The notes beneath the pieces were generated by a model. That model was not told where the DNA came from. It was given only the letters and a program-made list of their open reading frames with translations, and made no database searches. Positions 1 to 64,000 of a stretch of DNA of 64,000 nucleotides are shown in pieces. The stretch comes from Afipia felis ATCC 53690. Lineage in GTDB: Bacteria > Pseudomonadota > Alphaproteobacteria > Rhizobiales > Xanthobacteraceae. Position 1 is the stretch's first letter, and each line of letters begins with the position of its first letter. Position numbers and translations under genes: made by a program. Where the stretch lies: contig NZ_KB375270.1 of the NCBI RefSeq assembly GCF_000314735.2, positions 1,798,001 through 1,862,000 on the forward strand, written 5' to 3'.

Positions 1-726
1 CGCGGTCAACAACTGGCGATCACGCAACTTATGCAGGCACATAATCCGTCCTTATCGTTTCGTTACGCATTGACGGGGGACGACCTGCAAGCCATCGATC
101 CGGCAGTTCTGGTCAATGCAAGATTGATCGCCTTCACATCCGGAACCATCGTACCGCGGCATATTCTCAACGCCCTTGGCCACGGCGCCTATAACTTCCA
201 CCCTGGGCCGCCCACCTATGCGGGCTGGGCGCCGGCGCATTTCGCACTCTATGACGGGGTTGAGCAGTTCGGTGCGACGGCGCATGAAATGGCGGCGCAC
301 GTCGATGCCGGCCCCATTGTCGGCGTCGAATCTTTTTCAATTCAGCAAAACATCGGCGTGCGCGAACTCGAACAGGTCGCCTTTATCCGCCTGGCATTTC
401 TGTTCTGGCGCATGTCGAAGGAGCTCGCGACGCACGAAGCTCCCCTGCCGACGCTCCCGATCCACTGGAGCGGAACGAAAAGCACGCGGCAGATGTATAT
501 CGATATGTGCCGCCTTCCGGACGATATCTCGAAGGAAGAGATGGCGCGGCGAATTCGCGCGTTCAGCGACGATTTTCGGGGCATCTATCCCACGATCACC
601 ATGCATGGATTCGAGTTTCGATGCACACAAGCTGCAACTGTCGAGCGAAAGCCAGTTGCGGAGGCAGACAGCCCCCCACATCTTAAAGTCATTGCGGAAG
701 CACCCGCATTGGCGTTAAGCGCATAA
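1..726 (+). CDS. formyltransferase-family protein (5' end outside window)
   Basis: The open frame is already running at base 1, so the true start lies upstream; the first internal ATG is at 31. The visible protein carries the formyltransferase fold signature: a NFHPG motif about residue 55 from that ATG, followed by YAGWAPAHFALYDG and later GATAHEM and DAGPIV. These match the N10-formyl-THF-dependent formyltransferases (Fmt, PurN and sugar-formylating relatives), where the Asn and His of the HPG region and a downstream Asp are catalytic. The C-terminal part is not the usual Fmt tRNA-binding domain, so this is probably a methionyl-tRNA-formyltransferase-like enzyme acting on another amine. The substrate cannot be told. 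Ends TAA at 726. Confidence 0.75.
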   Translation, partial: RGQQLAITQLMQAHNPSLSFRYALTGDDLQAIDPAVLVNARLIAFTSGTIVPRHILNALGHGAYNFHPGPPTYAGWAPAHFALYDGVEQFGATAHEMAAHVDAGPIVGVESFSIQQNIGVRELEQVAFIRLAFLFWRMSKELATHEAPLPTLPIHWSGTKSTRQMYIDMCRLPDDISKEEMARRIRAFSDDFRGIYPTITMHGFEFRCTQAATVERKPVAEADSPPHLKVIAEAPALALSA

Positions 727-782
727 ACCGCCATACCAAACCGGTCGATTATCAAGCGTATCGTTCCTCCGGGGTCACGAAA

Positions 783-905
783 ATGCCAAGACATGCGCAT
801 TCGTTAATCGCAGTCGTTGTTCTCATCGCAACATTCGTCGCTGGGTATTTCTCCGCTCCTTACATTGATCAGCGCCTCACCGATTTTTCGGCCGGAGCCC
901 GATAA
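783..905 (+). CDS. small single-pass membrane protein, 40 aa
   Basis: ATG at 783, stop TAA at 905. The product begins MPRHAHSLIAVV and has one hydrophobic stretch at residues 8-24 followed by a short soluble tail (YIDQRLTDF). Such tiny one-helix proteins are common in Bradyrhizobium-type genomes and are usually unannotated. No clear Shine-Dalgarno is seen; a CACGAAA stretch precedes the ATG. It follows the formyltransferase gene by 56 bases on the same strand. Function unknown. Confidence 0.4.
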   Translation: MPRHAHSLIAVVVLIATFVAGYFSAPYIDQRLTDFSAGAR

Positions 906-1263
906 AATACTCGCCATCGCTTTTTTGTGATTTCTTCAAGAGAGAGCGTTTGCAAGCACAGTATTTCCTCCGCGACGTTTCTGGGCATGTTCTTCGAAGA
1001 AATCGACGTAGCCGATGTCATCGCTGGAGCAGTGATGGTCGACGGCAAGGATTTCGAAATGGCCAATAATCAACCGTCGTCCGTTGGGGCCGTCCGGCCA
1101 CACAAAACTCACCGTCGTCTTCAGCACCGCATTCACGCTGACCGGATAACTTTTACTACCTCCTTTGGTGTCGAACAGATAAGCTTACCCGCTGCGATGC
1201 CGTTCCTCGTACTAGGAAGGCTTGATGTTTTCGTAGGACGGGGCCTCATATAGGAGGACTTCC
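906..1263. other. intergenic, no supported gene
   Basis: Only short overlapping frames on both strands occur here, none with a domain I recognise or a convincing ribosome site. The last 12 bases (TAGGAGGACTTCC) are the strong ribosome-binding site of the GYD-domain gene that starts at 1264. Confidence 0.4.
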
Positions 1264-1557
1264 ATGACCACATACATCATGCTGGCAACCTGGACTGACC
1301 AGGGAATGCAAAACGCCAAGGACTCGCCGCGCCGCCTGGATTTGGCGAAAAAAGCCCTCAAGGACATGGACGGAGAGTTCAAGTCATTCTTCCTTACGAT
1401 GGGCGACTTTGACTTCGTTGCGGTTTATGAAGCGCCGGACGATGCGATCGCCGCACGTTTCACTTTGCAATTGGGCCTCCTGGGAAACATTCGAACGCGC
1501 ACGTTGAAAGCATTTCCCGAAGCAGCCTACCGGGAAATCATCACTTCGCTAGGCTAG
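1264..1557 (+). CDS. GYD domain protein, 97 aa
   Basis: A small cytosolic protein starting MTTYIMLATWTDQG, with the typical GYD-family layout: a beta strand and TDQG near the start, a central MGDFDFVAVYEAPDD segment (equivalent to the Gly-Tyr/Phe-Asp signature) and a C-terminal TLKAFPEAAYREI. The full family length of about 95-105 residues is present. GYD proteins form ferredoxin-like dimers of unknown function, often in rhizobial genomes. The start is secure: AGGAGG lies 7 bases before the ATG. It appears to be a single-gene transcript. Confidence 0.85.
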   Translation: MTTYIMLATWTDQGMQNAKDSPRRLDLAKKALKDMDGEFKSFFLTMGDFDFVAVYEAPDDAIAARFTLQLGLLGNIRTRTLKAFPEAAYREIITSLG

Positions 1558-1913
1558 TTGAGCGCCGGGCGCGCGCTTGGCATTTCTATCTATCCTGGTT
1601 GTCAGCTATGAAGTCCTCGTATGCGAGTTCAAGGCTCCGGGCAAAAAAGACGTCCCCGGGGCTCAGAAACCCGCAGCAGGTTGATGATGCCGTCGCCTAC
1701 TCAAACAGTTCGATGCGACGGGAAAGAAGACCGAGGCGTCTCCTCCCGCAGAAAAATAAACAAGGACACGTACGCACAGAGATCAACGGTACCAACCCTG
1801 AGACAGGAGCATTTGCCAGTTGATAACCACCCCGTGCCCGTGAACTCGTTGCGTCACCCGCAGACCGATATGGCTTGGGTTCATCTTAGCCGGGCCGCTA
1901 ACAACATGATGGC
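1558..1913. other. intergenic, no supported gene
   Basis: Two overlapping plus-strand frames of 74 and 98 codons begin at 1599 and 1621, but their products are Arg/Ser-rich without recognisable features and lack ribosome sites. The convergent EF-G-like gene ends at 1914. I see no hairpin with a T-run. Confidence 0.35.
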
Positions 1914-3962
1914 CTAAGCCGCCGGGCGACGGCCTGCTATGATTTGGTCTGCCGCCCGGCCGGTCACCTCCGCCATGTGGTCGAACTGGCGGGTAAACCC
2001 GCCAGCGCCGGCCGTGGCCGAACGCAGTTCCACGATCAAATCGCCGATCAACGCTTCCGGCATCATCGTCCGCACCACATCCCAGCCCAACCACCCTTCG
2101 CGTGCGTCGAAGCCGAGTATCTGGCCGCGTCGGCCGGACACGATCGAATTGACCTTCGCGGTGGCATCGCTCGGACAGACGATGTCCACCACATAGATCG
2201 GCTCGAGCAACACGGGCGCACAGTGTGGCAGTGCCTCGGTGACGCCGATGCGCGCGGCGGTGCGGAAGGCCTGATCGGAAGAATCGACGCTGTGATAAGA
2301 GCCGTCAGTCAGCGTCACCTCCACATCGATCACCGGAAAACCGAGCGGACCTCGCATCAGCCCGTCGCCAACACCTTCCTCGACCGCGCCGATGTAATTC
2401 TTCGGCACCGCACCACCGACGATGGTTTCGCGAAACGCCATGCCTGAGCCGCGGGGCAGCGGCTTGATATTCAACACCACATCGCCGAACTGGCCATGGC
2501 CGCCGGATTGTTTCTTGTGCCGCCCGCGCTGTGTGATCGGCTTGCGGATGGTCTCCTCATAACCGATCGGCGGTGCATGCTGCTTCACGCTGACACCGAA
2601 ACGATCCTGCAACCGCTCCATCGCGACGCGCAGGTGCATTTCGCCCTGCCCCCACAGCACCATTTGATGTGTGATCGAATTGTGGACTACGCTAAGTGAG
2701 GGATCTTCGTCCGTCAGCCGCGACAACGCCTGCCCAAGTTTGACGTCGTCCTTGCGGTCATCTGCGATGATAGCAGTCGCGAGCACCGGTTGAGAGGGCT
2801 CGGCATAGATAAGGGCCGCTGGCGCGGTTTTGCCGGCACTCAGAGTCTCGCAAGTCTTCACGGCATCGAGCTTGCCAAGCATCACGGTATCGCCCGCCAC
2901 AGCGGAACTGCGCTTGCTGTCAGCGCCGCCGTTCGTTGCAAAAATGCTGGAGACACGCCCTGCCCTTCCGCCGGATGACGTGACGTCATCACCGTCGGCA
3001 AAGTGGCCGCGCAGGATGCGCGCGAGCGACTGTTTTCCGCCGTGCTGAAGGTGCGTGCTTTTCATGACGTAGGCCAGCCCATTTTTGTCGTCGGACACGC
3101 CAAGACGCCGTGCGGTGTCGGCTACGTCGGGAGTTTCGTGGCGCAGCGCCTTCATCAACCGCAGCACACCGTTCTCCCGCGTGGCGCAGCCAAGCAGCAC
3201 CGGACAGATTTTCCCTTGCCGCAATTCGCTGGCGAGATCGTCGAACACCTCGTCGCGTGGCGGTGAAATGTCTTCGAGCAGTTGCTCCAGCAGCCTGTCG
3301 TCGTGGTCCGCCAATTTCTCCAGCATGGCGAGGCGCGCGTCCTTCTCATGGTCGAGGTCGCCCGGCTCAAGATCAATCACCTCAGAGGGCATATGCTCGC
3401 GATAGACGAAGGCGCGCTCGAGCGCGAGATCGACAAAGCCGGTAATGATGTCATCCTTCCAGATCGGAATCTGCCGCAGCACAAGCGGCGTGCGCGACGC
3501 TGGCTGCAGCATCTCCAGCGTTTCGCGGATGCCTTTGCTGGCCTTGTCAATCTTGTTGAGGAACAGGAAGTGCGGGATTCCAAGATCCTCCAATTCACGC
3601 AGCGCAAGTTGCAACTGTGGCAGCTTACGTTCGTCGGCTTCGCATACAACAACCGCAGCATCGACCGCTGGCAGAACCGCACGCGTGTCATATGCAAACT
3701 CCACCGACCCAGGGCAATCGATGAACGTGTAACTGTCTCCCATGAAGGTGGTGGTTGCCGTCGTAAGGCCCACACTCATCTGGTGCAGGCGGGCCTCTGG
3801 AGACGAATCCCCGACCGTGTTCCCGGCCTCGACTGCGCCCGCTTTGGAAATGGCTCCGGTTTGGCACAGGATGGCTTCAAGTAAGGTGGTCTTGCCACTT
3901 TGGAACGACCCCACAAGCGCGATGCACCGGGGACCGCGTGGACTGCTCACATCTTGTCCCAT
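1914..3962 (-). CDS. elongation factor G-like GTPase paralog, 682 aa
   Basis: Five-domain EF-G architecture with GTPase first: P-loop GSFQSGKTT, DCPG (G3) and NKID (G4), then domains II-V ending in SATAGAGGFTRQFDHM. Translation-factor length is close to canonical EF-G (about 690). The switch-I region lacks the usual RGITI effector motif; SVGLTTATTTF stands in its place. This marks the EF-G-like subfamily (sometimes annotated FusA2) rather than the main translocase. Start chosen at 3962 (MGQDVSSP) because AGGAG lies 7 bases upstream; a longer frame to 4019 has no ribosome site. A role in ribosome recycling or stress translation is an inference. It lies alone on the minus strand. Confidence 0.85.
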   Translation of the reverse strand: MGQDVSSPRGPRCIALVGSFQSGKTTLLEAILCQTGAISKAGAVEAGNTVGDSSPEARLHQMSVGLTTATTTFMGDSYTFIDCPGSVEFAYDTRAVLPAVDAAVVVCEADERKLPQLQLALRELEDLGIPHFLFLNKIDKASKGIRETLEMLQPASRTPLVLRQIPIWKDDIITGFVDLALERAFVYREHMPSEVIDLEPGDLDHEKDARLAMLEKLADHDDRLLEQLLEDISPPRDEVFDDLASELRQGKICPVLLGCATRENGVLRLMKALRHETPDVADTARRLGVSDDKNGLAYVMKSTHLQHGGKQSLARILRGHFADGDDVTSSGGRAGRVSSIFATNGGADSKRSSAVAGDTVMLGKLDAVKTCETLSAGKTAPAALIYAEPSQPVLATAIIADDRKDDVKLGQALSRLTDEDPSLSVVHNSITHQMVLWGQGEMHLRVAMERLQDRFGVSVKQHAPPIGYEETIRKPITQRGRHKKQSGGHGQFGDVVLNIKPLPRGSGMAFRETIVGGAVPKNYIGAVEEGVGDGLMRGPLGFPVIDVEVTLTDGSYHSVDSSDQAFRTAARIGVTEALPHCAPVLLEPIYVVDIVCPSDATAKVNSIVSGRRGQILGFDAREGWLGWDVVRTMMPEALIGDLIVELRSATAGAGGFTRQFDHMAEVTGRAADQIIAGRRPAA

Positions 3963-4368
3963 CTTCAGTCTCCTGTCTGAACACGGCATTCTGAGCGAAA
4001 TCTCAATGGAGCATGCCACAGGTTCGGCCCTATGGAGACAGAAAATCCGGTCGCGTCAGGGCCGTCCAGGCTAGACGCCCCACACGATGGGCACCAGCTC
4101 ATCACCTGTAAAAACAATTTGTCCCGCCGTGGTGAGCAGACAACACCCAGACCCAGATTAAAGACGTGCTCGAAAGAGCGGTTCTGGCCGGCTGGAACCG
4201 GGAAACTCCGGGTTCACAGATGAGTATTGAATGGCGCGTCTGAAGAGATTCTGACTCTTGCTATATTCAGCGGGTGGTCGCTTCGAGTCAAAAGCAGACG
4301 CATGGCATCCCAGAGGACTGATAAGCTTTATACCATTTACTCATCAGTCAAAGTAATCGGATAGGTTG
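3963..4368. other. intergenic with att-like repeat copy
   Basis: No supported gene. The stretch contains one copy of a 33-base repeat (4232-4264) that recurs at 6303-6335. The remainder has no recognisable feature; the EF-G-like gene promoter must lie near 3970-4050. Confidence 0.4.
4232..4264 (+). repeat. 33-bp direct repeat, left copy (tRNA 3'-end-like)
   Basis: TGGCGCGTCTGAAGAG followed by ATTCTGACTCTTGCTAT. It matches the copy at 6303-6335 at 29 of 33 bases by eye. Read on the minus strand, the right copy looks like a tRNA T-arm, acceptor and CCA end; this left copy is degraded at the T-loop (TCTGA instead of TCGAA). The pair brackets the sirtuin gene and the recombinase remnant, as attL/attR would. 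Confidence 0.5.
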
Positions 4369-5070
4369 TCAGTCTGATAGCGCATCTACCCATGCAGGCA
4401 CGATTTCTGTGGCAAGCCCATAGCGCGCTTCATCGAAGACACAACAATTCTCAGACGGGGCAAGATTTAGCTCATATGTCCGCACACCATGACTTGCCGC
4501 CAGTTCGACCAAACCCGCAGCCGGATAAACGGTGCCGGAGGTCCCGATAGCTACAAACAGGTCTGACCGAGTAACGGCGTCGCTAGCTTCATCCATCCCA
4601 TAAGGCATTTCACCAAACCAGACGACGTTCGGGCGCAGTCTGCCTACCTCGCCACAGGCCGGACACCTATCCTTTACCCCCAAATCAGCAGTCCATACGG
4701 CAACCAGGTCACAAGCAACACATTTCACCTGCATTAATTCTCCATGAATATGGAGTACGTTGCTTGAACCTGCTCTCTCGTGAAGATCATCTACATTTTG
4801 CGTGATGATGTTTAATTCACCACCCTTCCTCGCGAGCTTTTCAGCAAGCCTAACTAGAGCGAAGTGAGCTGCATTTGCTTTGACTTCGTGAAGCAAACGC
4901 CGTCGCAAGTTGTAAAATTCATGAACCTTCTCTGGCTGCGCTTTAAATGCAGCCGGAGTTGCTAATTCCATAGGGTTAAATTTGGCCCATAGGCTCTCAC
5001 CCTCACCGCGAAAGGTAAGAAGACCAGATTCTGCGCTAATCCCCGCACCAGTCAGAACACTAACTTTCAC
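4369..5070 (-). CDS. Sir2-family NAD-dependent deacylase (CobB type), 233 aa
   Basis: A compact sirtuin. Visible: NAD-binding GAGISAESG at residues 8-16, TQNVDDLHE, catalytic His in LHIHGE, four zinc cysteines (CVAC and CPAC), and GTSGTVYPAAG in the Rossmann fold. The FYNLRRR segment carries the Tyr-x-x-Arg pair known from SIRT5/CobB enzymes that also remove succinyl or malonyl groups from lysine. Length is typical of short bacterial CobB. It uses NAD+ and acts in the cytosol. The gene stands alone next to a decayed serine recombinase and between two 33-bp direct repeats, so it was probably brought in by a mobile element. A defence role as in SIR2-linked systems is possible but no partner gene is present. 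Confidence 0.88.
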   Translation of the reverse strand: MKVSVLTGAGISAESGLLTFRGEGESLWAKFNPMELATPAAFKAQPEKVHEFYNLRRRLLHEVKANAAHFALVRLAEKLARKGGELNIITQNVDDLHERAGSSNVLHIHGELMQVKCVACDLVAVWTADLGVKDRCPACGEVGRLRPNVVWFGEMPYGMDEASDAVTRSDLFVAIGTSGTVYPAAGLVELAASHGVRTYELNLAPSENCCVFDEARYGLATEIVPAWVDALSD

Positions 5071-5202
5071 ACTCGCAGTCTCTCACATACATATCTTCGT
5101 ACTGATAAGCTTTCTGCTAATGCTTGGCAGTTCTGCTTTTGAAGCGGTGCAGACCAAGCTGAATGAGCAACTAACCAATCACAAAGCGTTCGAATGAAAT
5201 AG

Positions 5203-5845
5203 GGCGCTATATTGGCTGGCCGCATATTTGATGATCACGGCCAGCGAATGACGCCAAGTCACGCTCGCAAGCACAGCGTAAAGTATCGGTACTATATTTC
5301 CGCAGCCCTTATACAGGGTCAACAGGAGCAGGCTGGCAGCGTCAGCCGTGTTCCAGCACCCGAGATTGAAGCACAGATCATCAAAACGGTGCGCGCACAG
5401 CTTGGTTAGCTCACGACTTCCATGGATGATGCGGCGCTTGTCCGGGACCATGTGGCGCGGATCGAAGTCCACTCGGGTCAGTTAGTCGTAGAGCTCTCAC
5501 CTAAGTCAGGCGTCCGCTCACAACGAAAGCTGCGCGGACATCGGATCAAGATTCTCTGCCCGAAAACACTCGACCAATTCGCTCAGAAAATCGCGCCCTC
5601 CTCATTACCTCGATTGCCAGAGGCCGACGCTGGCTCAAAGAAATTATCGAAAACCCCGGGGTTACTGCTCATACTATCGCTGCACGCGAGCACTGCAGCG
5701 TACGCAAGATCAACATGACGATCTCACTTGCATTCCTTGCTCCGAACCTTGTCCGAGCAGCCATAGAATGCCGCCTGCCGCACGGTATGGGCGTGACTCG
5801 CTTATGCGGTTAGCCGTCTGAATGGTCCCGGCAACACCGCGCACG
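5203..5845 (+). pseudogene. large serine recombinase, C-terminal remnant
   Basis: Pieces of the C-terminal half of a large serine site-specific recombinase. From 5203 the frame gives LAGRIFDDHG, RMTPSHARKH and VKYRYYIS, typical of the zinc-ribbon region. An in-frame TAG occurs at 5407, after which the same frame resumes with DDAALVRDHVARIEVH. A frameshift near 5575-5600 moves the match to the third frame, which continues ARGRRWLKEI, AAREHCSVRKINMTISLAFL and APNLVRAAIE up to another stop at 5811, followed by SEWSRQH. The N-terminal catalytic domain is absent. So the gene is dead: at least two nonsense codons, one frameshift and a large truncation. Confidence 0.8.
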
Positions 5846-6302
5846 CACTTGGCCTGTCTCCAAACTAATCTCGTCACCGAGATATTTATCTCGGCGCGCT
5901 TGTCACACCTTGAACGGTCCAGACCAAAGCTTGAGCCGGCCCAGTGACATACACATAGGCCACTTGGCACGGACCGACCTCCCCCAGTGCTATGATGCAC
6001 TTGGCCAGCTCGCGGCGCAGTCTTTTCCATGTCGTCTCTATTTTCCAGGAAACGAGGATTTCGGGCTGGAGACCAGCTGCCAAAATCAAGGACCTTGGCT
6101 CTCGGCACTCTTTCTGGAGACTTAAACGCGCACAATGAAGCCCACTAAATGCGGGTATTTCAGACAAGTTCAGGAAATCTCTGTTTTCTCTCGAATGTTT
6201 GGTGGGCCCGGCAGGACTGCCTCAGCCTCACAAAATCAATAACTTAGAGAAATCCGAGACATCTGATTCTCGCGATGCTTCGCGTTATTTGTCTCAGTCA
6301 AA
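5846..6302. other. decayed mobile-element flank, no gene
   Basis: Lies between the recombinase remnant and the right copy of the 33-bp repeat. Frames on both strands give no recognisable product. GGTGGGCCCGGCAGGACT at 6200-6217 resembles the minus-strand 3' end of a tRNA gene (acceptor and T-arm start) but the rest of a tRNA does not follow. Confidence 0.35.
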
Positions 6303-6335
6303 TGGTGCGCCTGAAGAGATTCGAACTCTTGCTAT
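6303..6335 (+). repeat. 33-bp direct repeat, right copy (tRNA 3'-end-like)
   Basis: Read on the minus strand, this gives CAAGAG, the T-loop TTCGAAT, CTCTTC, then AGGCGCACCA, the pattern of a tRNA T-arm, acceptor strand and encoded CCA. Upstream bases on that strand contain CTTCTGATCC, reminiscent of an Arg (TCT) anticodon loop, but stems do not pair and the 5' acceptor strand is not complementary, so no functional tRNA is called. Probably an attachment-site footprint. Confidence 0.5.
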
Positions 6336-6374
6336 GCCACTTCGGATCAGAAGGGGTCATCATCCCAAACGAAC

Positions 6375-6701
6375 AGAGCGCTCTGTTAACCATCGCGCCG
6401 GATGTATCGTTTACGAGTCTAGCTTTTTGATTTGGCGGCCTCCACGTTGATGAGGCCAGAGCGCGAGAGCTTTTGGCAGCCGCCACCCGATGCTGTAACA
6501 CCGAGCGACGGCCTAACCACAACCGACTAGTTGGAGTCAGTCATGGCTGAGTGCCAGTTTATCCGCGATTCGCGGCCCCCTTCCCATCCCTTGTTGCCGA
6601 TGATCGCTGCCCGTTTGAGGCGGTGCGGCCGGATCATGTTCCGTTCAGACGGCTGTATGCCCCAGGGCCTGTCCGTTCTCGGCTTCTCATCCGCCATCTA
6701 A
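6375..6701 (+). repeat. 327-bp leader repeat, copy 1
   Basis: Begins AGAGCGCTCTGTTAACC and ends CTTCTCATCCGCCATCTA. The same sequence, same orientation and nearly the same length, recurs at 37017-37344 ahead of the GIY-YIG operon. Conserved blocks include TTTTTGATTTGGCGGCCTCC, GACGGCCTAACCACAACCGA and the whole ORF start region; divergence is scattered substitutions with a few short indels. Here it is followed directly by a truncated recombinase, not by the operon. Confidence 0.85.
6543..6701 (+). CDS. conserved 52-aa leader ORF, copy 1
   Basis: ATG at 6543, TAA at 6699-6701. Product starts MAECQFIRDSRPPSHPLL and ends LGFSSAI. The second leader copy encodes a protein of exactly the same length (start 37186) with about 37 identical residues, and both end GFSSAI. 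TTGGAGTCAGTC precedes the ATG, giving GGAG seven bases upstream. Retention of the frame in two diverged copies argues that it is translated or that it is a leader peptide. No domain recognised; several differences are non-synonymous, so strong protein-level selection is not proven. Confidence 0.5.
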   Translation: MAECQFIRDSRPPSHPLLPMIAARLRRCGRIMFRSDGCMPQGLSVLGFSSAI

Positions 6702-6717
6702 GCCGGTTTCTCTTTCT

Positions 6718-6927
6718 TTAGAGAGCATCGCAAAAGGCCGCGAAGCCATTGCACGTCGTGCCAACGCCAAAGCGACGGACATCGCACCGGCCATTCGTGA
6801 ACTGCAGAAATCTGGCGCGACGTCTTTGCGGGATATCGCCACTGGCCTCAACAATGCGGGAATCCCGACGCCACGCGGCGGGCAATGGTCCTCGCAGTCG
6901 CGAAGGCAATTGCATAAGCTGATCTAG
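6718..6927 (+). pseudogene. resolvase-type serine recombinase, C-terminal fragment
   Basis: The frame 6721-6927 encodes AKGREAIARRANAKATDIAP, IRELQKSGATSLRDIATGLN and GIPTPRGGQW before a TAG stop. This is the helix-turn-helix end of a small resolvase/invertase-family serine recombinase (ATSLRxIAxxLNxxGIPTxRGGxW is the family's signature). The catalytic domain that should precede it is missing: the sequence switches to the leader repeat about 20 bases upstream. A deletion or insertion joined the two. Different family from the larger recombinase remnant at 5.2 kb. Confidence 0.75.
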
Positions 6928-6992
6928 GTTACGCTGGAACAGCGGGAGGCGACTTTAAATGCTCACATAGACAGATCGAACGATGGGACGCT

Positions 6993-8699
6993 CTAGTGCC
7001 AGTGCGCGCATTTCGAAGTCTGGCCTATTCCGGGGTTGAGACTATTGGTTGGATCAAGCCTGCGGTAGAACCCCGCCAGCTCGGGCTTGGCGTGATACAA
7101 ATGGCCGACATTATGTTCGGCCGGATACTCAGCGCCACGCTTATCGAGCAGATCCCACATCTCGTGCTCGAGCGCGAGGCAGTCGTGCCCCTTTTTCACC
7201 ACGTAGTCCTGATGGAAAACGTGACAGAAGAAGTGACCGTAATAGAGCTTCTTCTCAATCTTGGCGTCCATCTCCGCAGGTAAATGCTCGACCCAGTCGC
7301 GATCGTTGCGGCGTAGCGCGATGTCAAGGGCGACGATGTCTTCGACCTCGCGGGCATGGATCGCGCGATAACGCACCGCCGCTCCCGCCACCGCGAAACG
7401 GTGCAGAAAAGCAGCTGCGCCCTCCTTCGGAGTACACTCGAACATGTCACCGCGGGCGGAGGGGAAGATGCCGCTCAAATAGTCCCGTGCCTCGACGATA
7501 CCCGCGCCGCCCATGCGCAGAAGTAGGTGATGTTCGTAACGATTACGGAAATCGTTCATCCGCGCCGGCAAATGCTGCGGCATGAGTCCGGCCATGGCCT
7601 GTGCGAGGTGGTCGGAGATAGTCGTCCCCAACCTCAGTCTCTCGGTCAGCGCGTCGATACGTGCCTTGGCGGCGAACAACGCAGGCATCCGGTTGGTCCC
7701 CACCTTCTGAATGAACAGGAAGGTGTCCTTGCCGTATTTTGCCGCCACGTCATAAGCTTCGCGATGAATGTATTCGCCCGAGATCGGGACGTTCTGAAAA
7801 TTGGCGAGGATATAGCGACGAATTTTGGTTAGTTCAGCGGCATCATTCGTGCCTATGTAGAAGACGGCCGTCTCCTTCTCAGCTTTGAACGTGTCGAGCC
7901 GCACGGCGAAGACGGCGAGCTTGCCCGCACACCCCACCGACTCGCGAAGACGCCGCGGATCGGCATTGAACCGTGCCGGAGTCTCCGCCTCGACGTCGCG
8001 AACATGGGAGACATATTCGCGGTCGGAGGCCCAGGCGTTTGTCGGCACGGCGGCCGGCAGATCACCGCGTTCGACACGCGACAGGATCTGTTCGGGATCA
8101 TCACCCAAATCCATTCCGAGATGATTAACGAGCCTGACTGAACCGTCGGCGCACACCTCTGCGTACAAGCTCATCTCTGTATAGGCGGGGCCGCGCTGGA
8201 TCAGAGCGCCGCCCGAATTGTTGCAGATGCCGCCCAGCACTGAAGCTCCAATGCAGGATGAGCCAATCACCGAATGTGGCTCGCGGCCCAGTGGACTGAG
8301 GCGCTTCTCCAGCGCGTCCAATGTGGCGCCCGGCAAGCAGAGGACCTGCCGTCCATCTTCGATCAGGTGAATACCCCTCAGGCGCATCACGCTAATCAAC
8401 ACGATCTCGCGATCATAATCCTCGCCCCAGGGAGTAGAACCGCCTGTCAACCCGGTATTCGCCGCCTGGAAGATCATCACTCGTCCAGCCGCAACGGCAG
8501 CGTTCAGCACCTGCCACATCTCAATCAGAGAGCCGGGGCGCACCACCGCCGCCACCGGACCACAGCCACAGCGAAAACCACGCGTATAGCGCCGCGTCTT
8601 CCGACCCTCCGTCAGCACATGGGACGCCCCCACGATAGCACGCAGACGATCCAGCAAAGCGGCGCGCGACAGCTGGGCCTTGGCTTCAACTTGGATCAT
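6993..8699 (-). CDS. dld: D-lactate dehydrogenase (quinone), FAD-linked
   Basis: 568 residues, the length of E. coli Dld (571). N-terminal PCMH-type FAD domain with PAANTGLTGGSTP-like motif (QAANTGLTGGSTP around residue 80), SVIGSSCIGASVLGGICNNS and GAL.QRGPAYTE, followed by the Dld-specific membrane-association/C-terminal region with FFCHVFHQDYVVKKG and a final AEHNVGHLYHAKPELAGFY. It oxidises D-lactate to pyruvate and passes electrons to quinone as a peripheral inner-membrane enzyme. It is the last gene of the minus-strand lactate locus, 74 bases downstream of the chemoreceptor-like gene. Together with lldD the cell can use both lactate isomers. Confidence 0.93.
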   Translation of the reverse strand: MIQVEAKAQLSRAALLDRLRAIVGASHVLTEGRKTRRYTRGFRCGCGPVAAVVRPGSLIEMWQVLNAAVAAGRVMIFQAANTGLTGGSTPWGEDYDREIVLISVMRLRGIHLIEDGRQVLCLPGATLDALEKRLSPLGREPHSVIGSSCIGASVLGGICNNSGGALIQRGPAYTEMSLYAEVCADGSVRLVNHLGMDLGDDPEQILSRVERGDLPAAVPTNAWASDREYVSHVRDVEAETPARFNADPRRLRESVGCAGKLAVFAVRLDTFKAEKETAVFYIGTNDAAELTKIRRYILANFQNVPISGEYIHREAYDVAAKYGKDTFLFIQKVGTNRMPALFAAKARIDALTERLRLGTTISDHLAQAMAGLMPQHLPARMNDFRNRYEHHLLLRMGGAGIVEARDYLSGIFPSARGDMFECTPKEGAAAFLHRFAVAGAAVRYRAIHAREVEDIVALDIALRRNDRDWVEHLPAEMDAKIEKKLYYGHFFCHVFHQDYVVKKGHDCLALEHEMWDLLDKRGAEYPAEHNVGHLYHAKPELAGFYRRLDPTNSLNPGIGQTSKCAHWH

Positions 8700-8773
8700 G
8701 GCGAATTCTTTTCTCCATCAGCAAGCGGACGCGGCAAGGACGCCGACGCGAGATCCACGCCTTCGTCACCACT

Positions 8774-9598
8774 TCAATGCGATTCCTGCATCACGCTCGC
8801 AATATCCGCGACAATCGCACTGACATTATTGATGCTGTTGTTCATCGCGCTCATGGCACGTCGCATTTCATCAACCGCGCCTTGCACCTTACCAATCTGG
8901 CTGCCGATATCGATCGTAGCCTTGGCTGTCTGACCCGACAACACTTTCACTTCCTGAGCGACGACAGCGAATCCAACACCCATATCTCCAGCCCGCCCGG
9001 CCTCAATTGTCGCATTCAACGCCAACAAATTCGTTTGCTTTGCGACCTTGCCGATAGTCGTGGCAACGTCGCCGATCCGCGATGTCGTTTCGCTCAGTAA
9101 TAACATGGCTTTGGCGGCCTCTTCCGCCGCATTGGCTGCTATCGCCGCGACACCCGTTGCTTTCATCATCTGACGAGAGATGTGATTGGTTCGGCTGACA
9201 TCTTGGATACGCAGAGCGATCACGGACCCCACAAGACTGGTAATGATGTAAGCGAAGGGGCGGACCGCATCGAGCGGACCGGCAAGGCCGTAGGAGCCGA
9301 TACGCTTTCCGTCGATATTGACGGGCATGTTAATGCCTTCCCGCATACTGCCATTGCTGGCAGCGGCCATATCGGCGTTGACTTCGAACTGATCGACCTC
9401 TCCGCCCATGACTCGCGCGGCCGCTGCATGCACGGTCCCGATCCGTTCCCGCAGATTGGAGGCCAGAATGACACCTCCCTGCCCCATGAAGGAGCAGTCG
9501 AATCCCATCTTCTCCGCAACCAGATCGCAGATCTGTTGGGTATGAGAAAGATCGATAGTTCCGGATAGCTCGTCGTGACAGTCTGCCGGCGCACTCAA
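8774..9598 (-). CDS. soluble chemoreceptor-like protein with diacid-recognition-type sensor domain
   Basis: 274 residues from a TTG start at 9598, chosen because AAGGAG (9606-9611) sits 7 bases upstream; a longer frame to 9676 would run into lldD and has no ribosome site. Residues about 14-130 resemble the sugar-diacid recognition domain of CdaR-type regulators (QQICDLVAEKMGFDCSFMG, later NGSMREGINMPVNIDGKRIG). Residues about 190-270 are the methyl-accepting signalling hairpin: AKQTNLLALNATIEAGRAGD and GVGFAVVAQEVKVLS. No membrane segment. The signalling domain is short, so it may act with partner receptors. Its place between lldD and dld suggests lactate or another 2-hydroxy/dicarboxylic acid as the cue; that is inference. 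Confidence 0.8.
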   Translation of the reverse strand: MSAPADCHDELSGTIDLSHTQQICDLVAEKMGFDCSFMGQGGVILASNLRERIGTVHAAAARVMGGEVDQFEVNADMAAASNGSMREGINMPVNIDGKRIGSYGLAGPLDAVRPFAYIITSLVGSVIALRIQDVSRTNHISRQMMKATGVAAIAANAAEEAAKAMLLLSETTSRIGDVATTIGKVAKQTNLLALNATIEAGRAGDMGVGFAVVAQEVKVLSGQTAKATIDIGSQIGKVQGAVDEMRRAMSAMNNSINNVSAIVADIASVMQESH

Positions 9599-9627
9599 GG
9601 AACATCTCCTTGTTTCAATGCAGGGCG

Positions 9628-10773
9628 CTATCTGAAGCGCAGGTTTTCTCGTGATAGCTGGCTGATCGAGGTGCATCCCATCAGCTTCATGTCGCGCTCG
9701 AGTTCGGTCCGCAGCAGGCCAAGCGCACGCTCCACACCGGGTTGGCCGGCGGCGGCGAGCGGATAAAGATAATAGCGTCCGAGACCCACCGCCTTGGCAC
9801 CCAGCGAGAGTGCCTTGAGGATGTGTGTGCCACGCTGGATACCTCCATCCATCATGACGTCAATGCGGTCGCCTACGGCATCGACGACTTCGGCGAGATG
9901 GTCGAAAGGAGCGCGCGAGCCGTCGAGCTGCCGGCCGCCATGATTTGAGAGGATAATCCCCGCACAACCGATATCGGCCGCACGCCTGGCATCTTCGACC
10001 GATATGATACCCTTGAGACAGAACGGCCCGTTCCAGCTCTGCACCATCTCGGCCACATCGTCCCAGTTCATCGAGGGGTCCAGCATGTCCGTGAAATAGC
10101 GGCCGATCGACATCGCCCCGCCACTCATGTCGACGTGATCTTCCAGTTGCGGCAGCTTGAAGCGCTCGTGAGTGACATACTGGAGTCCCCACATCGGCTT
10201 AATCGCAAATTGCAGCATGCCGGCAGGAGTCAGGCGAAAGGGAATGCTGAAGCCCGTGCGCAGATCGCGCTCGCGATTGCCACCGGTGATGCTGTCCACC
10301 GTCAGCATCATGACTTCGACACCCGCCTCCTTGGCTCGCTGCATCATGGCGCGATTGAGACCGCGGTCCCGGTGGAAGTAGAACTGATAGATTTGCGGCG
10401 TGTCGTGGGTTTTGCGCAGCTCTTCGAGACTCACCGTGCCGAGGGAAGAGACACCGAACAACGTCCCAAGCTTCGCCGCCGCGGCTGCAACCGCGCGCTC
10501 GCCCTGGTAGTGAAACAATCGCTGCAGCGCGGTTGGCGAACAGTAGAACGGCGTGGCAAGCTTCTGGCCCATCACGGTTACTGACAGGTCGATCTCGCGC
10601 ACGCCCCGCAATACATTGGGGACTAGATCGCAATCCTCGAAGCTCCTGCTGTTGCGCCGCTGGCTGCACTCGTCGTCAGCTCCACCGTCGATGTAATCAA
10701 AAATCGGCCCCGGCAACCGCTGACGCGCGAGCCGCCGGAAGTCATGGAAATTGTGACATTGATTCAGGCGCAT
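9628..10773 (-). CDS. lldD: L-lactate dehydrogenase (cytochrome), FMN-dependent
   Basis: 381 residues, a full-length member of the FMN-dependent alpha-hydroxy acid dehydrogenase family. Visible: FDYIDGGADDE near residue 25, YCSPTALQRLFHYQGE, QFYFHRDR, and the FMN/substrate signature SNHGGRQLDG with catalytic His (residue about 285). MDGGIQRGTHILKALSLGAKAV binds the FMN phosphate. It oxidises L-lactate to pyruvate at the inner membrane, reducing the respiratory chain. Alternative readings in the same family (glycolate oxidase, mandelate dehydrogenase) are less likely given the lctP and dld neighbours. Next gene begins 29 bases downstream. Confidence 0.9.
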   Translation of the reverse strand: MRLNQCHNFHDFRRLARQRLPGPIFDYIDGGADDECSQRRNSRSFEDCDLVPNVLRGVREIDLSVTVMGQKLATPFYCSPTALQRLFHYQGERAVAAAAAKLGTLFGVSSLGTVSLEELRKTHDTPQIYQFYFHRDRGLNRAMMQRAKEAGVEVMMLTVDSITGGNRERDLRTGFSIPFRLTPAGMLQFAIKPMWGLQYVTHERFKLPQLEDHVDMSGGAMSIGRYFTDMLDPSMNWDDVAEMVQSWNGPFCLKGIISVEDARRAADIGCAGIILSNHGGRQLDGSRAPFDHLAEVVDAVGDRIDVMMDGGIQRGTHILKALSLGAKAVGLGRYYLYPLAAAGQPGVERALGLLRTELERDMKLMGCTSISQLSRENLRFR

Positions 10774-10822
10774 AGCCGACCTCTAGACCATCGTTTGACT
10801 ATCAAGGGATCTTCCAGAGAAA

Positions 10823-10849
10823 GAGGCGGGGGAGACCATCCCCCGCCTC
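10823..10849 (-). terminator. hairpin terminator after lctP
   Basis: Perfect inverted repeat: GAGGCGGGGGA, 5-base loop, TCCCCCGCCTC. On the minus strand the hairpin is followed by TTTCTCT, a weak U-tract. It lies 5 bases past the lctP stop and 50 bases before the lldD start, so it should reduce, rather than abolish, read-through from lctP into lldD. Confidence 0.7.
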
Positions 10850-10854
10850 CCTCA

Positions 10855-12510
10855 TCAGTGCACGAGGAGACTCAACGGCCAGAGATAGGCCTGACCGAGC
10901 ACCAGGAAGCCGACAAGGACGGCCAGTGCCAGGCTGTGAAAGAAAACAAAGCGCAGAATGGTGCCTTCGTGCCCGTACCATTTGGTCGCGGTCGACGCGA
11001 CAACGATACTCTGGGCGTCGATCATCTTACCCATCACACCACCGGAACTGTTGGCAGCCGCCATCAGCACCGGGTTCAAACCCAGTTGTTGGGCGCTGAT
11101 TTTCTGCAGCCCGCCGAACAGTACATTCGAAGACGTATCTGAGCCCGTAAGAGCAACACCGAGCCAACCGATCATGGCGCCGAAGAACGGGTAGAGAACT
11201 CCGGTCTTGGCCATGGCAAGGCCGAGTGTGGCATCAGTGCCCGAGTACTTGGTCACGAAGCCGAGCGCCAGCATGCAGGCGATCGTTAGCAACGAGTAGC
11301 GGACGAGAACCAGGGTCTTTCCGAACACTCTGGCAAGGCCAAGTGGGCTGTAGCCGAGAAGGAAGCCAGACACGAGCGCCGAGAGGAAAATACCCGTGCC
11401 AGCCGCTGACAGGATATTGAATGCGTAGACCGCTCCCTCCGGGGTTAGCTTCGCCACAACCGGAGGAGCCTTCAGGATTAGGTTATGAAGCCCTTCAACC
11501 GGAACGCGACCTATCCAGATGCTATCAAGCCAAGCTTTGATCTGAGGCGTGCCCCACGCGAATACAAACAAGGAGAGAACAATCCAAGGCATCCACGCTC
11601 GAGCAACAGCGCCAGCCGAGGTCTTATCGGCCTGATGCTCGTGCTCTTCTTCCTTTTGAACTTTTCTAAATCTCTCGGGCATCTCTTTCAAAATGCGCTT
11701 GGGCTGCCAGACTTGCAGGAATGCCCACAGGCAAAGCATCGATGAGATCGCTGCGATAACGTCGACAAGCCATGGCCCGTGGAAGTTGGACACTAGATAT
11801 TGAGGAACCGCGAATGAAACGCCGGCAACGAGAATAGCGGGCCATATCTCAATCATCTTGCGGAAGCCGACGAAGGCCCAGATCAGCCAGAACGGGACTA
11901 TCAAAGAGAAGAATGGTAGCTGCCGTCCGATCATGCCAGAGAGCGCTTGAAGATCGAGGCCGGTCACCGCAGCAAGCGCAATGACCGGCGTTCCCAATGC
12001 GCCGTAAGCAACCGGCGCAGTATTTGCAATAAGCGACAAACCCGAAGCAGCAAGCGGCGAGAAGCCGAGACCTATGAGCATTGCCGCGGTGACGGCAACC
12101 GGTGTGCCGAAACCAGCCGCGCCTTCAAAAAAGGCACCGAGCGAAAATGCGATGAAGAGCAGTTGCAGTCGCCGGTCATCGCTAAGGCTGCTGATCGAGC
12201 GCTGTAGAACCTCGAACTCGCCTTTTTCGTTGGTAAGCTGATAGAGAAAGATGATGTTGAGCACCAACCAGCCGATCGGAAGCACGCCAAACGCGGCGCC
12301 GTAAGCGGCGGAAAGGCCTGCCAGCTTCACCGGCATGCCGAAACCTAGAACTGCGACAACCAGCGCGGCAACCAGCCCTAATATCGCGGCCCAATGCGCC
12401 TTGATCTCGAAAATGGCGATCGCGCCCAGCAGCACGATGACCGGCAGCGCTGCCACCGCCGTCGAAAGCCAAGGGTTGTTAAAGGGGTCGTAAACTTGGG
12501 TCCACGTCAC
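10855..12510 (-). CDS. lctP: L-lactate permease
   Basis: 551 residues, largely hydrophobic with about 12-14 membrane spans, the size of LctP/LldP permeases. Recognisable stretches: ALLIGLGFSPLAASGLSLIA, NTAPVAYGALGTPVIALAAV, LLGYSPLGLARVFGKT, LTGSDTSSNVLFGGLQKI and AANSSGGVMGKMIDAQSIVV, all conserved in this family. It imports lactate (also glycolate) by proton symport at the inner membrane. First gene of the minus-strand lactate locus, facing a divergent FadR-type regulator across a 206-base AT-rich region with a palindromic operator. Start: ATG after TTGTAAGAAAACATGAGGAGG, where GAGGAGG lies about 6 bases before GTGACGTGG-type start; the called start at 12510 is consistent. Confidence 0.93.
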   Translation of the reverse strand: MTWTQVYDPFNNPWLSTAVAALPVIVLLGAIAIFEIKAHWAAILGLVAALVVAVLGFGMPVKLAGLSAAYGAAFGVLPIGWLVLNIIFLYQLTNEKGEFEVLQRSISSLSDDRRLQLLFIAFSLGAFFEGAAGFGTPVAVTAAMLIGLGFSPLAASGLSLIANTAPVAYGALGTPVIALAAVTGLDLQALSGMIGRQLPFFSLIVPFWLIWAFVGFRKMIEIWPAILVAGVSFAVPQYLVSNFHGPWLVDVIAAISSMLCLWAFLQVWQPKRILKEMPERFRKVQKEEEHEHQADKTSAGAVARAWMPWIVLSLFVFAWGTPQIKAWLDSIWIGRVPVEGLHNLILKAPPVVAKLTPEGAVYAFNILSAAGTGIFLSALVSGFLLGYSPLGLARVFGKTLVLVRYSLLTIACMLALGFVTKYSGTDATLGLAMAKTGVLYPFFGAMIGWLGVALTGSDTSSNVLFGGLQKISAQQLGLNPVLMAAANSSGGVMGKMIDAQSIVVASTATKWYGHEGTILRFVFFHSLALAVLVGFLVLGQAYLWPLSLLVH

Positions 12511-12576
12511 TAAGGCCTCCTCATGTTTTCTTGTAAAAAATTATCTTTGGTCATGTTATTTTAACATTTATTCGTT

Positions 12577-12595
12577 TGGTAAAATTGATTTACCA
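12577..12595. promoter_or_regulatory. operator palindrome for the divergent FadR-type regulator
   Basis: TGGTAAA, 5-base spacer ATTGA, TTTACCA: a perfect 7-bp inverted repeat in the AT-rich lctP/regulator intergenic region. Its half-site TGGT...ACCA is what FadR/LldR-type GntR regulators bind. A further TTTACCAAA half-site lies at 12693-12701 just before the regulator gene, and TGTTA-TTT-TAACA occurs at 12554-12566. Confidence 0.65.
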
Positions 12596-12716
12596 CAACT
12601 GTCAATTATAAATTTAAAAGACCATTCGCGAAGAAGCATCGCCATGCTTGACCGACCTCCCCTTTAGTTCATAGTGACGCCAGATTCGCTCGATTTACCA
12701 AAGGGGTGGGAGTGTC

Positions 12717-13478
12717 TTGAGCAACGTTGTGCGAGGACCGAAAGTCTCAGAAGCGATGGCCGCGCACATCGAAAAGCTGATCCTGGAAGGCGTGTTGCGG
12801 CCGGGCGAAAAACTCGCGCCAGAACGTGAGCTTGCCGAGAAGCTGGAGATATCACGCCCATCGCTCCGTGAAGCAATTGAGATCCTCGAGGGACGCGGTT
12901 TATTGGCCAGCGGCCGATCAGGGACATTCGTCGCGCAATTCCTCACGCCGCTCTTTCAGCCACTTGCAACCCTGTTGCAGGATAGGCCGCGGGTAACCGC
13001 CGATTATTTCGAATTCCGCCGCATTCAGGAAGTGAACGCGGCGCGATTCGCGGCCATGCGCGCCACCGATGTAGACCGACAAGCGATCCAGCAATGCATG
13101 CAGCGAATGCAGAAGGCCCATCGGCTGGAGGATCCGACGCAAGAAGGTGATGCAGACGTTGATCTTCATCTTTTAATCTATGAAGCGAGCCATAATGTGG
13201 TTCTGCTGCACATTATGCGCGCACTCGCGGATCTTCTACGCAACGATATCTTCTACAATCGTGCGCAACTCTATCTGCGAGAGGGCGTCCGGCATCAATT
13301 GCTTGAACAGCACCTCGCAATTGCGCAAGCCGTGATCGCAGGTAAAGCCAAGGACGCCGAAGCCGCTGCCGCGCAGCACATCCGCTTTACTTTTGAAACA
13401 GTCGAAGAGATCCGGCGCGACAGCTTGCGGCTGGAAACGTCACTCAGCCGCGTGAACCGCAGCGACTTCCTAGCCTAG
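12717..13478 (+). CDS. FadR-subfamily GntR regulator (LldR-like)
   Basis: 253 residues. N-terminal winged helix: GVLRPGEKLAPERELAEKLE then ISRPSLREAIEILEGRGLLA, the GntR signature. The C-terminal half is the all-alpha FCD ligand domain (FEFRRIQEVNAARFAAMRAT; DVDLHLLIYEASHN; HLAIAQAVIAGKAKDAEAAA), with Asp/His metal-type residues. Starts with TTG at 12717; GGGGTGGGAG upstream is a weak ribosome site, and the next in-frame ATG (12756) would cut into the domain. Divergent from lctP, so it most likely represses the lactate genes and is released by lactate, as LldR does in other proteobacteria and Corynebacterium. Confidence 0.85.
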   Translation: MSNVVRGPKVSEAMAAHIEKLILEGVLRPGEKLAPERELAEKLEISRPSLREAIEILEGRGLLASGRSGTFVAQFLTPLFQPLATLLQDRPRVTADYFEFRRIQEVNAARFAAMRATDVDRQAIQQCMQRMQKAHRLEDPTQEGDADVDLHLLIYEASHNVVLLHIMRALADLLRNDIFYNRAQLYLREGVRHQLLEQHLAIAQAVIAGKAKDAEAAAAQHIRFTFETVEEIRRDSLRLETSLSRVNRSDFLA

Positions 13479-13775
13479 CCATATGACCTGCGGGAGATAA
13501 GCTGGGCATCATCGCCAGTTATCTCACAATCTCACATGATTGATCGCAACGAACTAGCGCCTTGATCCCGGGTTTACATCTGGAGCCGCGAAGGTCAGCC
13601 GCGGAGTATTTGACCCGCATTTAAAACCGGAAATCTCGCGCGAGACACGGAACAGGTCAGATACTGTCCTTCAGTAATCGGATGCTTGATGAGGACCGAC
13701 AAAGGAGGACAACCGTCGCAAGAGAAAACAGCGAGTTGTAGCCTCCTGGCCGGTCGTTATCGATATGCACGCTTG

Positions 13776-14429
13776 CTAATCATCCTGATACTCGTGGAAG
13801 CGAAGACCGGTCAGCCTGGCTTCGGCAAGCGCCTCTGCAACAAGCGTCGAGCAGAACACGGATCCGCGCATGTCGGGATCCGTCCAGATCGGCGCATCAC
13901 CAATGACCGCTTTGTTGAACACGCATCGGTCGCCGACCGCGGTACGCCACCGACCGCACTCCGTGCGTAACGGCGTCAGCGCACTTTCGTGGAGACTGTG
14001 GAGTCGCCGACAGATGACGAACCAATAGTGCCGAGCAAATGGTGCGCTCGCTTTGGCTCGATGAATGTCGACCGGCAAAAATTGATGGACACCGGGGTCG
14101 CGCTTTTCAACCACGTGTCGGAACGCCTCGGATACGATCGGGCTGCCGACAGCAATGACATAATCGAGGATCGGCTGCGCCTGGCTTTCCCAACACACCA
14201 TCCGCGGGACGGTGTCTGGGTTGACAGGATAGCCCTGCAGCATCTTATTTGCGGCGTTGTGCAGGCGACGATCGACAGCGTCCGAATCGCGATACTGAAC
14301 ATCAAGGATTGGGCGCCTGGAGTCGGTGCTAATCCTCCCAACTCCGAATGCTTCATTGTCGCCAAGACCATAGATCATTCGCACGCCTGCCAGCCGCCTT
14401 GACGAGTCCACCTTGCCTTCTGCTCGCAT
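13776..14429 (-). CDS. Imm11-type immunity protein (DUF1629), up to 217 aa
   Basis: The sequence RPILDVQYRDSDAV, then ILDYVIAVGSPIVSEAFRHV with HQFLPVDI and a C-terminal ADMRGSVFCSTLVAEALAEA-like end fits the Imm11/DUF1629 family, immunity proteins found next to polymorphic toxins. The start is uncertain: ATG at 14429 or ATG at 14378 (MIYGLGDNEAF), neither with a strong ribosome site; the second is closer to the family's usual start. No toxin gene with an RHS, HNH or other recognisable effector domain lies next to it in this window, so it is an orphan here. Cytosolic; target unknown. Confidence 0.65.
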   Translation of the reverse strand: MRAEGKVDSSRRLAGVRMIYGLGDNEAFGVGRISTDSRRPILDVQYRDSDAVDRRLHNAANKMLQGYPVNPDTVPRMVCWESQAQPILDYVIAVGSPIVSEAFRHVVEKRDPGVHQFLPVDIHRAKASAPFARHYWFVICRRLHSLHESALTPLRTECGRWRTAVGDRCVFNKAVIGDAPIWTDPDMRGSVFCSTLVAEALAEARLTGLRFHEYQDD

Positions 14430-14724
14430 CGACGGTTTGCAGCCAGCAGTCTTCCAGGATTCCGAGCCTCAACAGCTAGAGTCCCCGGTGGTCATCATCG
14501 CATTATCGTGCGGCACAAAACTCATGAGTTGTACCAATATGACGGATTAGATTTTCTGATTTTATGCCGTGCACTGGCCGGCGGCCGACGAGGAGAAAGG
14601 CCGGGAGTACATAAAGTCGCGCCGGAATCCGGTCGCGCTGAGGATTTCGGCTGCCGGCTCCATCAAGCGCCGGGTGCGATTGCTGCCGCCGCTCACGCCA
14701 CGCCGTGCAGACAAAGAGAGAGTC

Positions 14725-14982
14725 TCACTCGCGACGCTTTCGAATGCTCTTCATAAGTCGGAACATCACGAATAGAGCGGAAGCAACGTACAAAAATCCG
14801 CCGATGAACATGATGCCGTAAACGCCGGCGAACAATTCGCGGTCTTCTCGGTAACGGTCTGGCGTGCCGGTGACGGGGTAAACATAAGCGGCGATCAGCC
14901 CACCTATTCCGTAGCCGACGATAAGACAGACCGGCACGAGGACGAAAAGACTGCCGATGAAAACGACGATCAGCTTTACCAT
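14725..14982 (-). CDS. two-helix membrane protein, 85 aa
   Basis: Starts MVKLIVVFIGSLFVLV and has two clear hydrophobic stretches (residues 3-34 and 54-74) separated by a hydrophilic loop with many charged residues (TPDRYREDRE); the C-terminus is basic (RLMKSIRKRRE), so probably cytosolic. No family recognised. Its ATG follows the stop of the upstream 106-aa gene by 2 bases, so the two are translationally coupled. Confidence 0.55.
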   Translation of the reverse strand: MVKLIVVFIGSLFVLVPVCLIVGYGIGGLIAAYVYPVTGTPDRYREDRELFAGVYGIMFIGGFLYVASALFVMFRLMKSIRKRRE

Positions 14983-14984
14983 CG

Positions 14985-15305
14985 CTACGCATTCTCAAAA
15001 TCAGCGAACGCGTCAAGCGTGAAGCGTTCGGATTGGGCATAGCGTCGATGCCAGTTCATCTGCGCATTCGCTTCGTTCTGGTGGCCATAGCACCAACCCC
15101 TCTCATTGAGAACGGCGCCATAGATCGCAGCGATTTTCACGCGACGGCGACGCGAACATCTTTGCTCCGACTGCGCAGGCAGACGTTCCCCCGCCTCTTC
15201 CCGCGGAAGCGTGAAGGTCTCCCGGACATAATAGTCGTCGGCCGCGGCCCGTTTCTTGCGCCGGGATAGGCTCTCAGCTAGGTCTTTGGGTGATTTGTAG
15301 GCCAT
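14985..15305 (-). CDS. hypothetical protein, 106 aa, coupled to membrane protein
   Basis: Begins MAYKSPKDLAESLSRRKKRA; a basic N-terminal third, an Arg run (CSRRRRVKIAAIYG) in the middle and an acidic end. No domain is recognised. Evidence for a real gene is its position two bases upstream of the membrane protein gene on the same strand and the absence of a better frame. No good ribosome site precedes the ATG at 15305, so start is uncertain. Confidence 0.4.
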   Translation of the reverse strand: MAYKSPKDLAESLSRRKKRAAADDYYVRETFTLPREEAGERLPAQSEQRCSRRRRVKIAAIYGAVLNERGWCYGHQNEANAQMNWHRRYAQSERFTLDAFADFENA

Positions 15306-15380
15306 CGCAAATCAAATAGTTTCCGCCATCCCTGGAACAAGCATTTAGCCCTCGGATTATAGGCCGGGAGCCTAAGCATT

Positions 15381-15563
15381 ATGCCTATTTTTCGATACTT
15401 TACAGTCGTCGGTTCATGCCTACTGGCATTGCTATTTTTGACTGGTTCGTACCTTCCGCCATCGCCGCAACAAACTTCTGATTTCCAAATCGACAAAACT
15501 GCAATCCGGATAACCAGCGAGGCGCGGACACTGCCTCCGGTTGTTATCGGAAATCCGGAATGA
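15381..15563 (+). CDS. small exported/membrane-anchored protein, 60 aa
   Basis: ATG at 15381. Product MPIFRYFTVVGSCLLALLFL has an N-terminal hydrophobic helix followed by a soluble tail with PPSPQQTSDFQIDKTAIRI. Such 60-80 aa proteins starting MP(V/I)FRYF are a recurring type in Bradyrhizobium-like genomes and are of unknown function. A bidirectional terminator hairpin follows at 15605-15640. Confidence 0.6.
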   Translation: MPIFRYFTVVGSCLLALLFLTGSYLPPSPQQTSDFQIDKTAIRITSEARTLPPVVIGNPE

Positions 15564-15604
15564 GCGAATCTCAGATCTTTCCGCACGCCAATTCTCAACA
15601 ACAG

Positions 15605-15640
15605 AAAAAAGGCGTGGGAACATCTTCCCCCGCCCTTTTT
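15605..15640. terminator. bidirectional Rho-independent terminator
   Basis: AAAAAAGGCGTGGGAA, loop CATC, TTCCCCCGCCCTTTTT: GC-rich stem with single-base mismatches, flanked by an A-run on the left and a T-run on the right, so it can work for both strands. It ends the 60-aa gene on the plus strand and would also stop minus-strand transcripts from the gene at 15702. Confidence 0.85.
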
Positions 15641-15701
15641 CAGCGATCACAAGTTTGATTGATTACGAGGCGTCCTGTCGCAGGCTATCTCATTCGAAAC
15701 A

Positions 15702-15995
15702 TCACTGCTCCGACTGCGTCAAAGCGACCACGGTACCAGTGGGTTCCGGCTCGTGAGGTTTTAGACTGCCGAAGGTTTCGTCGTTCCAGTCGGCCAGACT
15801 GACAACCGAACCGGCCTGAGCTTCTGCTTCCATAGATCCTGTCGGCTCAAATACCTTTAGACCGACCTCATCAACAAAGAAGGTATGATCACCGAACACC
15901 TCACTCAATTTGCCAACCGCTGGATGGTTGTCCGGAAGAACTTGCGCGTTCATCTGGTTCAGGGTCTGCTTCACCTGCGTCGCGTTAAGTTTCAT
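15702..15995 (-). CDS. hypothetical protein, 97 aa
   Basis: Start at 15995 (MKLNATQVKQTLNQMNAQVL) is preferred over a longer frame because GGGAGAA lies 5 bases upstream. Soluble, acidic, with PDNHPAVGKLSEVFGDHTFF in the middle and a Glu/Pro-rich tail. The N-terminal half may pair as a helix. No family recognised; small proteins of this kind occur in Bradyrhizobium. Transcribed in the same direction as the secreted protein gene 60 bases upstream; they may share a promoter. Confidence 0.6.
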   Translation of the reverse strand: MKLNATQVKQTLNQMNAQVLPDNHPAVGKLSEVFGDHTFFVDEVGLKVFEPTGSMEAEAQAGSVVSLADWNDETFGSLKPHEPEPTGTVVALTQSEQ

Positions 15996-16056
15996 GGCTT
16001 CTCCCGCTAGATTCGAACAGAGCTTAGCTCGCGCTTCACCCACCGTGGTCGTCTGA

Positions 16057-16416
16057 TCAGGCAGCCTTCCTCGTGAACATAGTCAGAGTATTATTGCCAT
16101 CGACATTTACGGCGACAACCTGTGCAGAATTGCGCCCTTTCGCTTTGAGTGCAGAGACGGCCTCAGGCATTGCGTCGATCGACTCTCGGAGTGATTTTAG
16201 ATCCTCTTGCTTTGTATTTGCCAAAACCACGTCAACCTTTGAACGCATGTCTGGCGGCAGATCTTCGACATCTACTACTTGAATACTGCGTATCGTAACC
16301 CTTTCCTGCTGCGTTTTCTTCTCTTGATTTGGCGATCCAGGAGTGCTTTGCGCCATGATAGGCGACACTCCCATGAAAAGCGACGCAACCACGATCGGCA
16401 TTGCCAAGGCTCGCAT
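16057..16416 (-). CDS. secreted hypothetical protein, 119 aa
   Basis: Clear Sec signal peptide: MRALAMPIVVASLFMGVSPI, cleavage expected after IMA at residues 20-22. Mature part is hydrophilic: QERVTIRSIQVVDVEDLPPD and a helical middle, ending NNTLTMFTRKAA. GGGAG lies 7 bases before the ATG. No domain recognised. Periplasmic by prediction. Divergent from the DsrE-like gene, 214 bases away. Confidence 0.65.
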   Translation of the reverse strand: MRALAMPIVVASLFMGVSPIMAQSTPGSPNQEKKTQQERVTIRSIQVVDVEDLPPDMRSKVDVVLANTKQEDLKSLRESIDAMPEAVSALKAKGRNSAQVVAVNVDGNNTLTMFTRKAA

Positions 16417-16630
16417 GAACTGCTCCCTCTTTCATTTTGGATGAAGCTACAGTTTAGAAGCAGAAGATGGTGCATGACCGTTAATTGCGTGACCATTCAG
16501 TGGATACAGAGTGGCGATAGTGTGCTTGCCTCCGCAACACACAATCGACTAGCCTTAACTAAAATGACCCGATCTCGATTCCGTCATGCATCACGGCGGC
16601 ACTTCGCCATTAAAAGAAAGCTTTCACAAA

Positions 16631-17197
16631 ATGTCCCGCGCCATTGCTAGTGCTCTGTTGTTTGCGAGCTCAATCATCATTACCAGCGCTGCTCACGCAC
16701 AAGATGCTCAAGGGCCGTATGGAACGGCGAAATTTGAGAGCTACGCCGATATAGATACCGTCAAGCAGCTAGAGGTGGTCTGGGATTTCAACTTTCAGGA
16801 TCCAAAGATGGTCAATGTGGCGCTCAACAATCTGAGTGCACTGATGAAGGCGACCTCTGATTTTGGCCCAAAAGAGATTGATCCGGTCAAGGTGGTTATC
16901 GTTTCTCATGGCCCCGAAGTGGTGCTGTGGGCAAAGAAAAATTACACAAAGTACAAGAATATTGTCGACCGCGCTGCAAGCTTTGCCAAGCAGGGCGTGC
17001 GCTTCGAGATTTGTCGTAATGACGCGGCTGCTCTTGGCTTCAAACCTGAGGACCTTCACGGATTCGTAACGGTGATCCCTGCCGGGCCCTATGCGCTAAC
17101 CTACTGGCAGAACAAGGGCTACGCTTATATTGCGGTGGGGGCGACGATGCCGACGCCACCAATTAGCGACTACAACAAGGCAGACCTTGGAAAATAG
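16631..17197 (+). CDS. periplasmic DsrE/DsrF-like protein, 188 aa
   Basis: Start at 16631 gives a proper signal peptide (MSRAIASALLFASSIIITSA, cleavage after AHA). The mature protein follows the DsrE/F-like pattern: KQLEVVWDFNFQDP, ALNNLSALMKA, VVIVSHGPEVVLW, then the second half GVRFEICRNDAAALGFKPED with a conserved Cys, and a FVTVIPAGP segment. Related periplasmic proteins of the intracellular sulphur oxidation DsrE-like family are of unknown function; the Cys might carry persulfide. A longer frame to 16586 is unlikely as it buries the signal. Single gene. Confidence 0.75.
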   Translation: MSRAIASALLFASSIIITSAAHAQDAQGPYGTAKFESYADIDTVKQLEVVWDFNFQDPKMVNVALNNLSALMKATSDFGPKEIDPVKVVIVSHGPEVVLWAKKNYTKYKNIVDRAASFAKQGVRFEICRNDAAALGFKPEDLHGFVTVIPAGPYALTYWQNKGYAYIAVGATMPTPPISDYNKADLGK

Positions 17198-17257
17198 AGA
17201 TCAGCCTGCCCTAGCCGCAATGCTGTTTCGCATCTCGCGAGAGGCGCAGCGTTGGAA

Positions 17258-17395
17258 ATGCTTGTGGGATCGTTTCTAATAGTTGCTGCTGGGGTCATTT
17301 GTTTTTTTATGCCTACCCCCAATCACCGTCTTCTAAACCTCGGATGCGGAGCCGCGAGCATGGCGCTTCACGTTGCGCCGAAACACTGCGATTGA
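17258..17395 (+). CDS. possible small membrane protein, 45 aa
   Basis: ATG at 17258, TGA at 17393-17395. Product MLVGSFLIVAAGVICFFMPT has one hydrophobic helix then a short tail with two Cys/His pairs (LGCG, KHCD). GTTGGAA precedes the ATG, a weak ribosome site. Too short to be certain; listed because the hydrophobic start is unusual for a chance frame. Confidence 0.3.
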   Translation: MLVGSFLIVAAGVICFFMPTPNHRLLNLGCGAASMALHVAPKHCD

Positions 17396-17443
17396 ACAGT
17401 TAAACACCTGTTTAGCAAGGCCTCAACCATCCGGCCAGAACGC

Positions 17444-17761
17444 TTAATGGTGCGCGCCGTTCCGAAGGGGTGATATCATCGAATGATAATGATTGAGTAC
17501 GAACAGCCGGACTGCTGAGGACAAATTTCCACCACGCCTGCGCTGGCCATCGATCTCGCTGGCCAGTGCGGACAACGTCATCCCGTGCATTGACGAGATG
17601 TCCTTCATGCCTGTCCAGAACGCCTCTTCTACGCTGATATCGGTCTGGTGACGGGAGATAACGACGAAGCATTTAACAATAGGAGACTTCGTCGAGGCTT
17701 TTCGTCCTCCCCCTGATCGGCGATCGATACCCAGCATCCAACAACAGAGATTTGACACCAA
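17444..17761 (-). CDS. ribbon-helix-helix (RHH_4) domain protein
   Basis: The C-terminal 70 residues match the RHH_4 family: a short strand (RHQTDISVEEAFWTGMKDIS), helix 2 (GMTLSALASEID) and NLSSAVRLFVLNHY at the end. Small alphaproteobacterial proteins of this family are about 75-100 residues, so the real start may be at an internal ATG (17737) or alternative codon rather than 17761. RHH proteins bind DNA as dimers through the N-terminal strand; the target is unknown. On the same strand as the 82-aa gene upstream. Confidence 0.7.
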   Translation of the reverse strand: MVSNLCCWMLGIDRRSGGGRKASTKSPIVKCFVVISRHQTDISVEEAFWTGMKDISSMHGMTLSALASEIDGQRRRGGNLSSAVRLFVLNHYHSMISPLRNGAHH

Positions 17762-17779
17762 TAAATTTCGTATCGCTCC

Positions 17780-18028
17780 CTAAGTGGCATTCTGCTCATA
17801 ATCCGCGATAGCCGCGCGCACAACATCATCCATAATCGAAGCTGGCCAAATTCCAGCGTGGATGCCGAGCAATTGCAAAATTTGATACGGCTCCAACCGC
17901 CCAGAAACAGGGCATGGCTCTTGAGCAGCGATGGCCTTCGCCGTCGTGTCGAGTATGTCATCGCTGATATAGGTATTCCGCAAAATCCCCGTCCTGCTTG
18001 CGTATAGAAATCGAGTTAAGCGGCTCAT
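17780..18028 (-). CDS. hypothetical protein, 82 aa
   Basis: Begins MSRLTRFLYASRTGIL; soluble, with GRLEPYQILQLLGIHAG and MDDVVRAAIADYEQN near the end. GAGGAG lies only 2 bases before the ATG, tighter than usual but the best signal here. No family recognised. Upstream of the RHH gene by 18 bases, so the two could be one operon. Confidence 0.45.
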   Translation of the reverse strand: MSRLTRFLYASRTGILRNTYISDDILDTTAKAIAAQEPCPVSGRLEPYQILQLLGIHAGIWPASIMDDVVRAAIADYEQNAT

Positions 18029-18511
18029 GACTCCTCGCGGAGATTCACAAAGCCGCTGCAGTTCGAGGCAAGGAAGCCTTTCCGATGCCTTTCAAGTCAG
18101 TACGATCTCTTAATCAGCAATTGTGGGAAGAATGAGCCACCACCGATCCGTGTTCGCTTGGCCGTTCCGCACTCATAACACCAATGATCGCCAAGCAACG
18201 GTTAGTTGGGATGATGCCACACGCGAGGCGCGCAATCTCACGTACAATACCCAGCCAACTTCGTTTCAATTGACCGCTGGCATCGCTTTGGCTTGATGAT
18301 TATTCTATGCAAGAGGTGATTGGGACAACTATTCGATTCTACGCCTGATTTGGCACATGCGAAGCTTCAAGCCAACTCCGGCCCGTTGCCACGAAGTCGA
18401 GGTTATCGCAAACCTCCTGCAGCCGTTTCCTGGCAATGAAGAACTAGCACCGGCTGTCCATCTTCTGTCATTAGACAGGCTATGAACGCCCGCTTTACAC
18501 CAGAAGCAGAC
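18029..18511. other. intergenic, no well-supported gene
   Basis: A 54-codon plus-strand frame from ATG at 18132 to TGA at 18294-18296 (MSHHRSVFAWPFRTHN...) follows GGGAAG, but has no recognisable features and is left uncalled. Nothing else of note; marks the boundary between the small-gene region and the peptide-synthetase locus. Confidence 0.35.
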
Positions 18512-18631
18512 TTACTTCTTAATAATGGAGCCCTTCACAAAAGTAGACCCACAAACCGCACACTTATCAGCAGCATTTCCTGCAAGCGTATCATAAGGCC
18601 CTTGCTTCCAGATACAGGCATAAGACACCAT
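18512..18631 (-). CDS. 39-aa CxxC protein downstream of panD
   Basis: ATG at 18631, TAA at 18512-18514. Product MVSYACIWKQGPYDTLAGNA then ADKCAVCGSTFVKG and a Lys-rich end. One CxxC knuckle and a third Cys could bind zinc or iron. It starts 17 bases after the panD stop on the same strand, so it would be co-transcribed. No strong ribosome site; coupling to panD translation would be needed. Unknown function. Confidence 0.4.
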   Translation of the reverse strand: MVSYACIWKQGPYDTLAGNAADKCAVCGSTFVKGSIIKK

Positions 18632-18648
18632 TAGAGCGGTCGATCAGG

Positions 18649-19044
18649 TCAGACGCGCTCATGCGTCAACGACGCGGCCGCTGGCGGCAACGTCGAGTTA
18701 ACTCGCCGATTCCTTTCGTCGACGAGAACAATCGAAGGCTTAAATGTGCGAGCTTCATCACTATCGAAGTTAGCGTAGGCAACGATAATGACCTTGTCTC
18801 CAGTCAACGCCAAACGCGCAGCAGCTCCATTAAGGCCGATGACTCCCGAACCCGCCGGAGCCTCAATCACGTAAGTGGAGAATCTGGCGCCAGTATCGAT
18901 ATTGTAAATATCAACTCTCTCATTGATGAAGAATCTAGCAGCCTCGATCAGATTGCGATCAATTGAAATCGACCCCTCATAATGCAAATCCGCCTCGGTA
19001 ACCTGCGCACGGTGAATCTTGCCTTTCATCAAAGTTACTTGCAT
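18649..19044 (-). CDS. panD: aspartate 1-decarboxylase, 131 aa
   Basis: Makes beta-alanine and CO2 from L-aspartate in the cytosol. Typical pyruvoyl-enzyme precursor: [20 protein letters not shown] with self-cleavage between Gly and Ser of YEGS (about residues 24-25), then [31 protein letters not shown] and [10 protein letters not shown]. Start at 19044 (MQVTLMKGK) is fixed by GAGGAGG 9 bases upstream; a longer frame to 19266 is unsupported. Normally panD serves pantothenate synthesis beside panBC. Here it sits with an Sfp-type transferase and two NRPS genes, one with a beta-alanine-type pocket, so it likely supplies precursor to the peptide assembly line. Last residues (LTHERV) differ from housekeeping PanD. 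Confidence 0.92.
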
Positions 19045-19114
19045 TTGAGCGCCTCCTCTGTAACTGTAACGTAATTTACTAAGCTTCGCGGCAGATGCAC
19101 AATGCGCTCGGCGC

Positions 19115-19978
19115 TTACTGCAGACGACGCACATTCCCAAGATCAAAAAATTTAAGGTCCGCGGGCGCCCCGTCATAGACCAGCGCAACGGGATACTCAT
19201 TACTGACCATAAAGCTGCTGATTCGCCACGATGCATGAACCCCTCTGAGAAAGCACGCCGGATCACCCGGCTCCAAATTCACATCGAAACTATCGAGGGC
19301 GATTTGCAAGCCGCGCCCACCTGCCTTGACGTAAGCCTCTTTGCGGGTCCAGCAGAGAAAAAAACCTTCACGTCGATTCCCTCGCGGAAGCTTGGCCAGC
19401 GATTGCATCTCACCAACTGAAAAATAATGCTGCGCGATGTCGTCGTATTCGACATCAAAGCGAACTCTCTCAACGTCCACCCCAATATTTCGATTTTGGC
19501 CGAAGGCGAAAACCGCAACATCCTGCGAATGGGACACGTTGAAACTCAACATCTCTCCGGCCGATTCAGCCGTGAGTGCCGGCTTCCCCTCCGGTCCCAG
19601 CAAAAACATCAGATCTTTAGGCCGTGCCTGAAGATATCGCGCCAGAAGTATCCTCAACGTTCCGCGAGTCGTTACGAATTTGTTTCGATCGCGATCAAGC
19701 CGGAAGCGCGCTGCGCGTTCGTTCTCGTCTTCGCTCAGATACGAATGGAGTAACGATTGGGTGCCTGCATCGGCAACCAAATGGCTCTGCCAAACGTGAA
19801 TCTCATCCTCCCACAACGGAGGATGAGACTGCGGACTCTCCCACACAACTGAATCGAGCAAAGCGCCATCTCCTAAACTCTCAACCATGCTATGCGATCC
19901 GAAATTCGCATCGATGATGAATTTGATCGTCGACCATAGTGTGGCAATCGCCTCTCCATCGCGGATCAGCGATGCCAC
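19115..19978 (-). CDS. 4'-phosphopantetheinyl transferase, Sfp type
   Basis: Moves phosphopantetheine from CoA to the Ser of carrier domains. Sfp-type signature is complete: [38 protein letters not shown] with the metal-binding Asp/Glu, and [19 protein letters not shown] with the second acidic residue. Homology starts at about residue 45, so the true start may be ATG 19888 (MVESLGDG) instead of the GTG at 19978; neither has a good ribosome site. Upstream of panD by 70 bases on the same strand. It should activate the two carrier domains encoded at 20.6-23.1 and 25.1-28.4 kb. Confidence 0.9.
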
Positions 19979-20110
19979 TATTCCGGATCATCGATAGTCG
20001 ATTGAACCCTGATGACAGTCGGGCATTGCAACGAACGCCGTGCAGGGCAACCGGCGAGTTGCGGAGTTGCGCGTTCTGCACGTCGTGAACCACTTGGCCA
20101 ACTGGTGTGG

Positions 20111-20548
20111 TCAGCGGCGGAACAGCTTTCGGAAAAGGCCGAGCCGACTATCTGCGTCCATGGATGCGGAGCTCTCAAGCGCACCAAACTCCTCATATCC
20201 ATGCTTCTTGTAAAATCCAGAAGCCTGAAACGCATAAGAAGTCAGCCAGACCCCTATGCATCCTTGCTCTCGCGCCGCGCTTTCGATCGCCGCAAGAAGG
20301 CGGGAACCGAGGCCCTGACGACGGCCAGATTCGGCCACATACAGCAGTTCAACGAACAACCACCCATAAAGGATAGATCCCCAAACACCGCTGGATGCCT
20401 CACCAGTATCAGGGTCTCTTACGATGATGGCGATATTTCGATAGCCACTTTGCCCACCACGAGCGGTGTTATCGCGAACCAAGGAGCGCAACAGCGCTTC
20501 ATGATCACGAGTATCAGGTGACCAGTCGACGAATAGCTCGTGTTCCAT
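20111..20548 (-). CDS. GNAT-family N-acetyltransferase, 145 aa
   Basis: Complete GNAT fold: VELLYVAESGRRQGLGSRLL is motif A with the R-R-x-x-G-L-G acetyl-CoA pyrophosphate loop, followed by IESAAREQGCIGVWLTSYAF and the end motif QASGFYKKHGYEEFG. ATG at 20548 lies in the first bases opposite the NRPS gene. It acetylates an amine using acetyl-CoA; substrate unknown. Divergent from the C-T-TE gene and upstream of the PPTase and panD on the same strand, so it may be part of the biosynthetic set (tailoring or self-protection). Confidence 0.8.
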   Translation of the reverse strand: MEHELFVDWSPDTRDHEALLRSLVRDNTARGGQSGYRNIAIIVRDPDTGEASSGVWGSILYGWLFVELLYVAESGRRQGLGSRLLAAIESAAREQGCIGVWLTSYAFQASGFYKKHGYEEFGALESSASMDADSRLGLFRKLFRR

Positions 20549-20619
20549 GCTCTAGCCCACATTATCGATGCGAGCGGCTACCTGGAGACATTTTTGCGGC
20601 TCAAGAATGTCAAATTTCT

Positions 20620-23112
20620 ATGAGACCTACTAAAGCCTTGCAAGAAGGGGGACTCATTCGCTTGTCTCAAAAGCATCCCGGTATCGCAGCTTCTTTGGCG
20701 ACGGACGATACGACGGAACCGCTACTCAACTCCGAACCCGCATCAGCGTCACAGCGTCGGACATGGTTCATGGAGCTTATCGCTCCGGGTGTTCCGCAGC
20801 ATCACCTGCCGTTCGCGCTTGAGGTTTTCGGAAAGCTTGATCTTGCGGCACTCCAGCTCAGCCTGGATTTTATTGTCGAGCGGCACGAGGCTCTCAGGAC
20901 GCTATTCGTCGACGACAACGGAACACTACGTCAAGTTATTGGCGATCTTCGTCCTAAAGTCATGCTTGTCGATGCGCCATCCGGTCCCACACCCGACTTG
21001 AAGACGATTCTTCGCGAGCAGGTTGCCGCTCCGTTTGATCTTAGCCGTGGCCCCCTGGTTCGTCTGGCTGTCGTCACGCGCGCGCCGGGCGTCCATATTC
21101 TGGTGTTCGTCCTGCATCATATCATTGCCGACAATCTCTCACTTGGTCTGTTCGTGCGTGAGATAGCACAGGCTTATACATCATTTGATGCTCGCAATCT
21201 TCCTGAACTTACACCACTGCCTTGGCAATACGCTGACTTCGCAATAGCCGAAGCACAGTGGCTAACCACTCGTACATTTCACGCCCGCTTGCAGGATTAT
21301 ACGAATAAACTCAGCACGAAATTGGCGCAGCTGGACTTCGGCACAAGACGAGCCGTCCGCTCGGGGCAGATGGGGGCGAGTAATCTCCTGCCTGTTGACG
21401 CTGCAACGCTAGACCGTCTCAGGGAGGTCGCGCAAGAAACCGGAGTCACCTTGTTTACCGTATTGCTCGCAGCGCTCCAAACAGTGCTTGCGCCCTACGC
21501 GAATGGGCCTGACTTCGTCATCACCGTGCCCGTGGCCGGCCGTGGCAGCGATGGAGCTGAGGGCATCATTGGCCCGTTTGCCAACGCGATCGCACTGAAG
21601 GCCAGCGCTCACACCGCTCAGACCATCGCCGAACTTGTGGCCGATGTCGGGCACCAACTCGTGGATGCCCTCGAGTATGAAAACGTGCCCTGGGATGCGC
21701 TTGTGCGTGCCACCAATCCATCGCGCTCTCGTGATGCGGCTCCGCTCAGCCAGGTGATGTTTTCCTCGGTCGCAGTGCCCAGCCTATTCCAGCGCTTTGG
21801 ACGCCTGCCTTGCCGGCCAACATGGGTCCCCTCGCCCGCCCCAACGTCCGATCTTTTTGTCACTGCTTCCGAGACACCCGATGGTCTCTTGTGGATCGGT
21901 TTTGACAGCCGGCCGGGCAAGGTGCCACCTCGCACCGTCTCCCGTATCTCGAATGCGCTACGAATCGCGCTCGATCAAATTGCTTATGGGAATATCAACA
22001 CGATTGAAGCTTATCCGAGAAGGGGCACAAGCAATGCCCGCTCGTCGCACGATCCCAAGGCCGTTGGAGTTATTACCAGCCCAGCCCCCCGTCTTGTTCG
22101 CAAGGCCTCAACAGCGTCGTCGGAGCATCGTGAGGCCTTAGAGAAAGTCATCGCGGAGCTATGGCTGCAATTCCTCGGTTCTCCACCAGCCCACATGCGT
22201 GAGGATTTCTTTGACGCCGGCGGCGATTCGCTCATGGCTGTGCGGCTGATGTCCGCGCTATCGCGCCGCCTGGACCGGAAGTTGCCGGTGGCGCTGTTCT
22301 TCGAGAACCCGACGGCGAACGGACTGGTGAACGGCCTTACGGAAAGTCGTTCTAAGAACGAACCAGACCATGCCGTTACCAAGATCACCGAAGGGAGCGA
22401 TGGACGACTGCTGTTCATGTGCAGTGCGCAGCGCAACAGCATCCAGATGGCAAAAGCACTCGGGCCGGGGCCGACGGTCTACAAGCTGGACGTTTACAAC
22501 CTTCAGGAACAGCGGCTGCTCGCGGACCTACCCATGTTCGATAGCATTGAAGCTATCGCCAAAGAATTTCTGTCCAGGATAAGGGCCGTTCAACCCAAAG
22601 GTCCTTACCTGCTGGCAGGCGGATGCGAGGGCGGCATCGTGGCTTTCGAAATGGCGCTGCAGTTACAGCAAGCAGGCGAAGAGATTGCACTTCTTGGGCA
22701 ACTCGACACGCCCGTTCGCGGCTTCTTTGAATCGAAAGCCGTCCTGCGCCCTGTCCGAATTGTCAAACGATCGTTCGAAGTTTGGTATCGCCGGACGTTT
22801 AGACCGAATGCACAAGGATATGAATGGCACCTACGCATTTGGGGAGGAATCTGGCCTGCTGTGCGCGCGTATTACCCTGGGCACTTGTTCGATGGTAACG
22901 TTCACCTCTTCAGGGCTGCCCGAACTTTTGGCATGGCCGATGTCGCCTCGAACTGGGATAGCCGGATCAGCGGTCAGGTCGTGATATACGATGTGCCCGG
23001 TGGCCATCACGACTGGATGGAATATTCGCAGAGCGCCGCCACTGTCCGCGCCGCCTTGGACGAGATCGTACCCCCTGCTTCAACAGTCGCGAGGAAACAA
23101 CTCGTTGTCTGA
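20620..23112 (+). CDS. NRPS, C-T-TE (no adenylation domain), 830 aa
   Basis: Condensation domain at about 35-470 with LVFVLHHIIADN: the HHxxxDG motif ends Asn instead of Gly. Thiolation domain at about 505-575 with DFFDAGGDSLMAV, Ser 537 being the phosphopantetheine site. Thioesterase at about 590-825 with nucleophile motif GGCEGG: Cys 669 takes the place of the usual Ser; Asp 696 (GQLDTP) and His 796/797 (GGHHDW) complete the triad. There is no A domain, so the carrier must be loaded in trans. Start at 20620 (MRPTKALQ) is the first ATG before the domain; GTG at 20518 is possible. It overlaps the exporter permease gene (8 bases). It likely adds the last unit and releases the product. Confidence 0.88.
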   Translation: MRPTKALQEGGLIRLSQKHPGIAASLATDDTTEPLLNSEPASASQRRTWFMELIAPGVPQHHLPFALEVFGKLDLAALQLSLDFIVERHEALRTLFVDDNGTLRQVIGDLRPKVMLVDAPSGPTPDLKTILREQVAAPFDLSRGPLVRLAVVTRAPGVHILVFVLHHIIADNLSLGLFVREIAQAYTSFDARNLPELTPLPWQYADFAIAEAQWLTTRTFHARLQDYTNKLSTKLAQLDFGTRRAVRSGQMGASNLLPVDAATLDRLREVAQETGVTLFTVLLAALQTVLAPYANGPDFVITVPVAGRGSDGAEGIIGPFANAIALKASAHTAQTIAELVADVGHQLVDALEYENVPWDALVRATNPSRSRDAAPLSQVMFSSVAVPSLFQRFGRLPCRPTWVPSPAPTSDLFVTASETPDGLLWIGFDSRPGKVPPRTVSRISNALRIALDQIAYGNINTIEAYPRRGTSNARSSHDPKAVGVITSPAPRLVRKASTASSEHREALEKVIAELWLQFLGSPPAHMREDFFDAGGDSLMAVRLMSALSRRLDRKLPVALFFENPTANGLVNGLTESRSKNEPDHAVTKITEGSDGRLLFMCSAQRNSIQMAKALGPGPTVYKLDVYNLQEQRLLADLPMFDSIEAIAKEFLSRIRAVQPKGPYLLAGGCEGGIVAFEMALQLQQAGEEIALLGQLDTPVRGFFESKAVLRPVRIVKRSFEVWYRRTFRPNAQGYEWHLRIWGGIWPAVRAYYPGHLFDGNVHLFRAARTFGMADVASNWDSRISGQVVIYDVPGGHHDWMEYSQSAATVRAALDEIVPPASTVARKQLVV

Positions 23113-23941
23113 ACGAACTGTCACCATCATTCGGAGCACAGTGCCTGCCCTAAGTCGTGTATCCGGCGGGCTCCGTGAACTTATGGCGTATCGCGAGCTC
23201 CTCAGATACATGACGATCAACCGACTGCGGGTGCGTTATCAGAACAGTTGGCTTGGCTGGGCGTGGGCGATCCTGCAGCCTCTCGCATTTCTGGGATTTC
23301 TGACCGTAGTCGGTTCTGCAATCGGCGGCCATTCGAACTCGGGTATTCCCTATCCGCTCTTCATTCTCGCCAGTCTCTCGCCATGGACATTCTTTGCAAC
23401 TTCACTGAGTACAGCTGCTGCGGGTGTGCTGAGTAGCAGAGCACTCCTCGCCAAGGTATACTTCCCCCGCGAGGTCATACCGCTGTCTTACGTCTTTGCT
23501 GCGCTTGCCGACCTCATCATCGCAACCGCCCTGACGATGGCAGCCCTCGTCTATAGCGGACATAGCATTCCGGCGACCGTGATCGAGCTGCTGCCCATTT
23601 CCCTCATTCTGGTTATCTATGCAGCGGCCTTTTCGTTAATGCTCTCGATTGCGCAAATCGGATTCCGCGATATCGCGATCGGACTGCCTCTGCTGCTGCA
23701 AGGAATGCTATTCACAACACCTGTGCTGTATCCTTTGGCTGCCGTTCCAGCGCAGTGGCGAGCAATCTACGAACTCAATCCTCTGGCGCTTCTAGTCGAG
23801 GCCTTCCGGGGCGCACTGATCGGCAAGCAAACCATCAGCGTCGAACAGCTTATTTACGCGTCCGCTATTGGATTGGTTCTGTTCGGCATCGCATATTTCA
23901 TATTCAAGACGGCCGAGCCGAACATGGTCGACGAAATTTAG
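23105..23941 (+). CDS. ABC-2 type (Wzm-like) export permease, 278 aa
   Basis: Six membrane spans with the ABC-2 family's LGWAWAILQPLAFLGFLTVV near residue 45, FPREVIPLSYVFAALADLII and LFTTPVLYPLAAVPAQWRAI, ELNPLALLVEAFRGALIG. These match Wzm-type permeases that export O-antigen or other undecaprenyl-linked glycans and polyol phosphates. Start TTG at 23105 is chosen for the AGGAA 9 bases upstream and because it overlaps the NRPS stop by 8 bases (translational coupling). The next gene, its ATPase, starts 2 bases after the stop. Works in the inner membrane. Confidence 0.88.
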   Translation: MSERTVTIIRSTVPALSRVSGGLRELMAYRELLRYMTINRLRVRYQNSWLGWAWAILQPLAFLGFLTVVGSAIGGHSNSGIPYPLFILASLSPWTFFATSLSTAAAGVLSSRALLAKVYFPREVIPLSYVFAALADLIIATALTMAALVYSGHSIPATVIELLPISLILVIYAAAFSLMLSIAQIGFRDIAIGLPLLLQGMLFTTPVLYPLAAVPAQWRAIYELNPLALLVEAFRGALIGKQTISVEQLIYASAIGLVLFGIAYFIFKTAEPNMVDEI

Positions 23942-23943
23942 CC

Positions 23944-25083
23944 ATGGCTCCCGTCGATATCGCCGTCCGTAATGTGTCGAAGTCCTATCGCGCTCAACGC
24001 GACGGCAGGCGCAGCATACTCGGGTCGACAAAACGCATTCAGGCCCTGAAAGAGATCAGCTTCAACGTTCAGCGTGGCGAAGCGCTGGGCATTGTCGGGC
24101 CGAATGGCTCCGGCAAGACGACGTTGATCAAGTTGCTAGCCCGCATCACTTCTCCTGACAGTGGCGATATTACCATCTCTGGTCGGCTCATGTCACTCGT
24201 GGAGGTCGGAGCGGGCTTTCACCCTGAACTCAGCGGCCGTGAGAATATTTTCTTGAACGCGGCGATCTTCGGAGTGTCGGTCGCCGAGGTGCACGAGCGC
24301 TTCGAGCGCATATTGGAATTCTCAGGCCTCGCCAACTTTATCGATGCCCCGATCAAAACCTATTCATCGGGCATGTTCGTCAGGTTGGGATTCGCGATTG
24401 CCTCGCAGCTTGACGCAGACATCCTTCTGCTCGACGAAGTGCTGGCTGTTGGCGATCTGGCTTTCCAGGCCCGCTGTATCGATCGGATCGAGGAAATCCG
24501 GCGTTCGGGGCAAACGATACTTCTTGTTTCGCACGATCTCGCAGCGGTTGAGAGGCTCTGCGACAGAGTTCTTCTGCTCACCTCAGGTGAGATGGCTGGC
24601 GAAGGCAGCCCGCGCGACATGATCGAAAAATATCAAATCAGCGCGACCAAGCGCATTCCAGATTCAAATTTGAATTTCGAGAATGGCGGCATCACCCTGC
24701 GTGGTGTCAGCTTCATTTGCCATGATGGCGCCCAGCCCAGAACTGGGGCCCCGCTGACTGTTCGCGTCGGCTATGAGTCCGATATATCCATTGACGACGT
24801 CGTCTTCACCGTCAGCTTCATCTGGCCTAGTGGTTATATCTGTACCGAGTTGGTATCGCCCTCTACGACACTCGCCGCAGGACAGGGGTATGTCGTTTTC
24901 GACTGTCCTATCCTCGCTATTCAGCGCGGGCTATACACAATCGATCTCACAGTCACGACCGTCTCCGGAAACGTTCTGGCCAAGCGCATACGCGCGGCGC
25001 CATTCCGTGTAGATCCCGGCCTTATCGTGCAAGGCGATTTCTACATGACGCACAGCGCAAGGCTTGAACGGGACAAAATCTAA
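23944..25083 (+). CDS. ABC transporter ATPase (Wzt-like) with C-terminal substrate-binding domain
   Basis: 379 residues. Nucleotide-binding domain at about 1-230: Walker A GPNGSGKTT, TYSSGMFVRLGFAIA as signature, Walker B ILLLDEVLAVGD, switch His in LLVSHDL. Residues about 250-375 form an extra beta-rich domain (GGITLRGVSFICHDG, IDDVVFTVSFIWPSGYICTE, CPILAIQRGLYTIDL), the arrangement of Wzt C-terminal domains that recognise the cap of a glycan. ATG at 23944, 2 bases after the permease stop. Converges with the C-A-T NRPS gene, whose stop lies 6 bases away. With the permease it should export the product, perhaps as a lipid- or glycan-linked form. Confidence 0.88.
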   Translation: MAPVDIAVRNVSKSYRAQRDGRRSILGSTKRIQALKEISFNVQRGEALGIVGPNGSGKTTLIKLLARITSPDSGDITISGRLMSLVEVGAGFHPELSGRENIFLNAAIFGVSVAEVHERFERILEFSGLANFIDAPIKTYSSGMFVRLGFAIASQLDADILLLDEVLAVGDLAFQARCIDRIEEIRRSGQTILLVSHDLAAVERLCDRVLLLTSGEMAGEGSPRDMIEKYQISATKRIPDSNLNFENGGITLRGVSFICHDGAQPRTGAPLTVRVGYESDISIDDVVFTVSFIWPSGYICTELVSPSTTLAAGQGYVVFDCPILAIQRGLYTIDLTVTTVSGNVLAKRIRAAPFRVDPGLIVQGDFYMTHSARLERDKI

Positions 25084-25089
25084 ATCGCC

Positions 25090-28000
25090 TCAGTTCACGC
25101 CCAGCTTGACACTTCGTATCAGCGCATCCAGTTCTTCCGGCGGAAGCTTGGCAAGGCGGTTACGCAAATCATTCAATCCCGTTCTTGAGCGCGCTCGAGG
25201 CCTGATTTCCGTCAACTCCTCATCGTCAACCGGAGGAGCGTTTTTTACGGCATTCGAGAAACCTGCCAGCGTCGGGTTGTCGAACAGCGCCCGGATAGGA
25301 ATGTCAATGCTAAATCGGCGCCGTACACGCACGATGACTTGCATAGCAAGCAATGAATTGCCTCCGAGGTCAAAGAAATCGTCGGTGGAGCTAATTGCTT
25401 CGTCACGCAATACGGCCCGCCAAATCTCTGCCACATCGGCATTCACCGGCATCGCGCTCGGTTCAACCTCATGACGCGCGGGCGCATCAGCCAGCGATTT
25501 GAGAGCCATCTGGTCGATCTTGCCGCTCGGCAAAAGCGGAAGCGCGTCAACCACGAACAGCTTGGCCGGCACCGCTGCCGACGGCAAACGTTCCTGAAGG
25601 AATGCACGTAGCTCGCCCGGCACAGGAGCCCTCTGTTTCTGGTGGCCGACGGCGAATGCGACCAGCCGTTGCTGGTCCGCATCGCCCACGATCATCGCCG
25701 CGGCGTCCTTCACTGTGGTGTGGCTGCGGAGCGCGCCCAGAACCTCATCGAGCTCCAGCCTGACACCCCGCAACTTCACCTGATTGTCGTTGCGGCCGAG
25801 ATAAAGGATTGTGCCATCCGCCCGGCAAACCCCGCGATCGCCAGTATTGAACAGTATCGACGAAGGATCGCCCGTGATCGGGTTGGCCATGAAGCGCTCA
25901 GCAGTCAGATCAGGCTTGCCCCAATAGCCAAGTGCCAGGCAAGCGCCGCCTGCATGGATCACGCCGGGCATACCTACCGGCGCAGGCTGGCCCAAGCGAT
26001 CGAGAACGTAGACCTGCGTATTGGCAATCGGTTTGCCGATCGGCACGGGCCCTTCGATGTCCGCATCCTGAATTTCGTGAACAAGAACGTCGGCCGCAAC
26101 CTCCGACGATCCATAGAGATTGATCAGCTTTCGGTCAGGGCAAGCAAGCTTGAAACGTCCCACAAGATCGGAGGTGAGAACTTCGCCACTCACCGACCAC
26201 ATCCGGAGCGCCGGCAGGCGCCGGCCCAGATCGGGGGCGTGATCGAGCAGCACGCGCAACAACGTCGGCACCAGTACAATTCGGGTGACGCTGTGCTGTT
26301 TAAGCAAAGCGATAAATCTTTCAGGATCAAGAAGGTCTTCATCCGGAATGATTACCGTTGGTACACCTGCCAGCAACGAACCCAGCATTTCCCAGACAGA
26401 ATCAACGAATCCTATCGATGTCTTGCAGCAGGTCACCTCGTCGCGTGCAAACGGATAAGTCTCATGCATCCAGTCGATACGATTCATCAAGGCCTTCGTC
26501 GCGCCCATGACGCCCTTTGGCACTCCGGTGGAGCCAGACGTGAAGAGGACATAAGCGAGATCGGCACTCGCTGCTGTATCGATCGTCTCGGCCGGGTTGC
26601 TCCAAAGCAGCGCGTCCCGGTCCATCACAATCACTGAGAGCCCGGCAGGTAAGCGGCCGGACAGAACACGAAGGGTAAGCACGGCCCGACAACCCGCCAA
26701 CTCGACGAGTTGCGCAAGCCGTTTATCCGGTTGCGCCGTATCGAGAGGAACCCACGGTATGCCAGCGATCAAGCAGCCCAGGATCGCCGCAAAGGCATCG
26801 ATCGAGCGGGGTAGAAAAATGCCGACCAGCTCTGCCGGATGACCGCGCAAAGCTGTTGCGACCTGCCCTGCACACCGAGCAAGCTCGCCAAAGCTGATCC
26901 GCTGATCATCAGAAATGAGCGCAACGTCGTCCGGCCTTTTGGCCGCCATCATAAGAAAGAGCTCTGCGGGTGTGTGTCTCGGATATTCACGTGACGTGGA
27001 ATTCCACTCAAACACCGCACGTTGCCACTCGCCTTTATCAAGAAATTTAACGCTACTGATCGGTCGCTCAGGTTCTTCGACACCTGCTTTCAGAATACGC
27101 TCAAACTGATCAGCCATTCGCGCCATCATCGACGGATCGAAAAGTTCGCTGTCATACTCGAATGAACAAGCCAGCCCCTCCCCTTCGATGATCTCAAGCG
27201 TCAGATCCAGTTTGGAGACGCCCGGATCGGTGTCCATGTCCTGAACATGCAGGCCGGCCAGCTTCGGCACCTGATGCCGGAAGTTCTGAAGTACGAACAT
27301 GACCTGAAAGATCGGGGAGTGGTCGCGGGTTCGCGGACCACCCATATCAGCCACGATCCGCTCGAACGGAACGTGCTGGTGTTCAAACGCGTCAAGCAAA
27401 ACGGAGCGGTTGCGAGCCAACATCGCAGCAAATGAGGGATCACCTGATAGATCCCCGCGCAGCGCCAGGGTGTTCACAAAGCAACCGATGAGATGCGAGA
27501 AATCCTCGTCACGACTTCCCGACACTGGCGTGCCGACCACGACATCGTCCGTATCGGCCCAACGTTGCAAAAGGATTTGAAACGCCGATAGAAGCCCCAT
27601 GAAAAGAGTGGCACCATGGCGGGAGCACACTGCCCGCAGCGTCCTGGTGAGACGTTCATTGATGTCGAATACAAAACGTTTGCCGCAGTGGCCCCGCTGG
27701 GCTGAACGCGGACGAACGGTCGGCAGCGCAAGAACAGGGGGGGCACCAGCAAGCGCTTTCCGCCAGAACGCGACGTCCTGTTCATATGCAGGCCTCGCAT
27801 ACAGCCGTTCTTGCCGCTCAGCGAAATCAACATATTGAAACGCAAGCTCCGGTAGGAGCGCCGACTTGCCGCTCCGGCTAGCCTCGTAGAGATCGGCAAG
27901 CTCGTCAAAGAAAGATCCCATGGACGAGCCATCGATGATGACATGGTGAAACACGACCAGGAGTACGTGCTCTTCATCTGACATCCGAACAAGGGCAACC

Positions 28001-28353
28001 CTTAAGTGCGGCGGAACAGCAAGATCAAAGGTTGTTTGACACATTCGTGTCGCGAGAAGGTCCACTTGAACTCGACGCTCAGATTCCGGTAGCGAACTGA
28101 TGTCGCGTTCTTCGACAGCGAATGAGATTTCACCATGCACATGCTGCAGAATCACCCCATTTCGCTCGACCAATCCCGTCCGCAGGACGTCGTGGCGTGC
28201 GATAAGTTCATCAAAAGCACGTGCGAGGCTATGCTTGTGGAGCGTTCCTTCGAGCCGCAACACCCTTAACAGATTGAATACGGGCGTTCCTGGATCGATT
28301 TCATTTGTCAACCAGAACGCGCGTTGCTGAGCAGAGGCTACCAAGTCCTGCAA
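25090..28353 (-). CDS. NRPS, C-A-T module, A domain predicted for beta-alanine, 1087 aa
   Basis: Condensation domain 1-430 with FHHVIIDGSS (HHxxxDG intact, 136-142). Adenylation domain about 460-950: LFTSGSTGVPKG (603-614), NTGDRG, GRNDNQVKLRG and Lys 945 in LPSGKID. By alignment to GrsA, the pocket residues read V650, D651, W654, V693, S720, S722, L746, A754, D755, K945. Beta-alanine pockets are usually V-D-W-V-I-S-L-A-D-K, so nine of ten agree; Asp at the second position is the known shift for beta-amino acids. T domain with Ser 1000 in DLGGNSL. A 40-residue helical tail (LAKLPPEELDAL) may be a docking segment. Opposite strand to the C-T-TE gene. Activates and condenses beta-alanine. Confidence 0.92.
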   Translation of the reverse strand: MQDLVASAQQRAFWLTNEIDPGTPVFNLLRVLRLEGTLHKHSLARAFDELIARHDVLRTGLVERNGVILQHVHGEISFAVEERDISSLPESERRVQVDLLATRMCQTTFDLAVPPHLRVALVRMSDEEHVLLVVFHHVIIDGSSMGSFFDELADLYEASRSGKSALLPELAFQYVDFAERQERLYARPAYEQDVAFWRKALAGAPPVLALPTVRPRSAQRGHCGKRFVFDINERLTRTLRAVCSRHGATLFMGLLSAFQILLQRWADTDDVVVGTPVSGSRDEDFSHLIGCFVNTLALRGDLSGDPSFAAMLARNRSVLLDAFEHQHVPFERIVADMGGPRTRDHSPIFQVMFVLQNFRHQVPKLAGLHVQDMDTDPGVSKLDLTLEIIEGEGLACSFEYDSELFDPSMMARMADQFERILKAGVEEPERPISSVKFLDKGEWQRAVFEWNSTSREYPRHTPAELFLMMAAKRPDDVALISDDQRISFGELARCAGQVATALRGHPAELVGIFLPRSIDAFAAILGCLIAGIPWVPLDTAQPDKRLAQLVELAGCRAVLTLRVLSGRLPAGLSVIVMDRDALLWSNPAETIDTAASADLAYVLFTSGSTGVPKGVMGATKALMNRIDWMHETYPFARDEVTCCKTSIGFVDSVWEMLGSLLAGVPTVIIPDEDLLDPERFIALLKQHSVTRIVLVPTLLRVLLDHAPDLGRRLPALRMWSVSGEVLTSDLVGRFKLACPDRKLINLYGSSEVAADVLVHEIQDADIEGPVPIGKPIANTQVYVLDRLGQPAPVGMPGVIHAGGACLALGYWGKPDLTAERFMANPITGDPSSILFNTGDRGVCRADGTILYLGRNDNQVKLRGVRLELDEVLGALRSHTTVKDAAAMIVGDADQQRLVAFAVGHQKQRAPVPGELRAFLQERLPSAAVPAKLFVVDALPLLPSGKIDQMALKSLADAPARHEVEPSAMPVNADVAEIWRAVLRDEAISSTDDFFDLGGNSLLAMQVIVRVRRRFSIDIPIRALFDNPTLAGFSNAVKNAPPVDDEELTEIRPRARSRTGLNDLRNRLAKLPPEELDALIRSVKLGVN

Positions 28354-28721
28354 AAGCGGGCTCCATTCTCGATGAGGAACAAATGATCATTCCCCGATTT
28401 CACATCTTGCTTGAGCGCATCCTCAACTGCGCGCAAGTTGCGGCATGGAACCTGCCGCTTTCAGGGGTGAAGTACTTACCTCAGATTGGCCACTGAATGG
28501 GGCGGCACAGCGACCGCAATATGCCCTCGTTTAGAGTGGCGCGCTGAAAGAAAGGTGGGATACGGGCCGAGTGATCAACCGCGCTGGAGCCGCGACATTT
28601 CTCGCTTATTGATCAGTTTTTTCGCAGAAAAAATTATGCCCGTATTGGAAGATACGCGAGTTCTCAATCTGGCAGTCAATAATTCAGGCAACAATCCGAG
28701 CTAACTCACTCAGATAAATCC
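28354..28721. other. intergenic, no gene seen
   Basis: Region between the start of the C-A-T gene (promoter likely here) and the end of the RTX protein gene. TTCGCAGAAAAAATTATGCC near 28622 and a short plus frame from 28486 show no features. AT-rich toward 28600-28660. Confidence 0.35.
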
Positions 28722-30983
28722 TCAGACAAACCGAAAATCATCCACCGATAGATGATCGAGGCGTGTATTTTGAAGATCGATCGTATTGTTTGCATCGGCT
28801 GTAATGATCACGTCAGTTCCCTCTTGAATCATATGTGACTGCAGCGAGTTGAAATCTGAAAAAACGGTGTGATCAAACTGGATAATATCCCGTTCGCCAT
28901 TCGTATTATGAAAGTCTGAAATCACATCCTTGCCGAAACCCGGTCCGAAGATAAACGTATCATTGCCCGAACCACCGCTCAGATAATCGTTTCCGGCTCC
29001 GCCCGTCAGCTTGTCATTGTCGTTACCGCCATAAAGAAATTCATTGCCGGTGCCCCCTTGGAGAGTATCGCTCCCATCATCTCCATACATCCTATCAGCT
29101 GCGGGACCACCCTTCAGGGTATCGTCGCCGTCGTTCCCGTGCATGATGTCATTTCCACCGCCGCCAGACAGATAGTCCGCGTCGGGTCCGCCATTCATCA
29201 CATTTGCTGTCCATCCGCCGTAAAGCTGGTCTTTTCCGCGCCCCCCATCGAGCAGAGCCCCATTATCTATGGATACGGTCTTGATGATATCGTTGCCGTC
29301 ATCGCCATAAAGCTGGCTGTAAGCTGTCGCCGTGCCCGGACCACCGATGATCTGATCATCTCCGGTTCCGCCGTGGATGACGTCTGCACCCGCGCCTCCG
29401 GTAATCACATCGTTACCCGGTCCTCCATCAATCGTATCGTTATCGGTTTGATCACCGGAAAATAGATTCTGATGATCGTCCATGTCGAAGTGGATGGCCC
29501 GATTTCCGTATAGACTACCGGTACCGGGCGAGCTTGGGTTAATCGCATCCGGTATCGACAGTTCATGGCCGTTCACGGTGACATCTTTGATGAAAAGATT
29601 GCGATCTGCACCAGTCACATCATCATATCCGTCGTTGATGAATCCGACGTCGAGACTCGTCACAGCACTCGGATTATGAAATGTGAAGGTGTGGCTCTGG
29701 TATTCAGTGGAGTCTGCTGCATTGTGGAACTCGACCGTGCCTCCGACTTGCTGACCGTTGATCAGCAATTGCATTTGCGCTCCGATACCATTGACGACCG
29801 TTCCGTAGCCGGTCACCGTGATCATGGTCTCCGACAAAGGCGAAATCGTGCTTGGGCCGCCAGTGATCGTATCATTTCCGGCTCCGCCGTGAATTACGTC
29901 GTTCCCAAGGCCGCCGGCAACCATGTCGTTGCCACTTCCCGCATCAATCACATCAGCCACCGGTGAGCCATTTTCGACAAGTGGAGGCGGCTGGATATGT
30001 CCTCCAAACCAGTCAGTGATTAACGACTGTGCAGGTTTTCCCATCGGGGAGTAACCAGTCGGCGAATAAAGATTATTGGTATCCCAATTCCAGATTTGAA
30101 CGCCCTTAAACCAGCTGCCACCTTCGGAGCTCCACACCTGAAAAAGAGCATTAAAGGCATCCGCCTGCTCCTTCACGTCAGGCGTCGTGCTGCCGCTCCA
30201 TCCACCCGGGCTAATATTAGTTCCATCGAGACTCCGATAACCCGTCTCAGTAAAAAGAACCTGCTTGCCGTATTCTGTCGCAAGTGAATGAAAAAAATCG
30301 ACCGGGGATTTGTAATCCAACGCAGCCGCCCAATAATTATCTTTGGGCACATTATTCCAGGCTGCAATCATCTCATTGACAGATGGGTCGAGTTGCGATG
30401 TCAGCGGCGGATAAGCATTAATTCCGATCTCATCCAGCTGGTCCCAGAAACTGACATGACTCGCCTCGTCCGTTGCAGCCGAATAAGTAAGCTGGCCGTG
30501 ATAAACTTGCCGGATAGAATCAATGAGATCAGTCCAATCGCTTTGGTATTGTGGTCCGCTCAGGCTGCTGAGTTCATTGCCAATTGACAGCGATCCCGCA
30601 CCCGCCTGCTGGGCGACTTGTGCAAAATCCAACATCTGCGCCTTGTAGGATGCGAAGAATGCAGCCGGATCAGACGGCACGATTTTTGACCCCGCAGTCG
30701 TTCCATCCAACCCCGAAAGCATCGGCTTGAGTAAAACCGTCAGACCCAGTGCGTGTGCGTTGGAGATGGCTGCTGCGATATTGGCATCACTTTCAGTCTT
30801 ATTCGGATCGTCGATGACGTCATTTGAATTCTTTGTTTGAAGAAAAATCCGCGGCGCAAGTTCTATGGAGTTGGCGTTGGTACCGGCTATTTCCTGCATC
30901 GCCGCCTGGGCTGAGCTGCTAACGAACGCCCCGTTATAGTTCGACAAGAATCCAAATCCTTGAATCGGAAAGACGTCAGCCAT
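28722..30983 (-). CDS. RTX-type secreted glycosidase: GH113-like domain, CBM-like domain, Ca-binding repeats
   Basis: 753 residues, no Sec signal. Residues about 8-330 form a GH113-type TIM barrel: NSIELAPRIF, ALGLTVLLKPML, acid/base Glu in SIGNELSS, IGINAYPPL, nucleophile Glu in VLFTETGYRS, WNWDTNN. About 375-480 holds a calcium-dependent xylan-binding-like module (QQVGGTVEFHNAA; GFINDGYDDVTGADRNLFI). On both sides are RTX nonapeptide repeats (GGAGNDTITGG; GGSGNDTFIFG), ending in the FSDFNSL..VDDFRFV C-terminal secretion type region. Start ATG 30983 follows GGAG by 6 bases. Calcium-dependent folding after export by the divergent type I system; likely hydrolyses a beta-mannan/xylan-like polymer outside the cell. 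Confidence 0.88.
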   Translation of the reverse strand: MADVFPIQGFGFLSNYNGAFVSSSAQAAMQEIAGTNANSIELAPRIFLQTKNSNDVIDDPNKTESDANIAAAISNAHALGLTVLLKPMLSGLDGTTAGSKIVPSDPAAFFASYKAQMLDFAQVAQQAGAGSLSIGNELSSLSGPQYQSDWTDLIDSIRQVYHGQLTYSAATDEASHVSFWDQLDEIGINAYPPLTSQLDPSVNEMIAAWNNVPKDNYWAAALDYKSPVDFFHSLATEYGKQVLFTETGYRSLDGTNISPGGWSGSTTPDVKEQADAFNALFQVWSSEGGSWFKGVQIWNWDTNNLYSPTGYSPMGKPAQSLITDWFGGHIQPPPLVENGSPVADVIDAGSGNDMVAGGLGNDVIHGGAGNDTITGGPSTISPLSETMITVTGYGTVVNGIGAQMQLLINGQQVGGTVEFHNAADSTEYQSHTFTFHNPSAVTSLDVGFINDGYDDVTGADRNLFIKDVTVNGHELSIPDAINPSSPGTGSLYGNRAIHFDMDDHQNLFSGDQTDNDTIDGGPGNDVITGGAGADVIHGGTGDDQIIGGPGTATAYSQLYGDDGNDIIKTVSIDNGALLDGGRGKDQLYGGWTANVMNGGPDADYLSGGGGNDIMHGNDGDDTLKGGPAADRMYGDDGSDTLQGGTGNEFLYGGNDNDKLTGGAGNDYLSGGSGNDTFIFGPGFGKDVISDFHNTNGERDIIQFDHTVFSDFNSLQSHMIQEGTDVIITADANNTIDLQNTRLDHLSVDDFRFV

Positions 30984-31159
30984 CGCATTCTCCACCGGTC
31001 GCTTAGCGCCACAACTCCTTCGACCGCTCTCCGTTCCAAATTAGAAACTACAACACGAATGATGCGGGATACGCCGCATTTTTGATCTCATCTGAGCGGA
31101 CCAATGGCTTTCGTATGTCGTTGCTTACACGAAGCGACGCCAATCGAGAGAGTCGAGCG

Positions 31160-32920
31160 ATGGCAAAAATGAGAGCCGACCCTGCCGACACGGCATCATC
31201 CCCTCGTACGATCGGGGCAAGCCTGAGAGCGCGCAGCGGCGAGTTAGCCGCGGTCGCCATCTATAGCGGCGCAATCAATATCCTGATGCTCACCGGCTCA
31301 CTCTTCATGCTCCAAGTGTACGATCGCGTCCTACCGAGCCACAGTGTGCCAACCCTGATCGGCCTTTTCGTCATTGTCGTCTTTCTTTATTTAGCGCAGG
31401 GATCGTTGGATATGATCCGCTCCCGTATCATGGTACGGGTTGGGCGCTCGCTTGACCAAGATCTAAGCCAACGCGTGTGCCGCGCTGTACTCCAACTTCC
31501 TCTTCATAAGCCGAGCAACGCTGACGGTTTGCAGCCGCTGCGCGATCTCGACCAATTGCGCAGCTTTCTGTCTAGCGCCGGTCCGATCGCATTTTTTGAT
31601 CTTCCATGGATCCCGCTCTATCTCGCGCTGTGCTTCGCATTTCATTTCTGGATCGGCATGACGGCGACAGCGGGTGCTCTCGTGTTGATTGGCCTCGCGC
31701 TAACGACCGAATTTCTCGTGCGCCGCTCGAGCAGGAACGCTGTCGGCCATGGAATAGTGCGATTAACAATGGCTGAAGCAGGTCGGCGCAATGCCGAAGT
31801 TATCGCTGCAATGAGTATGACGTCTGCGCTCTGCAGAAGATGGCAGGAAATCAACACGAACTATATGGACGGCCAGCAGCAAGTATCCGACATTTCGGTA
31901 ACACTCGGCGCATTTTCGCGGGTTTTCCGTATTCTTCTGCAGTCGGCGGTTCTCGCGGTGGGCGCCTATCTGGTGATTCAGCAGTCTGCAACCACCGGCG
32001 TCATCATTGCAAGCTCCATCCTCACCTCGCGCGCGCTGGCGCCGGTTGAACTCGCGATCGGACACTGGAAAGCGTTTCTCGCCATCCGCCAAGGTTGGCA
32101 CCGTCTTGCAATCCTCTTGGAAAAACCGACTGTGGTCAAAGATCCGCTCCCTTTGCCTGCGCCTTACCGGAGCATCTCGGTCCAAGGCGTACATGTCGCA
32201 CCACCGGGACAAAGTACGCACGTTGTCCGTGAAGCTACATTCGAACTTGCCGCAGGCGAGGCATTGGGACTGATTGGCCCGAGCGCATCAGGAAAATCCT
32301 CACTGGCCCGAGCACTCGTTGGTATCTGGCAACCCACAAGCGGAACGGTTCGACTCGATGGAGCACCGCTTGAGCGTTGGTCGGCAGAAGCCTTGGGGCG
32401 ACATATCGGTTTCTTGCCTCAAAATATTGAGCTGTTCGATGGCTCGGTTACCGAAAATATCGCGAGGTTCGAAGCTTGCCCTGATCCGAATGCCGTGATC
32501 TCGGCAGCACAGGCTGCAGGAATTCACGAGATGATTCTCGCTCTGCCAGATGGGTACGAAACCAGAATCGGGGAAGACGGCACGGTCCTCTCCGCCGGTC
32601 AGCGCCAGAGAGTTGCGCTGGCGCGAGCCCTCTATCGCGATCCATTTCTTATCGTGCTTGACGAGCCGAATTCCAATCTGGATGCAGAAGGAGAGTGTGC
32701 TTTGACGTCCGCTATCCTAAACGTAAGGGAACGCGGCGGCATCGTCATCATCATCGCCCACCGACCCTCGGCGCTAATCGCGGTCGATCGTGTCGCCGCG
32801 ATGGCTAAAAGCCGAATTCAAGCCGTTGGTGCGAAGGAAGATATACTACGGCGGGTGCTGCTTCCTCCAACAGAATCTGAGCGAATTCCCGCGAAGAACA
32901 CCTGCGGAGCGGCGACATGA
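31160..32920 (+). CDS. type I secretion ABC transporter (permease/ATPase), PrtD-like
   Basis: About 586 residues: N-terminal membrane domain (LTGSLFMLQVYDRVLPSHSV is the hallmark of PrtD/HasD/LapB exporters) and C-terminal ATPase with Walker A GPSASGKSS, signature LSAGQRQRVALARAL, Walker B LIVLDEPNSNLD and HRPSAL. No C39 domain. Start ATG 31160 (MAKMRADP) is preferred; ATG 31115 and TTG 31082 are also in frame and no strong ribosome site decides. It overlaps hlyD-like gene by 4 bases (ATGA). The RTX glycosidase is transcribed away from it and is its likely cargo. Outer-membrane TolC partner is not in this window. Confidence 0.9.
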   Translation: MAKMRADPADTASSPRTIGASLRARSGELAAVAIYSGAINILMLTGSLFMLQVYDRVLPSHSVPTLIGLFVIVVFLYLAQGSLDMIRSRIMVRVGRSLDQDLSQRVCRAVLQLPLHKPSNADGLQPLRDLDQLRSFLSSAGPIAFFDLPWIPLYLALCFAFHFWIGMTATAGALVLIGLALTTEFLVRRSSRNAVGHGIVRLTMAEAGRRNAEVIAAMSMTSALCRRWQEINTNYMDGQQQVSDISVTLGAFSRVFRILLQSAVLAVGAYLVIQQSATTGVIIASSILTSRALAPVELAIGHWKAFLAIRQGWHRLAILLEKPTVVKDPLPLPAPYRSISVQGVHVAPPGQSTHVVREATFELAAGEALGLIGPSASGKSSLARALVGIWQPTSGTVRLDGAPLERWSAEALGRHIGFLPQNIELFDGSVTENIARFEACPDPNAVISAAQAAGIHEMILALPDGYETRIGEDGTVLSAGQRQRVALARALYRDPFLIVLDEPNSNLDAEGECALTSAILNVRERGGIVIIIAHRPSALIAVDRVAAMAKSRIQAVGAKEDILRRVLLPPTESERIPAKNTCGAAT

Positions 32921-34233
32921 CCGCTGTGGCCCTGCCCCCTTCATCACAGATAATACGATCCACCCGGCGCCACGTCATAGCCGGTGCCATTGTCCTGATA
33001 ACGCTGACTTGTGGATTTGGGGGCTGGGCGGCTATTACAAACATTGCAGGTGCGGTGATCGCAACCGGGACGATTACAGTCGATAGCAATGTCAAAAAGG
33101 TACAGCATTTGACCGCGGGCATCGTCGGGGAATTACACGTCCGCGACGGCGATGAGGTCAAAGCCGGACAAGTCTTGATTCGTCTTGACGATACGGTACC
33201 TCGCGCAAATCTCGCGGTGATCGTCAAAAGTCTTGATGAATTAACAGCACGAGAGGCGCGCCTCACCGCCGAGCGCGATGGCTCGCATGAAATAAGTTTT
33301 CCGAAAAGACTTCTGTCCCACGCGCAAAGTTCGGAAGCCGCGCATTTGATGGCTGGCGAAACACGATTGTTCATTTTCCGCAGCGATGCACGACAGGGAC
33401 AGAAGAAGCAGCTTCAGGAACAGATCATTCAGTTGCGGGAACAAATTCGGGGCTATATCGGGCAAGTCGAGGCTGGGAAGCGGCAAAACGAACTCATTCA
33501 GAAAGAAATCGAGGGCGTCGGCGAGCTATGGAAGAAGAATCTCGTTCCTCTGTCTCGTCTCACGGCACTTCAGCGGGAAGCTGCGCGTCTAGACGGTGAA
33601 AACAATCGACTTACCGCCTCGATCGCGGAATCGAGAGGAAAAATTTCCGAAATTGAATTGAAGATTATTCAAATCGACCAGGATTTGAGAAGTGACGTCG
33701 CCAGAGAATTGAGGGAAATCCAAGGCAAAATCGCCGAACTGGACGAGCGCAGAATTGCGGCAGAAGATGAACTCAAACGAATTGATATCCGTGCGCCGCA
33801 GGATGGCATCATCCATGAATTATCGGTTCACACTATCGGAGGAGTCGTTTCACCCGGCGAACAGATCCTGCTGGTCGTTCCGGACCACGACGCGCTGATG
33901 GCTGAAACGAAGGTTGCCCCCCGCGACATCAATAATGTCTCTGTGGGACAACGGGTCGTTTTGCGTTTTCCAGCATTCGACATACGAACGACACCTGAAA
34001 TCAACGGCACCGTGACGATCGTTTCGGCCGATGCGACCCAGGACCAGAAATCCGATGCAAGTTACTATCGAGTTCGCATTCAAATTCCTTCGGACGAGAT
34101 AGGACGGCTCGGGAAAAACAAGCTCGTGCCGGGCATGCCTGTTGAATCCTTTATCGAAACAACTCCGCGAACAGCGCTGTCGTATTTCGTCAAGCCTCTC
34201 CGGGATCAAATTACAAAAGCGTTTCGAGGATAA
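32917..34233 (+). CDS. HlyD/PrtE-family membrane fusion protein
   Basis: 438 residues with one N-terminal membrane helix (IVLITLTCGFGGWAAITNIA), a lipoyl half-motif around NVKKVQHLTAGIVGELHVRD, about 170 residues of coiled coil (LQEQIIQLREQIRGYIGQVE) and the second half DIRAPQDGIIHELSVHTIGG, then the beta-barrel and KLVPGMPVESFIETTPRTAL end typical of type I secretion adaptors. It spans the periplasm between the inner-membrane ATPase and TolC. ATG overlaps the ATPase stop (ATGA). Confidence 0.92.
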   Translation: MTAVALPPSSQIIRSTRRHVIAGAIVLITLTCGFGGWAAITNIAGAVIATGTITVDSNVKKVQHLTAGIVGELHVRDGDEVKAGQVLIRLDDTVPRANLAVIVKSLDELTAREARLTAERDGSHEISFPKRLLSHAQSSEAAHLMAGETRLFIFRSDARQGQKKQLQEQIIQLREQIRGYIGQVEAGKRQNELIQKEIEGVGELWKKNLVPLSRLTALQREAARLDGENNRLTASIAESRGKISEIELKIIQIDQDLRSDVARELREIQGKIAELDERRIAAEDELKRIDIRAPQDGIIHELSVHTIGGVVSPGEQILLVVPDHDALMAETKVAPRDINNVSVGQRVVLRFPAFDIRTTPEINGTVTIVSADATQDQKSDASYYRVRIQIPSDEIGRLGKNKLVPGMPVESFIETTPRTALSYFVKPLRDQITKAFRG

Positions 34234-34456
34234 ACGCCGTTATGCGCTAAAAGCGGCCATTCACGACATCGGCAATCTCTGAAGCACCGCGCTCCCCGTT
34301 GGAGAAACCTGGTATTATCCATACCCTTCCTTTGGCCCGCGTCCATTGCGGGCACACCCGTTCCGGTTTCCCTCGATCGCCGCTCGAGCGAGGCTCTTGG
34401 TAATCGTCGTGTTTCCTGCCAAGGTACTCCGACATCTTGCTGCTCAGACTGTGCCG

Positions 34457-35476
34457 ATGAACCGAGAACCAGTGCTGATTGATCTCGCTCTTCAGGGAGG
34501 CGGCTCTCACGGTGCATTCACGTGGGGGGTCCTCGACCGGTTTCTGGACGAACCTTGGCTGCAGATCGCAGGAATCTCCGGCACCTCCGCCGGCGCCATG
34601 AATGCAGCAGTCCTGGTAGACGGCTGGATGAGGGGTGGGGCTGACGGGGCGCGCGCAGCGCTTGAGCAATACTGGCGACGTGTATCCGACGCCGCCGTCT
34701 TAAGCCCGCTGCAGCGTTCTCCGCTCGACCGGCTTCTCGGGCGCTGGTCGCTCGATACGTCACCAGCCTATATCGCCACGGATCTGATGTCGCGCCTCTG
34801 GTCGCCTTACGATCTCAACCCGACGGGGTTCAACCCGCTGCGTGATATTCTCGCCGAAAGCATCGACTTCGAGCGCCTTGTCCAGTCGCCGATTAAGCTG
34901 TTCGTCACCACAACACATGTCCGCACCGGCCGCGGTCGCATCTTTCGCAACGCAGAGATCACGGTGGATGTGCTGTTGGCCTCGGCCTGTTTGCCGACGA
35001 TGTTCCGTGCGGTCACGATCGACGGAGAGTTCTACTGGGATGGCGGCTACGCTGGCAATCCAACGATCACACCGCTCGTTCGCGAAACCGACTCGCACGA
35101 TACAATCATCGTTCAGATCAACCCGACCGAACGGTCGGAGGAGCCGCGCAGCTCGGCTGAGATTCTCAACCGCCTCAACGAAATCTCCTTCAACGCGACA
35201 CTATCGAAGGAACTGCGCATGATCGCGCTGCTGCGTCAGGTCGCCGATCCGGGGCACGGTGAAGGCGAGCGATGGGCGAAGATGCGCATGCATCGGATCA
35301 AGAGCGACATGCTGACCGGATTGGGCGCCTCTTCCAAACTCAATGCCGAGCGTGCGTTCATCTCCAAACTACACAAGGAGGGTCGCCGGGCCGCCAATGA
35401 ATTCATCGAGACCTACGGCGCCGATCTGGGCAACCGCTCCACCACCGATCTCGATATCCTGTTGACGGAGTGCTAG
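34457..35476 (+). CDS. patatin-like phospholipase
   Basis: 339 residues from ATG 34457 (MNREPVLIDLALQGGGSHGA). Patatin features are complete: oxyanion-hole GGGSHGAF, nucleophile Ser in GTSAG, catalytic Asp in DGGYAGN. It hydrolyses acyl esters of phospholipids or related lipids; bacterial members can be cytosolic or secreted, and no signal is seen here. A longer frame from 34346 is Arg-rich and unlikely. It is followed 4 bases later by the GntP-type permease gene, so they form an operon. In related genomes this pair is often linked to 3-hydroxybutyrate/PHB metabolism, which I state as recollection, not as seen here. Confidence 0.88.
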   Translation: MNREPVLIDLALQGGGSHGAFTWGVLDRFLDEPWLQIAGISGTSAGAMNAAVLVDGWMRGGADGARAALEQYWRRVSDAAVLSPLQRSPLDRLLGRWSLDTSPAYIATDLMSRLWSPYDLNPTGFNPLRDILAESIDFERLVQSPIKLFVTTTHVRTGRGRIFRNAEITVDVLLASACLPTMFRAVTIDGEFYWDGGYAGNPTITPLVRETDSHDTIIVQINPTERSEEPRSSAEILNRLNEISFNATLSKELRMIALLRQVADPGHGEGERWAKMRMHRIKSDMLTGLGASSKLNAERAFISKLHKEGRRAANEFIETYGADLGNRSTTDLDILLTEC

Positions 35477-35480
35477 GCAC

Positions 35481-36932
35481 ATGGATCTTCTCGGCATCCT
35501 TGCCGGGCTTGGCCTCCTCATCTGGCTCGCCTTCCGGGGGTGGAGCGTCCTGCTACTTGCGCCAATCGCTGCGCTTGTCGCAGCATTGTTCGGCGGTGAA
35601 CCGCTGCTTGCCCACTGGACGCAGACGTTCATGGGCAGCGCCGCAACGTTCATCGCACAATTCTTTCCGATCTTTCTGCTGGGGGCGGTATTCGGGAAGC
35701 TGATGGACGACAGCGGTGCGGTATCGTCCGTTGCCGACTTCATCACGCGGCACCTGGGCGAGAAGCGAGTCATCCTCGCGGTCGTCCTTGCAGGTGCTTT
35801 CGTCACCTATGGTGGCGTCAGCCTGTTTGTCGCCTTCTTCGTGATCGTACCGATGGCACAATCCTTGTTCGTCAAGGCCTCCATTCCTCGCCGACTTCTG
35901 CCCGCAGCCGTTATTCTTGGCACGTCAACCTTCACCATGTCGGCATTGCCGGGCACGCCCTCGATCCAAAATGCAATCCCGATGCCGTTCTTCGGCACGA
36001 CACCTTTCGCAGCGCCCGGCCTCGGCCTCGTCGCCTCGCTCGTCATGCTGGGCACAGGGCTCTGGTGGCTCGGGAGGGCAGAAAGAATAGCTCGCCTTTC
36101 CGGCGAAGGTTACGGCACCGACGCTCCTTCCCCCGGCGAAGCGATGGCGAACGAACTGGTACGCGAACGCGCCACCGCCACCGGAGAATTCGACCCAGCG
36201 GAAATCGCCCATGGTCAGCGCAGCCAGATGGCAGCACCTGTTCTGAGTGCCGCCACGCCGCTCGTCGTAGTCGTCGTGGTCAATCTTCTGATGTCGCTCG
36301 TTATCCTGCCAAGGATCGACACCACCTTCTTAGCGGAAGCACGATGGGGCGGTACATCGCTTGCCGCCGTCGCCGGCGTCTGGTCTGTGATCACCGCGCT
36401 CGCGGCGGCGATCGTAACGGCCATTGCCTGCAATTGGAGACGGCTGCCATCCCTACGGAAGACCATCGACGCAGGCGCCAATGCCTCTGTACTCCCAGCG
36501 CTGAGCGTTGCCAGCCTCGTCGGCTTCGGTGCGGTGGTCGCCGCCCTACCAGCCTTCGCCACAGTAAGAGACTGGGTTCTCGACATGGAAGGTGGCCCGC
36601 TCGTATCGCTTGCGATCGCCACCAACCTGCTGGCGGCGCTAACAGGCTCGGCCTCCGGCGGTCTGACGATCGCACTCGACGCGCTCGGAAATATCTATAT
36701 GGGGATCGCTGTGCGGGAAGGCATCAACCCCGCTCTCCTGCACCGTATCGCCGTCATCGGATCGGGAACGCTGGACATCCTACCGCACAATGGTGCCGTC
36801 GTGAGCCTTCTTGCCATTTGTGGCGTGACCCATCGCGAGAGCTATTTCGATATCGTCATGGTAGGCATCGCAACCTCGCTCCTTGCCCTGATTGCAGTGA
36901 TCGTCCTCAGCACGATCTTCGGCTCGTTTTGA
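35481..36932 (+). CDS. GntP-family permease, 483 aa
   Basis: About 12-14 membrane spans; LLGAVFGKLMDDSGAVSSVA, SALPGTPSIQNAIPMPFFGT and LTGSASGGLTIALDALGNIY are hallmark stretches of the GntP/gluconate:H+ symporter family. It imports an organic or sugar acid with protons; the exact substrate (gluconate, hydroxybutyrate or other) cannot be read. ATG at 35481, 4 bases after the patatin stop. The gene runs to 36932; only 84 bases later the second leader repeat starts, so the GIY-YIG island may have inserted directly downstream and separated other operon members. Confidence 0.88.
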   Translation: MDLLGILAGLGLLIWLAFRGWSVLLLAPIAALVAALFGGEPLLAHWTQTFMGSAATFIAQFFPIFLLGAVFGKLMDDSGAVSSVADFITRHLGEKRVILAVVLAGAFVTYGGVSLFVAFFVIVPMAQSLFVKASIPRRLLPAAVILGTSTFTMSALPGTPSIQNAIPMPFFGTTPFAAPGLGLVASLVMLGTGLWWLGRAERIARLSGEGYGTDAPSPGEAMANELVRERATATGEFDPAEIAHGQRSQMAAPVLSAATPLVVVVVVNLLMSLVILPRIDTTFLAEARWGGTSLAAVAGVWSVITALAAAIVTAIACNWRRLPSLRKTIDAGANASVLPALSVASLVGFGAVVAALPAFATVRDWVLDMEGGPLVSLAIATNLLAALTGSASGGLTIALDALGNIYMGIAVREGINPALLHRIAVIGSGTLDILPHNGAVVSLLAICGVTHRESYFDIVMVGIATSLLALIAVIVLSTIFGSF

Positions 36933-37016
36933 TAACTTAGGCCGACACCTCACCCTACCTACTCCGGCTCGCTAAACAGTTCAAAAATCCATCTGCCGGA
37001 AGGGTGCATTTCGCAA

Positions 37017-37344
37017 AGAGCGCTCTGTTAACCATCGCGCGTTTTGTATCGTTTACGTATCTAGCTTTTTGATTTGGCGGCCTCCACGTTGGTGGGGCCA
37101 GAGCGCGAGAGCTTTGGCGGCCGCCGCTCGGTGCTTGCAACACCAAACGACGGCCTAACCACAACCGACTTTACAGGAGTCAGTCATGGCTGAGTGCCAG
37201 TTTATCCGCGATTCGCGGTCCCCTTCCCATCCCTTGTTGTCGATGATTGCTGCCCGTTTGGGGTGGCACGGACGGACCTTGTTCCGTTCTGGCGGCCTAG
37301 TGCCGCTGGGCCTGCCTGTCACCGGCTTCTCATCCGCCATCTAG
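37017..37344 (+). repeat. 327-bp leader repeat, copy 2
   Basis: Same orientation and nearly the same length as 6375-6701. Contains AGAGCGCTCTGTTAACC, TTTTTGATTTGGCGGCCTCC, then a second TTTGGCGGCC before GCCGC, and GACGGCCTAACCACAACCGA in front of the small ORF. The two GGCGGCC blocks with GGTGGGGCC and GGCCGCC can pair in several ways, so the RNA is probably folded. This copy leads into the GIY-YIG operon 145 bases later. Confidence 0.85.
37186..37344 (+). CDS. conserved 52-aa leader ORF, copy 2
   Basis: ATG 37186, TAG 37342-37344; AGGAGTCAGTC places AGGAG 6 bases before the ATG. Product MAECQFIRDSRSPSHPLLSM ... GFSSAI. Equal length with copy 1 and identical first 11 residues. It sits 144 bases upstream of the GIY-YIG gene. 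Either a leader peptide or part of a structured 5' region. Confidence 0.5.
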   Translation: MAECQFIRDSRSPSHPLLSMIAARLGWHGRTLFRSGGLVPLGLPVTGFSSAI

Positions 37345-37488
37345 CGATCGGCTGCCCTGGGCGGCGTGCGTCAAGCGCGCCTCAAGGTTTGGCGGTCTCA
37401 TGGCTTGCGCTCATTGGTGTGAGCGCGGCAATGGACGCGTGCGCCCTGCCCTCAGGACCCGATCCCTTTCAGCAAGGGATTCTCATCA

Positions 37489-38442
37489 ATGTCTTCCGTT
37501 TGTCAGCCTGCCTTTGACGCGGGCACCACCACCATCATCCATCGCCCGAAGTCCGGGATTACCGGGTTTCGGGATATCATCGACGAGGCCTCGAGACTCT
37601 CGGTCTGCGCCTTTCCGTTTGCGCCGGTCGACGAGGAACTGCGCAACCGCCTGTCCTGGCTGCCGGCCTGTTATATCCTCTCGAACGGCCGCGAGATCTA
37701 TGTCGGCGAGACCGGCAACATGGCGCGCCGGCTCGGCGAACATCTGGCCGATCCAGATAAATCGTTCGCCAATGAAGTCTTCGTCGTCAGCGGCCTCGCC
37801 CACCGCTGGTACGACAAGTCCGGCCCGATGTTCCTGCAGGAGCGCCTGACGCGGCTGGCGGAAGCCGCCGGCTTCGTCACGGTGCGAAAAGACAAGAACC
37901 CGCCGCAGACCGAACCGACTTCGTGGCATCGCACGACACTGGAGCGGATCGTCACGGATGGGGAGCGGCTTCTGTTCGATGCCGGCTGCCGCGCGTTCCA
38001 CTCCAACAATACCAAACCAGTTGCATCTTTGATGCCTGCATTGGTGCCCTCCTACACGCTCGATGACGAGGACGACGAGAACTGCCTGATGCAGATCGGC
38101 GTCTCCACGGCGCCGATCGGCTCACAGGAGTACGAGCTCAACTACTGCGGCATCTGGGCGCGAGGTTATCCGCTCGGCGACAACTTCGTTGTGGCCGCAG
38201 GGTCCGAGGTTCGCAGCACCATCAATCCCAGTGCGCGGCCGATCGTCAAAACCCGTCATGAGGCCCTGCGGGACGCCGCCGCCCTTGCTCCAATCACCGG
38301 GGTCGAGGACCGGCTTCGCCTCACGGTGGCGGTTGCCTTCCACTCGCTCAACACCGCTGCCCAGGTGGTGTGCGGCGCACAGGCCACAGCACGGCTCTGG
38401 CAACGGCTCAGCCATGCCAGTCCCATCATCGTGGCAGCATGA
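37489..38442 (+). CDS. GIY-YIG nuclease-domain protein, 317 aa
   Basis: GIY-YIG fold at about residues 58-130: ACYILSNG is the first strand, YVGETGNMARRLGEHL gives the second motif with the catalytic Arg (residue 80), and a Glu in FLQERLTRL about residue 117 could be the metal ligand. N-terminal 55 residues and C-terminal 180 residues are unassigned; the latter contains an acidic linker (LDDEDDENC) and a second compact part. The domain cuts or nicks DNA in homing endonucleases, UvrC and defence proteins. ATG at 37489 after CAAGGGATTCTCATCA, a weak ribosome site. First gene of the four-gene operon; the next starts 13 bases after the stop. Confidence 0.85.
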   Translation: MSSVCQPAFDAGTTTIIHRPKSGITGFRDIIDEASRLSVCAFPFAPVDEELRNRLSWLPACYILSNGREIYVGETGNMARRLGEHLADPDKSFANEVFVVSGLAHRWYDKSGPMFLQERLTRLAEAAGFVTVRKDKNPPQTEPTSWHRTTLERIVTDGERLLFDAGCRAFHSNNTKPVASLMPALVPSYTLDDEDDENCLMQIGVSTAPIGSQEYELNYCGIWARGYPLGDNFVVAAGSEVRSTINPSARPIVKTRHEALRDAAALAPITGVEDRLRLTVAVAFHSLNTAAQVVCGAQATARLWQRLSHASPIIVAA

Positions 38443-38455
38443 GGAGGGTGAGACC

Positions 38456-38860
38456 ATGACACATGCTCTCGACAAGACCTTCCCATGGGATTGGTGGCGG
38501 ACAACGCCGCCCAGCCGTCTCGACGCAACGCATCGTTATACTCTGCGACGATCGCTGGCGCAGATCGCCGTTCTTGGCGAGCCGGGATGGCAACGGGCCG
38601 TGGCCGGCGATGCCGCAGAAGCGATCGGCATTGCCCTGCCGCTCATCCACAGTGGCGAATCCGGCTTGCGCCTCGACATCGTGATGAGCGCAGTTCTGCT
38701 GTGTGCCCTGAACGGCAATCCCGCCGCGGCGCTGATGCTCGCCCATGCCCTCGATAGCAAGTCCCATCAGGACCTGTGGCCACTCACCGAGCGCTGGCTG
38801 GCCAGAATCCCGACGCCAAAGACGCCCAAGTCCGAGCGTTCGCAGGGAGGTGCAGCATGA
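38456..38860 (+). CDS. small unknown protein of the GIY-YIG operon, 134 aa
   Basis: ATG at 38456 with GAGGAGGG 7 bases upstream, an excellent ribosome site. Starts MTHALDKTFPWDWWRTTPPS; alpha-helical and Ala-rich in the middle (EPGWQRAVAGDAAEAIGIAL; MSAVLLCALNGNPAAALMLA), with a basic Ser/Lys-rich C-terminal tail. No family recognised. Its stop overlaps the metallophosphoesterase start (ATGA), so it is produced with it and could be an adaptor in the same complex. Confidence 0.75.
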   Translation: MTHALDKTFPWDWWRTTPPSRLDATHRYTLRRSLAQIAVLGEPGWQRAVAGDAAEAIGIALPLIHSGESGLRLDIVMSAVLLCALNGNPAAALMLAHALDSKSHQDLWPLTERWLARIPTPKTPKSERSQGGAA

Positions 38861-39630
38861 AGCTTCAGATCTTTAGCGACCTCCATGCCGATATCTATCC
38901 AGCTAAAGCGATCCAGCTTCAGCCGGACATCGATGCGGTGATCGTGGCCGGCGACACCTGCGAAGGCGCCGACAAGGCCTTCGCCACCTTGCGCGGGATC
39001 GTGCCCCTCGAGATCCCGATCATCATGGTGCTGGGCAACCACGAATTCTATCGCCGCTGCTTGCCAGAGGAAGTCGCACTGGCGAAGGAACTCGCTCCGC
39101 AGTTCAACATCCATCTGCTCGAGAACGAGACAGTGATCTTGAACGGCGTCCGCTTCATCGGCGCTAGCTTGTGGACCGACTACAGGCTCTTCGGGGAGCA
39201 CGCCGCACCGCTCATCATGGCGCACGCGCAGGAGGTCATGAACGACCATCGCCTGATCGCCTGGTCCAAGCAGCCATTCCACCGCTTCCGCCCGACTGAC
39301 GCCTGGCGGCTGCACCTGGAGTCACGCCAGTACCTGGAGACAGTGCTGAGAACGCGGTTTGACGGCGCCAGCATCGTCGTCACCCATCATGCGCCGCATC
39401 CCGGATCGCTGCATCCGGTCTACAAGGATGATCTGCTATCGGCGGCCTTCGTGTCCGACCTGTCGACGCTGCTGGAAGGTCCTCATGGGCCTGACCTGTG
39501 GGTGCATGGCCACGTCCATCACTCCTTCGACTATGCCGTCCACAAGACGCGCATCGTCTGCAACCCCAATGGCTATGGCGACGAGAACCCGGCCTTCAAC
39601 CCCTCCTTGGTCGTGGAGGTGGGGTCATGA
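38857..39630 (+). CDS. calcineurin-like metallophosphoesterase, 257 aa
   Basis: All five metallophosphoesterase motifs are visible: SDLHAD (Asp 8, His 10), AGDTC (Asp 33), LGNHEF (Asn 61, His 62), VTHHAP and HGHVHHS. These bind two metal ions and hydrolyse phosphodiesters or phosphomonoesters; family members include nucleases, 2',3'-cyclic nucleotide phosphodiesterases and NudH-like enzymes. ATG 38857 overlaps the preceding stop and its own TGA overlaps the ATPase start, so the order is locked. No signal peptide; cytosolic. Confidence 0.9.
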   Translation: MKLQIFSDLHADIYPAKAIQLQPDIDAVIVAGDTCEGADKAFATLRGIVPLEIPIIMVLGNHEFYRRCLPEEVALAKELAPQFNIHLLENETVILNGVRFIGASLWTDYRLFGEHAAPLIMAHAQEVMNDHRLIAWSKQPFHRFRPTDAWRLHLESRQYLETVLRTRFDGASIVVTHHAPHPGSLHPVYKDDLLSAAFVSDLSTLLEGPHGPDLWVHGHVHHSFDYAVHKTRIVCNPNGYGDENPAFNPSLVVEVGS

Positions 39631-41228
39631 GCAAGCCGTTCGATGACAACGACGATGACGACAACAGCAGCAGCCTTGGCCCCGACGACAACGGGGATGC
39701 GGGCGAGGAGATCAGCATCACTATCGACGACGAGCGGCTCCTGTTGGGGACAGCCGCCGACAGTGGCGACCTCAAAGACGAGCGGCTCAGCCTGCATCGG
39801 CTGTTCCGTTACGGCCTGCTCAGCGACGAGCATTCAAGCCTTGTCGAAGAGCGGCTTGCCGCCGAGATCAATCAGGTTGCACCAAAAGTGGCGCTGGAGC
39901 CCTGGCTGATCGCCAAGGACTATGCCACCGGCGCACTTCTGGCCGAGGAGCTGGATCGTCTTGCCACGGCAGAGGACCGGGCGATCCTGCGCAGTCTTTC
40001 CGACTGCGTACGGCTATTGTCCTTGCCAGCACCCCATATCGCCTATGATGCGAAGGCCTACTGGCGCGTCACGGCCGCCCTGTTCGCCGCCCGCAAGAAA
40101 CGCTGGCATGTGTTGAGCAAGCCGATGCTGGCCGAGGTGGAATCCTTCCTCTACGGCTGGGCGGCAGCACCTCTCGTGCTGCAGGTCACACCCGAACTGC
40201 AGCACTACGACCTCGCGGTGGATGCGGCTCTCGGTTTGGGCCACTTCATGGTGACCTGCCGCATCCAGGCCGCCCAGGAGGAAGTTCGCAACGAGTACCG
40301 CCATCGCGACGACGACCAAACATCGGATAAGACGGCCACCAGTAAGGATTCTGCTCCCGATGACGTGCCGGAGGACCATGTCATGGTCTGCTCCCTGCCC
40401 GAACAGAGGGCCAGCTCTTCAAACCTGACCAGGACCTACAAGTCCGCGATCAACTCGCCTTTGCCACTCACCTTGGCTCCACCGCTCCCCAAGGTGCGCG
40501 CAACGCTGCTGTTCGAGTTCCCTTACGCACAGGAGGCGATCGACGCCATCCTGTCCGATCTCGTCGGCCAGCGGGGCGTGAGACTCAAGCCAACCCTGCT
40601 GGTTGGCCAACCTGGCGCGGGCAAGTCCCGCTTTGCCAGGCGTCTGGCCGAAGAGCTCGGCCTTATTGTCTGGCGCGTCGACGGCGCGCAGTCGGACGGC
40701 TCAATCTTTGCCGGCACCGACCGGCGCTGGCACTCGACCGAGCCCTGTCATCCGTTCATGGCGGTGCACCGCGCGGGCCACGCCAATCCGCTCGTGCTAA
40801 TTGATGAGCTCGAGAAGGCCGCAACCCGATCCGACCATGGCCGGCTGTGGGATTGCCTGCTCGGCTTCTTCGAGCCGGAGACCGCCGCGCGTTATCCGGA
40901 TCCTGCGCTACAAACCGCGCTCGACCTGTCGCACGTCAATTACATCATGACGGCGAACAGCACCGATGCCCTGCCCTCACCGCTGCGGGACCGGTTGCGC
41001 GTGATCAGCTTCCCCACGCCGCAAGCCCGAGATCTCGACGCACTGCTACCCGCGATCCTCGCCGGCATCGCCATTGAGCGCCAGCTCGATCCGCGCTGGA
41101 TCATCCCGCTGGACGGCGACGAGTACCACGCCACTGCGTATCATTGGCGCGGCGGCTCCGTCCGGCAACTCAAGCGGATCGTCGAGGTTATTCTCAAAGC
41201 ACGAGAGAAAAACACCGTGCCGAACTAA
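39627..41228 (+). CDS. AAA+ ATPase with acidic N-terminus, 533 aa
   Basis: N-terminal about 25 residues are almost all Asp/Asn/Ser/Gly (DDNDDDDNSSS). A helical middle (about 40-290) of unknown type precedes the AAA+ core: Walker A VGQPGAGKS (326-334), Walker B LVLIDE (389-394), sensor 1 IMTAN and Arg finger LRDRLRV. The C-terminal lid (GSVRQLKRIVEVI) resembles Lon-type AAA+ lids but there is no protease domain. It likely forms a ring that remodels or recruits nucleic acid or protein for the nuclease and phosphoesterase. ATGA overlap with the phosphoesterase; a hairpin follows the stop. Confidence 0.88.
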   Translation: MSKPFDDNDDDDNSSSLGPDDNGDAGEEISITIDDERLLLGTAADSGDLKDERLSLHRLFRYGLLSDEHSSLVEERLAAEINQVAPKVALEPWLIAKDYATGALLAEELDRLATAEDRAILRSLSDCVRLLSLPAPHIAYDAKAYWRVTAALFAARKKRWHVLSKPMLAEVESFLYGWAAAPLVLQVTPELQHYDLAVDAALGLGHFMVTCRIQAAQEEVRNEYRHRDDDQTSDKTATSKDSAPDDVPEDHVMVCSLPEQRASSSNLTRTYKSAINSPLPLTLAPPLPKVRATLLFEFPYAQEAIDAILSDLVGQRGVRLKPTLLVGQPGAGKSRFARRLAEELGLIVWRVDGAQSDGSIFAGTDRRWHSTEPCHPFMAVHRAGHANPLVLIDELEKAATRSDHGRLWDCLLGFFEPETAARYPDPALQTALDLSHVNYIMTANSTDALPSPLRDRLRVISFPTPQARDLDALLPAILAGIAIERQLDPRWIIPLDGDEYHATAYHWRGGSVRQLKRIVEVILKAREKNTVPN

Positions 41229-41244
41229 GCCCGATCGCAAAGAA

Positions 41245-41267
41245 GGCAGCCGCCGGATGCGGCTGCC
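41245..41267 (+). terminator. hairpin at the end of the AAA+ operon
   Basis: Perfect 9-bp stem GGCAGCCGC, loop CGGAT, GCGGCTGCC, 16 bases past the AAA+ stop. Not followed by a T-run, so termination may be partial or Rho-assisted. Confidence 0.6.
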
Positions 41268-41521
41268 TGTACAATTGATTCAGGCAATCACTTTTCGTCG
41301 GCCTGACACCACGCAACACTTCCGCCGACAATGCCGGTGAACGGCTCAAAGCCTGCAGAACGCGCGCATGGAATGATCCCTTGAGAAAACTAGGGGCTGC
41401 TGCATGTGGAAGTCGCCAGCCCTTCGGCGCTTGGCAGCTGAGCACAGGTCAATCCTGATTGAATGTACGTTAAATCTGGAACCCGAACTGCGTTGATCCC
41501 CTTCGTCATAGTCAGCCCGTA

Positions 41522-42613
41522 TCAGGCAATCTTTTTGCGTTGGGCAGACTGTGCTACTCGGTTTAATTCAAGCCGGTCGTTAACGTTTTTCACTGTCTCA
41601 TCGAGCACGCCATTGCGCATGCCGAACTGGGCCGCAATCTTCTGAACAAGGAGATCAACGCGCTCAATATTTGGAGCCCCTGCGAACAATGCGCGTGCTG
41701 CCGACGACGGCTTTGACAATCCCTGCGCCGCTGCTGCATATTTTTCGAACGGAACAAGATCACTCGGCGCAGCACCAAGCTTTATGCAGACCTGCTGCAC
41801 CCAACTGTAGATCGCCCGCGACTCTTCAGGATCAGAGTGCACAGCATCTCGAATCGAGCGGATCTCGCTAGCCTGAACGCATCGATAATTTCCCGTCAGC
41901 AGCATTGCCCATTTTGCGGTCGGAACGAATAGCGAGTCGTGCACTTTCAACTTTACGGGAACTTCGAGATCCCCATCCTTTACTGAAATGCGCGCGGCCT
42001 CAATATCGGCCTGGATCGCTCGTAGCATCGCTGTGTCTTGCGGCCGCACGAAGGCTGCAGCCTTAAAATTAGTGGGAAGCGTTACCTGCAGTACATTCAA
42101 CCCTTCCTCGGGCGGTCGAAATGCCTGTGGGTCTGGACTACAAAGCGTCATCAGATCAGAATCGAAGATATTCCATACTTTTGACGCGGAGAAACATTCG
42201 GCCAATGCATCAACATTAAGCCTCGGTATGCGTCGAAGAAATGTCTGCGGCGGCATGTTCATGATCGACATGGTCGGTATACGTCGGCGCGCAATTTGAG
42301 CCATCAGATCTTCAAGGCTCTTGGCAGCATATTGTGGTTCCTGCATTGCGAGAACCACTAGATCACACTCATTGAGATTTGCATCTGCCGGACTCTCGGC
42401 GCGGATTGTTCCAATTACCTCCTTGGACTTAATCTCAGCCAAGCCTGCATGTCCACGAATGGGGAAGCGAACAATAGTGCCCTCACTATTGATAAGGTCT
42501 GCTTCCTCAGGCAGACACACCAACGTCACCCGGTGGCCACCCATCGCAAGTTTGGTTGCAAAAAGAGAGCCGTACGACGCACCGAGAATGAGCACTCTGT
42601 ACTTATCTGACAT
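41522..42613 (-). CDS. ketopantoate-reductase-like dehydrogenase, 363 aa
   Basis: Rossmann start VLILGASYGSLFATKLAMGG, then the ApbA/PanE-like core with SIMNMPPQTFL in place of the usual NG loop, and a long helical C-terminal half (FVPTAKWAMLLTGNYRCVQA). It most likely reduces or oxidises a 2-keto/2-hydroxy acid with NAD(P)H. Much longer than PanE (about 300), so substrate differs; an opine-dehydrogenase-like role cannot be excluded. Last gene of the glc operon, 19 bases after glcF. Low similarity by eye, so only the superfamily is secure. Confidence 0.7.
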   Translation of the reverse strand: MSDKYRVLILGASYGSLFATKLAMGGHRVTLVCLPEEADLINSEGTIVRFPIRGHAGLAEIKSKEVIGTIRAESPADANLNECDLVVLAMQEPQYAAKSLEDLMAQIARRRIPTMSIMNMPPQTFLRRIPRLNVDALAECFSASKVWNIFDSDLMTLCSPDPQAFRPPEEGLNVLQVTLPTNFKAAAFVRPQDTAMLRAIQADIEAARISVKDGDLEVPVKLKVHDSLFVPTAKWAMLLTGNYRCVQASEIRSIRDAVHSDPEESRAIYSWVQQVCIKLGAAPSDLVPFEKYAAAAQGLSKPSSAARALFAGAPNIERVDLLVQKIAAQFGMRNGVLDETVKNVNDRLELNRVAQSAQRKKIA

Positions 42614-42632
42614 TCTTAATCCTGCTTTGTAG

Positions 42633-43994
42633 TTAGATTGACCCTTGTGGACCGCGCTGATGGCGATCGCTCAGAGCGTTCGATTTCCTGTCATGCTCAA
42701 TACCCAGAAACTCAAGCTCACCTGGCATTGGTCCACCCGTAGCCCAATCAAGCAACTCCACCGTGTGAACGATCGGAATGCCGATGCCTGACTTCAGTTG
42801 AACAGCACAGCCTACATTCCCGGTGGCAATCACCTGAGGATTCACCTTCTGGATATTTGCAATTTTTCGATCACGCAGCTTCGATGCAATCTGCGGCTGC
42901 AATATATTGTACGTGCCAGCAGAGCCACAGCAAATGTAAGACTCTGGGATATCTCGCACATCGAAACCAGCAGCCTTGAGCAAGAACTTTGGCTCGTCAC
43001 GAATCTGCTGGCCATGTTGCATTGAACATGCGGAATGATACGCCACCGTCAGCTTCGGCCTCCCGACGAAATTCAACGGTCCCAACTCGTGGAGGAATTC
43101 CGTGATATCCTTAGCGATCGCCGACACCTTTGCCGCCTTATCTGCATAGGCAGGGTCATTGCGTAGCATGAAGCCGTAATCCTTAACTGTTGTACCGCAG
43201 CCGGATGCAGTAATGATGATTGCGTCCAAACCTTTCTCGATTTCGGAAAACCATGCATCGACATTCTGCCGTACGAAGCTCAGAGTTTCCACCTCGCGCC
43301 CCAAATGATGGGTAAGCGCTCCACAACAGCCTTGCTTGGACACATCAAATACTTCAATGCCGTGACGCGAGAGCAAGCGTTCTGTCGCCGCATTATAAGA
43401 CGGGCGCAAAACAGGTTGCGCGCATCCTTTGAGAATAGATACTCGTTTATATGCAGCTACGGCGACTGCAGGCTTCGGAGGCATACTTGCCAGCTCGCTC
43501 GGCACCAAATCTATCATCGCGGCGAGCCGCCCGCCGCCACGAGGTATCCGCTTTATCAAGCCACGCAATGGGCGCGCTGCAAGACCAAACGGCAGCAACA
43601 TCCGCAGTCGCCATGGATACGGAAGCACTTTTGCCAAGGTCCAGCGAAACAACCGATCCAGGAGCGGGCGCTTATAAGTGTTCTCAATATAGGTCCTCGC
43701 GTGATCGACAAGGTGCATATAGTTCACGCCGGACGGACATGTTGTCATGCATGAAAGACAAGATAAGCAACGATCAATATGCTTCACAACGTCAGACGTT
43801 GGCGCAATTCCTTCTTCTAGCATGGACTTAATGAGATAAATTCGACCCCGAGGGCTATCAAGCTCGTCACCAAGTAACAGATAGGTGGGGCATGTGGCTG
43901 TGCAAAACCCACAATGGACGCAAGTGCGCAACACTTTTTCCGACGACCTCATCGCCGGATCCTCAAGCTGCTCCGGAAGGAAGTTTGTTTTCAT
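42633..43994 (-). CDS. glcF: glycolate oxidase iron-sulfur subunit
   Basis: 453 residues with two 4Fe-4S clusters (CVHCGFCTATCP; CLSCLSCMTTCP) in the first 120, then two CCG domains (GCCGALTHHLG; CCGSAGTYN). It takes electrons from the GlcDE flavins to quinone in the membrane-bound glycolate oxidase. ATG 43994 is 3 bases after glcE's stop. Middle of the operon. Confidence 0.93.
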   Translation of the reverse strand: MKTNFLPEQLEDPAMRSSEKVLRTCVHCGFCTATCPTYLLLGDELDSPRGRIYLIKSMLEEGIAPTSDVVKHIDRCLSCLSCMTTCPSGVNYMHLVDHARTYIENTYKRPLLDRLFRWTLAKVLPYPWRLRMLLPFGLAARPLRGLIKRIPRGGGRLAAMIDLVPSELASMPPKPAVAVAAYKRVSILKGCAQPVLRPSYNAATERLLSRHGIEVFDVSKQGCCGALTHHLGREVETLSFVRQNVDAWFSEIEKGLDAIIITASGCGTTVKDYGFMLRNDPAYADKAAKVSAIAKDITEFLHELGPLNFVGRPKLTVAYHSACSMQHGQQIRDEPKFLLKAAGFDVRDIPESYICCGSAGTYNILQPQIASKLRDRKIANIQKVNPQVIATGNVGCAVQLKSGIGIPIVHTVELLDWATGGPMPGELEFLGIEHDRKSNALSDRHQRGPQGSI

Positions 43995-43997
43995 CGA

Positions 43998-45197
43998 TTA
44001 AATCCAGTCGTACATCCGGTGCGGATTCAAGATACCAGCCGGATCGAAGGCATTTTTGAGTCGCCTCGTAATGGCCATCAGCGCAGGCGACAACTCTTGA
44101 AAAACGGGAATGTCGCGGCGCACGTGCTCACTCGCCCTCATGAGCGTTGCATACCCACTTGTTTGTCCAACGGCGGCTCGAATGGTTTCACATCCAGAGC
44201 CAAGCCAGCTCGGTACCGCAACCCAAACTAGGCCGCCCGACCAATCAAAATACCAGCGCACGCCTTCGAGTTTCGATTTAATAATGGCCATCACCTCGGA
44301 GGCGCGATCCGGTGGAACGGAAAGACGCCACACAGCTTCATCCTGTCTTGCTCGAAGCGGACCGAGCTCGCGAATGCCTGCCCAGACGAATGCTGAACGC
44401 TCTTTATCTAGGCAGAGAACAGATCCATATTCCCTAAGGGCGGCATACAACCGACCGACTCTTACTTCGACTGAAGCAAGCGAACCCTCAATCCTGATCA
44501 GCGTCTGAGCAGGCATATCGACATCTTGCTCGGGGATATGAGCCGCTCCACTGACATCGTAGCTTGACCTCATAGCTGTGGTAAGAACTTCAATCCCATC
44601 CACATCAGACAACCCTTCTAGGCACAACGTTTTGGACACGCGGGCGCTGGGCAAGACTTTGAAGGTAACTTCACTCAGAAAGCCAAGTGTCCCCCACGAA
44701 CCGGCCATCAACTTGACCAAGTCAAGTCCAGTCACATTCTTCATGACACGCCCGCCGGATTTAATGATGTCCCCGCGCCCGTTAACGAAACGAACGCCAA
44801 GTAGGCAATCGCGTGCGGCGCCTACGGATATGCGTCGCGACCCGGACAGATTCATTGCGGCCACCGCGCCGATCGTCGGCCGGCCACGAACACCATATAG
44901 TCCATAAAAATTTGGCGGCTCGAAAGGCAAATCCTGCCCATTATCCTGCAACAGCGCTCGAATTTCGTCGAGTGACGTTCCCGAGCGCGCCTGAATGACA
45001 AGCTCACTTGGCTCGTACATGACAACGCCCTTGAGGTTCACCGACGAAAGCACGCTGTCTGCAAGAACTGGGCGACCCGCCGACGATTTGGTACCACCGC
45101 CCTCGATACGCAGGGGAGACTGGCACCCCGCTGCTTCCCTGATCACCTCTGCTGCTTCCACCTCGTCGTGAGGTTCATGCCGAATTGAATCAAACAT
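43998..45197 (-). CDS. glcE: glycolate oxidase subunit GlcE
   Basis: 399 residues from ATG 45197 (MFDSIRHEPHDEVEA), chosen because its A overlaps the glcD stop (TGATG) and GGGAA lies 9 bases upstream; a longer frame to 45227 is likely spurious. FAD-binding PCMH domain: SPLRIEGGGTKS, RPTIGAVAAMNLSGSRRISV and SGGRVMKNVTGLDLVKLMAG, all typical of GlcE. It forms the second flavin subunit with GlcD. Confidence 0.92.
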   Translation of the reverse strand: MFDSIRHEPHDEVEAAEVIREAAGCQSPLRIEGGGTKSSAGRPVLADSVLSSVNLKGVVMYEPSELVIQARSGTSLDEIRALLQDNGQDLPFEPPNFYGLYGVRGRPTIGAVAAMNLSGSRRISVGAARDCLLGVRFVNGRGDIIKSGGRVMKNVTGLDLVKLMAGSWGTLGFLSEVTFKVLPSARVSKTLCLEGLSDVDGIEVLTTAMRSSYDVSGAAHIPEQDVDMPAQTLIRIEGSLASVEVRVGRLYAALREYGSVLCLDKERSAFVWAGIRELGPLRARQDEAVWRLSVPPDRASEVMAIIKSKLEGVRWYFDWSGGLVWVAVPSWLGSGCETIRAAVGQTSGYATLMRASEHVRRDIPVFQELSPALMAITRRLKNAFDPAGILNPHRMYDWI

Positions 45198-46642
45198 CAG
45201 GATGTTCCCGCGCACGCAGGCCGGCAATCGAGCGGAAAAACTTTCGCCGGATTAAGCAGCCATTTCGGATCAAATGCCGCGCGCGCATACATTTGCTGAT
45301 CGAGATCGCCCTGCGAGAACTGTACCAGCATAAGGTCACGCTTCTCGATTCCAACGCCATGTTCCCCGGTCAGGCAGCCGCCGACTTCGACACAAAGCTT
45401 GAGCAGATCCTCGCCTGCCGCCTCCGCCTTTTCCATCTCGCCAGACTTATTGATGTCGAAAAGAATAAGCGGGTGGAGATTTCCATCTCCAGCGTGGAAA
45501 ACATTCGCCACCCGCAATCCGTATTCCGCGATGATCTCCTGCGTGCGCCGGAGGACGTATGAAAGCTGACCGGTCGGAATGGTGCCGTCCATGCAGATAT
45601 AGTCGGAGATACGGCCCGTTGCGCCAAAGGCAGCCTTCCGCCCCTTCCAGATCGCCGCGCTTTCCACGTCACTACGGGAAACCTTGATGCTGCGAGGAGT
45701 ATAGGCCGACACAATGTCGGTAATCTGTTCCAACGTAGCATCGATTTCCTCGTTGGTCCCTTCGACCTCGACAATCAGCATCGCCTCGACATCGAGCGGA
45801 TATCCGGCCTTCGCGTAATCTTCGGTAATCCCGATAGCCGTACGATCCATATACTCCAACGCAACGGGAATAATCCCCGCACCGATAATAGCGGCCACCG
45901 CCGCTCCTGCGGCTTCGACGGAATCAAACCCGAGAAGAGCGGGCCGGGCATTTTCCGCAGCCCGGATGATGCGAACGGTGGCTTCGGTCACGATACCCAG
46001 TTGCCCTTCCGACCCGCATACCAACCCGAGAAGATCATATCCCGGAGAGTCGAGATGCTCTCCGCCTATTTCAACGATTGTGCCGTCAATCAGAACGAGC
46101 TTTACGCCGAGAAGGTTATTCGTCGTCACGCCATACTTGAGACAATGAGCTCCACCCGAATTCATGCCGATATTGCCGCCGATGCTACAAGCAAGCTGGC
46201 TCGACGGATCGGGCGCATAGAAAAATCCCTCGGCTCTGACCTCCTGGCTGACCGCGAGGTTAGTAATGCCCGCCTGAACGCAAGCGGTCCGGTTTCGATA
46301 ATTGATCGATAGCACGCGCTTCATCTTCGCTAGGCCGACAACGATTGCGTCCTCTTGCGGAATCGCACCGCCGGCGAGCGACGTTCCAGCGCCACGGGCG
46401 ACGATCTTGATGTCATGTTGATTGCAATAACGAAGAACCGCCGACACCTGCTCCGTCGTCGTCGGCAGTACCACGGCGAGTGGGACGCGGCGATACGCGG
46501 TCAACGCGTCTGTCTCATAAGCACGCAATTCATCGCTGCTGGAAATGACGGACTCCGGCGAGAGGATTCGCTCAAGATCACAGATGATTTTCGGACGACG
46601 CTCTAGGATCGTGTTGTCCGGCGCAGGAATTTCGATCATCAA
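45197..46642 (-). CDS. glcD: glycolate oxidase subunit GlcD
   Basis: 481 residues. FAD-linked PCMH domain with VARGAGTSLAGGAIP, SQLACSIGGNIGMNSGGAHC, then FAD-oxidase C domain with NVFHAGDGNLHPLILFD and GCLTGEHGVGIEKRDLM. It oxidises glycolate (or D-lactate) to glyoxylate. Starts ATGATG at 46642; 16 bases after the gamma carbonic anhydrase-like gene. Close to GlcD of E. coli (499 residues). Confidence 0.92.
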   Translation of the reverse strand: MMIEIPAPDNTILERRPKIICDLERILSPESVISSSDELRAYETDALTAYRRVPLAVVLPTTTEQVSAVLRYCNQHDIKIVARGAGTSLAGGAIPQEDAIVVGLAKMKRVLSINYRNRTACVQAGITNLAVSQEVRAEGFFYAPDPSSQLACSIGGNIGMNSGGAHCLKYGVTTNNLLGVKLVLIDGTIVEIGGEHLDSPGYDLLGLVCGSEGQLGIVTEATVRIIRAAENARPALLGFDSVEAAGAAVAAIIGAGIIPVALEYMDRTAIGITEDYAKAGYPLDVEAMLIVEVEGTNEEIDATLEQITDIVSAYTPRSIKVSRSDVESAAIWKGRKAAFGATGRISDYICMDGTIPTGQLSYVLRRTQEIIAEYGLRVANVFHAGDGNLHPLILFDINKSGEMEKAEAAGEDLLKLCVEVGGCLTGEHGVGIEKRDLMLVQFSQGDLDQQMYARAAFDPKWLLNPAKVFPLDCRPACAGTS

Positions 46643-46658
46643 GTAGAACTCTCGCGGT

Positions 46659-47174
46659 TTACTTCAAGTGGTCGCGGTAGAGAGCAGCACGCGCCGCATA
46701 ATCGCGCGCGTTATCGGCAATCCACTTCACCTCGTCATCCGTGAGCTGGCGTACAGCCCTTCCCGGAACTCCGAGGATCAGCGAGCGGTCCGGATAGGTT
46801 TTACCTTCCGGCACAACACTCCCTGCCGCCACGATGCTGTCCTTTCCGATTTTCGCATCATTAAGGATGGTTGCGTGAATTCCTACAAGGCTTCCATCTC
46901 CAATCGTGCATCCATGCACAACTGCGGCATGCCCCACCGTGACATTGTGACCAATCGACATGGGATGACCCGGATCAACATGCAAAATTGCACCGTCCTG
47001 AATATTGGCGCCACTTTCGATTGAGATCAGATCATTATCGGCACGCACGACGGCGCTCGGCCACACACTGGCATTCTCTGCCAACCGCACCTGCCCGATC
47101 ACCGTAGCATTCGGCGCCACGTACGCCGTGTCCGCCACTGATGGATGGAGGTTCTGCAAGGTAAAGATCGTCAT
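46659..47174 (-). CDS. gamma-carbonic-anhydrase-like LbH protein, 171 aa
   Basis: Left-handed beta helix hexapeptide repeats: VAPNATVIGQVRLAENASVW, SGANIQDGAILHVDPGHPMS and IGHNVTVGHAAVVHGCTIGD. The three zinc histidines of gamma carbonic anhydrases (HVDPGH, GHAAVVHG) are present. Members (YrdA/PaaY/CaiE) can hydrate CO2 or hydrolyse CoA thioesters. ATG 47174 (MTIFTLQNL). In an operon with an SSS symporter and glcDEF; a thioesterase role would fit the CoA genes nearby. Confidence 0.85.
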   Translation of the reverse strand: MTIFTLQNLHPSVADTAYVAPNATVIGQVRLAENASVWPSAVVRADNDLISIESGANIQDGAILHVDPGHPMSIGHNVTVGHAAVVHGCTIGDGSLVGIHATILNDAKIGKDSIVAAGSVVPEGKTYPDRSLILGVPGRAVRQLTDDEVKWIADNARDYAARAALYRDHLK

Positions 47175-47224
47175 ATGTCGTTCCGTTGATGAGAGTAGGG
47201 CACGAAGGGTTCCTCTTTCGTGAG

Positions 47225-48652
47225 TCAAGCCGCATCACCGCCTTGGATTTGGCGCGCTGTATTGGACGACAAGCCACTACCGAAGAGGTAGCCCACCGCG
47301 GCCTCCGTCATCATGACAACCGCCGGCGTCACCAACGCGATATAAATGTTGTCAATTCCGAAGGGATCTCCAAGTAAATACCAGACGGTTGTCGTCACGG
47401 TTGCACCAATGAGGCCCATCGTTGCGCCCCGATTACTTCCGAAAAACGGGAGATAGAAGCCAATCATCGCTACGATGGAGATCGCCAGCCGCAACGCTCG
47501 CGTGAAGAACGAGAGATGCAGCACCTCGGGAGCGTAGAAGACAAAGAGAAGAGGCAGAAATCCGATTGGAACCGCAAGCAGACGAGACATGCGCAATTCC
47601 TTTTCTTCCGTTGGCTTAAACATCGGAACGTAGAAGTCGCGAACAATGAGAGCTGCAATCCCGATTGAAATGCTGCTCACTCCCACCAACACCGACGCCA
47701 CCAGCGAAACAGTAACAATGCCGGAAAGCCAAGGGGACATATGGTCAAGAAATATCGGAAGCGCATAGAGACTCTTCATATCAGGGAAGAGATACTTCGC
47801 GCACACACCGATAATGCCGAGAGCGAAGCTGATGGGCACGCAAAGAATCCCTGCGACGTAACAGGCATTACGCACCTGACTAGGTCCCTTCAACGCCGAG
47901 ATTGCTTGAATGATATACTGGGTCGAGAAAATGGCACCGACATTCGCGATTGCCCAGGCGATTATCGTTGAAGCACCAATCTTGCCATCCCACGTGAAGT
48001 AATAAGATGGCAACTTCGCTACCATAGGACCGAAACCTTTGGTCATAATCAACGCAACCACCAAAACGATAATAACGCCGATGTACTTGACCGCGGTGTG
48101 AAGCACCGAAACGTAAGCTGTGCTCTTAAGACCACCAACCGCACAATAGAACGTGCTGATTACGGCCGTCAGAACTGCTGCCGCCGCAAAAGAAATATGG
48201 AGCGAAGTTGAAACAGAAGCTGCGCCGCCAACGTAATAGCCAACATTTACGAGCAACAGCGCGTAGATCATAATGACGGAGACTGTCAGCTGCGTAGAGC
48301 GACCATACTTCTTCGCAATCGCCGCTGAGATCGTATACTCCCCTGAGTTGTAAAGCTTTCGGCCGAGAAGAAGCCCGAAGAGCGGAAAACCGACGGCAAC
48401 GCTCAATACCGCCCAGGATGCTGCTGCACCCTTCTCAAACGCCGTTTGCGCGGCACCAATTGTCGATTTAGCTCCTATAAATTCCGACATCATAAGAACG
48501 CCAATAATGAAAGCCGGAACTGACCTCGCCGCGACGTTAAAGTCTGAATTCGTTTTGGCGCGATATCTGATCGTCAACCAAGTTGCAAAGCCGATATAAG
48601 TAACGACCATCCCGACGACGATAGCTGTATTATTGAGATCAAACCCTCGCAC
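47225..48652 (-). CDS. sodium:solute symporter (SSS family), 475 aa
   Basis: About 12-13 membrane spans with SSS-family patterns: FNVAARSVPAFIIGVLMMSE, FIGAKSTIGAAQTAFEKG, GLKSTAYVSVLHTAVKYIGV, and VLVGVSSISIGIAALIVRDF. GTG start at 48652 has GGAG 6 bases upstream. First gene of the glc operon, so it probably imports glycolate or a related acid/polyol with Na+. The next gene starts 51 bases downstream. Confidence 0.88.
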   Translation of the reverse strand: MRGFDLNNTAIVVGMVVTYIGFATWLTIRYRAKTNSDFNVAARSVPAFIIGVLMMSEFIGAKSTIGAAQTAFEKGAAASWAVLSVAVGFPLFGLLLGRKLYNSGEYTISAAIAKKYGRSTQLTVSVIMIYALLLVNVGYYVGGAASVSTSLHISFAAAAVLTAVISTFYCAVGGLKSTAYVSVLHTAVKYIGVIIVLVVALIMTKGFGPMVAKLPSYYFTWDGKIGASTIIAWAIANVGAIFSTQYIIQAISALKGPSQVRNACYVAGILCVPISFALGIIGVCAKYLFPDMKSLYALPIFLDHMSPWLSGIVTVSLVASVLVGVSSISIGIAALIVRDFYVPMFKPTEEKELRMSRLLAVPIGFLPLLFVFYAPEVLHLSFFTRALRLAISIVAMIGFYLPFFGSNRGATMGLIGATVTTTVWYLLGDPFGIDNIYIALVTPAVVMMTEAAVGYLFGSGLSSNTARQIQGGDAA

Positions 48653-48809
48653 TCAAGTCTCCTTTTTTGATGGAGGCGTTTCGACTACGTGATGCTATGA
48701 GGTTTCTGATAAGCATACGCAGGCGATGACGCCGCCTTGTACATTTCCTCCGAGGCAGGTTTCTTTGAATGACCTGCTTCCCATGTATGATGCTTAGGTT
48801 GATGGCTGT

Positions 48810-48836
48810 GGTAGCTACCCCAATCGGGTAGCTACC
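48810..48836. terminator. hairpin between two minus-strand operons
   Basis: GGTAGCTACCC, loop CAATC, GGGTAGCTACC: a perfect 11-bp stem between the SSS gene promoter and the end of the flavoprotein gene. The arm GGTAGCTACC is itself palindromic. No T-run, so it may be a Rho-assisted terminator or a binding site. Confidence 0.5.
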
Positions 48837-48868
48837 AATATCGAGCTATGAATGCCGACTGCGCCAAA

Positions 48869-50491
48869 TCATGATGGATCGAACAGCACGCCTGGATTGA
48901 GAATAGCTTTCGGATCGAAGGTGTGCTTCGCAGCCTTCATGGCTGAACAGAACAGCTCGGGGCGTTCCTTGTCATACCAGGGGCGATGATCCCGGCCGAG
49001 CGCATGGTGATGGGTAGTCGTTCCTCCAGCATCAACCATCGCCGTTTCAGCGATCTTCTTGATCGCCATGTACTGCTCTGGAATACGAGCCTTATCGCCG
49101 TAGGCGTACCAGGTGAAGTACGGCGCCGGGCCGTCCGGATAGATATGAGTAAATCGGCAGGTGACAGAACCGGGCCGCCCCGTGACTTCCCGAATCGCAC
49201 GAAGCGTTTCCGCTCTCACATGTTCACGCATTCGGGCAAACTGCCCCCAGGTGACGCATGTTTCCATCGTTTCGCGCATCACGCCGCGAGCGATCGCGTA
49301 TTCACGCAAGTAAGGACCGCGCAGAAACTTGTCGCGCCAACTCTTGGCGCTGGAATCTGCGTTCGCATCACCCTTCAGAACTGAGGCATCCCAGGTGCCG
49401 CCATGATCGCCACAGATTTCAAGCGCGCGATTCATCCAGACATCGACCGGATGGTCCGCGGATTCAAAGCCGAGCACCAGAATGTCGTAGGTGCCGTCGC
49501 TCGAACCGGTGTAGGCGGCTTCTTCACGTTCGACCAAGCGGGCGCTTGCGGGATAGAGACCAGATTGCGAAATGACGCGCGTCGCCTCGACCGCCTTGTC
49601 GTAGTCGCTGAACCGGACGCTGACCATCTGCCGGAAGGTCGGTCGCTTATGCAAACGCACCCATGCTTCGGTGATGATGCCCAAGGCACCCTCGGATCCA
49701 AGGAACAAGCGGTCCGGATTCGGGCCGGAGCCGGATGCCGGAAAGCGGCGCGATTCGATATTTCCCGACGGGGTAACGACTTTCAGGCTTTGAACGTGAT
49801 CGTCGATCTGCGTGTAGACGGTCGCGAAGTGACCTGCGGCCCGAGTCGCAATCCATCCGCCCAAAGAGGAGAACTCCCATGCCTGCAAAAAGAAGCGCAT
49901 GGTAAGGCCGCTCGACTTGAGTTGCCGCTCAAGGCTCGGGCCAAGAACGCCAGCCTGAATTCGCGCGGACTGCGACGCATGGTCGATCTCAAGCACCTTG
50001 TCGAAATACTTCATGTCGATCGACACAACGCCGCGATAGCGGTCATACGTCGGAGGATTGACGCCGCCGACGACGCTCGTTCCGCCGCCGTACGGAATAG
50101 CCGCAAGGCTGTCGTTTTCGCACCAGCGATAAATATCGACGATGTCCTGCTCGGTGCGCGGATAAGCGACCGCATCCGGCGGATTGCGGAATTCACCGCG
50201 CACAGCGTATGCAACGTCGACAGTCCCCGCCCCATAGGTGTGATAGAGCCGGTCATATTTGTCGGTCGTGCAGATATTCTGCAGCGCCGCGGGGACCTTC
50301 ACGCGCGAATCTCTGATCGTCACCGACTCGAGGGTCGGGAACGGCACTGCACTGAAATCCCCAACACCGAGAAGCTCGGTCCAGGCCTTTTCGAATTCAG
50401 CGATTTCCGTGGGCGAAACCTCATCGCCTTCGTAACCCCAACCGTAAAACTTTCTGCGTCGCTCCTGCAGACCGCCGTGCATCTTATTCAT
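48869..50491 (-). CDS. FAD-binding alkyl-DHAP-synthase-family oxidase (copy A), 540 aa
   Basis: PCMH FAD domain at about 95-300: PYGGGTSVVGGVNPP (133-147), TRAAGHFATVYTQIDD, GSEGALGIITEAWVRLHKRP. C-terminal cap with SVTCRFTHIYPDGPAPYFTW and the His triplet THHHALG followed by RDHRPWYDKE, the layout of alkyldihydroxyacetonephosphate synthases (ether-lipid enzymes) and related 2-hydroxyacid/ether oxidases. 540 residues, near the family norm. Paralogue of the gene at 51239-52885 (both start with RRKF.GWGYEG). Bacterial relatives have diverse, mostly untested substrates. Last gene of a three-gene set with a GST. Confidence 0.85.
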   Translation of the reverse strand: MNKMHGGLQERRRKFYGWGYEGDEVSPTEIAEFEKAWTELLGVGDFSAVPFPTLESVTIRDSRVKVPAALQNICTTDKYDRLYHTYGAGTVDVAYAVRGEFRNPPDAVAYPRTEQDIVDIYRWCENDSLAAIPYGGGTSVVGGVNPPTYDRYRGVVSIDMKYFDKVLEIDHASQSARIQAGVLGPSLERQLKSSGLTMRFFLQAWEFSSLGGWIATRAAGHFATVYTQIDDHVQSLKVVTPSGNIESRRFPASGSGPNPDRLFLGSEGALGIITEAWVRLHKRPTFRQMVSVRFSDYDKAVEATRVISQSGLYPASARLVEREEAAYTGSSDGTYDILVLGFESADHPVDVWMNRALEICGDHGGTWDASVLKGDANADSSAKSWRDKFLRGPYLREYAIARGVMRETMETCVTWGQFARMREHVRAETLRAIREVTGRPGSVTCRFTHIYPDGPAPYFTWYAYGDKARIPEQYMAIKKIAETAMVDAGGTTTHHHALGRDHRPWYDKERPELFCSAMKAAKHTFDPKAILNPGVLFDPS

Positions 50492-50514
50492 TGCGTTATC
50501 TCGCTCCTCGTTTG

Positions 50515-51198
50515 TTAAGCCTTAGCGTCAAACATATTTTTCCAAGATGCCGTACCTGGCTTGGCTTCCCATCTCTTCGTTTCCGACATTACGGCGAGAC
50601 CTTCCTCCACCGCAGAACGTGCTTTAATTGCATCGAACCAGCGTTTTAGATTCGGAAAATCTTGAAGATCCTGCCCCTGCCAGCGGTGCAGTCGGATCCA
50701 CGGAAAAGTCGCGATATCTGCGATAGAATAATCACCCGCGAGATACTCGCTGTTTGCAAGCTGGCGGTCCATCACCCCATACAATCGAGTCGCCTCGTTC
50801 GTATAACGATCTACCGCATATTGAATTTGTTCGGGTGCGTAACGACGAAAATGATGAGCCTGCCCCAACATTGGTCCGACGCCGCCCATCTGGAACATCA
50901 ACCACTGAAGGGCGTTCGTTCGCGCTCGAACTTCCGTTGGAAGCAGCTTACCTGTCTTCTCGGCGAGATATAAAAGGATCGCACCAGATTCAAAAATCGA
51001 TATCGGATTTCCACCTGGCCCATCGTGGTCAACGATGGCCGGAATTTTATTGTTTGGGCTAATCTTGAGAAATTCAGCGCCGAACTGATCCCCCGAGGTG
51101 ATATCGATCGGCAGCACCCGATAATGCAGGCCAAGTTCGGCCAGCATTATCGTCGCCTTGTATCCGTTCGGTGTTGTCCAGAAATAGAGATCAATCAT
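50515..51198 (-). CDS. glutathione S-transferase, 227 aa
   Basis: Start ATG 51198 (MIDLYFWTTPNGYKATIML). N-terminal thioredoxin-like domain with TPNGYK at the active site and the glutathione-binding SPNNKIPAIVD, FESGAILLYLAE; C-terminal all-helical domain with ADIATFPWIRLHRWQGQD. These features match the YfcG/YghU-Nu class, which act as disulfide-bond oxidoreductases or on small electrophiles. It sits between the two flavoprotein paralogues, 23 bases before one and 40 bases after the other. Could protect against an aldehyde or acyl electrophile made by the pathway, or open an ether bond. Confidence 0.9.
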   Translation of the reverse strand: MIDLYFWTTPNGYKATIMLAELGLHYRVLPIDITSGDQFGAEFLKISPNNKIPAIVDHDGPGGNPISIFESGAILLYLAEKTGKLLPTEVRARTNALQWLMFQMGGVGPMLGQAHHFRRYAPEQIQYAVDRYTNEATRLYGVMDRQLANSEYLAGDYSIADIATFPWIRLHRWQGQDLQDFPNLKRWFDAIKARSAVEEGLAVMSETKRWEAKPGTASWKNMFDAKA

Positions 51199-51238
51199 AA
51201 CGAATTGCCATACATGACTGAACGCCGCCCATTGCAGC

Positions 51239-52885
51239 TCACATCGCGGGCCGGTCGAACAGAACACCAGGATTGAGCACCCAGTTCGGATCGAGCTCCC
51301 TCTTGCTCGCCTTCATCATGCGGACGAATCCTGGGTCGATTTCCTTGTCGTACCAAGGACGGAAGCTACGTCCCACCGCGTGATGATGCGTGATGGTGGC
51401 CCCAAGCTCTATCAAGGCATCGGACGCCACCTTGTTCAGGGCAGCATAGTGCTCGATATTTTTCTCATGAGAGGACGGAGCCATGATTGAGTAATATGGC
51501 GCGGGACCATCCGCATAGAGGAATGAAAAGCGGCGGCATACAATGCCTCCACCGCAAATCTTCTTTTCTGCATCCGCTATACGACGCATGATTTCAGCAT
51601 CGACGGCTTCGAATTTGTCCCACGTATATGCGGTCTCGAATGTGAAGCTAATGATGCCCATCGCCGCACGGACATGCATAAGGTATGGGAGATAACGAAA
51701 TTGATTACGCCAGCTTCCTTGCGCACCTGAGCGGCTGTTCTCAAGAGCCGCCCCGCCGGATCCCGCCTGATCTTTCACCGTGCCGCCGAAATCCCTGCAT
51801 ATCTCGAGGGATCTTTCGAGCCACGCATCGACCGGGTGATCCGCCGATTCGTAACCGATCAGCAGCATCGATTCGGAGCCATCCCCTGCGCCATAAAAGA
51901 AAGCGTCCTTTTCATCCAGATATCGACAATTAGCTGGATAGAGACCAGCCTGTGTGATCTGCCGAACGGCTTTCGCGCCCTGATAAAAAGTCTTGAACGA
52001 AACCGCCGCGTTGGCCCGGAATCTCACCCGCCCCTGCAAGCGCATCCACGCTTCGGTAATAATGCCAAGCGTTCCCTCTGAACCGATAAACGCCCGGTCT
52101 GGGTTAGGGCCGGCACCGGACGAGGGCAGCCGGCGGTTTTCAATCGTTCCCGTCGGCGTCACGACACGCAGACTTTCCACCATCTCGTCGATATGAGTGA
52201 GATGCGTTGCATAGTGACCAGATGAGCGTGTCGCGATCCAACCACCGAGCGAAGAAAATTCCCACGATTGCGGGATATGCCGCAGCGTGAAACCATGAGG
52301 CTTCAATTGCGTTTCGAGCGACGGCCCCAAGGTGCCGCTCTGAATACGAGCCGCACGTGAAATCGGATCGACTTCAAGCACACGATTGAAGTTCTCAAGA
52401 TCGATGGTGACGACACCCTTATAGTGGCTATCGTCAGGAGGGTTGATTCCACCAACAACGCTCGACCCACCACCGTAAGTCACGGCCGCGTAGCCATTCT
52501 CACCGCACCAGTCGAGAACGGCAGAAATATCCTTCTCATCTCGGGGATACGCCACGATGTCGGGCGGATTGGGGTATTTTCGCTTATAAATCATGGCAAG
52601 GTCACGGAAACTCTTGCCATAACTATGAGCTACTCGATCCCACTTAGCAGTGGTGCAAAAACTCGTCAGCGAAGCCGGCGGTGTGATGCGAGGCGCGCGA
52701 ATCTCGATCTCATCGAGGGTTGGATCCTTAAGAACCGTGAAATCGCTCATTCCAAGACGCTGCGCCACGCGCGCGTGCATCGATTTCACTTCCGACTCGG
52801 GAATCTCCTGGCCCTCGTAACCCCAGCTCCAGAACTTCCTGCGCGGCCCCTTCGATACAGCCATGGGCGCATTCATTCGCTTCAC
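51239..52885 (-). CDS. FAD-binding alkyl-DHAP-synthase-family oxidase (copy B), 548 aa
   Basis: Same domain order as copy A: TYGGGSSVVGGINPPD, TRSSGHYATHLTHIDE, GSEGTLGIITEAWMRLQGR, then FLYADGPAPYYS and THHHAVG with SFRPWYDKE. Identity to copy A looks about 50%, so the pair arose by an old duplication. ATG at 52885. The family's cofactor is FAD; whether it is an ether synthase, ether-cleaving oxidase or 2-hydroxy acid dehydrogenase cannot be decided. First of the three-gene set transcribed toward 48.9 kb. Confidence 0.85.
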   Translation of the reverse strand: MKRMNAPMAVSKGPRRKFWSWGYEGQEIPESEVKSMHARVAQRLGMSDFTVLKDPTLDEIEIRAPRITPPASLTSFCTTAKWDRVAHSYGKSFRDLAMIYKRKYPNPPDIVAYPRDEKDISAVLDWCGENGYAAVTYGGGSSVVGGINPPDDSHYKGVVTIDLENFNRVLEVDPISRAARIQSGTLGPSLETQLKPHGFTLRHIPQSWEFSSLGGWIATRSSGHYATHLTHIDEMVESLRVVTPTGTIENRRLPSSGAGPNPDRAFIGSEGTLGIITEAWMRLQGRVRFRANAAVSFKTFYQGAKAVRQITQAGLYPANCRYLDEKDAFFYGAGDGSESMLLIGYESADHPVDAWLERSLEICRDFGGTVKDQAGSGGAALENSRSGAQGSWRNQFRYLPYLMHVRAAMGIISFTFETAYTWDKFEAVDAEIMRRIADAEKKICGGGIVCRRFSFLYADGPAPYYSIMAPSSHEKNIEHYAALNKVASDALIELGATITHHHAVGRSFRPWYDKEIDPGFVRMMKASKRELDPNWVLNPGVLFDRPAM

Positions 52886-53203
52886 TCCTCAATCATGTTG
52901 AACCAGAAAGAAAATCCGCGCCCGCCACACCTTTTCGTAAGCAATCAGGCGAGAATTTCCGAGATATGGACCATCCAAATTGGTCTTACCAGTAAGATCA
53001 AAAAAGACCGCAGTGTCAAGATTATTATTGGCGATCGTGGGGAATTTCATCGCGCTGGGAAGGATCAGCTTGTCAGGCGCGTAATGCGCACAACGACAAA
53101 TACGGCAAAGTTCAAAGCCGTTTCGAAGCCACCGGGGGCCTCGACTTCACAGTTCTATGCAGCCGCTCTCACACTTCACCACATTCATGGTCGGAGGCTG
53201 ACG
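52886..53203. other. intergenic, no gene seen
   Basis: 318 bases between copy B's start and the aldehyde dehydrogenase stop. Antisense frames only. AT-rich at 52980-53040 (AAAAAAGACCGCAG...), possibly holding the promoter of the flavoprotein/GST set. Confidence 0.35.
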
Positions 53204-54652
53204 CTACACGTGATGTTCAGTTATGAATTTCGTATTCAGGTAAGCATCCATCGCTTCCGTGCCACCCTCAAAGCCAAACCCGGAATCCTTGATCCCACCA
53301 AAAGGGGTTTCGGGCAAAGCAAGGCCATGATGATTGACGGAGACCATGCCGCTCTCCACAGCCGCCCCGAACGCACCACTCGTTGCAGCTGATTTTGTAT
53401 AGGCATAGGCAGCAAGGCCATAAGGCAGGCGATTGGCCTCAGCCACGGCATCTTCGAATGTCGAGAAGCGCGCGATCGGCACGACAGGACCAAACGGTTC
53501 TTCATTCATGATGCGCGCGCTCAGCGGCACCTCTGTCAGAACAGTTGGTTCAAAGAAAAACCCTTCGTTTCCTGAACGCTTACCACCTGTTCTCAGGCAT
53601 GCCCGCTGCTGAACAGCATCCGAGACCAGGGACTCTATCGCTTCTACACGTCGAAGATTTGCCAACGGTCCCATCTGGGTCGTCTCATCGAGACCATTTC
53701 CCACAATGACAGCTTCAGCCGCAGCGATAAAGCGCTCGACGAACTCTTCATAGATTTGCTCGTGAACCACAAATCGCGTGGGAGAAACACAAACCTGACC
53801 AGCATTTCTGAATTTCGCCGCCGCCAACAAGCGAACTGCTTCCCTCACATCCGCATCTTCAAAGACAATTGCCGGCGCGTGGCCACCAAGCTCCATGGTG
53901 ACGCGCTTCATGTGACCGCCCGCCAAAGCAGCAAGTCGCTTGCCCACTGGTGTTGAGCCTGTAAAGGAAATCTTGCGAATGACGGGGTGCGTGATCAGAT
54001 ATTCAGATATCTCAGACGGTACGCCGAAAACTAGATTGAGAACGCCCCGCGGCAGCCCCGCATCGACGTAAGCCTGCACTAGGGCGGCGCAACTCGCCGG
54101 CGTCTCTTCTGGGCCCTTCAGAATCACCGAACAGCCTGCGGCCATTGCAGCTGAAATTTTCCTGACCGCTTGATTGATTGGAAAATTCCACGGCGTAAAG
54201 GCCGCCACCGGCCCAACCGGCTCCCGCACCACAGCCTGCTGCACAGCGCCAGACCGTGCGGGAATGATTCGACCGTATGATCGGCGAGCCTCTTCCGCGA
54301 ACCAATCGATGATATCGGCACCAAGCAATATCTCGGCGCTCGCTTCGCGGAGCGGCTTGCCTTGTTCGAGGGTCATAATTTCCGCAATTGCGCTGACCCG
54401 TTCGCGGAGCTTCTCAGCAGCCCCACGCATAAGTTTGTAGCGATCAAAAGCAGACGTCCGTCGCCAAACTTCGAATCCGTCCCTGGAGGCATTAACCGCA
54501 CGATCGAGATCGTCGATAGACGCATGAGCGACACTTCCTATCTGCGCTCCTGTCGCCGGATTGAAGATCGGCTCGGCATATCCGGAAACGCCATCACACC
54601 AAAGGCCGTCAACAAATAACTTTACATCTGGATAAATCTGTTGCTGGCTCAT
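53204..54652 (-). CDS. NAD(P)-dependent aldehyde dehydrogenase (succinate-semialdehyde dehydrogenase-like)
   Basis: 482 residues from ATG 54652 (MSQQQIYPDVK). AldDH fold complete: PWNFPINQAVRKISAAMAAG, FTGSTPVGKRLAALAG, catalytic Glu in MELGGHAPAIVFEDADV, catalytic Cys in NAGQVCVSPTRF, EEPFGPVVPIARF and NHHGLALPETPFGGIKDSG. Closest to the GabD subfamily, but local context suggests an aldehyde from an alcohol or ether substrate. Cytosolic. 140 bases downstream of the CoA ligase gene in the same direction. Confidence 0.9.
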   Translation of the reverse strand: MSQQQIYPDVKLFVDGLWCDGVSGYAEPIFNPATGAQIGSVAHASIDDLDRAVNASRDGFEVWRRTSAFDRYKLMRGAAEKLRERVSAIAEIMTLEQGKPLREASAEILLGADIIDWFAEEARRSYGRIIPARSGAVQQAVVREPVGPVAAFTPWNFPINQAVRKISAAMAAGCSVILKGPEETPASCAALVQAYVDAGLPRGVLNLVFGVPSEISEYLITHPVIRKISFTGSTPVGKRLAALAGGHMKRVTMELGGHAPAIVFEDADVREAVRLLAAAKFRNAGQVCVSPTRFVVHEQIYEEFVERFIAAAEAVIVGNGLDETTQMGPLANLRRVEAIESLVSDAVQQRACLRTGGKRSGNEGFFFEPTVLTEVPLSARIMNEEPFGPVVPIARFSTFEDAVAEANRLPYGLAAYAYTKSAATSGAFGAAVESGMVSVNHHGLALPETPFGGIKDSGFGFEGGTEAMDAYLNTKFITEHHV

Positions 54653-54792
54653 GCTCTTGATCAACTCCGAATCCTGATTGTCGACCGCAGCAGCAAGAAT
54701 CTCTTCCGCCTTGATGGCACAAAGCCGGAGTCCTGCCTGCTGCTTTGACGCGTCTCCTCACGCGAACCGGCTTCCACTTCGCTGAACGCATT

Positions 54793-56340
54793 CTAAGCGG
54801 TCAACGCTAACTCTTCAGCTCGTTTCTTCAGATCGTGTTTTCTGATCTTGCCGTTTGGCGCGGTTGGCAGCTGCGACATAATGATAATCTGCTGGGGTTT
54901 CTTGTATCGCGCCAGTTTTTGTTCCACGAGGACAAACAGCTCTTCGATGACAATGGAGGCTTCAGGGACCGGCTCGACAAAAGCGATGATTTCCTCATTC
55001 CCCTCGACCGATCGCCCGACGACCGCAGTATTGAGCACCGCTGGATGAGCATTGATAACAGCCTCGATCTCAGCCGGATACACATTGAAGCCAGAACGGA
55101 TAATCAGTTCTTTTGAGCGTCCCTGCACGATCAGCTCGCCTTGAGGAGCGCGACTGACAATATCTCCGGTGCTCAAATATCCGTCGTCATTGATAACAGC
55201 TGCAGTCATCTCCGGCTGGCCATAGTAACCCAACATCACGTTGGGACCTCGCACCAGCAATTCTCCCGGTTTGCCATCCGGCACTTCTTGTCCGTCAGGC
55301 CCGATAATCTTGACCTCGACACAGGGGATCGGCAACCCGATATTGACCTCATTACTTCCCATCTCATACTGCGTACGACTGATCGTCGGTGATGTCTCGG
55401 TCAGACCGTAACCATTATGAAGCACGACGCCGAACACACGCTCGACGCTCTTGCGGAGTGAGAGATCGAGCGGAGCCGTTCCCGTGTAGACATAACGAAG
55501 CCGATTGGGCGTGAGCTTGATTCCTTCCTGATCGACGTGCGCGACAATTCTGGAAAACAAGGCAGGAACAGCGTTAAGGATCGTTAGCGTTCCATCGACG
55601 ACGGCTTCAATAACCCGCGAAAGCGAAAATCTCTTCATGATCCGCAAATGCCCGCCTGCAAACAACATCCCTTGCATAAGCGTCAGACCATACGAATGCG
55701 AAATCGGCATAAGGCAAAGAGATACATCGTCGGCGTGAATGGCATTTGTTCTCTTGCCGCGGCAAGCAACGAACGCAAGGTTTCGGTGAGTGAGCATGAC
55801 CCCTTTCGGGCGGCCAGTGGTCCCGGTCGTGTAGATCAGAACCGCGACCTGTCGCGCCGGATCTGCATGGACTTTCTCGGGGACGGAATCCGTCGCCAAC
55901 TTGCCGGCCTTGATTTCGCCGATACCCGTCAGCACCTGCACCTCCGCCCCTCCCCGGTGCGCGGCGGCGTCTGCCTCGGGCGATACCCTATGGATATAGA
56001 AAACACGCCTGGGCTTGCAGTCACCTTCAATCAAGTCCAACTCATGTGGACTGAGCCGGGCATTTGCCATCACAACCCAGGCATCAAGCCGGCTTGCCGC
56101 ATACATGATGACAATGGCAGCGATTGAGTTTTCACCGATCACCATGATCCGATCGCCAGGGCGAATGCCGAGGCGCGCCATCTCAGCGGAAACGGCCTCA
56201 ATCGTGCCGATCACCCGCTGATACGACCAGACGACGCCATGTTCGTCGGTGAATGCAGGACGAGAGCTCCCCGCTTTCGCCCCTTCTTCAAGAATCATGT
56301 GAATGCGAGGTGGTAGATTTGACAGTAAATCTACTTTCAT
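54793..56340 (-). CDS. acyl-CoA synthetase (AMP-forming), 515 aa
   Basis: Class I adenylate-forming enzyme: P-loop YTTGTTGRPKGVMLTHRN (about residue 170), YGLTETSPT, YLSTGDIV, RSKELIIRSGFNVYPAEIEA, and catalytic Lys in APNGKIRKHDL. Makes acyl-CoA from a carboxylic acid, ATP and CoA. Acid specificity unknown; context (aldehyde dehydrogenase next, CoA-transferase nearby) suggests it handles the acid formed by that dehydrogenase. Promoter region with repeated TTGGT/ACCAA sites lies directly upstream. Confidence 0.9.
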   Translation of the reverse strand: MKVDLLSNLPPRIHMILEEGAKAGSSRPAFTDEHGVVWSYQRVIGTIEAVSAEMARLGIRPGDRIMVIGENSIAAIVIMYAASRLDAWVVMANARLSPHELDLIEGDCKPRRVFYIHRVSPEADAAAHRGGAEVQVLTGIGEIKAGKLATDSVPEKVHADPARQVAVLIYTTGTTGRPKGVMLTHRNLAFVACRGKRTNAIHADDVSLCLMPISHSYGLTLMQGMLFAGGHLRIMKRFSLSRVIEAVVDGTLTILNAVPALFSRIVAHVDQEGIKLTPNRLRYVYTGTAPLDLSLRKSVERVFGVVLHNGYGLTETSPTISRTQYEMGSNEVNIGLPIPCVEVKIIGPDGQEVPDGKPGELLVRGPNVMLGYYGQPEMTAAVINDDGYLSTGDIVSRAPQGELIVQGRSKELIIRSGFNVYPAEIEAVINAHPAVLNTAVVGRSVEGNEEIIAFVEPVPEASIVIEELFVLVEQKLARYKKPQQIIIMSQLPTAPNGKIRKHDLKKRAEELALTA

Positions 56341-56442
56341 CGCCTCACCCGCCCTGCCTGAACTGAAATACTCGATCGACCTTCACGCGACGAACCGAAA
56401 TGCTTTCGGGCAGCATCGACCTCGTCATCATCATTGGTCTAT

Positions 56443-56455
56443 TTGGTAATACCAA
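56443..56455. promoter_or_regulatory. operator palindrome TTGGTAATACCAA
   Basis: TTGGTA-A-TACCAA, a perfect palindrome, flanked by ATTGGTCTA on the left and TTTGGTC on the right (56433-56461). The half-site is the one typical of GntR/FadR binding. It lies about 100 bases before the CoA ligase start. Confidence 0.65.
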
Positions 56456-56737
56456 TTTGGTCGGCAGAAGTGGCTCGTGTCAAGCTATTTCTGATCGGCC
56501 GCCCCCATTTGCAAGTGACGGGAGCAATCCAATAACAACCTTCGCATCGTAACCAGTTGCGATCCGGGTCGCGCGAACACCCCGTCACGAACGAATCGAC
56601 AGCAAATGGCGCGCGCTGCCTGTGGTTTTATGGCCTACCTGGCGGGTTTCGGATGCTTCAAATTCTCCAACCTGATATCAACAAGCGGTAGACTCGGCGC
56701 CAACGGTTACTCCGTTGGTCATTTAGTTTGTGGGTCT

Positions 56738-56754
56738 TACCAATTTGGTATACC
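56738..56754. promoter_or_regulatory. operator TACCAATTTGGTATACC before the regulator gene
   Basis: TACCAA-T-TTGGTA palindrome overlapping GGTATACC, 59 bases before the regulator ATG. Same half-sites as at 56443 and 62104, so the regulator likely controls itself. Confidence 0.65.
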
Positions 56755-56812
56755 GTTAGATTTAGTAGAATCCTCAAATCAAGTCACTGATGGCGCACGT
56801 CAGGAAAATTAG

Positions 56813-57541
56813 ATGCCCGAAAAAAGTCGAACCAATAAGACTGCCGCCCTCCCATCAAACGCTATCGGGAAAATTCTTTCGTTCATTCATGAGCGCCGTT
56901 ATCAGCCTTCTGAGCGGCTTCCTTCGGAACGCGATTTTGCTGAGAAATTCGATACCAGCCGCGGCGCCGTTCGCGAAGCCTTAGCAGCACTTGAATCCAT
57001 GCGCGTGATAGAGCGACGCCCGAATTCCGGCATCTACTTGCGGAATTCAGAAGAAAGCAGCATCGAAGCTCTCGTTCTTTACGCCGAGTCCGGAGTTCCG
57101 TTCGAGCCCAAGGAAATTGCCGAGGTTATGGAAGTTCGGCGTATCCTGGAGGCTCAGGCAACCAGACTGGCCTGTACACGCAGGACCGCCGACAACATCC
57201 GCGATCTCCACATGATCCTGCGCGACACGGAAAAGCGTCTCAGCAAAAAACAGAGCATCGAGCATGAGGACGAAGCGTTTCACCTAGCGATTTTCGCTGC
57301 CGCTAAAAACGACATCCTGCTCCGCATCGCGAGGTCATTCTACGAACTATCGAGACCGCGGCGGCGCCTCTATTTTTCAGATCAGGGCCGCTGTCGACGC
57401 GCCTACGACGATCATCAGACGATCCTGACGGCTATCGAGGGACGGCGCGTCGGCCAAGCCGAACAGCAAATCAATGCGCATTTGTCCCGAACCACCGATG
57501 CTTGGCAGGCGCTGTTAGGGGAACAAAAGAATTCGAAGTAA
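56813..57541 (+). CDS. FadR-subfamily GntR regulator, 242 aa
   Basis: N-terminal winged helix with RLPSERDFAEKFDTSRGAVR and EALAALESMRVIERRPNSGI, then FCD domain with EVMEVRRILEAQATRLACTR, EDEAFHLAIFAAAKNDI and DDHQTILTAIEGRRVGQAEQ. Cytosolic DNA-binding dimer; ligand is probably a pathway acid or CoA intermediate. Operator-like TTGGT/ACCAA sites occur before the CoA ligase, itself, the ABC importer and the CoA-transferase, which suggests a regulon over the whole 53-64 kb region. Convergent with the ABC permease gene. Confidence 0.88.
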   Translation: MPEKSRTNKTAALPSNAIGKILSFIHERRYQPSERLPSERDFAEKFDTSRGAVREALAALESMRVIERRPNSGIYLRNSEESSIEALVLYAESGVPFEPKEIAEVMEVRRILEAQATRLACTRRTADNIRDLHMILRDTEKRLSKKQSIEHEDEAFHLAIFAAAKNDILLRIARSFYELSRPRRRLYFSDQGRCRRAYDDHQTILTAIEGRRVGQAEQQINAHLSRTTDAWQALLGEQKNSK

Positions 57542-57653
57542 TCGCGCGCCGCAGTTGCCTCTCCGGTCCTGCGCAGATTTTCCACTGTTCGTTTTCTCCA
57601 TCGCCGCAACATCCGTTCTCGGAGTAAATCCAAGAATGGATGTCGCAAAAATC

Positions 57654-58628
57654 CTATCCCTTGACCGCTCCCGCCGTCAGACCAGCGACAAAATATCGGT
57701 AGCAGAACGTAAATACTACAAACAGCGGCAGAGCGATAAGGGTCGCACCAGCCAAGATCTCGCCCCAACGCAAATCCTGTGCGCCGAGCATCGATGCCAA
57801 AGCCACGGGCAACGTCTTCCGGTCATCACTCATGATCAGGATCAGCGCAAAGACGTAATCCGCCCACGATAACAGGAATGAGAATATACCAACCGTAATC
57901 AGCCCAGGCGCTGAAAGCGGGAGAACGACCTTGATGAAAGCGCCGAACTGGGAACAGCCGTCGACCATTGCGGCTTCCTCCAGGTCGAAGGGCATCGATT
58001 TAAAGAATCCCCAAAGCAACCACACAGCTAAAGGCAACGAAATCGCCAGATGGGCGATCAATAGCCCCCACAAACTGTCGGCGAGACCAGCCATCCGAAA
58101 CAAAGCTGACATTGGAATAACCAGCATCAACGGCGGAAACATGTAAGCAAATAACATGGAAGCAATCAGCATCGTCTTGCCGCGGAAGCGTAACCGGGTC
58201 GCGCCATAAGCAATAAATGACGACAGTATCGTGGCTGCTACGATGGTGGCGAGCGCCAGCAGAACGCTGTTGATAAAATTCACCGGGTAATTCGTAAGCT
58301 CTAAAAGCGACTTGTACGAACTCAAATCCGGCGGCCAGAACACCAACGACGTATCCAGAAAAAGCTTCTGAGGCTCTCGCAAGCTCGAAATCAGCATCCA
58401 ATAGATTGGAAAAGCCGAATAGATGCAGACTGCAAGAACAGCGATATACAGACCGCTGCGACCGGCAATATGCTTGATCAACTTTCCATCGAATGCCTGC
58501 TTTCCGGCAGCTTTCCCTGTCATATTTTGCGATGTTCCTTCCGCGCCAGCCGTATCACGGTGCAGTATCTCCACTGAAGAAGCCGAGGTTACGATATAAG
58601 GAACGGTGTTCTGAGAGTTCATCGTCAC
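57654..58628 (-). CDS. carbohydrate ABC transporter permease, MalG/UgpE type
   Basis: 324 residues, six spans in the CUT1-family pattern: IYWMLISSLREPQKLFLDTS, FINSVLLALATIVAATILSS, and the EAA-loop EEAAMVDGCSQFGAFIKVVL contacting the ATPase. The N-terminal 50 residues are longer than usual and hydrophilic. Its ATG overlaps the upstream permease's stop by 4 bases (ATGA). Last gene of the importer operon. Confidence 0.9.
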   Translation of the reverse strand: MTMNSQNTVPYIVTSASSVEILHRDTAGAEGTSQNMTGKAAGKQAFDGKLIKHIAGRSGLYIAVLAVCIYSAFPIYWMLISSLREPQKLFLDTSLVFWPPDLSSYKSLLELTNYPVNFINSVLLALATIVAATILSSFIAYGATRLRFRGKTMLIASMLFAYMFPPLMLVIPMSALFRMAGLADSLWGLLIAHLAISLPLAVWLLWGFFKSMPFDLEEAAMVDGCSQFGAFIKVVLPLSAPGLITVGIFSFLLSWADYVFALILIMSDDRKTLPVALASMLGAQDLRWGEILAGATLIALPLFVVFTFCYRYFVAGLTAGAVKG

Positions 58629-59497
58629 CGCCCCTGCTTCACTTCATCAATCGGGAAAAAGCGCAGGTATATAAGAATAATACATGCAAGCAGCATGAAT
58701 GACACGGTTGCGACTGCTGCTCCCCCCCCCAGATCGAATTCAATAAATGCCTTCCGATAGGCTAGTGTCGGAAGTGTCTCCGTTTGATTAAGAGGTCCGC
58801 CTTTCGTCAACAGCCAGATCACATCGAACTTGTTGAACATCCAGATTCCTCTCAAAAGAATCACGACGATCAACACCGACCGGAGTCCTGGCAGCGTGAC
58901 GTGCCAAAACTGCTTCAAGGCGCCCGCACCGTCAACTCGAGCAGCTTCGTAAAGTTGGGATGGAATTGACTGAAGACCTGCGAGCACACATGTCACAACG
59001 AATGGAGTCCAAATCCAAACGCTCACAAGAACTATGGTCATCTTCGCAGTCGTTCCCGACGCCCCCCAGTCAAACATGCTATATCCGAACGAGTTCAGAA
59101 TGCTTTTGACTAGGCCGTAGTTAGGATCGAGAAGCCATTGAATTACGAGGCACGCAACGACAGTCGGAAGGAAATAAGGCACGATCGACAACGCCCGGAC
59201 AATCGTTTGCCCGACGAAATGCCGATTGAGAACAAGCGCAATGCTCACCCCAAGAACGACTTGCAGCACAATCGCAGAAACCGCGATCGTGATTCCGTTC
59301 AGCAGCGAGCTCCAGAAGAGCGGATCGCTTAATACCTTCCGATAGTTTTCAAAACCTACCCAATGCGACGGCTCAATGAATGAGCTCGCCGCATAGAATG
59401 AGAGCTTGATCGAATAAACGAGCGGCCCACCGACAATAGCACCGAGTATCAATACACTCCCGATGAATAAGCTTATGATGCCTCGGTCTTGTCTCAT
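58625..59497 (-). CDS. carbohydrate ABC transporter permease, MalF/UgpA type
   Basis: 290 residues, six spans; LYEAARVDGAGALKQFWHVT LPG is the EAA loop, and the segment ALSIVPYFLPTVVACLVIQW is typical of MalF/UgpA permeases. Pairs with the MalG-type permease whose start it overlaps. Periplasmic loop between spans 1 and 2 short, as in most CUT1 members other than MalF itself. Confidence 0.9.
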   Translation of the reverse strand: MRQDRGIISLFIGSVLILGAIVGGPLVYSIKLSFYAASSFIEPSHWVGFENYRKVLSDPLFWSSLLNGITIAVSAIVLQVVLGVSIALVLNRHFVGQTIVRALSIVPYFLPTVVACLVIQWLLDPNYGLVKSILNSFGYSMFDWGASGTTAKMTIVLVSVWIWTPFVVTCVLAGLQSIPSQLYEAARVDGAGALKQFWHVTLPGLRSVLIVVILLRGIWMFNKFDVIWLLTKGGPLNQTETLPTLAYRKAFIEFDLGGGAAVATVSFMLLACIILIYLRFFPIDEVKQGR

Positions 59498-59526
59498 GAA
59501 GTGCCGTCCCTTATTATAAGTGGCTC

Positions 59527-60888
59527 TTAGCTGATCTTACGCATTCGATCGGCTGCAGTTTTCACACAATCGCTAGACGGAACATTTCTCAGCACTCGGT
59601 TCTGTAACATCTCGGGCATAATATTTGTGTCGAAAACCTTGCATGGCCGCGTGTCCATCGCTGGGCCACACATATCAATCGCATTGAGAATGGTTGTGCT
59701 ACCCGGATCGATGAACGACTTCATCTGCATCATTGTCTGCCAATGCTTCTGGATCATCGGATGATCCTTCCATCGCGGATCATCGTAGATATCCATACGC
59801 GCCGGCTGGAAGTTCATCCAGGCTGAGTGAAGCCAGTTGATATAATACTCATCAACGAACCATTTCAGAAACTTGATTGTTTCTTCCGTTTGCTTGGTCT
59901 TGAAGACGATAAAGCCATCGAAGGCGAAGGACAGCGCCTTCTGCTTCCCTGCGCTATCAGGAAAAGCAAAAATCCCATACTTGTTCGCGAGATCTGGGTT
60001 TCGCGCTTCGAGCGCCTCAACGACGCGGCCGGAATAGACAGTATGTGCGGTTTTTCCTGTCGCAAAAAGACTCATCAACTCTGCATAGCCGACCGTGTTC
60101 ATGCCAGGCGGCATGGTCGTGTAAAGATCGGCATAAAAATCAAGGAAGCGGCTAGTTCGATTCTTGTTCTCCGCCTCGTCAAGAACCACGTTCCATTTGT
60201 CGTCGTAGAATTTTGGTTGCTCCGCAAACAGACCTCCAAAACTCGCCCAATTGGTCGAACTATCACTGGCCAAAGGAAGGACGCAACCGCCCCGTTCGAT
60301 ATTGCCGCCCTTTGTAATAGTCAGAGCCCGGCAATTCTCCAGAAACTCATTCCAGGTGGTAGGGACCTTCAGGCCGTTTTCTTTATACAAATCCTTTCTG
60401 TAATACACCGTCACCAAATTATAATCGTAGGGATAGAACCAGTGTTCGCCCTGATAGGACCAATCGCCCTTCCGCCCCCACGAGTACTTTTTGACGATAT
60501 CCGTGAGCGGAACGATATAACCTGCACGCGCATACTGCAGAATTTCAAAGGCATATCCTTGCGTAGAAATATCGTATGGCACACCCGCGTTGAGAGCCGC
60601 CATCGTTTTCGAATATGCACCGCTAATCGGTGATGAATCGACGAGGACTTTTACGCCGAACTTGCTCTCGTAAGCATTGCCCGCGTCTCGCAGTACGGCT
60701 TGACTCGCGGCAGACGTTTCGGTGTTCAAAAAGCGAAGTGTTACATTGGATTTAGCGTGGACATGGGGAGCCGCCAATGAACCGGCAATGCCTGTCGCCA
60801 ACCCGGCAGACGCCTTAAGAAAATTCCGCCGATCAACGCCAACGAGATTATCCTTGGAATTCGACCGGCTCGATCCGTGACCTTTCAT
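59527..60888 (-). CDS. extracellular solute-binding protein, family 1, Tat exported
   Basis: 453 residues. Tat signal: RRNFLKASAGLATGIAGSLA, cleavage after HVHA about residue 45. Mature part follows the family 1 fold: NVTLRFLNTETSAASQAVLR, LYKENGLKVPTTWNEFLENC, FATGKTAHTVYSGRVVEALE, FAFDGFIVFKTKQTEETIKF. Binds the imported sugar, polyol or glycerol-phosphate-like substrate and delivers it to the permeases. Its start lies inside the ATPase gene's end (41-base overlap). Substrate not readable. Confidence 0.9.
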   Translation of the reverse strand: MKGHGSSRSNSKDNLVGVDRRNFLKASAGLATGIAGSLAAPHVHAKSNVTLRFLNTETSAASQAVLRDAGNAYESKFGVKVLVDSSPISGAYSKTMAALNAGVPYDISTQGYAFEILQYARAGYIVPLTDIVKKYSWGRKGDWSYQGEHWFYPYDYNLVTVYYRKDLYKENGLKVPTTWNEFLENCRALTITKGGNIERGGCVLPLASDSSTNWASFGGLFAEQPKFYDDKWNVVLDEAENKNRTSRFLDFYADLYTTMPPGMNTVGYAELMSLFATGKTAHTVYSGRVVEALEARNPDLANKYGIFAFPDSAGKQKALSFAFDGFIVFKTKQTEETIKFLKWFVDEYYINWLHSAWMNFQPARMDIYDDPRWKDHPMIQKHWQTMMQMKSFIDPGSTTILNAIDMCGPAMDTRPCKVFDTNIMPEMLQNRVLRNVPSSDCVKTAADRMRKIS

Positions 60889-62008
60889 GACACTCCCTCC
60901 CGATGCTGTTTTCGCTTGTCTTCGTCGCTTGCCTCAACGTTCCGCCGCTCTCGCGAGAGAACAGATGCAACCTCTGTCGAGGAAAAACGATTGAAATCCG
61001 ATCTTGTACTTTCAATGCATCGTCGCGAGCAAATACCGCACGCAGTTTCTTGCCGTGAATTGTACCCAGCACGTAAGTTTGAGCGCCAATCTGCTCGACA
61101 AGATCGATGGCCATTTCAAATGCGCCGGATGCCGCAGAACGCTCGATGTGCTCCGGCCGAATGCCTAAGGTGACATCTTGCTTCGCTTCGGAGAATTCAT
61201 TGTCCGGAAGATCGACAAGGAGGCTTCCCGAGCGCACGGCAAGACGCCCTTCGTCTCGCGTCAGTTCACCATCCACCAAATTCATTTCAGGCGAACCGAT
61301 GAAAGCCGCCACGAAAGCATTCGCAGGCCGATCGTAGAGATCAAGGGGTTTTCCAGCCTGCTGAATTAGGCCATCTCGCATAATCACAATGCGGTCGCCA
61401 AGCGTCATAGCTTCGACCTGATCGTGGGTCACAAAAACCATTGTAGCCTTCAATCGAGCATGCAGAGTCGCGATCTCTTCACGCGTCCTAACACGCAACT
61501 TGGCGTCCAAATTGGAGAGAGGCTCATCGAACAGAAAGACATCCGGGTCTCGAACCAAGGCGCGACCAAGAGCCACTCGCTGCATCTGCCCTCCTGACAA
61601 CTGTCGAGGCTTGCGCTCGAGCAAATTTTCAAGGCCTAAACTCGATGCAGCACTACGTACTCGCCGTTCTATTTCATCACTCGGCGCCCTACGCACCCGG
61701 AGCCCGAACGCCATATTCTCGTAAACGGTCTTCTGCGGATAAAGCGCATAGTTCTGAAACACCATCGCGATATTGCGATCTTTCGGCGGAAGCGTCGTTA
61801 CATCTTTCCCACCAATAAAAATTTTTCCAGAGGTCACCTCTTCAAGGCCAGCAAGCATACGCAACGTGGTTGATTTCCCACAACCAGACGGCCCGACAAA
61901 AACGACCAACTCACCATCCGCAATATCTAATGAAAAATCCTGTACTGCCCGCAGCCCTCGATCTCCTCCGTAGGATTTCGTGACATTCTGGAGAGTTACT
62001 CGCGCCAT
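60848..62008 (-). CDS. sugar ABC transporter ATPase, MalK/UgpC type
   Basis: 386 residues: Walker A VGPSGCGKST, signature LSGGQMQRVALGRAL, Walker B LFDEPLSNLD, switch TMVFVTHDQ, then TOBE domain (QDVTLGIRPEHIERSAASGA; FARDDALKVQDRISIVFPRQ). The C-terminal tail of about 30 residues runs 41 bases into the solute-binding protein gene. First gene of the importer operon; TTGGT/ACCAA sites precede it (62104-62119). Confidence 0.92.
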   Translation of the reverse strand: MARVTLQNVTKSYGGDRGLRAVQDFSLDIADGELVVFVGPSGCGKSTTLRMLAGLEEVTSGKIFIGGKDVTTLPPKDRNIAMVFQNYALYPQKTVYENMAFGLRVRRAPSDEIERRVRSAASSLGLENLLERKPRQLSGGQMQRVALGRALVRDPDVFLFDEPLSNLDAKLRVRTREEIATLHARLKATMVFVTHDQVEAMTLGDRIVIMRDGLIQQAGKPLDLYDRPANAFVAAFIGSPEMNLVDGELTRDEGRLAVRSGSLLVDLPDNEFSEAKQDVTLGIRPEHIERSAASGAFEMAIDLVEQIGAQTYVLGTIHGKKLRAVFARDDALKVQDRISIVFPRQRLHLFSRESGGTLRQATKTSENSIGRECHERSRIEPVEFQG

Positions 62009-62103
62009 ACAGTAAGACCTCCCTCAAGTGTTTCTCCCATTTATCACCGCGCTTTTTTGTCATGCGCTTGTGTCGACGTTTCATCGACCTCACAATTGGA
62101 CAA

Positions 62104-62119
62104 ACCAATTTGGTGTACC
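62104..62119. promoter_or_regulatory. operator ACCAATTTGGTGTACC before the ABC importer
   Basis: Same core ACCAATTTGGT as at 56738, 96 bases upstream of the ATPase start. Likely bound by the FadR-type regulator at 56.8 kb. Confidence 0.6.
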
Positions 62120-62230
62120 GTAAATCTCGACCAGTAGAATGTCAAGCGCTCGCGATCCGACGACGGACTTCTCGCCCTCCATCAGACAGCAAATCCACCC
62201 ATTCGTCGGAGAAATTGCCATTTTGCGCGT

Positions 62231-62259
62231 AATTGGTTTGACCATTTTGGACGACCAAA
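62231..62259. promoter_or_regulatory. operator cluster before the CoA-transferase gene
   Basis: ATTGGTTTGACCAT then TTTGGACGACCAAAT: two imperfect TTGGT/ACCA pairs, 50-78 bases upstream of the CoA-transferase ATG. TTGGT half-sites match those near the regulator. Confidence 0.55.
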
Positions 62260-62308
62260 TATAATGCAAGCACACGCGATGAACCGTCGGATGTATTGGG
62301 AAAGAAAA

Positions 62309-63544
62309 ATGGCAGGTCCGTTAGTTGGCTACCGAGTTCTCGATCTTTCAAGAATTCTCGCAGGACCTTGGTTGGGACAATTATTGTCTGATCTCGGAGC
62401 TGAAGTTTGGAAAGTCGAACGACCCGGCACCGGTGATGATACCCGGCAATGGGGGCCGCCGTTTCTAAAAGACGATAATGCAGCTAACACCACAGAGAGC
62501 GCTTATTTCTTAAGCGCAAACCGCGGGAAACATTCGATCTGCATCGACATATCGACCGAGGAAGGCGGCACTATTGTAAGGAAGCTCGCACAGCACGCAG
62601 ATATCGTGATCGAAAACTATAAGGTCGGCGATATGGCGCGTTATGGCCTGGATTACGAGACTCTGAAGAAATCGAAGCCGGATATTATTTACTGCTCCAT
62701 CACCGGCTACGGCCAGACCGGTCCAATGAAAGCCATCGCAGGCTACGACATGGCTATTCAGGCGATTGGCGGATTAATGAGCATTACCGGCGAAAGTGAC
62801 GATAACCCCGGCGGAGGTCCTCAAAAGGTTGGCGTACCGATCGTCGATATTCTTACCGGCATGTATAGCGCGACCGGGGTCATCTCCGCCCTCCTGCATC
62901 GCGAACGTACCGGCGAAGGACAGCATATCGACATGGCGTTGCTAGATGTTCAAGTTGCCGTACTTGCCAACCAAAATCTGAACTACCTTACGACGGGCAC
63001 GCCGCCCAAGCGATACGGCAATGCTCATCCAAATATCGTTCCATATCAAACCTTCAAAACAAAAGACGGTTCGTTTGTACTTGCTGTCGGAAACGACCAA
63101 CAGTTCAAGAAGTTTTGCGCGGCATCTCGATTGACGCATCTGGCTACCGACAGCCGCTTCGCAACAAATACAGATCGGCTCAACAATCGCAACCAACTCA
63201 TACCACTTCTAGATGCGCATTTGGCGCAAGAAACAACGGAGCACTGGATCTCCATTCTAGAGCCTGTGGGAGTTCCGTGCGCGCCGATCAATCGATTAGA
63301 TCAGGTCTTTGCTCATCCACAAGTGATCCACCGGGGGATGCAGATTAATCTATCTCATTCTTCGGGGGCTACCGCCCCTCTTGTTGCCAATCCCATCAAA
63401 TTTTCGGCGACGAAGATTGAATACGCAAAGAGTCCACCCAGGCGCGGTGAAGATACGAAGTCCGTCCTCAAATCTATTCTCAACTTCAACGACACAGATA
63501 TTCGACGTCTCAGCGATCTTCGAATTATCGACACTGGAACATAA
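62309..63544 (+). CDS. class III (CaiB/BaiF) CoA-transferase, 411 aa
   Basis: Begins MAGPLVGYRVLDLSRILAGP; family III signature: GAEVWKVERPGTGDDTRQWG, SANRGKHSICIDISTEEG, YCSITGYGQTGPMKAIAGYD (the catalytic Asp lies in ENYKVGDM and YDMAIQA contexts), then PYQTFKTKDG and a C-terminal lobe with GVPCAPINRLDQVF. Transfers CoA between carboxylic acids in the cytosol. ATG 62309 follows GGGAAAG; longer frames to 62264 are unlikely. Divergent from the ABC importer and followed by the GMC oxidoreductase gene. Confidence 0.92.
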   Translation: MAGPLVGYRVLDLSRILAGPWLGQLLSDLGAEVWKVERPGTGDDTRQWGPPFLKDDNAANTTESAYFLSANRGKHSICIDISTEEGGTIVRKLAQHADIVIENYKVGDMARYGLDYETLKKSKPDIIYCSITGYGQTGPMKAIAGYDMAIQAIGGLMSITGESDDNPGGGPQKVGVPIVDILTGMYSATGVISALLHRERTGEGQHIDMALLDVQVAVLANQNLNYLTTGTPPKRYGNAHPNIVPYQTFKTKDGSFVLAVGNDQQFKKFCAASRLTHLATDSRFATNTDRLNNRNQLIPLLDAHLAQETTEHWISILEPVGVPCAPINRLDQVFAHPQVIHRGMQINLSHSSGATAPLVANPIKFSATKIEYAKSPPRRGEDTKSVLKSILNFNDTDIRRLSDLRIIDTGT

Positions 63545-63773
63545 TCGAAGTGTCATCAGAGCTATTAACACATGCGCGCGGCAAAAACTTCGCCAGCAGA
63601 TATCTGTCTTAGCTCAATCGAGATTCAGAATACGCCGACAATTAGACTCACCGAGTTAGTATTAGGCACCACTGATCGAGCAATAGTCTGTCAGACTGCG
63701 TCGCGAGATTCTCTGTCCAGCAAAATTAGCACACAAAACAAGCTGGTCTCGGCATCCACAGAAGGAACCGAAA

Positions 63774-64000
63774 ATGAAGCTTTCCGGATATGACTACATC
63801 GTCGTCGGGGCAGGATCAGCAGGGTGCGTACTCGCCGCGCGGCTGAGCGAGGATCCCACCGTCAAGGTGTTGCTGCTGGAGGCCGGAGCACCTTCTTCTT
63901 CCATTCTTGTTCATATGCCAGCAGGCATTCGTATACTCTATAAGAGTCCAAAACATAATTGGAAATTTTGGACCGAGCCTCAAGCCGAGTTAAACAATCG
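63774..64000 (+). CDS. GMC oxidoreductase (choline dehydrogenase-like), N-terminal part
   Basis: ATG 63774 with AAGGAA 6 bases upstream; runs off the window after 75 codons. N-terminus [20 protein letters not shown] is the GxGxxG FAD site of GMC enzymes, with LLLEAGAP as the ribose-binding Glu and [14 protein letters not shown] as in choline/alcohol dehydrogenases of this family. It would oxidise a primary alcohol to aldehyde. Preceded by 229 bases of intergenic DNA after the CoA-transferase. Confidence 0.9.

Follow-up and report, generated by a model that had tools for sequence, protein, structure and literature searches.

In the window, the whole 64,000-nucleotide stretch of the Afipia felis ATCC 53690 genome that was analysed, we identified a four-gene operon headed by a leader repeat that is, by covariance and profile comparison, a SymE-type leader with close similarity to that of the symE/SymR locus of Escherichia coli. 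In our preferred reading, to which we give an even chance, this is a horizontally spread accessory conflict operon, probably for defence, kept silent by an antisense RNA of the SymR kind whose template may be CcrM-methylated DNA only. The operon encodes a GIY-YIG-like protein (GIY), a protein without a family (UNK), a calcineurin-like metallophosphoesterase (MPE), and a Lon-type AAA+ ATPase without a protease domain (AAA) (Table 1). An earlier sequence-only reading had described four genes behind a 327-bp leader repeat with a hairpin at the end, and this layout was confirmed; the AAA stop codon is followed by a 10-bp perfect stem without a T run. The ATGA overlaps said to join three of the genes were found between UNK and MPE and between MPE and AAA (genes 2/3 and 3/4), and the gap between GIY and UNK is 13 nt.

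Table 1. Features of the operon and its surroundings, in window positions.
Feature	Positions	Strand	Basis
20-bp repeat of the 3' end of tRNA-Met, perhaps marking the left boundary of a putative 68-kb island extending past the window	6199..6218	+	sequence match
Solo leader copy, no GIY gene after it	6375..6700	+	86.4% identity to 37017-37343
75-bp inverted copy, 89% identical to C1:338506-338580, abutting the leader	36941..37015	.	whole-genome search
Leader repeat, 327 bp	37017..37343	+	86.4% copy at 6375-6700; strong covariance-model matches in relatives
Predicted SymR-like antisense RNA, complementary to leader hairpin, CCTAACCACAACC linker, Shine-Dalgarno hairpin, and start codon	37116..37191	-	Rfam symR 33.6 bits, E 4.7e-5, gathering score 61
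Leader ORF, 52 aa (MAECQFIRDS...)	37186..37344	+	start and first codons conserved
Predicted antisense -10 box, TAAACT in the Afipia window	37199..37204	-	offset 13-18 from ATG
GATTC, a GANTC (CcrM methylation) site within CGATTCG, a YGAKTCK GcrA-type motif	37210..37214	.	5 nt upstream of predicted antisense -10
GIY-YIG-like protein, 317 aa	37489..38442	+	GIY-YIG profile below Pfam cut-off; PDC-S14 match, 8e-24
UNK, 134 aa, no family	38456..38860	+	Pfam search
MPE, 257 aa, metal-ligand motifs intact	38857..39630	+	Pfam, motif check
Lon-type AAA+ ATPase, 533 aa, N-terminal half of unknown family, protease domain absent	39627..41228	+	Pfam
Hairpin 3' of the operon, 10-bp perfect stem without T run	41244..41268	.	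read by eye

AAA and MPE score above their Pfam cut-offs (AAA, 41.8 bits; Metallophos, 49.3 bits). The GIY-YIG profile reaches 20.2 bits against a cut-off of 22.6 bits and covers half of the domain, and no family match to UNK was found in a Pfam-type profile search. As in the GIY-YIG superfamily, the 23 GIY proteins compared carry the Tyr of GIY (Y62, 23/23), the Tyr and Gly of YIG (Y71, 23/23; G73, 22/23), and the Arg and His positions (R81, 20/23; H85, 23/23). They differ from it in the Pfam score and in a Gln (Q117, 20/23) 36 residues C-terminal of R81, at the presumed site of the expected Glu. The domain may have lost its catalytic Glu and could be inactive. In the MPE metal-ligand motifs (DxH, GD, GNHE, H, and GHxH), the Asp, Asn, and His residues are invariant in all 17 full-length sequences, including that of the window; a sequence search returned no MPE relative of solved structure. 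The AAA protein resembles Lon protease in its AAA+ ATPase module, which matches Lon structures with E-values down to 4.7e-25 and has its ATPase motifs intact. Lon models match residues 324-464 only, and Pfam yields only P-loop/AAA-type families; unlike Lon, the Afipia protein has no protease domain detectable by Pfam and its N-terminal half has no family match. The view that the combination has no named system was borne out, as the operon proteins match no complete named anti-phage system in PADLOC (2023). GIY and MPE match PDC-S14 and PDC-S10, respectively, which in PADLOC are candidate families only. No phage match to a 33-aa piece of AAA was found, a weak test.

Of 296 genomes in the family, 20 carry a full-length AAA gene and another 10 match its C-terminal module (30 AAA-positive). 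Among the 15 GIY-positive genomes, 9 fall within the 30 AAA-positive genomes and 8 within the 20 with a full-length gene (hypergeometric p ~1e-6 and 5e-7, respectively, uncorrected for relatedness), so that the co-occurrence of these genes in other genomes, on which the sequence-only reading depended, holds in the genome set as it does in 41 neighbourhoods of AAA (excluding Lachnospiraceae locus L059). All of these loci share AAA because they were found by an AAA search. The exact order GIY-UNK-MPE-AAA occurs in 2/41 loci, the window and Afipia 1NLS2, which represent one lineage. DUF6634 is inserted between MPE and AAA in two loci, the four-gene set has other genes added in one, and two have a truncated MPE together with DUF2130. 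As AAA neighbours elsewhere, DUF6634 occurs in 12/41 loci and DUF2130 in 14/41 (one representative of each was identified); both are families of unknown function and are absent from the Afipia operon. An unnamed, tightly spaced set thus recurs, but the four-gene composition proposed earlier is not fixed. Judged by these neighbourhoods, the Afipia operon represents one form of a modular operon that has no name and whose front ends are swappable. In the literature searched, no paper on the four-gene set stood out and none on DUF6634 was found.

In some relatives MPE, an annotated 3'-5' exonuclease, and DUF2130 are neighbours, as might be expected of a DNA repair or housekeeping accessory operon. 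We consider such a role very improbable given the patchy distribution, with 30/296 positive genomes in the family and 2 of 190 in a draw from the class, one of them Afipia's own.

The operon lies within what looks like a 68-kb tRNA-Met island. It had been proposed to be an insertion directly after a metabolic operon; this could not be confirmed, as no empty insertion site was seen where the flanking genes match best in 29 genus genomes, and it is the larger region that appears island-like. Apart from the sister genome G021, these matches reach at most 74% and 56% identity. A link to mobile DNA is seen in some relatives: related operons reside on Bradyrhizobium plasmids, one of them mobilizable and two conjugative, in one case beside virB genes, and MobA/MobL was found in 3 of the 129 proteins scanned from the flanks. 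Among Pfam families there, metabolic ones are the most frequent, not mobile ones. For the flank set, 148 of 216 genes were kept (at most five per locus, <900 aa, eight loci left out), of which 129 were scanned. At 1e-20, PADLOC returned 38 families in these 129 proteins versus 2 in 105 proteins of arbitrary related-genome stretches (105/140 genes from 15/20 stretches, hand-picked without a random generator). The suggested defence or DNA-processing context is partly supported by this excess of PADLOC families over arbitrary stretches, and a defence role for the operon is plausible. Rather than defending the host, the operon could aid the establishment of a plasmid or ICE through anti-restriction, replication, or maintenance in a new host. 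The plasmid-borne operons, the MobA/MobL proteins, and a weak leader match to an R1162 plasmid RNA point that way, but PADLOC families are commoner in the flanks and some contigs place several operon loci in one genome (e.g., Bradyrhizobium erythrophlei GAS478), and we regard establishment as rather unlikely.

A whole-genome search with positions 36933-37520 returned the two leader copies and, adjoining the repeat, a single 75-bp piece whose counterpart (C1:338506-338580) reads as a gene end. Across the 41 loci, the structured leader is present in 18/18 GIY loci and 0/23 non-GIY loci; 16 of the 18 GIY loci were inputs to the leader model (L017 and L032 were outside it) and some of the 23 non-GIY loci have little upstream DNA. 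There are a total of 14 strong leader matches (>=60 bits) in 10 of the 296 family genomes: 11 immediately 5' of a GIY gene, two solo (in two sister genomes), and one at a contig end. The strong leader is missing in 5/15 GIY-positive genomes (G019, G146, G189, G190, and G303), and in a class-wide draw of 385 genomes the leader family is present in 39. The leader ORF is open over 41-96 codons in 25/25 leaders, and the leader alignment contains covarying helices. Leader RNA stability is not unusual (z -0.93), and the six further pair types are no excess over shuffles (mean 6.8). No canonical promoter (E. coli-type sigma70) or terminator was found on either strand of 36930-37500. The repeat was also considered as a transposon end, a reading set aside on its conservation pattern, which is that of a leader preceding GIY.

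A covariance model (R2) of alphaproteobacterial leaders only, with E. coli excluded, retrieved the E. coli symE leader as the top match in 10 kb (21.8 bits; next 11.2), and the matched leader stands opposite the annotated symR. In the other direction, the Rfam symR model matches the minus strand of the Afipia leader below its gathering score (Table 1), and symR was absent from the match lists of two larger Rfam scans. The predicted antisense -10 box occupies the same offset in all 23 distinct leaders, and likewise in E. coli symE, and reads TATACT, TATAGT, or TATAAT in 15 of the 23. In E. coli, silent changes at offsets 12-17 (CATTCT to CACTCC) abolish the symR promoter (PMC1891008). From these likenesses we infer that the Afipia operon is under antisense control. 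A SymE/SymR-like leader would also suit a selfish operon of the type I toxin-antitoxin kind, with the antisense RNA as antitoxin and one product toxic, as would the isolated leader copy and partial AAA copy nearby. We find this distinctly unlikely, since multiple conserved genes including an ATPase and a phosphoesterase exceed the needs of a toxin. A profile search limited to the four operon proteins identified no AbrB/SymE family member.

The motif (C/T)GATTCG is invariant in 23/23 distinct GIY-type leaders, 5 nt upstream of the predicted antisense -10, while the flanking arms vary (L129, whose contig ends within the leader ORF, and unfetched second copies were excluded). YGAKTCK is thus found beside the predicted sigma70 -10 box in all 23. 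GcrA is encoded in the Afipia genome (196.6 bits), as is a RAMA-domain protein (74.7 bits) that we take to be CcrM. In PMC7987155, YGAKTCK is proposed as the motif activated by GcrA in Caulobacter, and no bias towards the extended GcrA motif was observed in Brevundimonas subvibrioides. A second leader type, not located before GIY genes, has GANTC at offset 23 in 11/12 rows, with N as G or C. The site does not characterise the leader family as a whole: at this position GANTC is missing in 17/17 parsed leaders of 25 drawn from the class (8 loci were unparsable, and L155 and L176 were apparently misparsed). Methylation gating would therefore be confined to some subfamilies. Alternatively, the GATTC palindrome may act as an RNA or DNA hairpin.

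On the strength of the motif and its placement, we infer methylation gating of the antisense promoter. The competing account, to which we give somewhat less than an even chance, is an antisense-controlled or self-folding translational switch in which GATTC is part of a hairpin or a protein operator and methylation has no role. It gains from the covarying palindrome that the GATTC arms form in most leaders and from the class-wide lack of GANTC; it does not readily accommodate a 7-mer that conforms to the GcrA motif and stays invariant between variable arms, or a second leader type in which GANTC persists at almost that position with a different middle base. Among the papers listed, none on an antisense RNA controlled through GANTC in this way stood out; the Caulobacter start-site study PMC4287350 contains 'antisense' 61 times and 'GANTC' 21 times.

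In the methylation-gated model, a minus-strand RNA running from ~37191 to 37116 would pair with the leader and block translation of the leader ORF. Because the start under control would belong to the leader ORF, whose end lies 144 nt ahead of GIY, the block would have to reach the GIY-UNK-MPE-AAA genes by coupling or mRNA decay. The antisense promoter shows no -35/-10 match of the E. coli type and would need GcrA on CcrM-methylated GATTC; the operon would therefore be silent on resident methylated DNA and open on DNA freshly entered by conjugation or freshly replicated. Once expressed, the AAA+ motor with UNK may power a complex that processes DNA or RNA. MPE would probably be its active hydrolase, while the GIY-YIG protein would cut nucleic acid, or recognise it if dead, and the complex would protect the cell or the incoming element. 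The most specific form of this model, an epigenetically timed entry switch, is tentative and on balance unlikely: the antisense silencer would be made through GcrA from CcrM-methylated DNA only, and the nuclease/phosphoesterase/AAA+ system would fire directly after entry, while its own DNA still lacks methylation, turning off once the host methylates it. If so, a cell cycle methylation mark would also serve to stamp mobile DNA with its age, and the leader family would provide a handle on other silenced accessory genes. The model joins three fields, namely unnamed modular defence-like operons of rhizobia and related bacteria, SymR-type antisense control, and alphaproteobacterial CcrM/GcrA methylation.

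Two known antisense systems resemble the leader. The R1162-like plasmid antisense RNA (RF00043) matches it over its full length at 32.8 bits, below the gathering score of 55, and differs in that no replication gene was found among the Afipia operon proteins. The symE/symR pair of E. coli K-12 (RF01809) shares with the Afipia leader the hairpin, the CTAAYCACAA linker, the Shine-Dalgarno hairpin, and the ATG, as well as a predicted antisense -10 within the ORF at offset 13-18; we count among the likenesses that the K-12 locus is flanked by the mcrBC and hsd restriction genes. The two differ in the controlled start, which belongs to SymE in E. coli and would be that of a short leader ORF before a four-gene operon in Afipia, and in the CcrM-type site that the Afipia leader carries.

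The stretch carries a genuine modular accessory operon, as yet unnamed, whose leader is of the SymR type. The layout proposed by the sequence-only reading, a leader repeat followed by genes for a GIY-YIG-like protein (GIY), a protein without family (UNK), a metallophosphoesterase (MPE) and an AAA+ ATPase (AAA), was recovered as described. The gene combination, for which that reading recognised no name, still has none, although PADLOC places the GIY protein in candidate family PDC-S14 and MPE in PDC-S10.

Coordinates of the leader and operon genes in the window
Feature	Position
Leader repeat	37017-37343
Leader ORF	37186-37344
GIY-YIG-like gene	37489-38442
Unknown gene (UNK)	38456-38860
Metallophosphoesterase (MPE)	38857-39630
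AAA+ ATPase	39627-41228

The proposed AAA and MPE assignments are both backed by Pfam. MPE metal-ligand motifs are invariant in 17/17 full-length sequences, and the positions that we take to be Walker A, Walker B, sensor and Arg-finger vary little or not at all across 37 AAA sequences. The AAA module is Lon-like, but Pfam and profile searches found no Lon protease domain in it; against PADLOC its resemblance to ATPases such as IetA is weak (best E 5e-4). The term GIY-YIG nuclease holds in part: both tyrosines are kept in 23/23 sequences and Arg in 20/23, but the Pfam score falls just below cut-off and Gln occupies what is presumably the catalytic Glu position in 20/23. A solved-structure search aligned the first half of the GIY domain only, and UNK had no match in Pfam.

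An AAA profile search of genome contigs, via two short peptide patterns, yielded 38 loci, 37 in genera of Hyphomicrobiales (mostly labelled Bradyrhizobium) and one Lachnospiraceae outlier. Without the outlier, and with three Bradyrhizobium plasmids and the window, 41 loci were compared. UNK is present in 25/41, MPE in 19 (2 truncated), GIY in 18, DUF2130 downstream in 14 and DUF6634 immediately ahead of AAA in 12 (one representative identified for each DUF). The front end of the operon is swapped between loci. Its variants are GIY; an HNH protein (Pfam just below cut-off, PHROGs 2e-7) with a phrog_4652 protein; F12, a protein without known family; small proteins reading as zinc-binding; and, at L037, L039, L045 and L047, a sigma factor and a ParA-like-reading ATPase (Pfam below cut-off) followed by DUF6634 and AAA. 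At L043 and L044 the gene calls shorten MPE to 88 and 46 aa, with the remaining operon intact.

Among 296 family genomes, AAA is present in 30 (20 full-length, 10 C-terminal module only) and GIY in 15. Nine genomes have both (chance 1.5, p about 1e-6) and eight have GIY with full-length AAA (chance 1.0, p about 5e-7), relatedness uncorrected. UNK adjoins GIY in 9/12 loci fetched with 1.5 kb either side of GIY matches, and MPE is visible in 7/12. A class-wide draw of 190 genomes gave matches in the own genome and one other. The gene set recurs elsewhere, but not as a fixed four-gene unit.

A putative 68-kb island enclosing the operon is indicated by 20-bp exact copies of the tRNA-Met 3' end at window 6199-6218 and C1:1872657-1872676 and an adjoining ORF that reads by eye as a tyrosine integrase. 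An AAA C-terminal copy (267 aa, 91% identical over residues 265-533, abrupt start) lies 27 kb downstream at G000:C1:1866053-1866859. A solo leader copy, without GIY, occurs at window 6375-6700 near the possible left island end, followed by a serine-recombinase remnant (by eye); the sister genome also has a solo copy. In 129 flank proteins of relatives, the mobile Pfam families are IS110-type transposases (4), MobA/MobL (3) and phage integrase (2), and the commonest families are metabolic (Aminotran_5 in 6, TctC in 5, enoyl-CoA hydratase in 5). At 1e-20, 38 PADLOC families matched these flank proteins, the 25 listed including Argonaute (2 proteins), Cas3, Hhe and BrxF (1 each) and mad3 (3); a control of 105 proteins, encoded by 15 arbitrarily chosen stretches in related genomes, matched two, mad3 (2) and MzaA (1). 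The two sets are unequal in size and were selected differently, and a single protein may hit more than one family, so this excess is an indication rather than a measured enrichment.

Aligned upstream regions of GIY loci share a GC-rich hairpin, CCTRACCACAACC, a Shine-Dalgarno hairpin, ATGGCT and a palindrome around GATTC. Three of four helices carry two-sided pair-keeping changes (19 cells; shuffles gave 5.4, and sliding never more than 3), a count that is not a probability because the sequences are related. Further pair types in the helices do not exceed shuffles, and the single strand has no unusual stability (z -0.93). A covariance model of the leader, R1, detects it at 18/18 GIY loci (16 were model input; L017 and L032 were outside it) and exceeds 14 bits at 0/23 loci without GIY, a few of which have little upstream DNA. 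At >=60 bits R1 gave 14 matches in 10/296 genomes, every one GIY-positive: 11 directly before GIY, the 2 solo copies and 1 at a contig end. Five GIY genomes had no strong match, and weaker matches bring the genomes to 38/296. Like leaders occur ahead of unrelated genes across Alphaproteobacteria (L153-L175; 39/385 genomes). In genus g39 of the same family (L132-L149), leaders in 1-4 copies per genome precede a ~220-aa family with N-terminus MADSEIS..SRRD; their hairpin sequences differ between copies, which suggests copy-specific antisense control.

The leader ORF stays open over 41-96 codons in each of 25/25 leaders and is little conserved beyond the first codons, as expected for a coupling ORF. 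At L033, L044, L048, L053 and L058 it (86-96 aa) contains by eye a truncated GIY-YIG-like segment, as if the 5' part of GIY had been duplicated; the peptide is a possible decoy or coupling peptide.

In all 23 GIY-type leaders GATTC stands within (C/T)GATTCG, five bases upstream of a predicted -10 box, while the surrounding arms vary. The window carries 2.97 GANTC per kb, against 1.89 per kb across 350 kb from related genomes. GANTC is the CcrM site; its extended version YGAKTCK has been put forward as the GcrA-activated motif of Caulobacter but found no confirmation in Brevundimonas subvibrioides (PMC7987155). GcrA is a sigma-binding protein that promotes open complexes where the promoter is methylated (PMC7403470). 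The own genome encodes GcrA and a RAMA-domain protein. A second leader type, ahead of an unrelated ~220-aa family, has GANTC at offset 23 in 11/12 rows, with G or C in the middle. In the boldest reading of operon control, leader silencing may be gated by DNA methylation. Methylated resident DNA would yield an antisense RNA covering the Shine-Dalgarno site and the start of the leader ORF, and GIY starts 144 nt past that ORF, so that the operon could be silenced via coupling or mRNA decay. Low methylation after entry or replication would lift silencing, and the expressed complex, for which we infer a defence role, would probably be a motor-driven nucleic-acid processor. The sequences themselves show the architecture, the conservation and the likeness to symE, while antisense transcription, what the RNA does to the operon and the dependence on methylation are, like defence, inferred. 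Two results count against such gating: GANTC is absent from the site in 17/17 parsed class-wide leaders (8/25 unparsed), and an E. coli-type promoter search of the leader region detected none.

Antisense control from the leader is suggested by its likeness to SymR, the antisense RNA of E. coli symE. Rfam symR matches a 191-base stretch full-length on the minus strand (33.6 bits, E 4.7e-5, below gathering 61), and its plus strand gives a match to the R1162 antisense family, also below gathering (32.8 bits against 55, E 2.6e-4); among the matches listed in larger Rfam scans, R1162 appears (E 0.022 in L053) and symR does not. In the reverse test on 10 kb of E. coli K-12, R2, a model from 32 alphaproteobacterial leaders, ranked the symE leader first (21.8 bits, E 7.5e-5; the runner-up has 11.2 bits). 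That match occupies minus-strand positions 5836-5915, opposite the symR annotation on the plus strand (5836-5912). The predicted -10 box, at offset 13-18 from the ATG, was read on the minus strand of 23 distinct GIY-type leaders, counting the solo copy, as TATACT (6), TATAGT (6), TAAACT (4), TATAAT (3), TATAAG (2), TAAAAG (1) or TAAAAA (1). Silent changes of CATTCT to CACTCC at offsets 12-17 abolished the E. coli symR promoter (PMC1891008), and the symE hexamer ATTCTA likewise lies at offset 13-18 from ATG.
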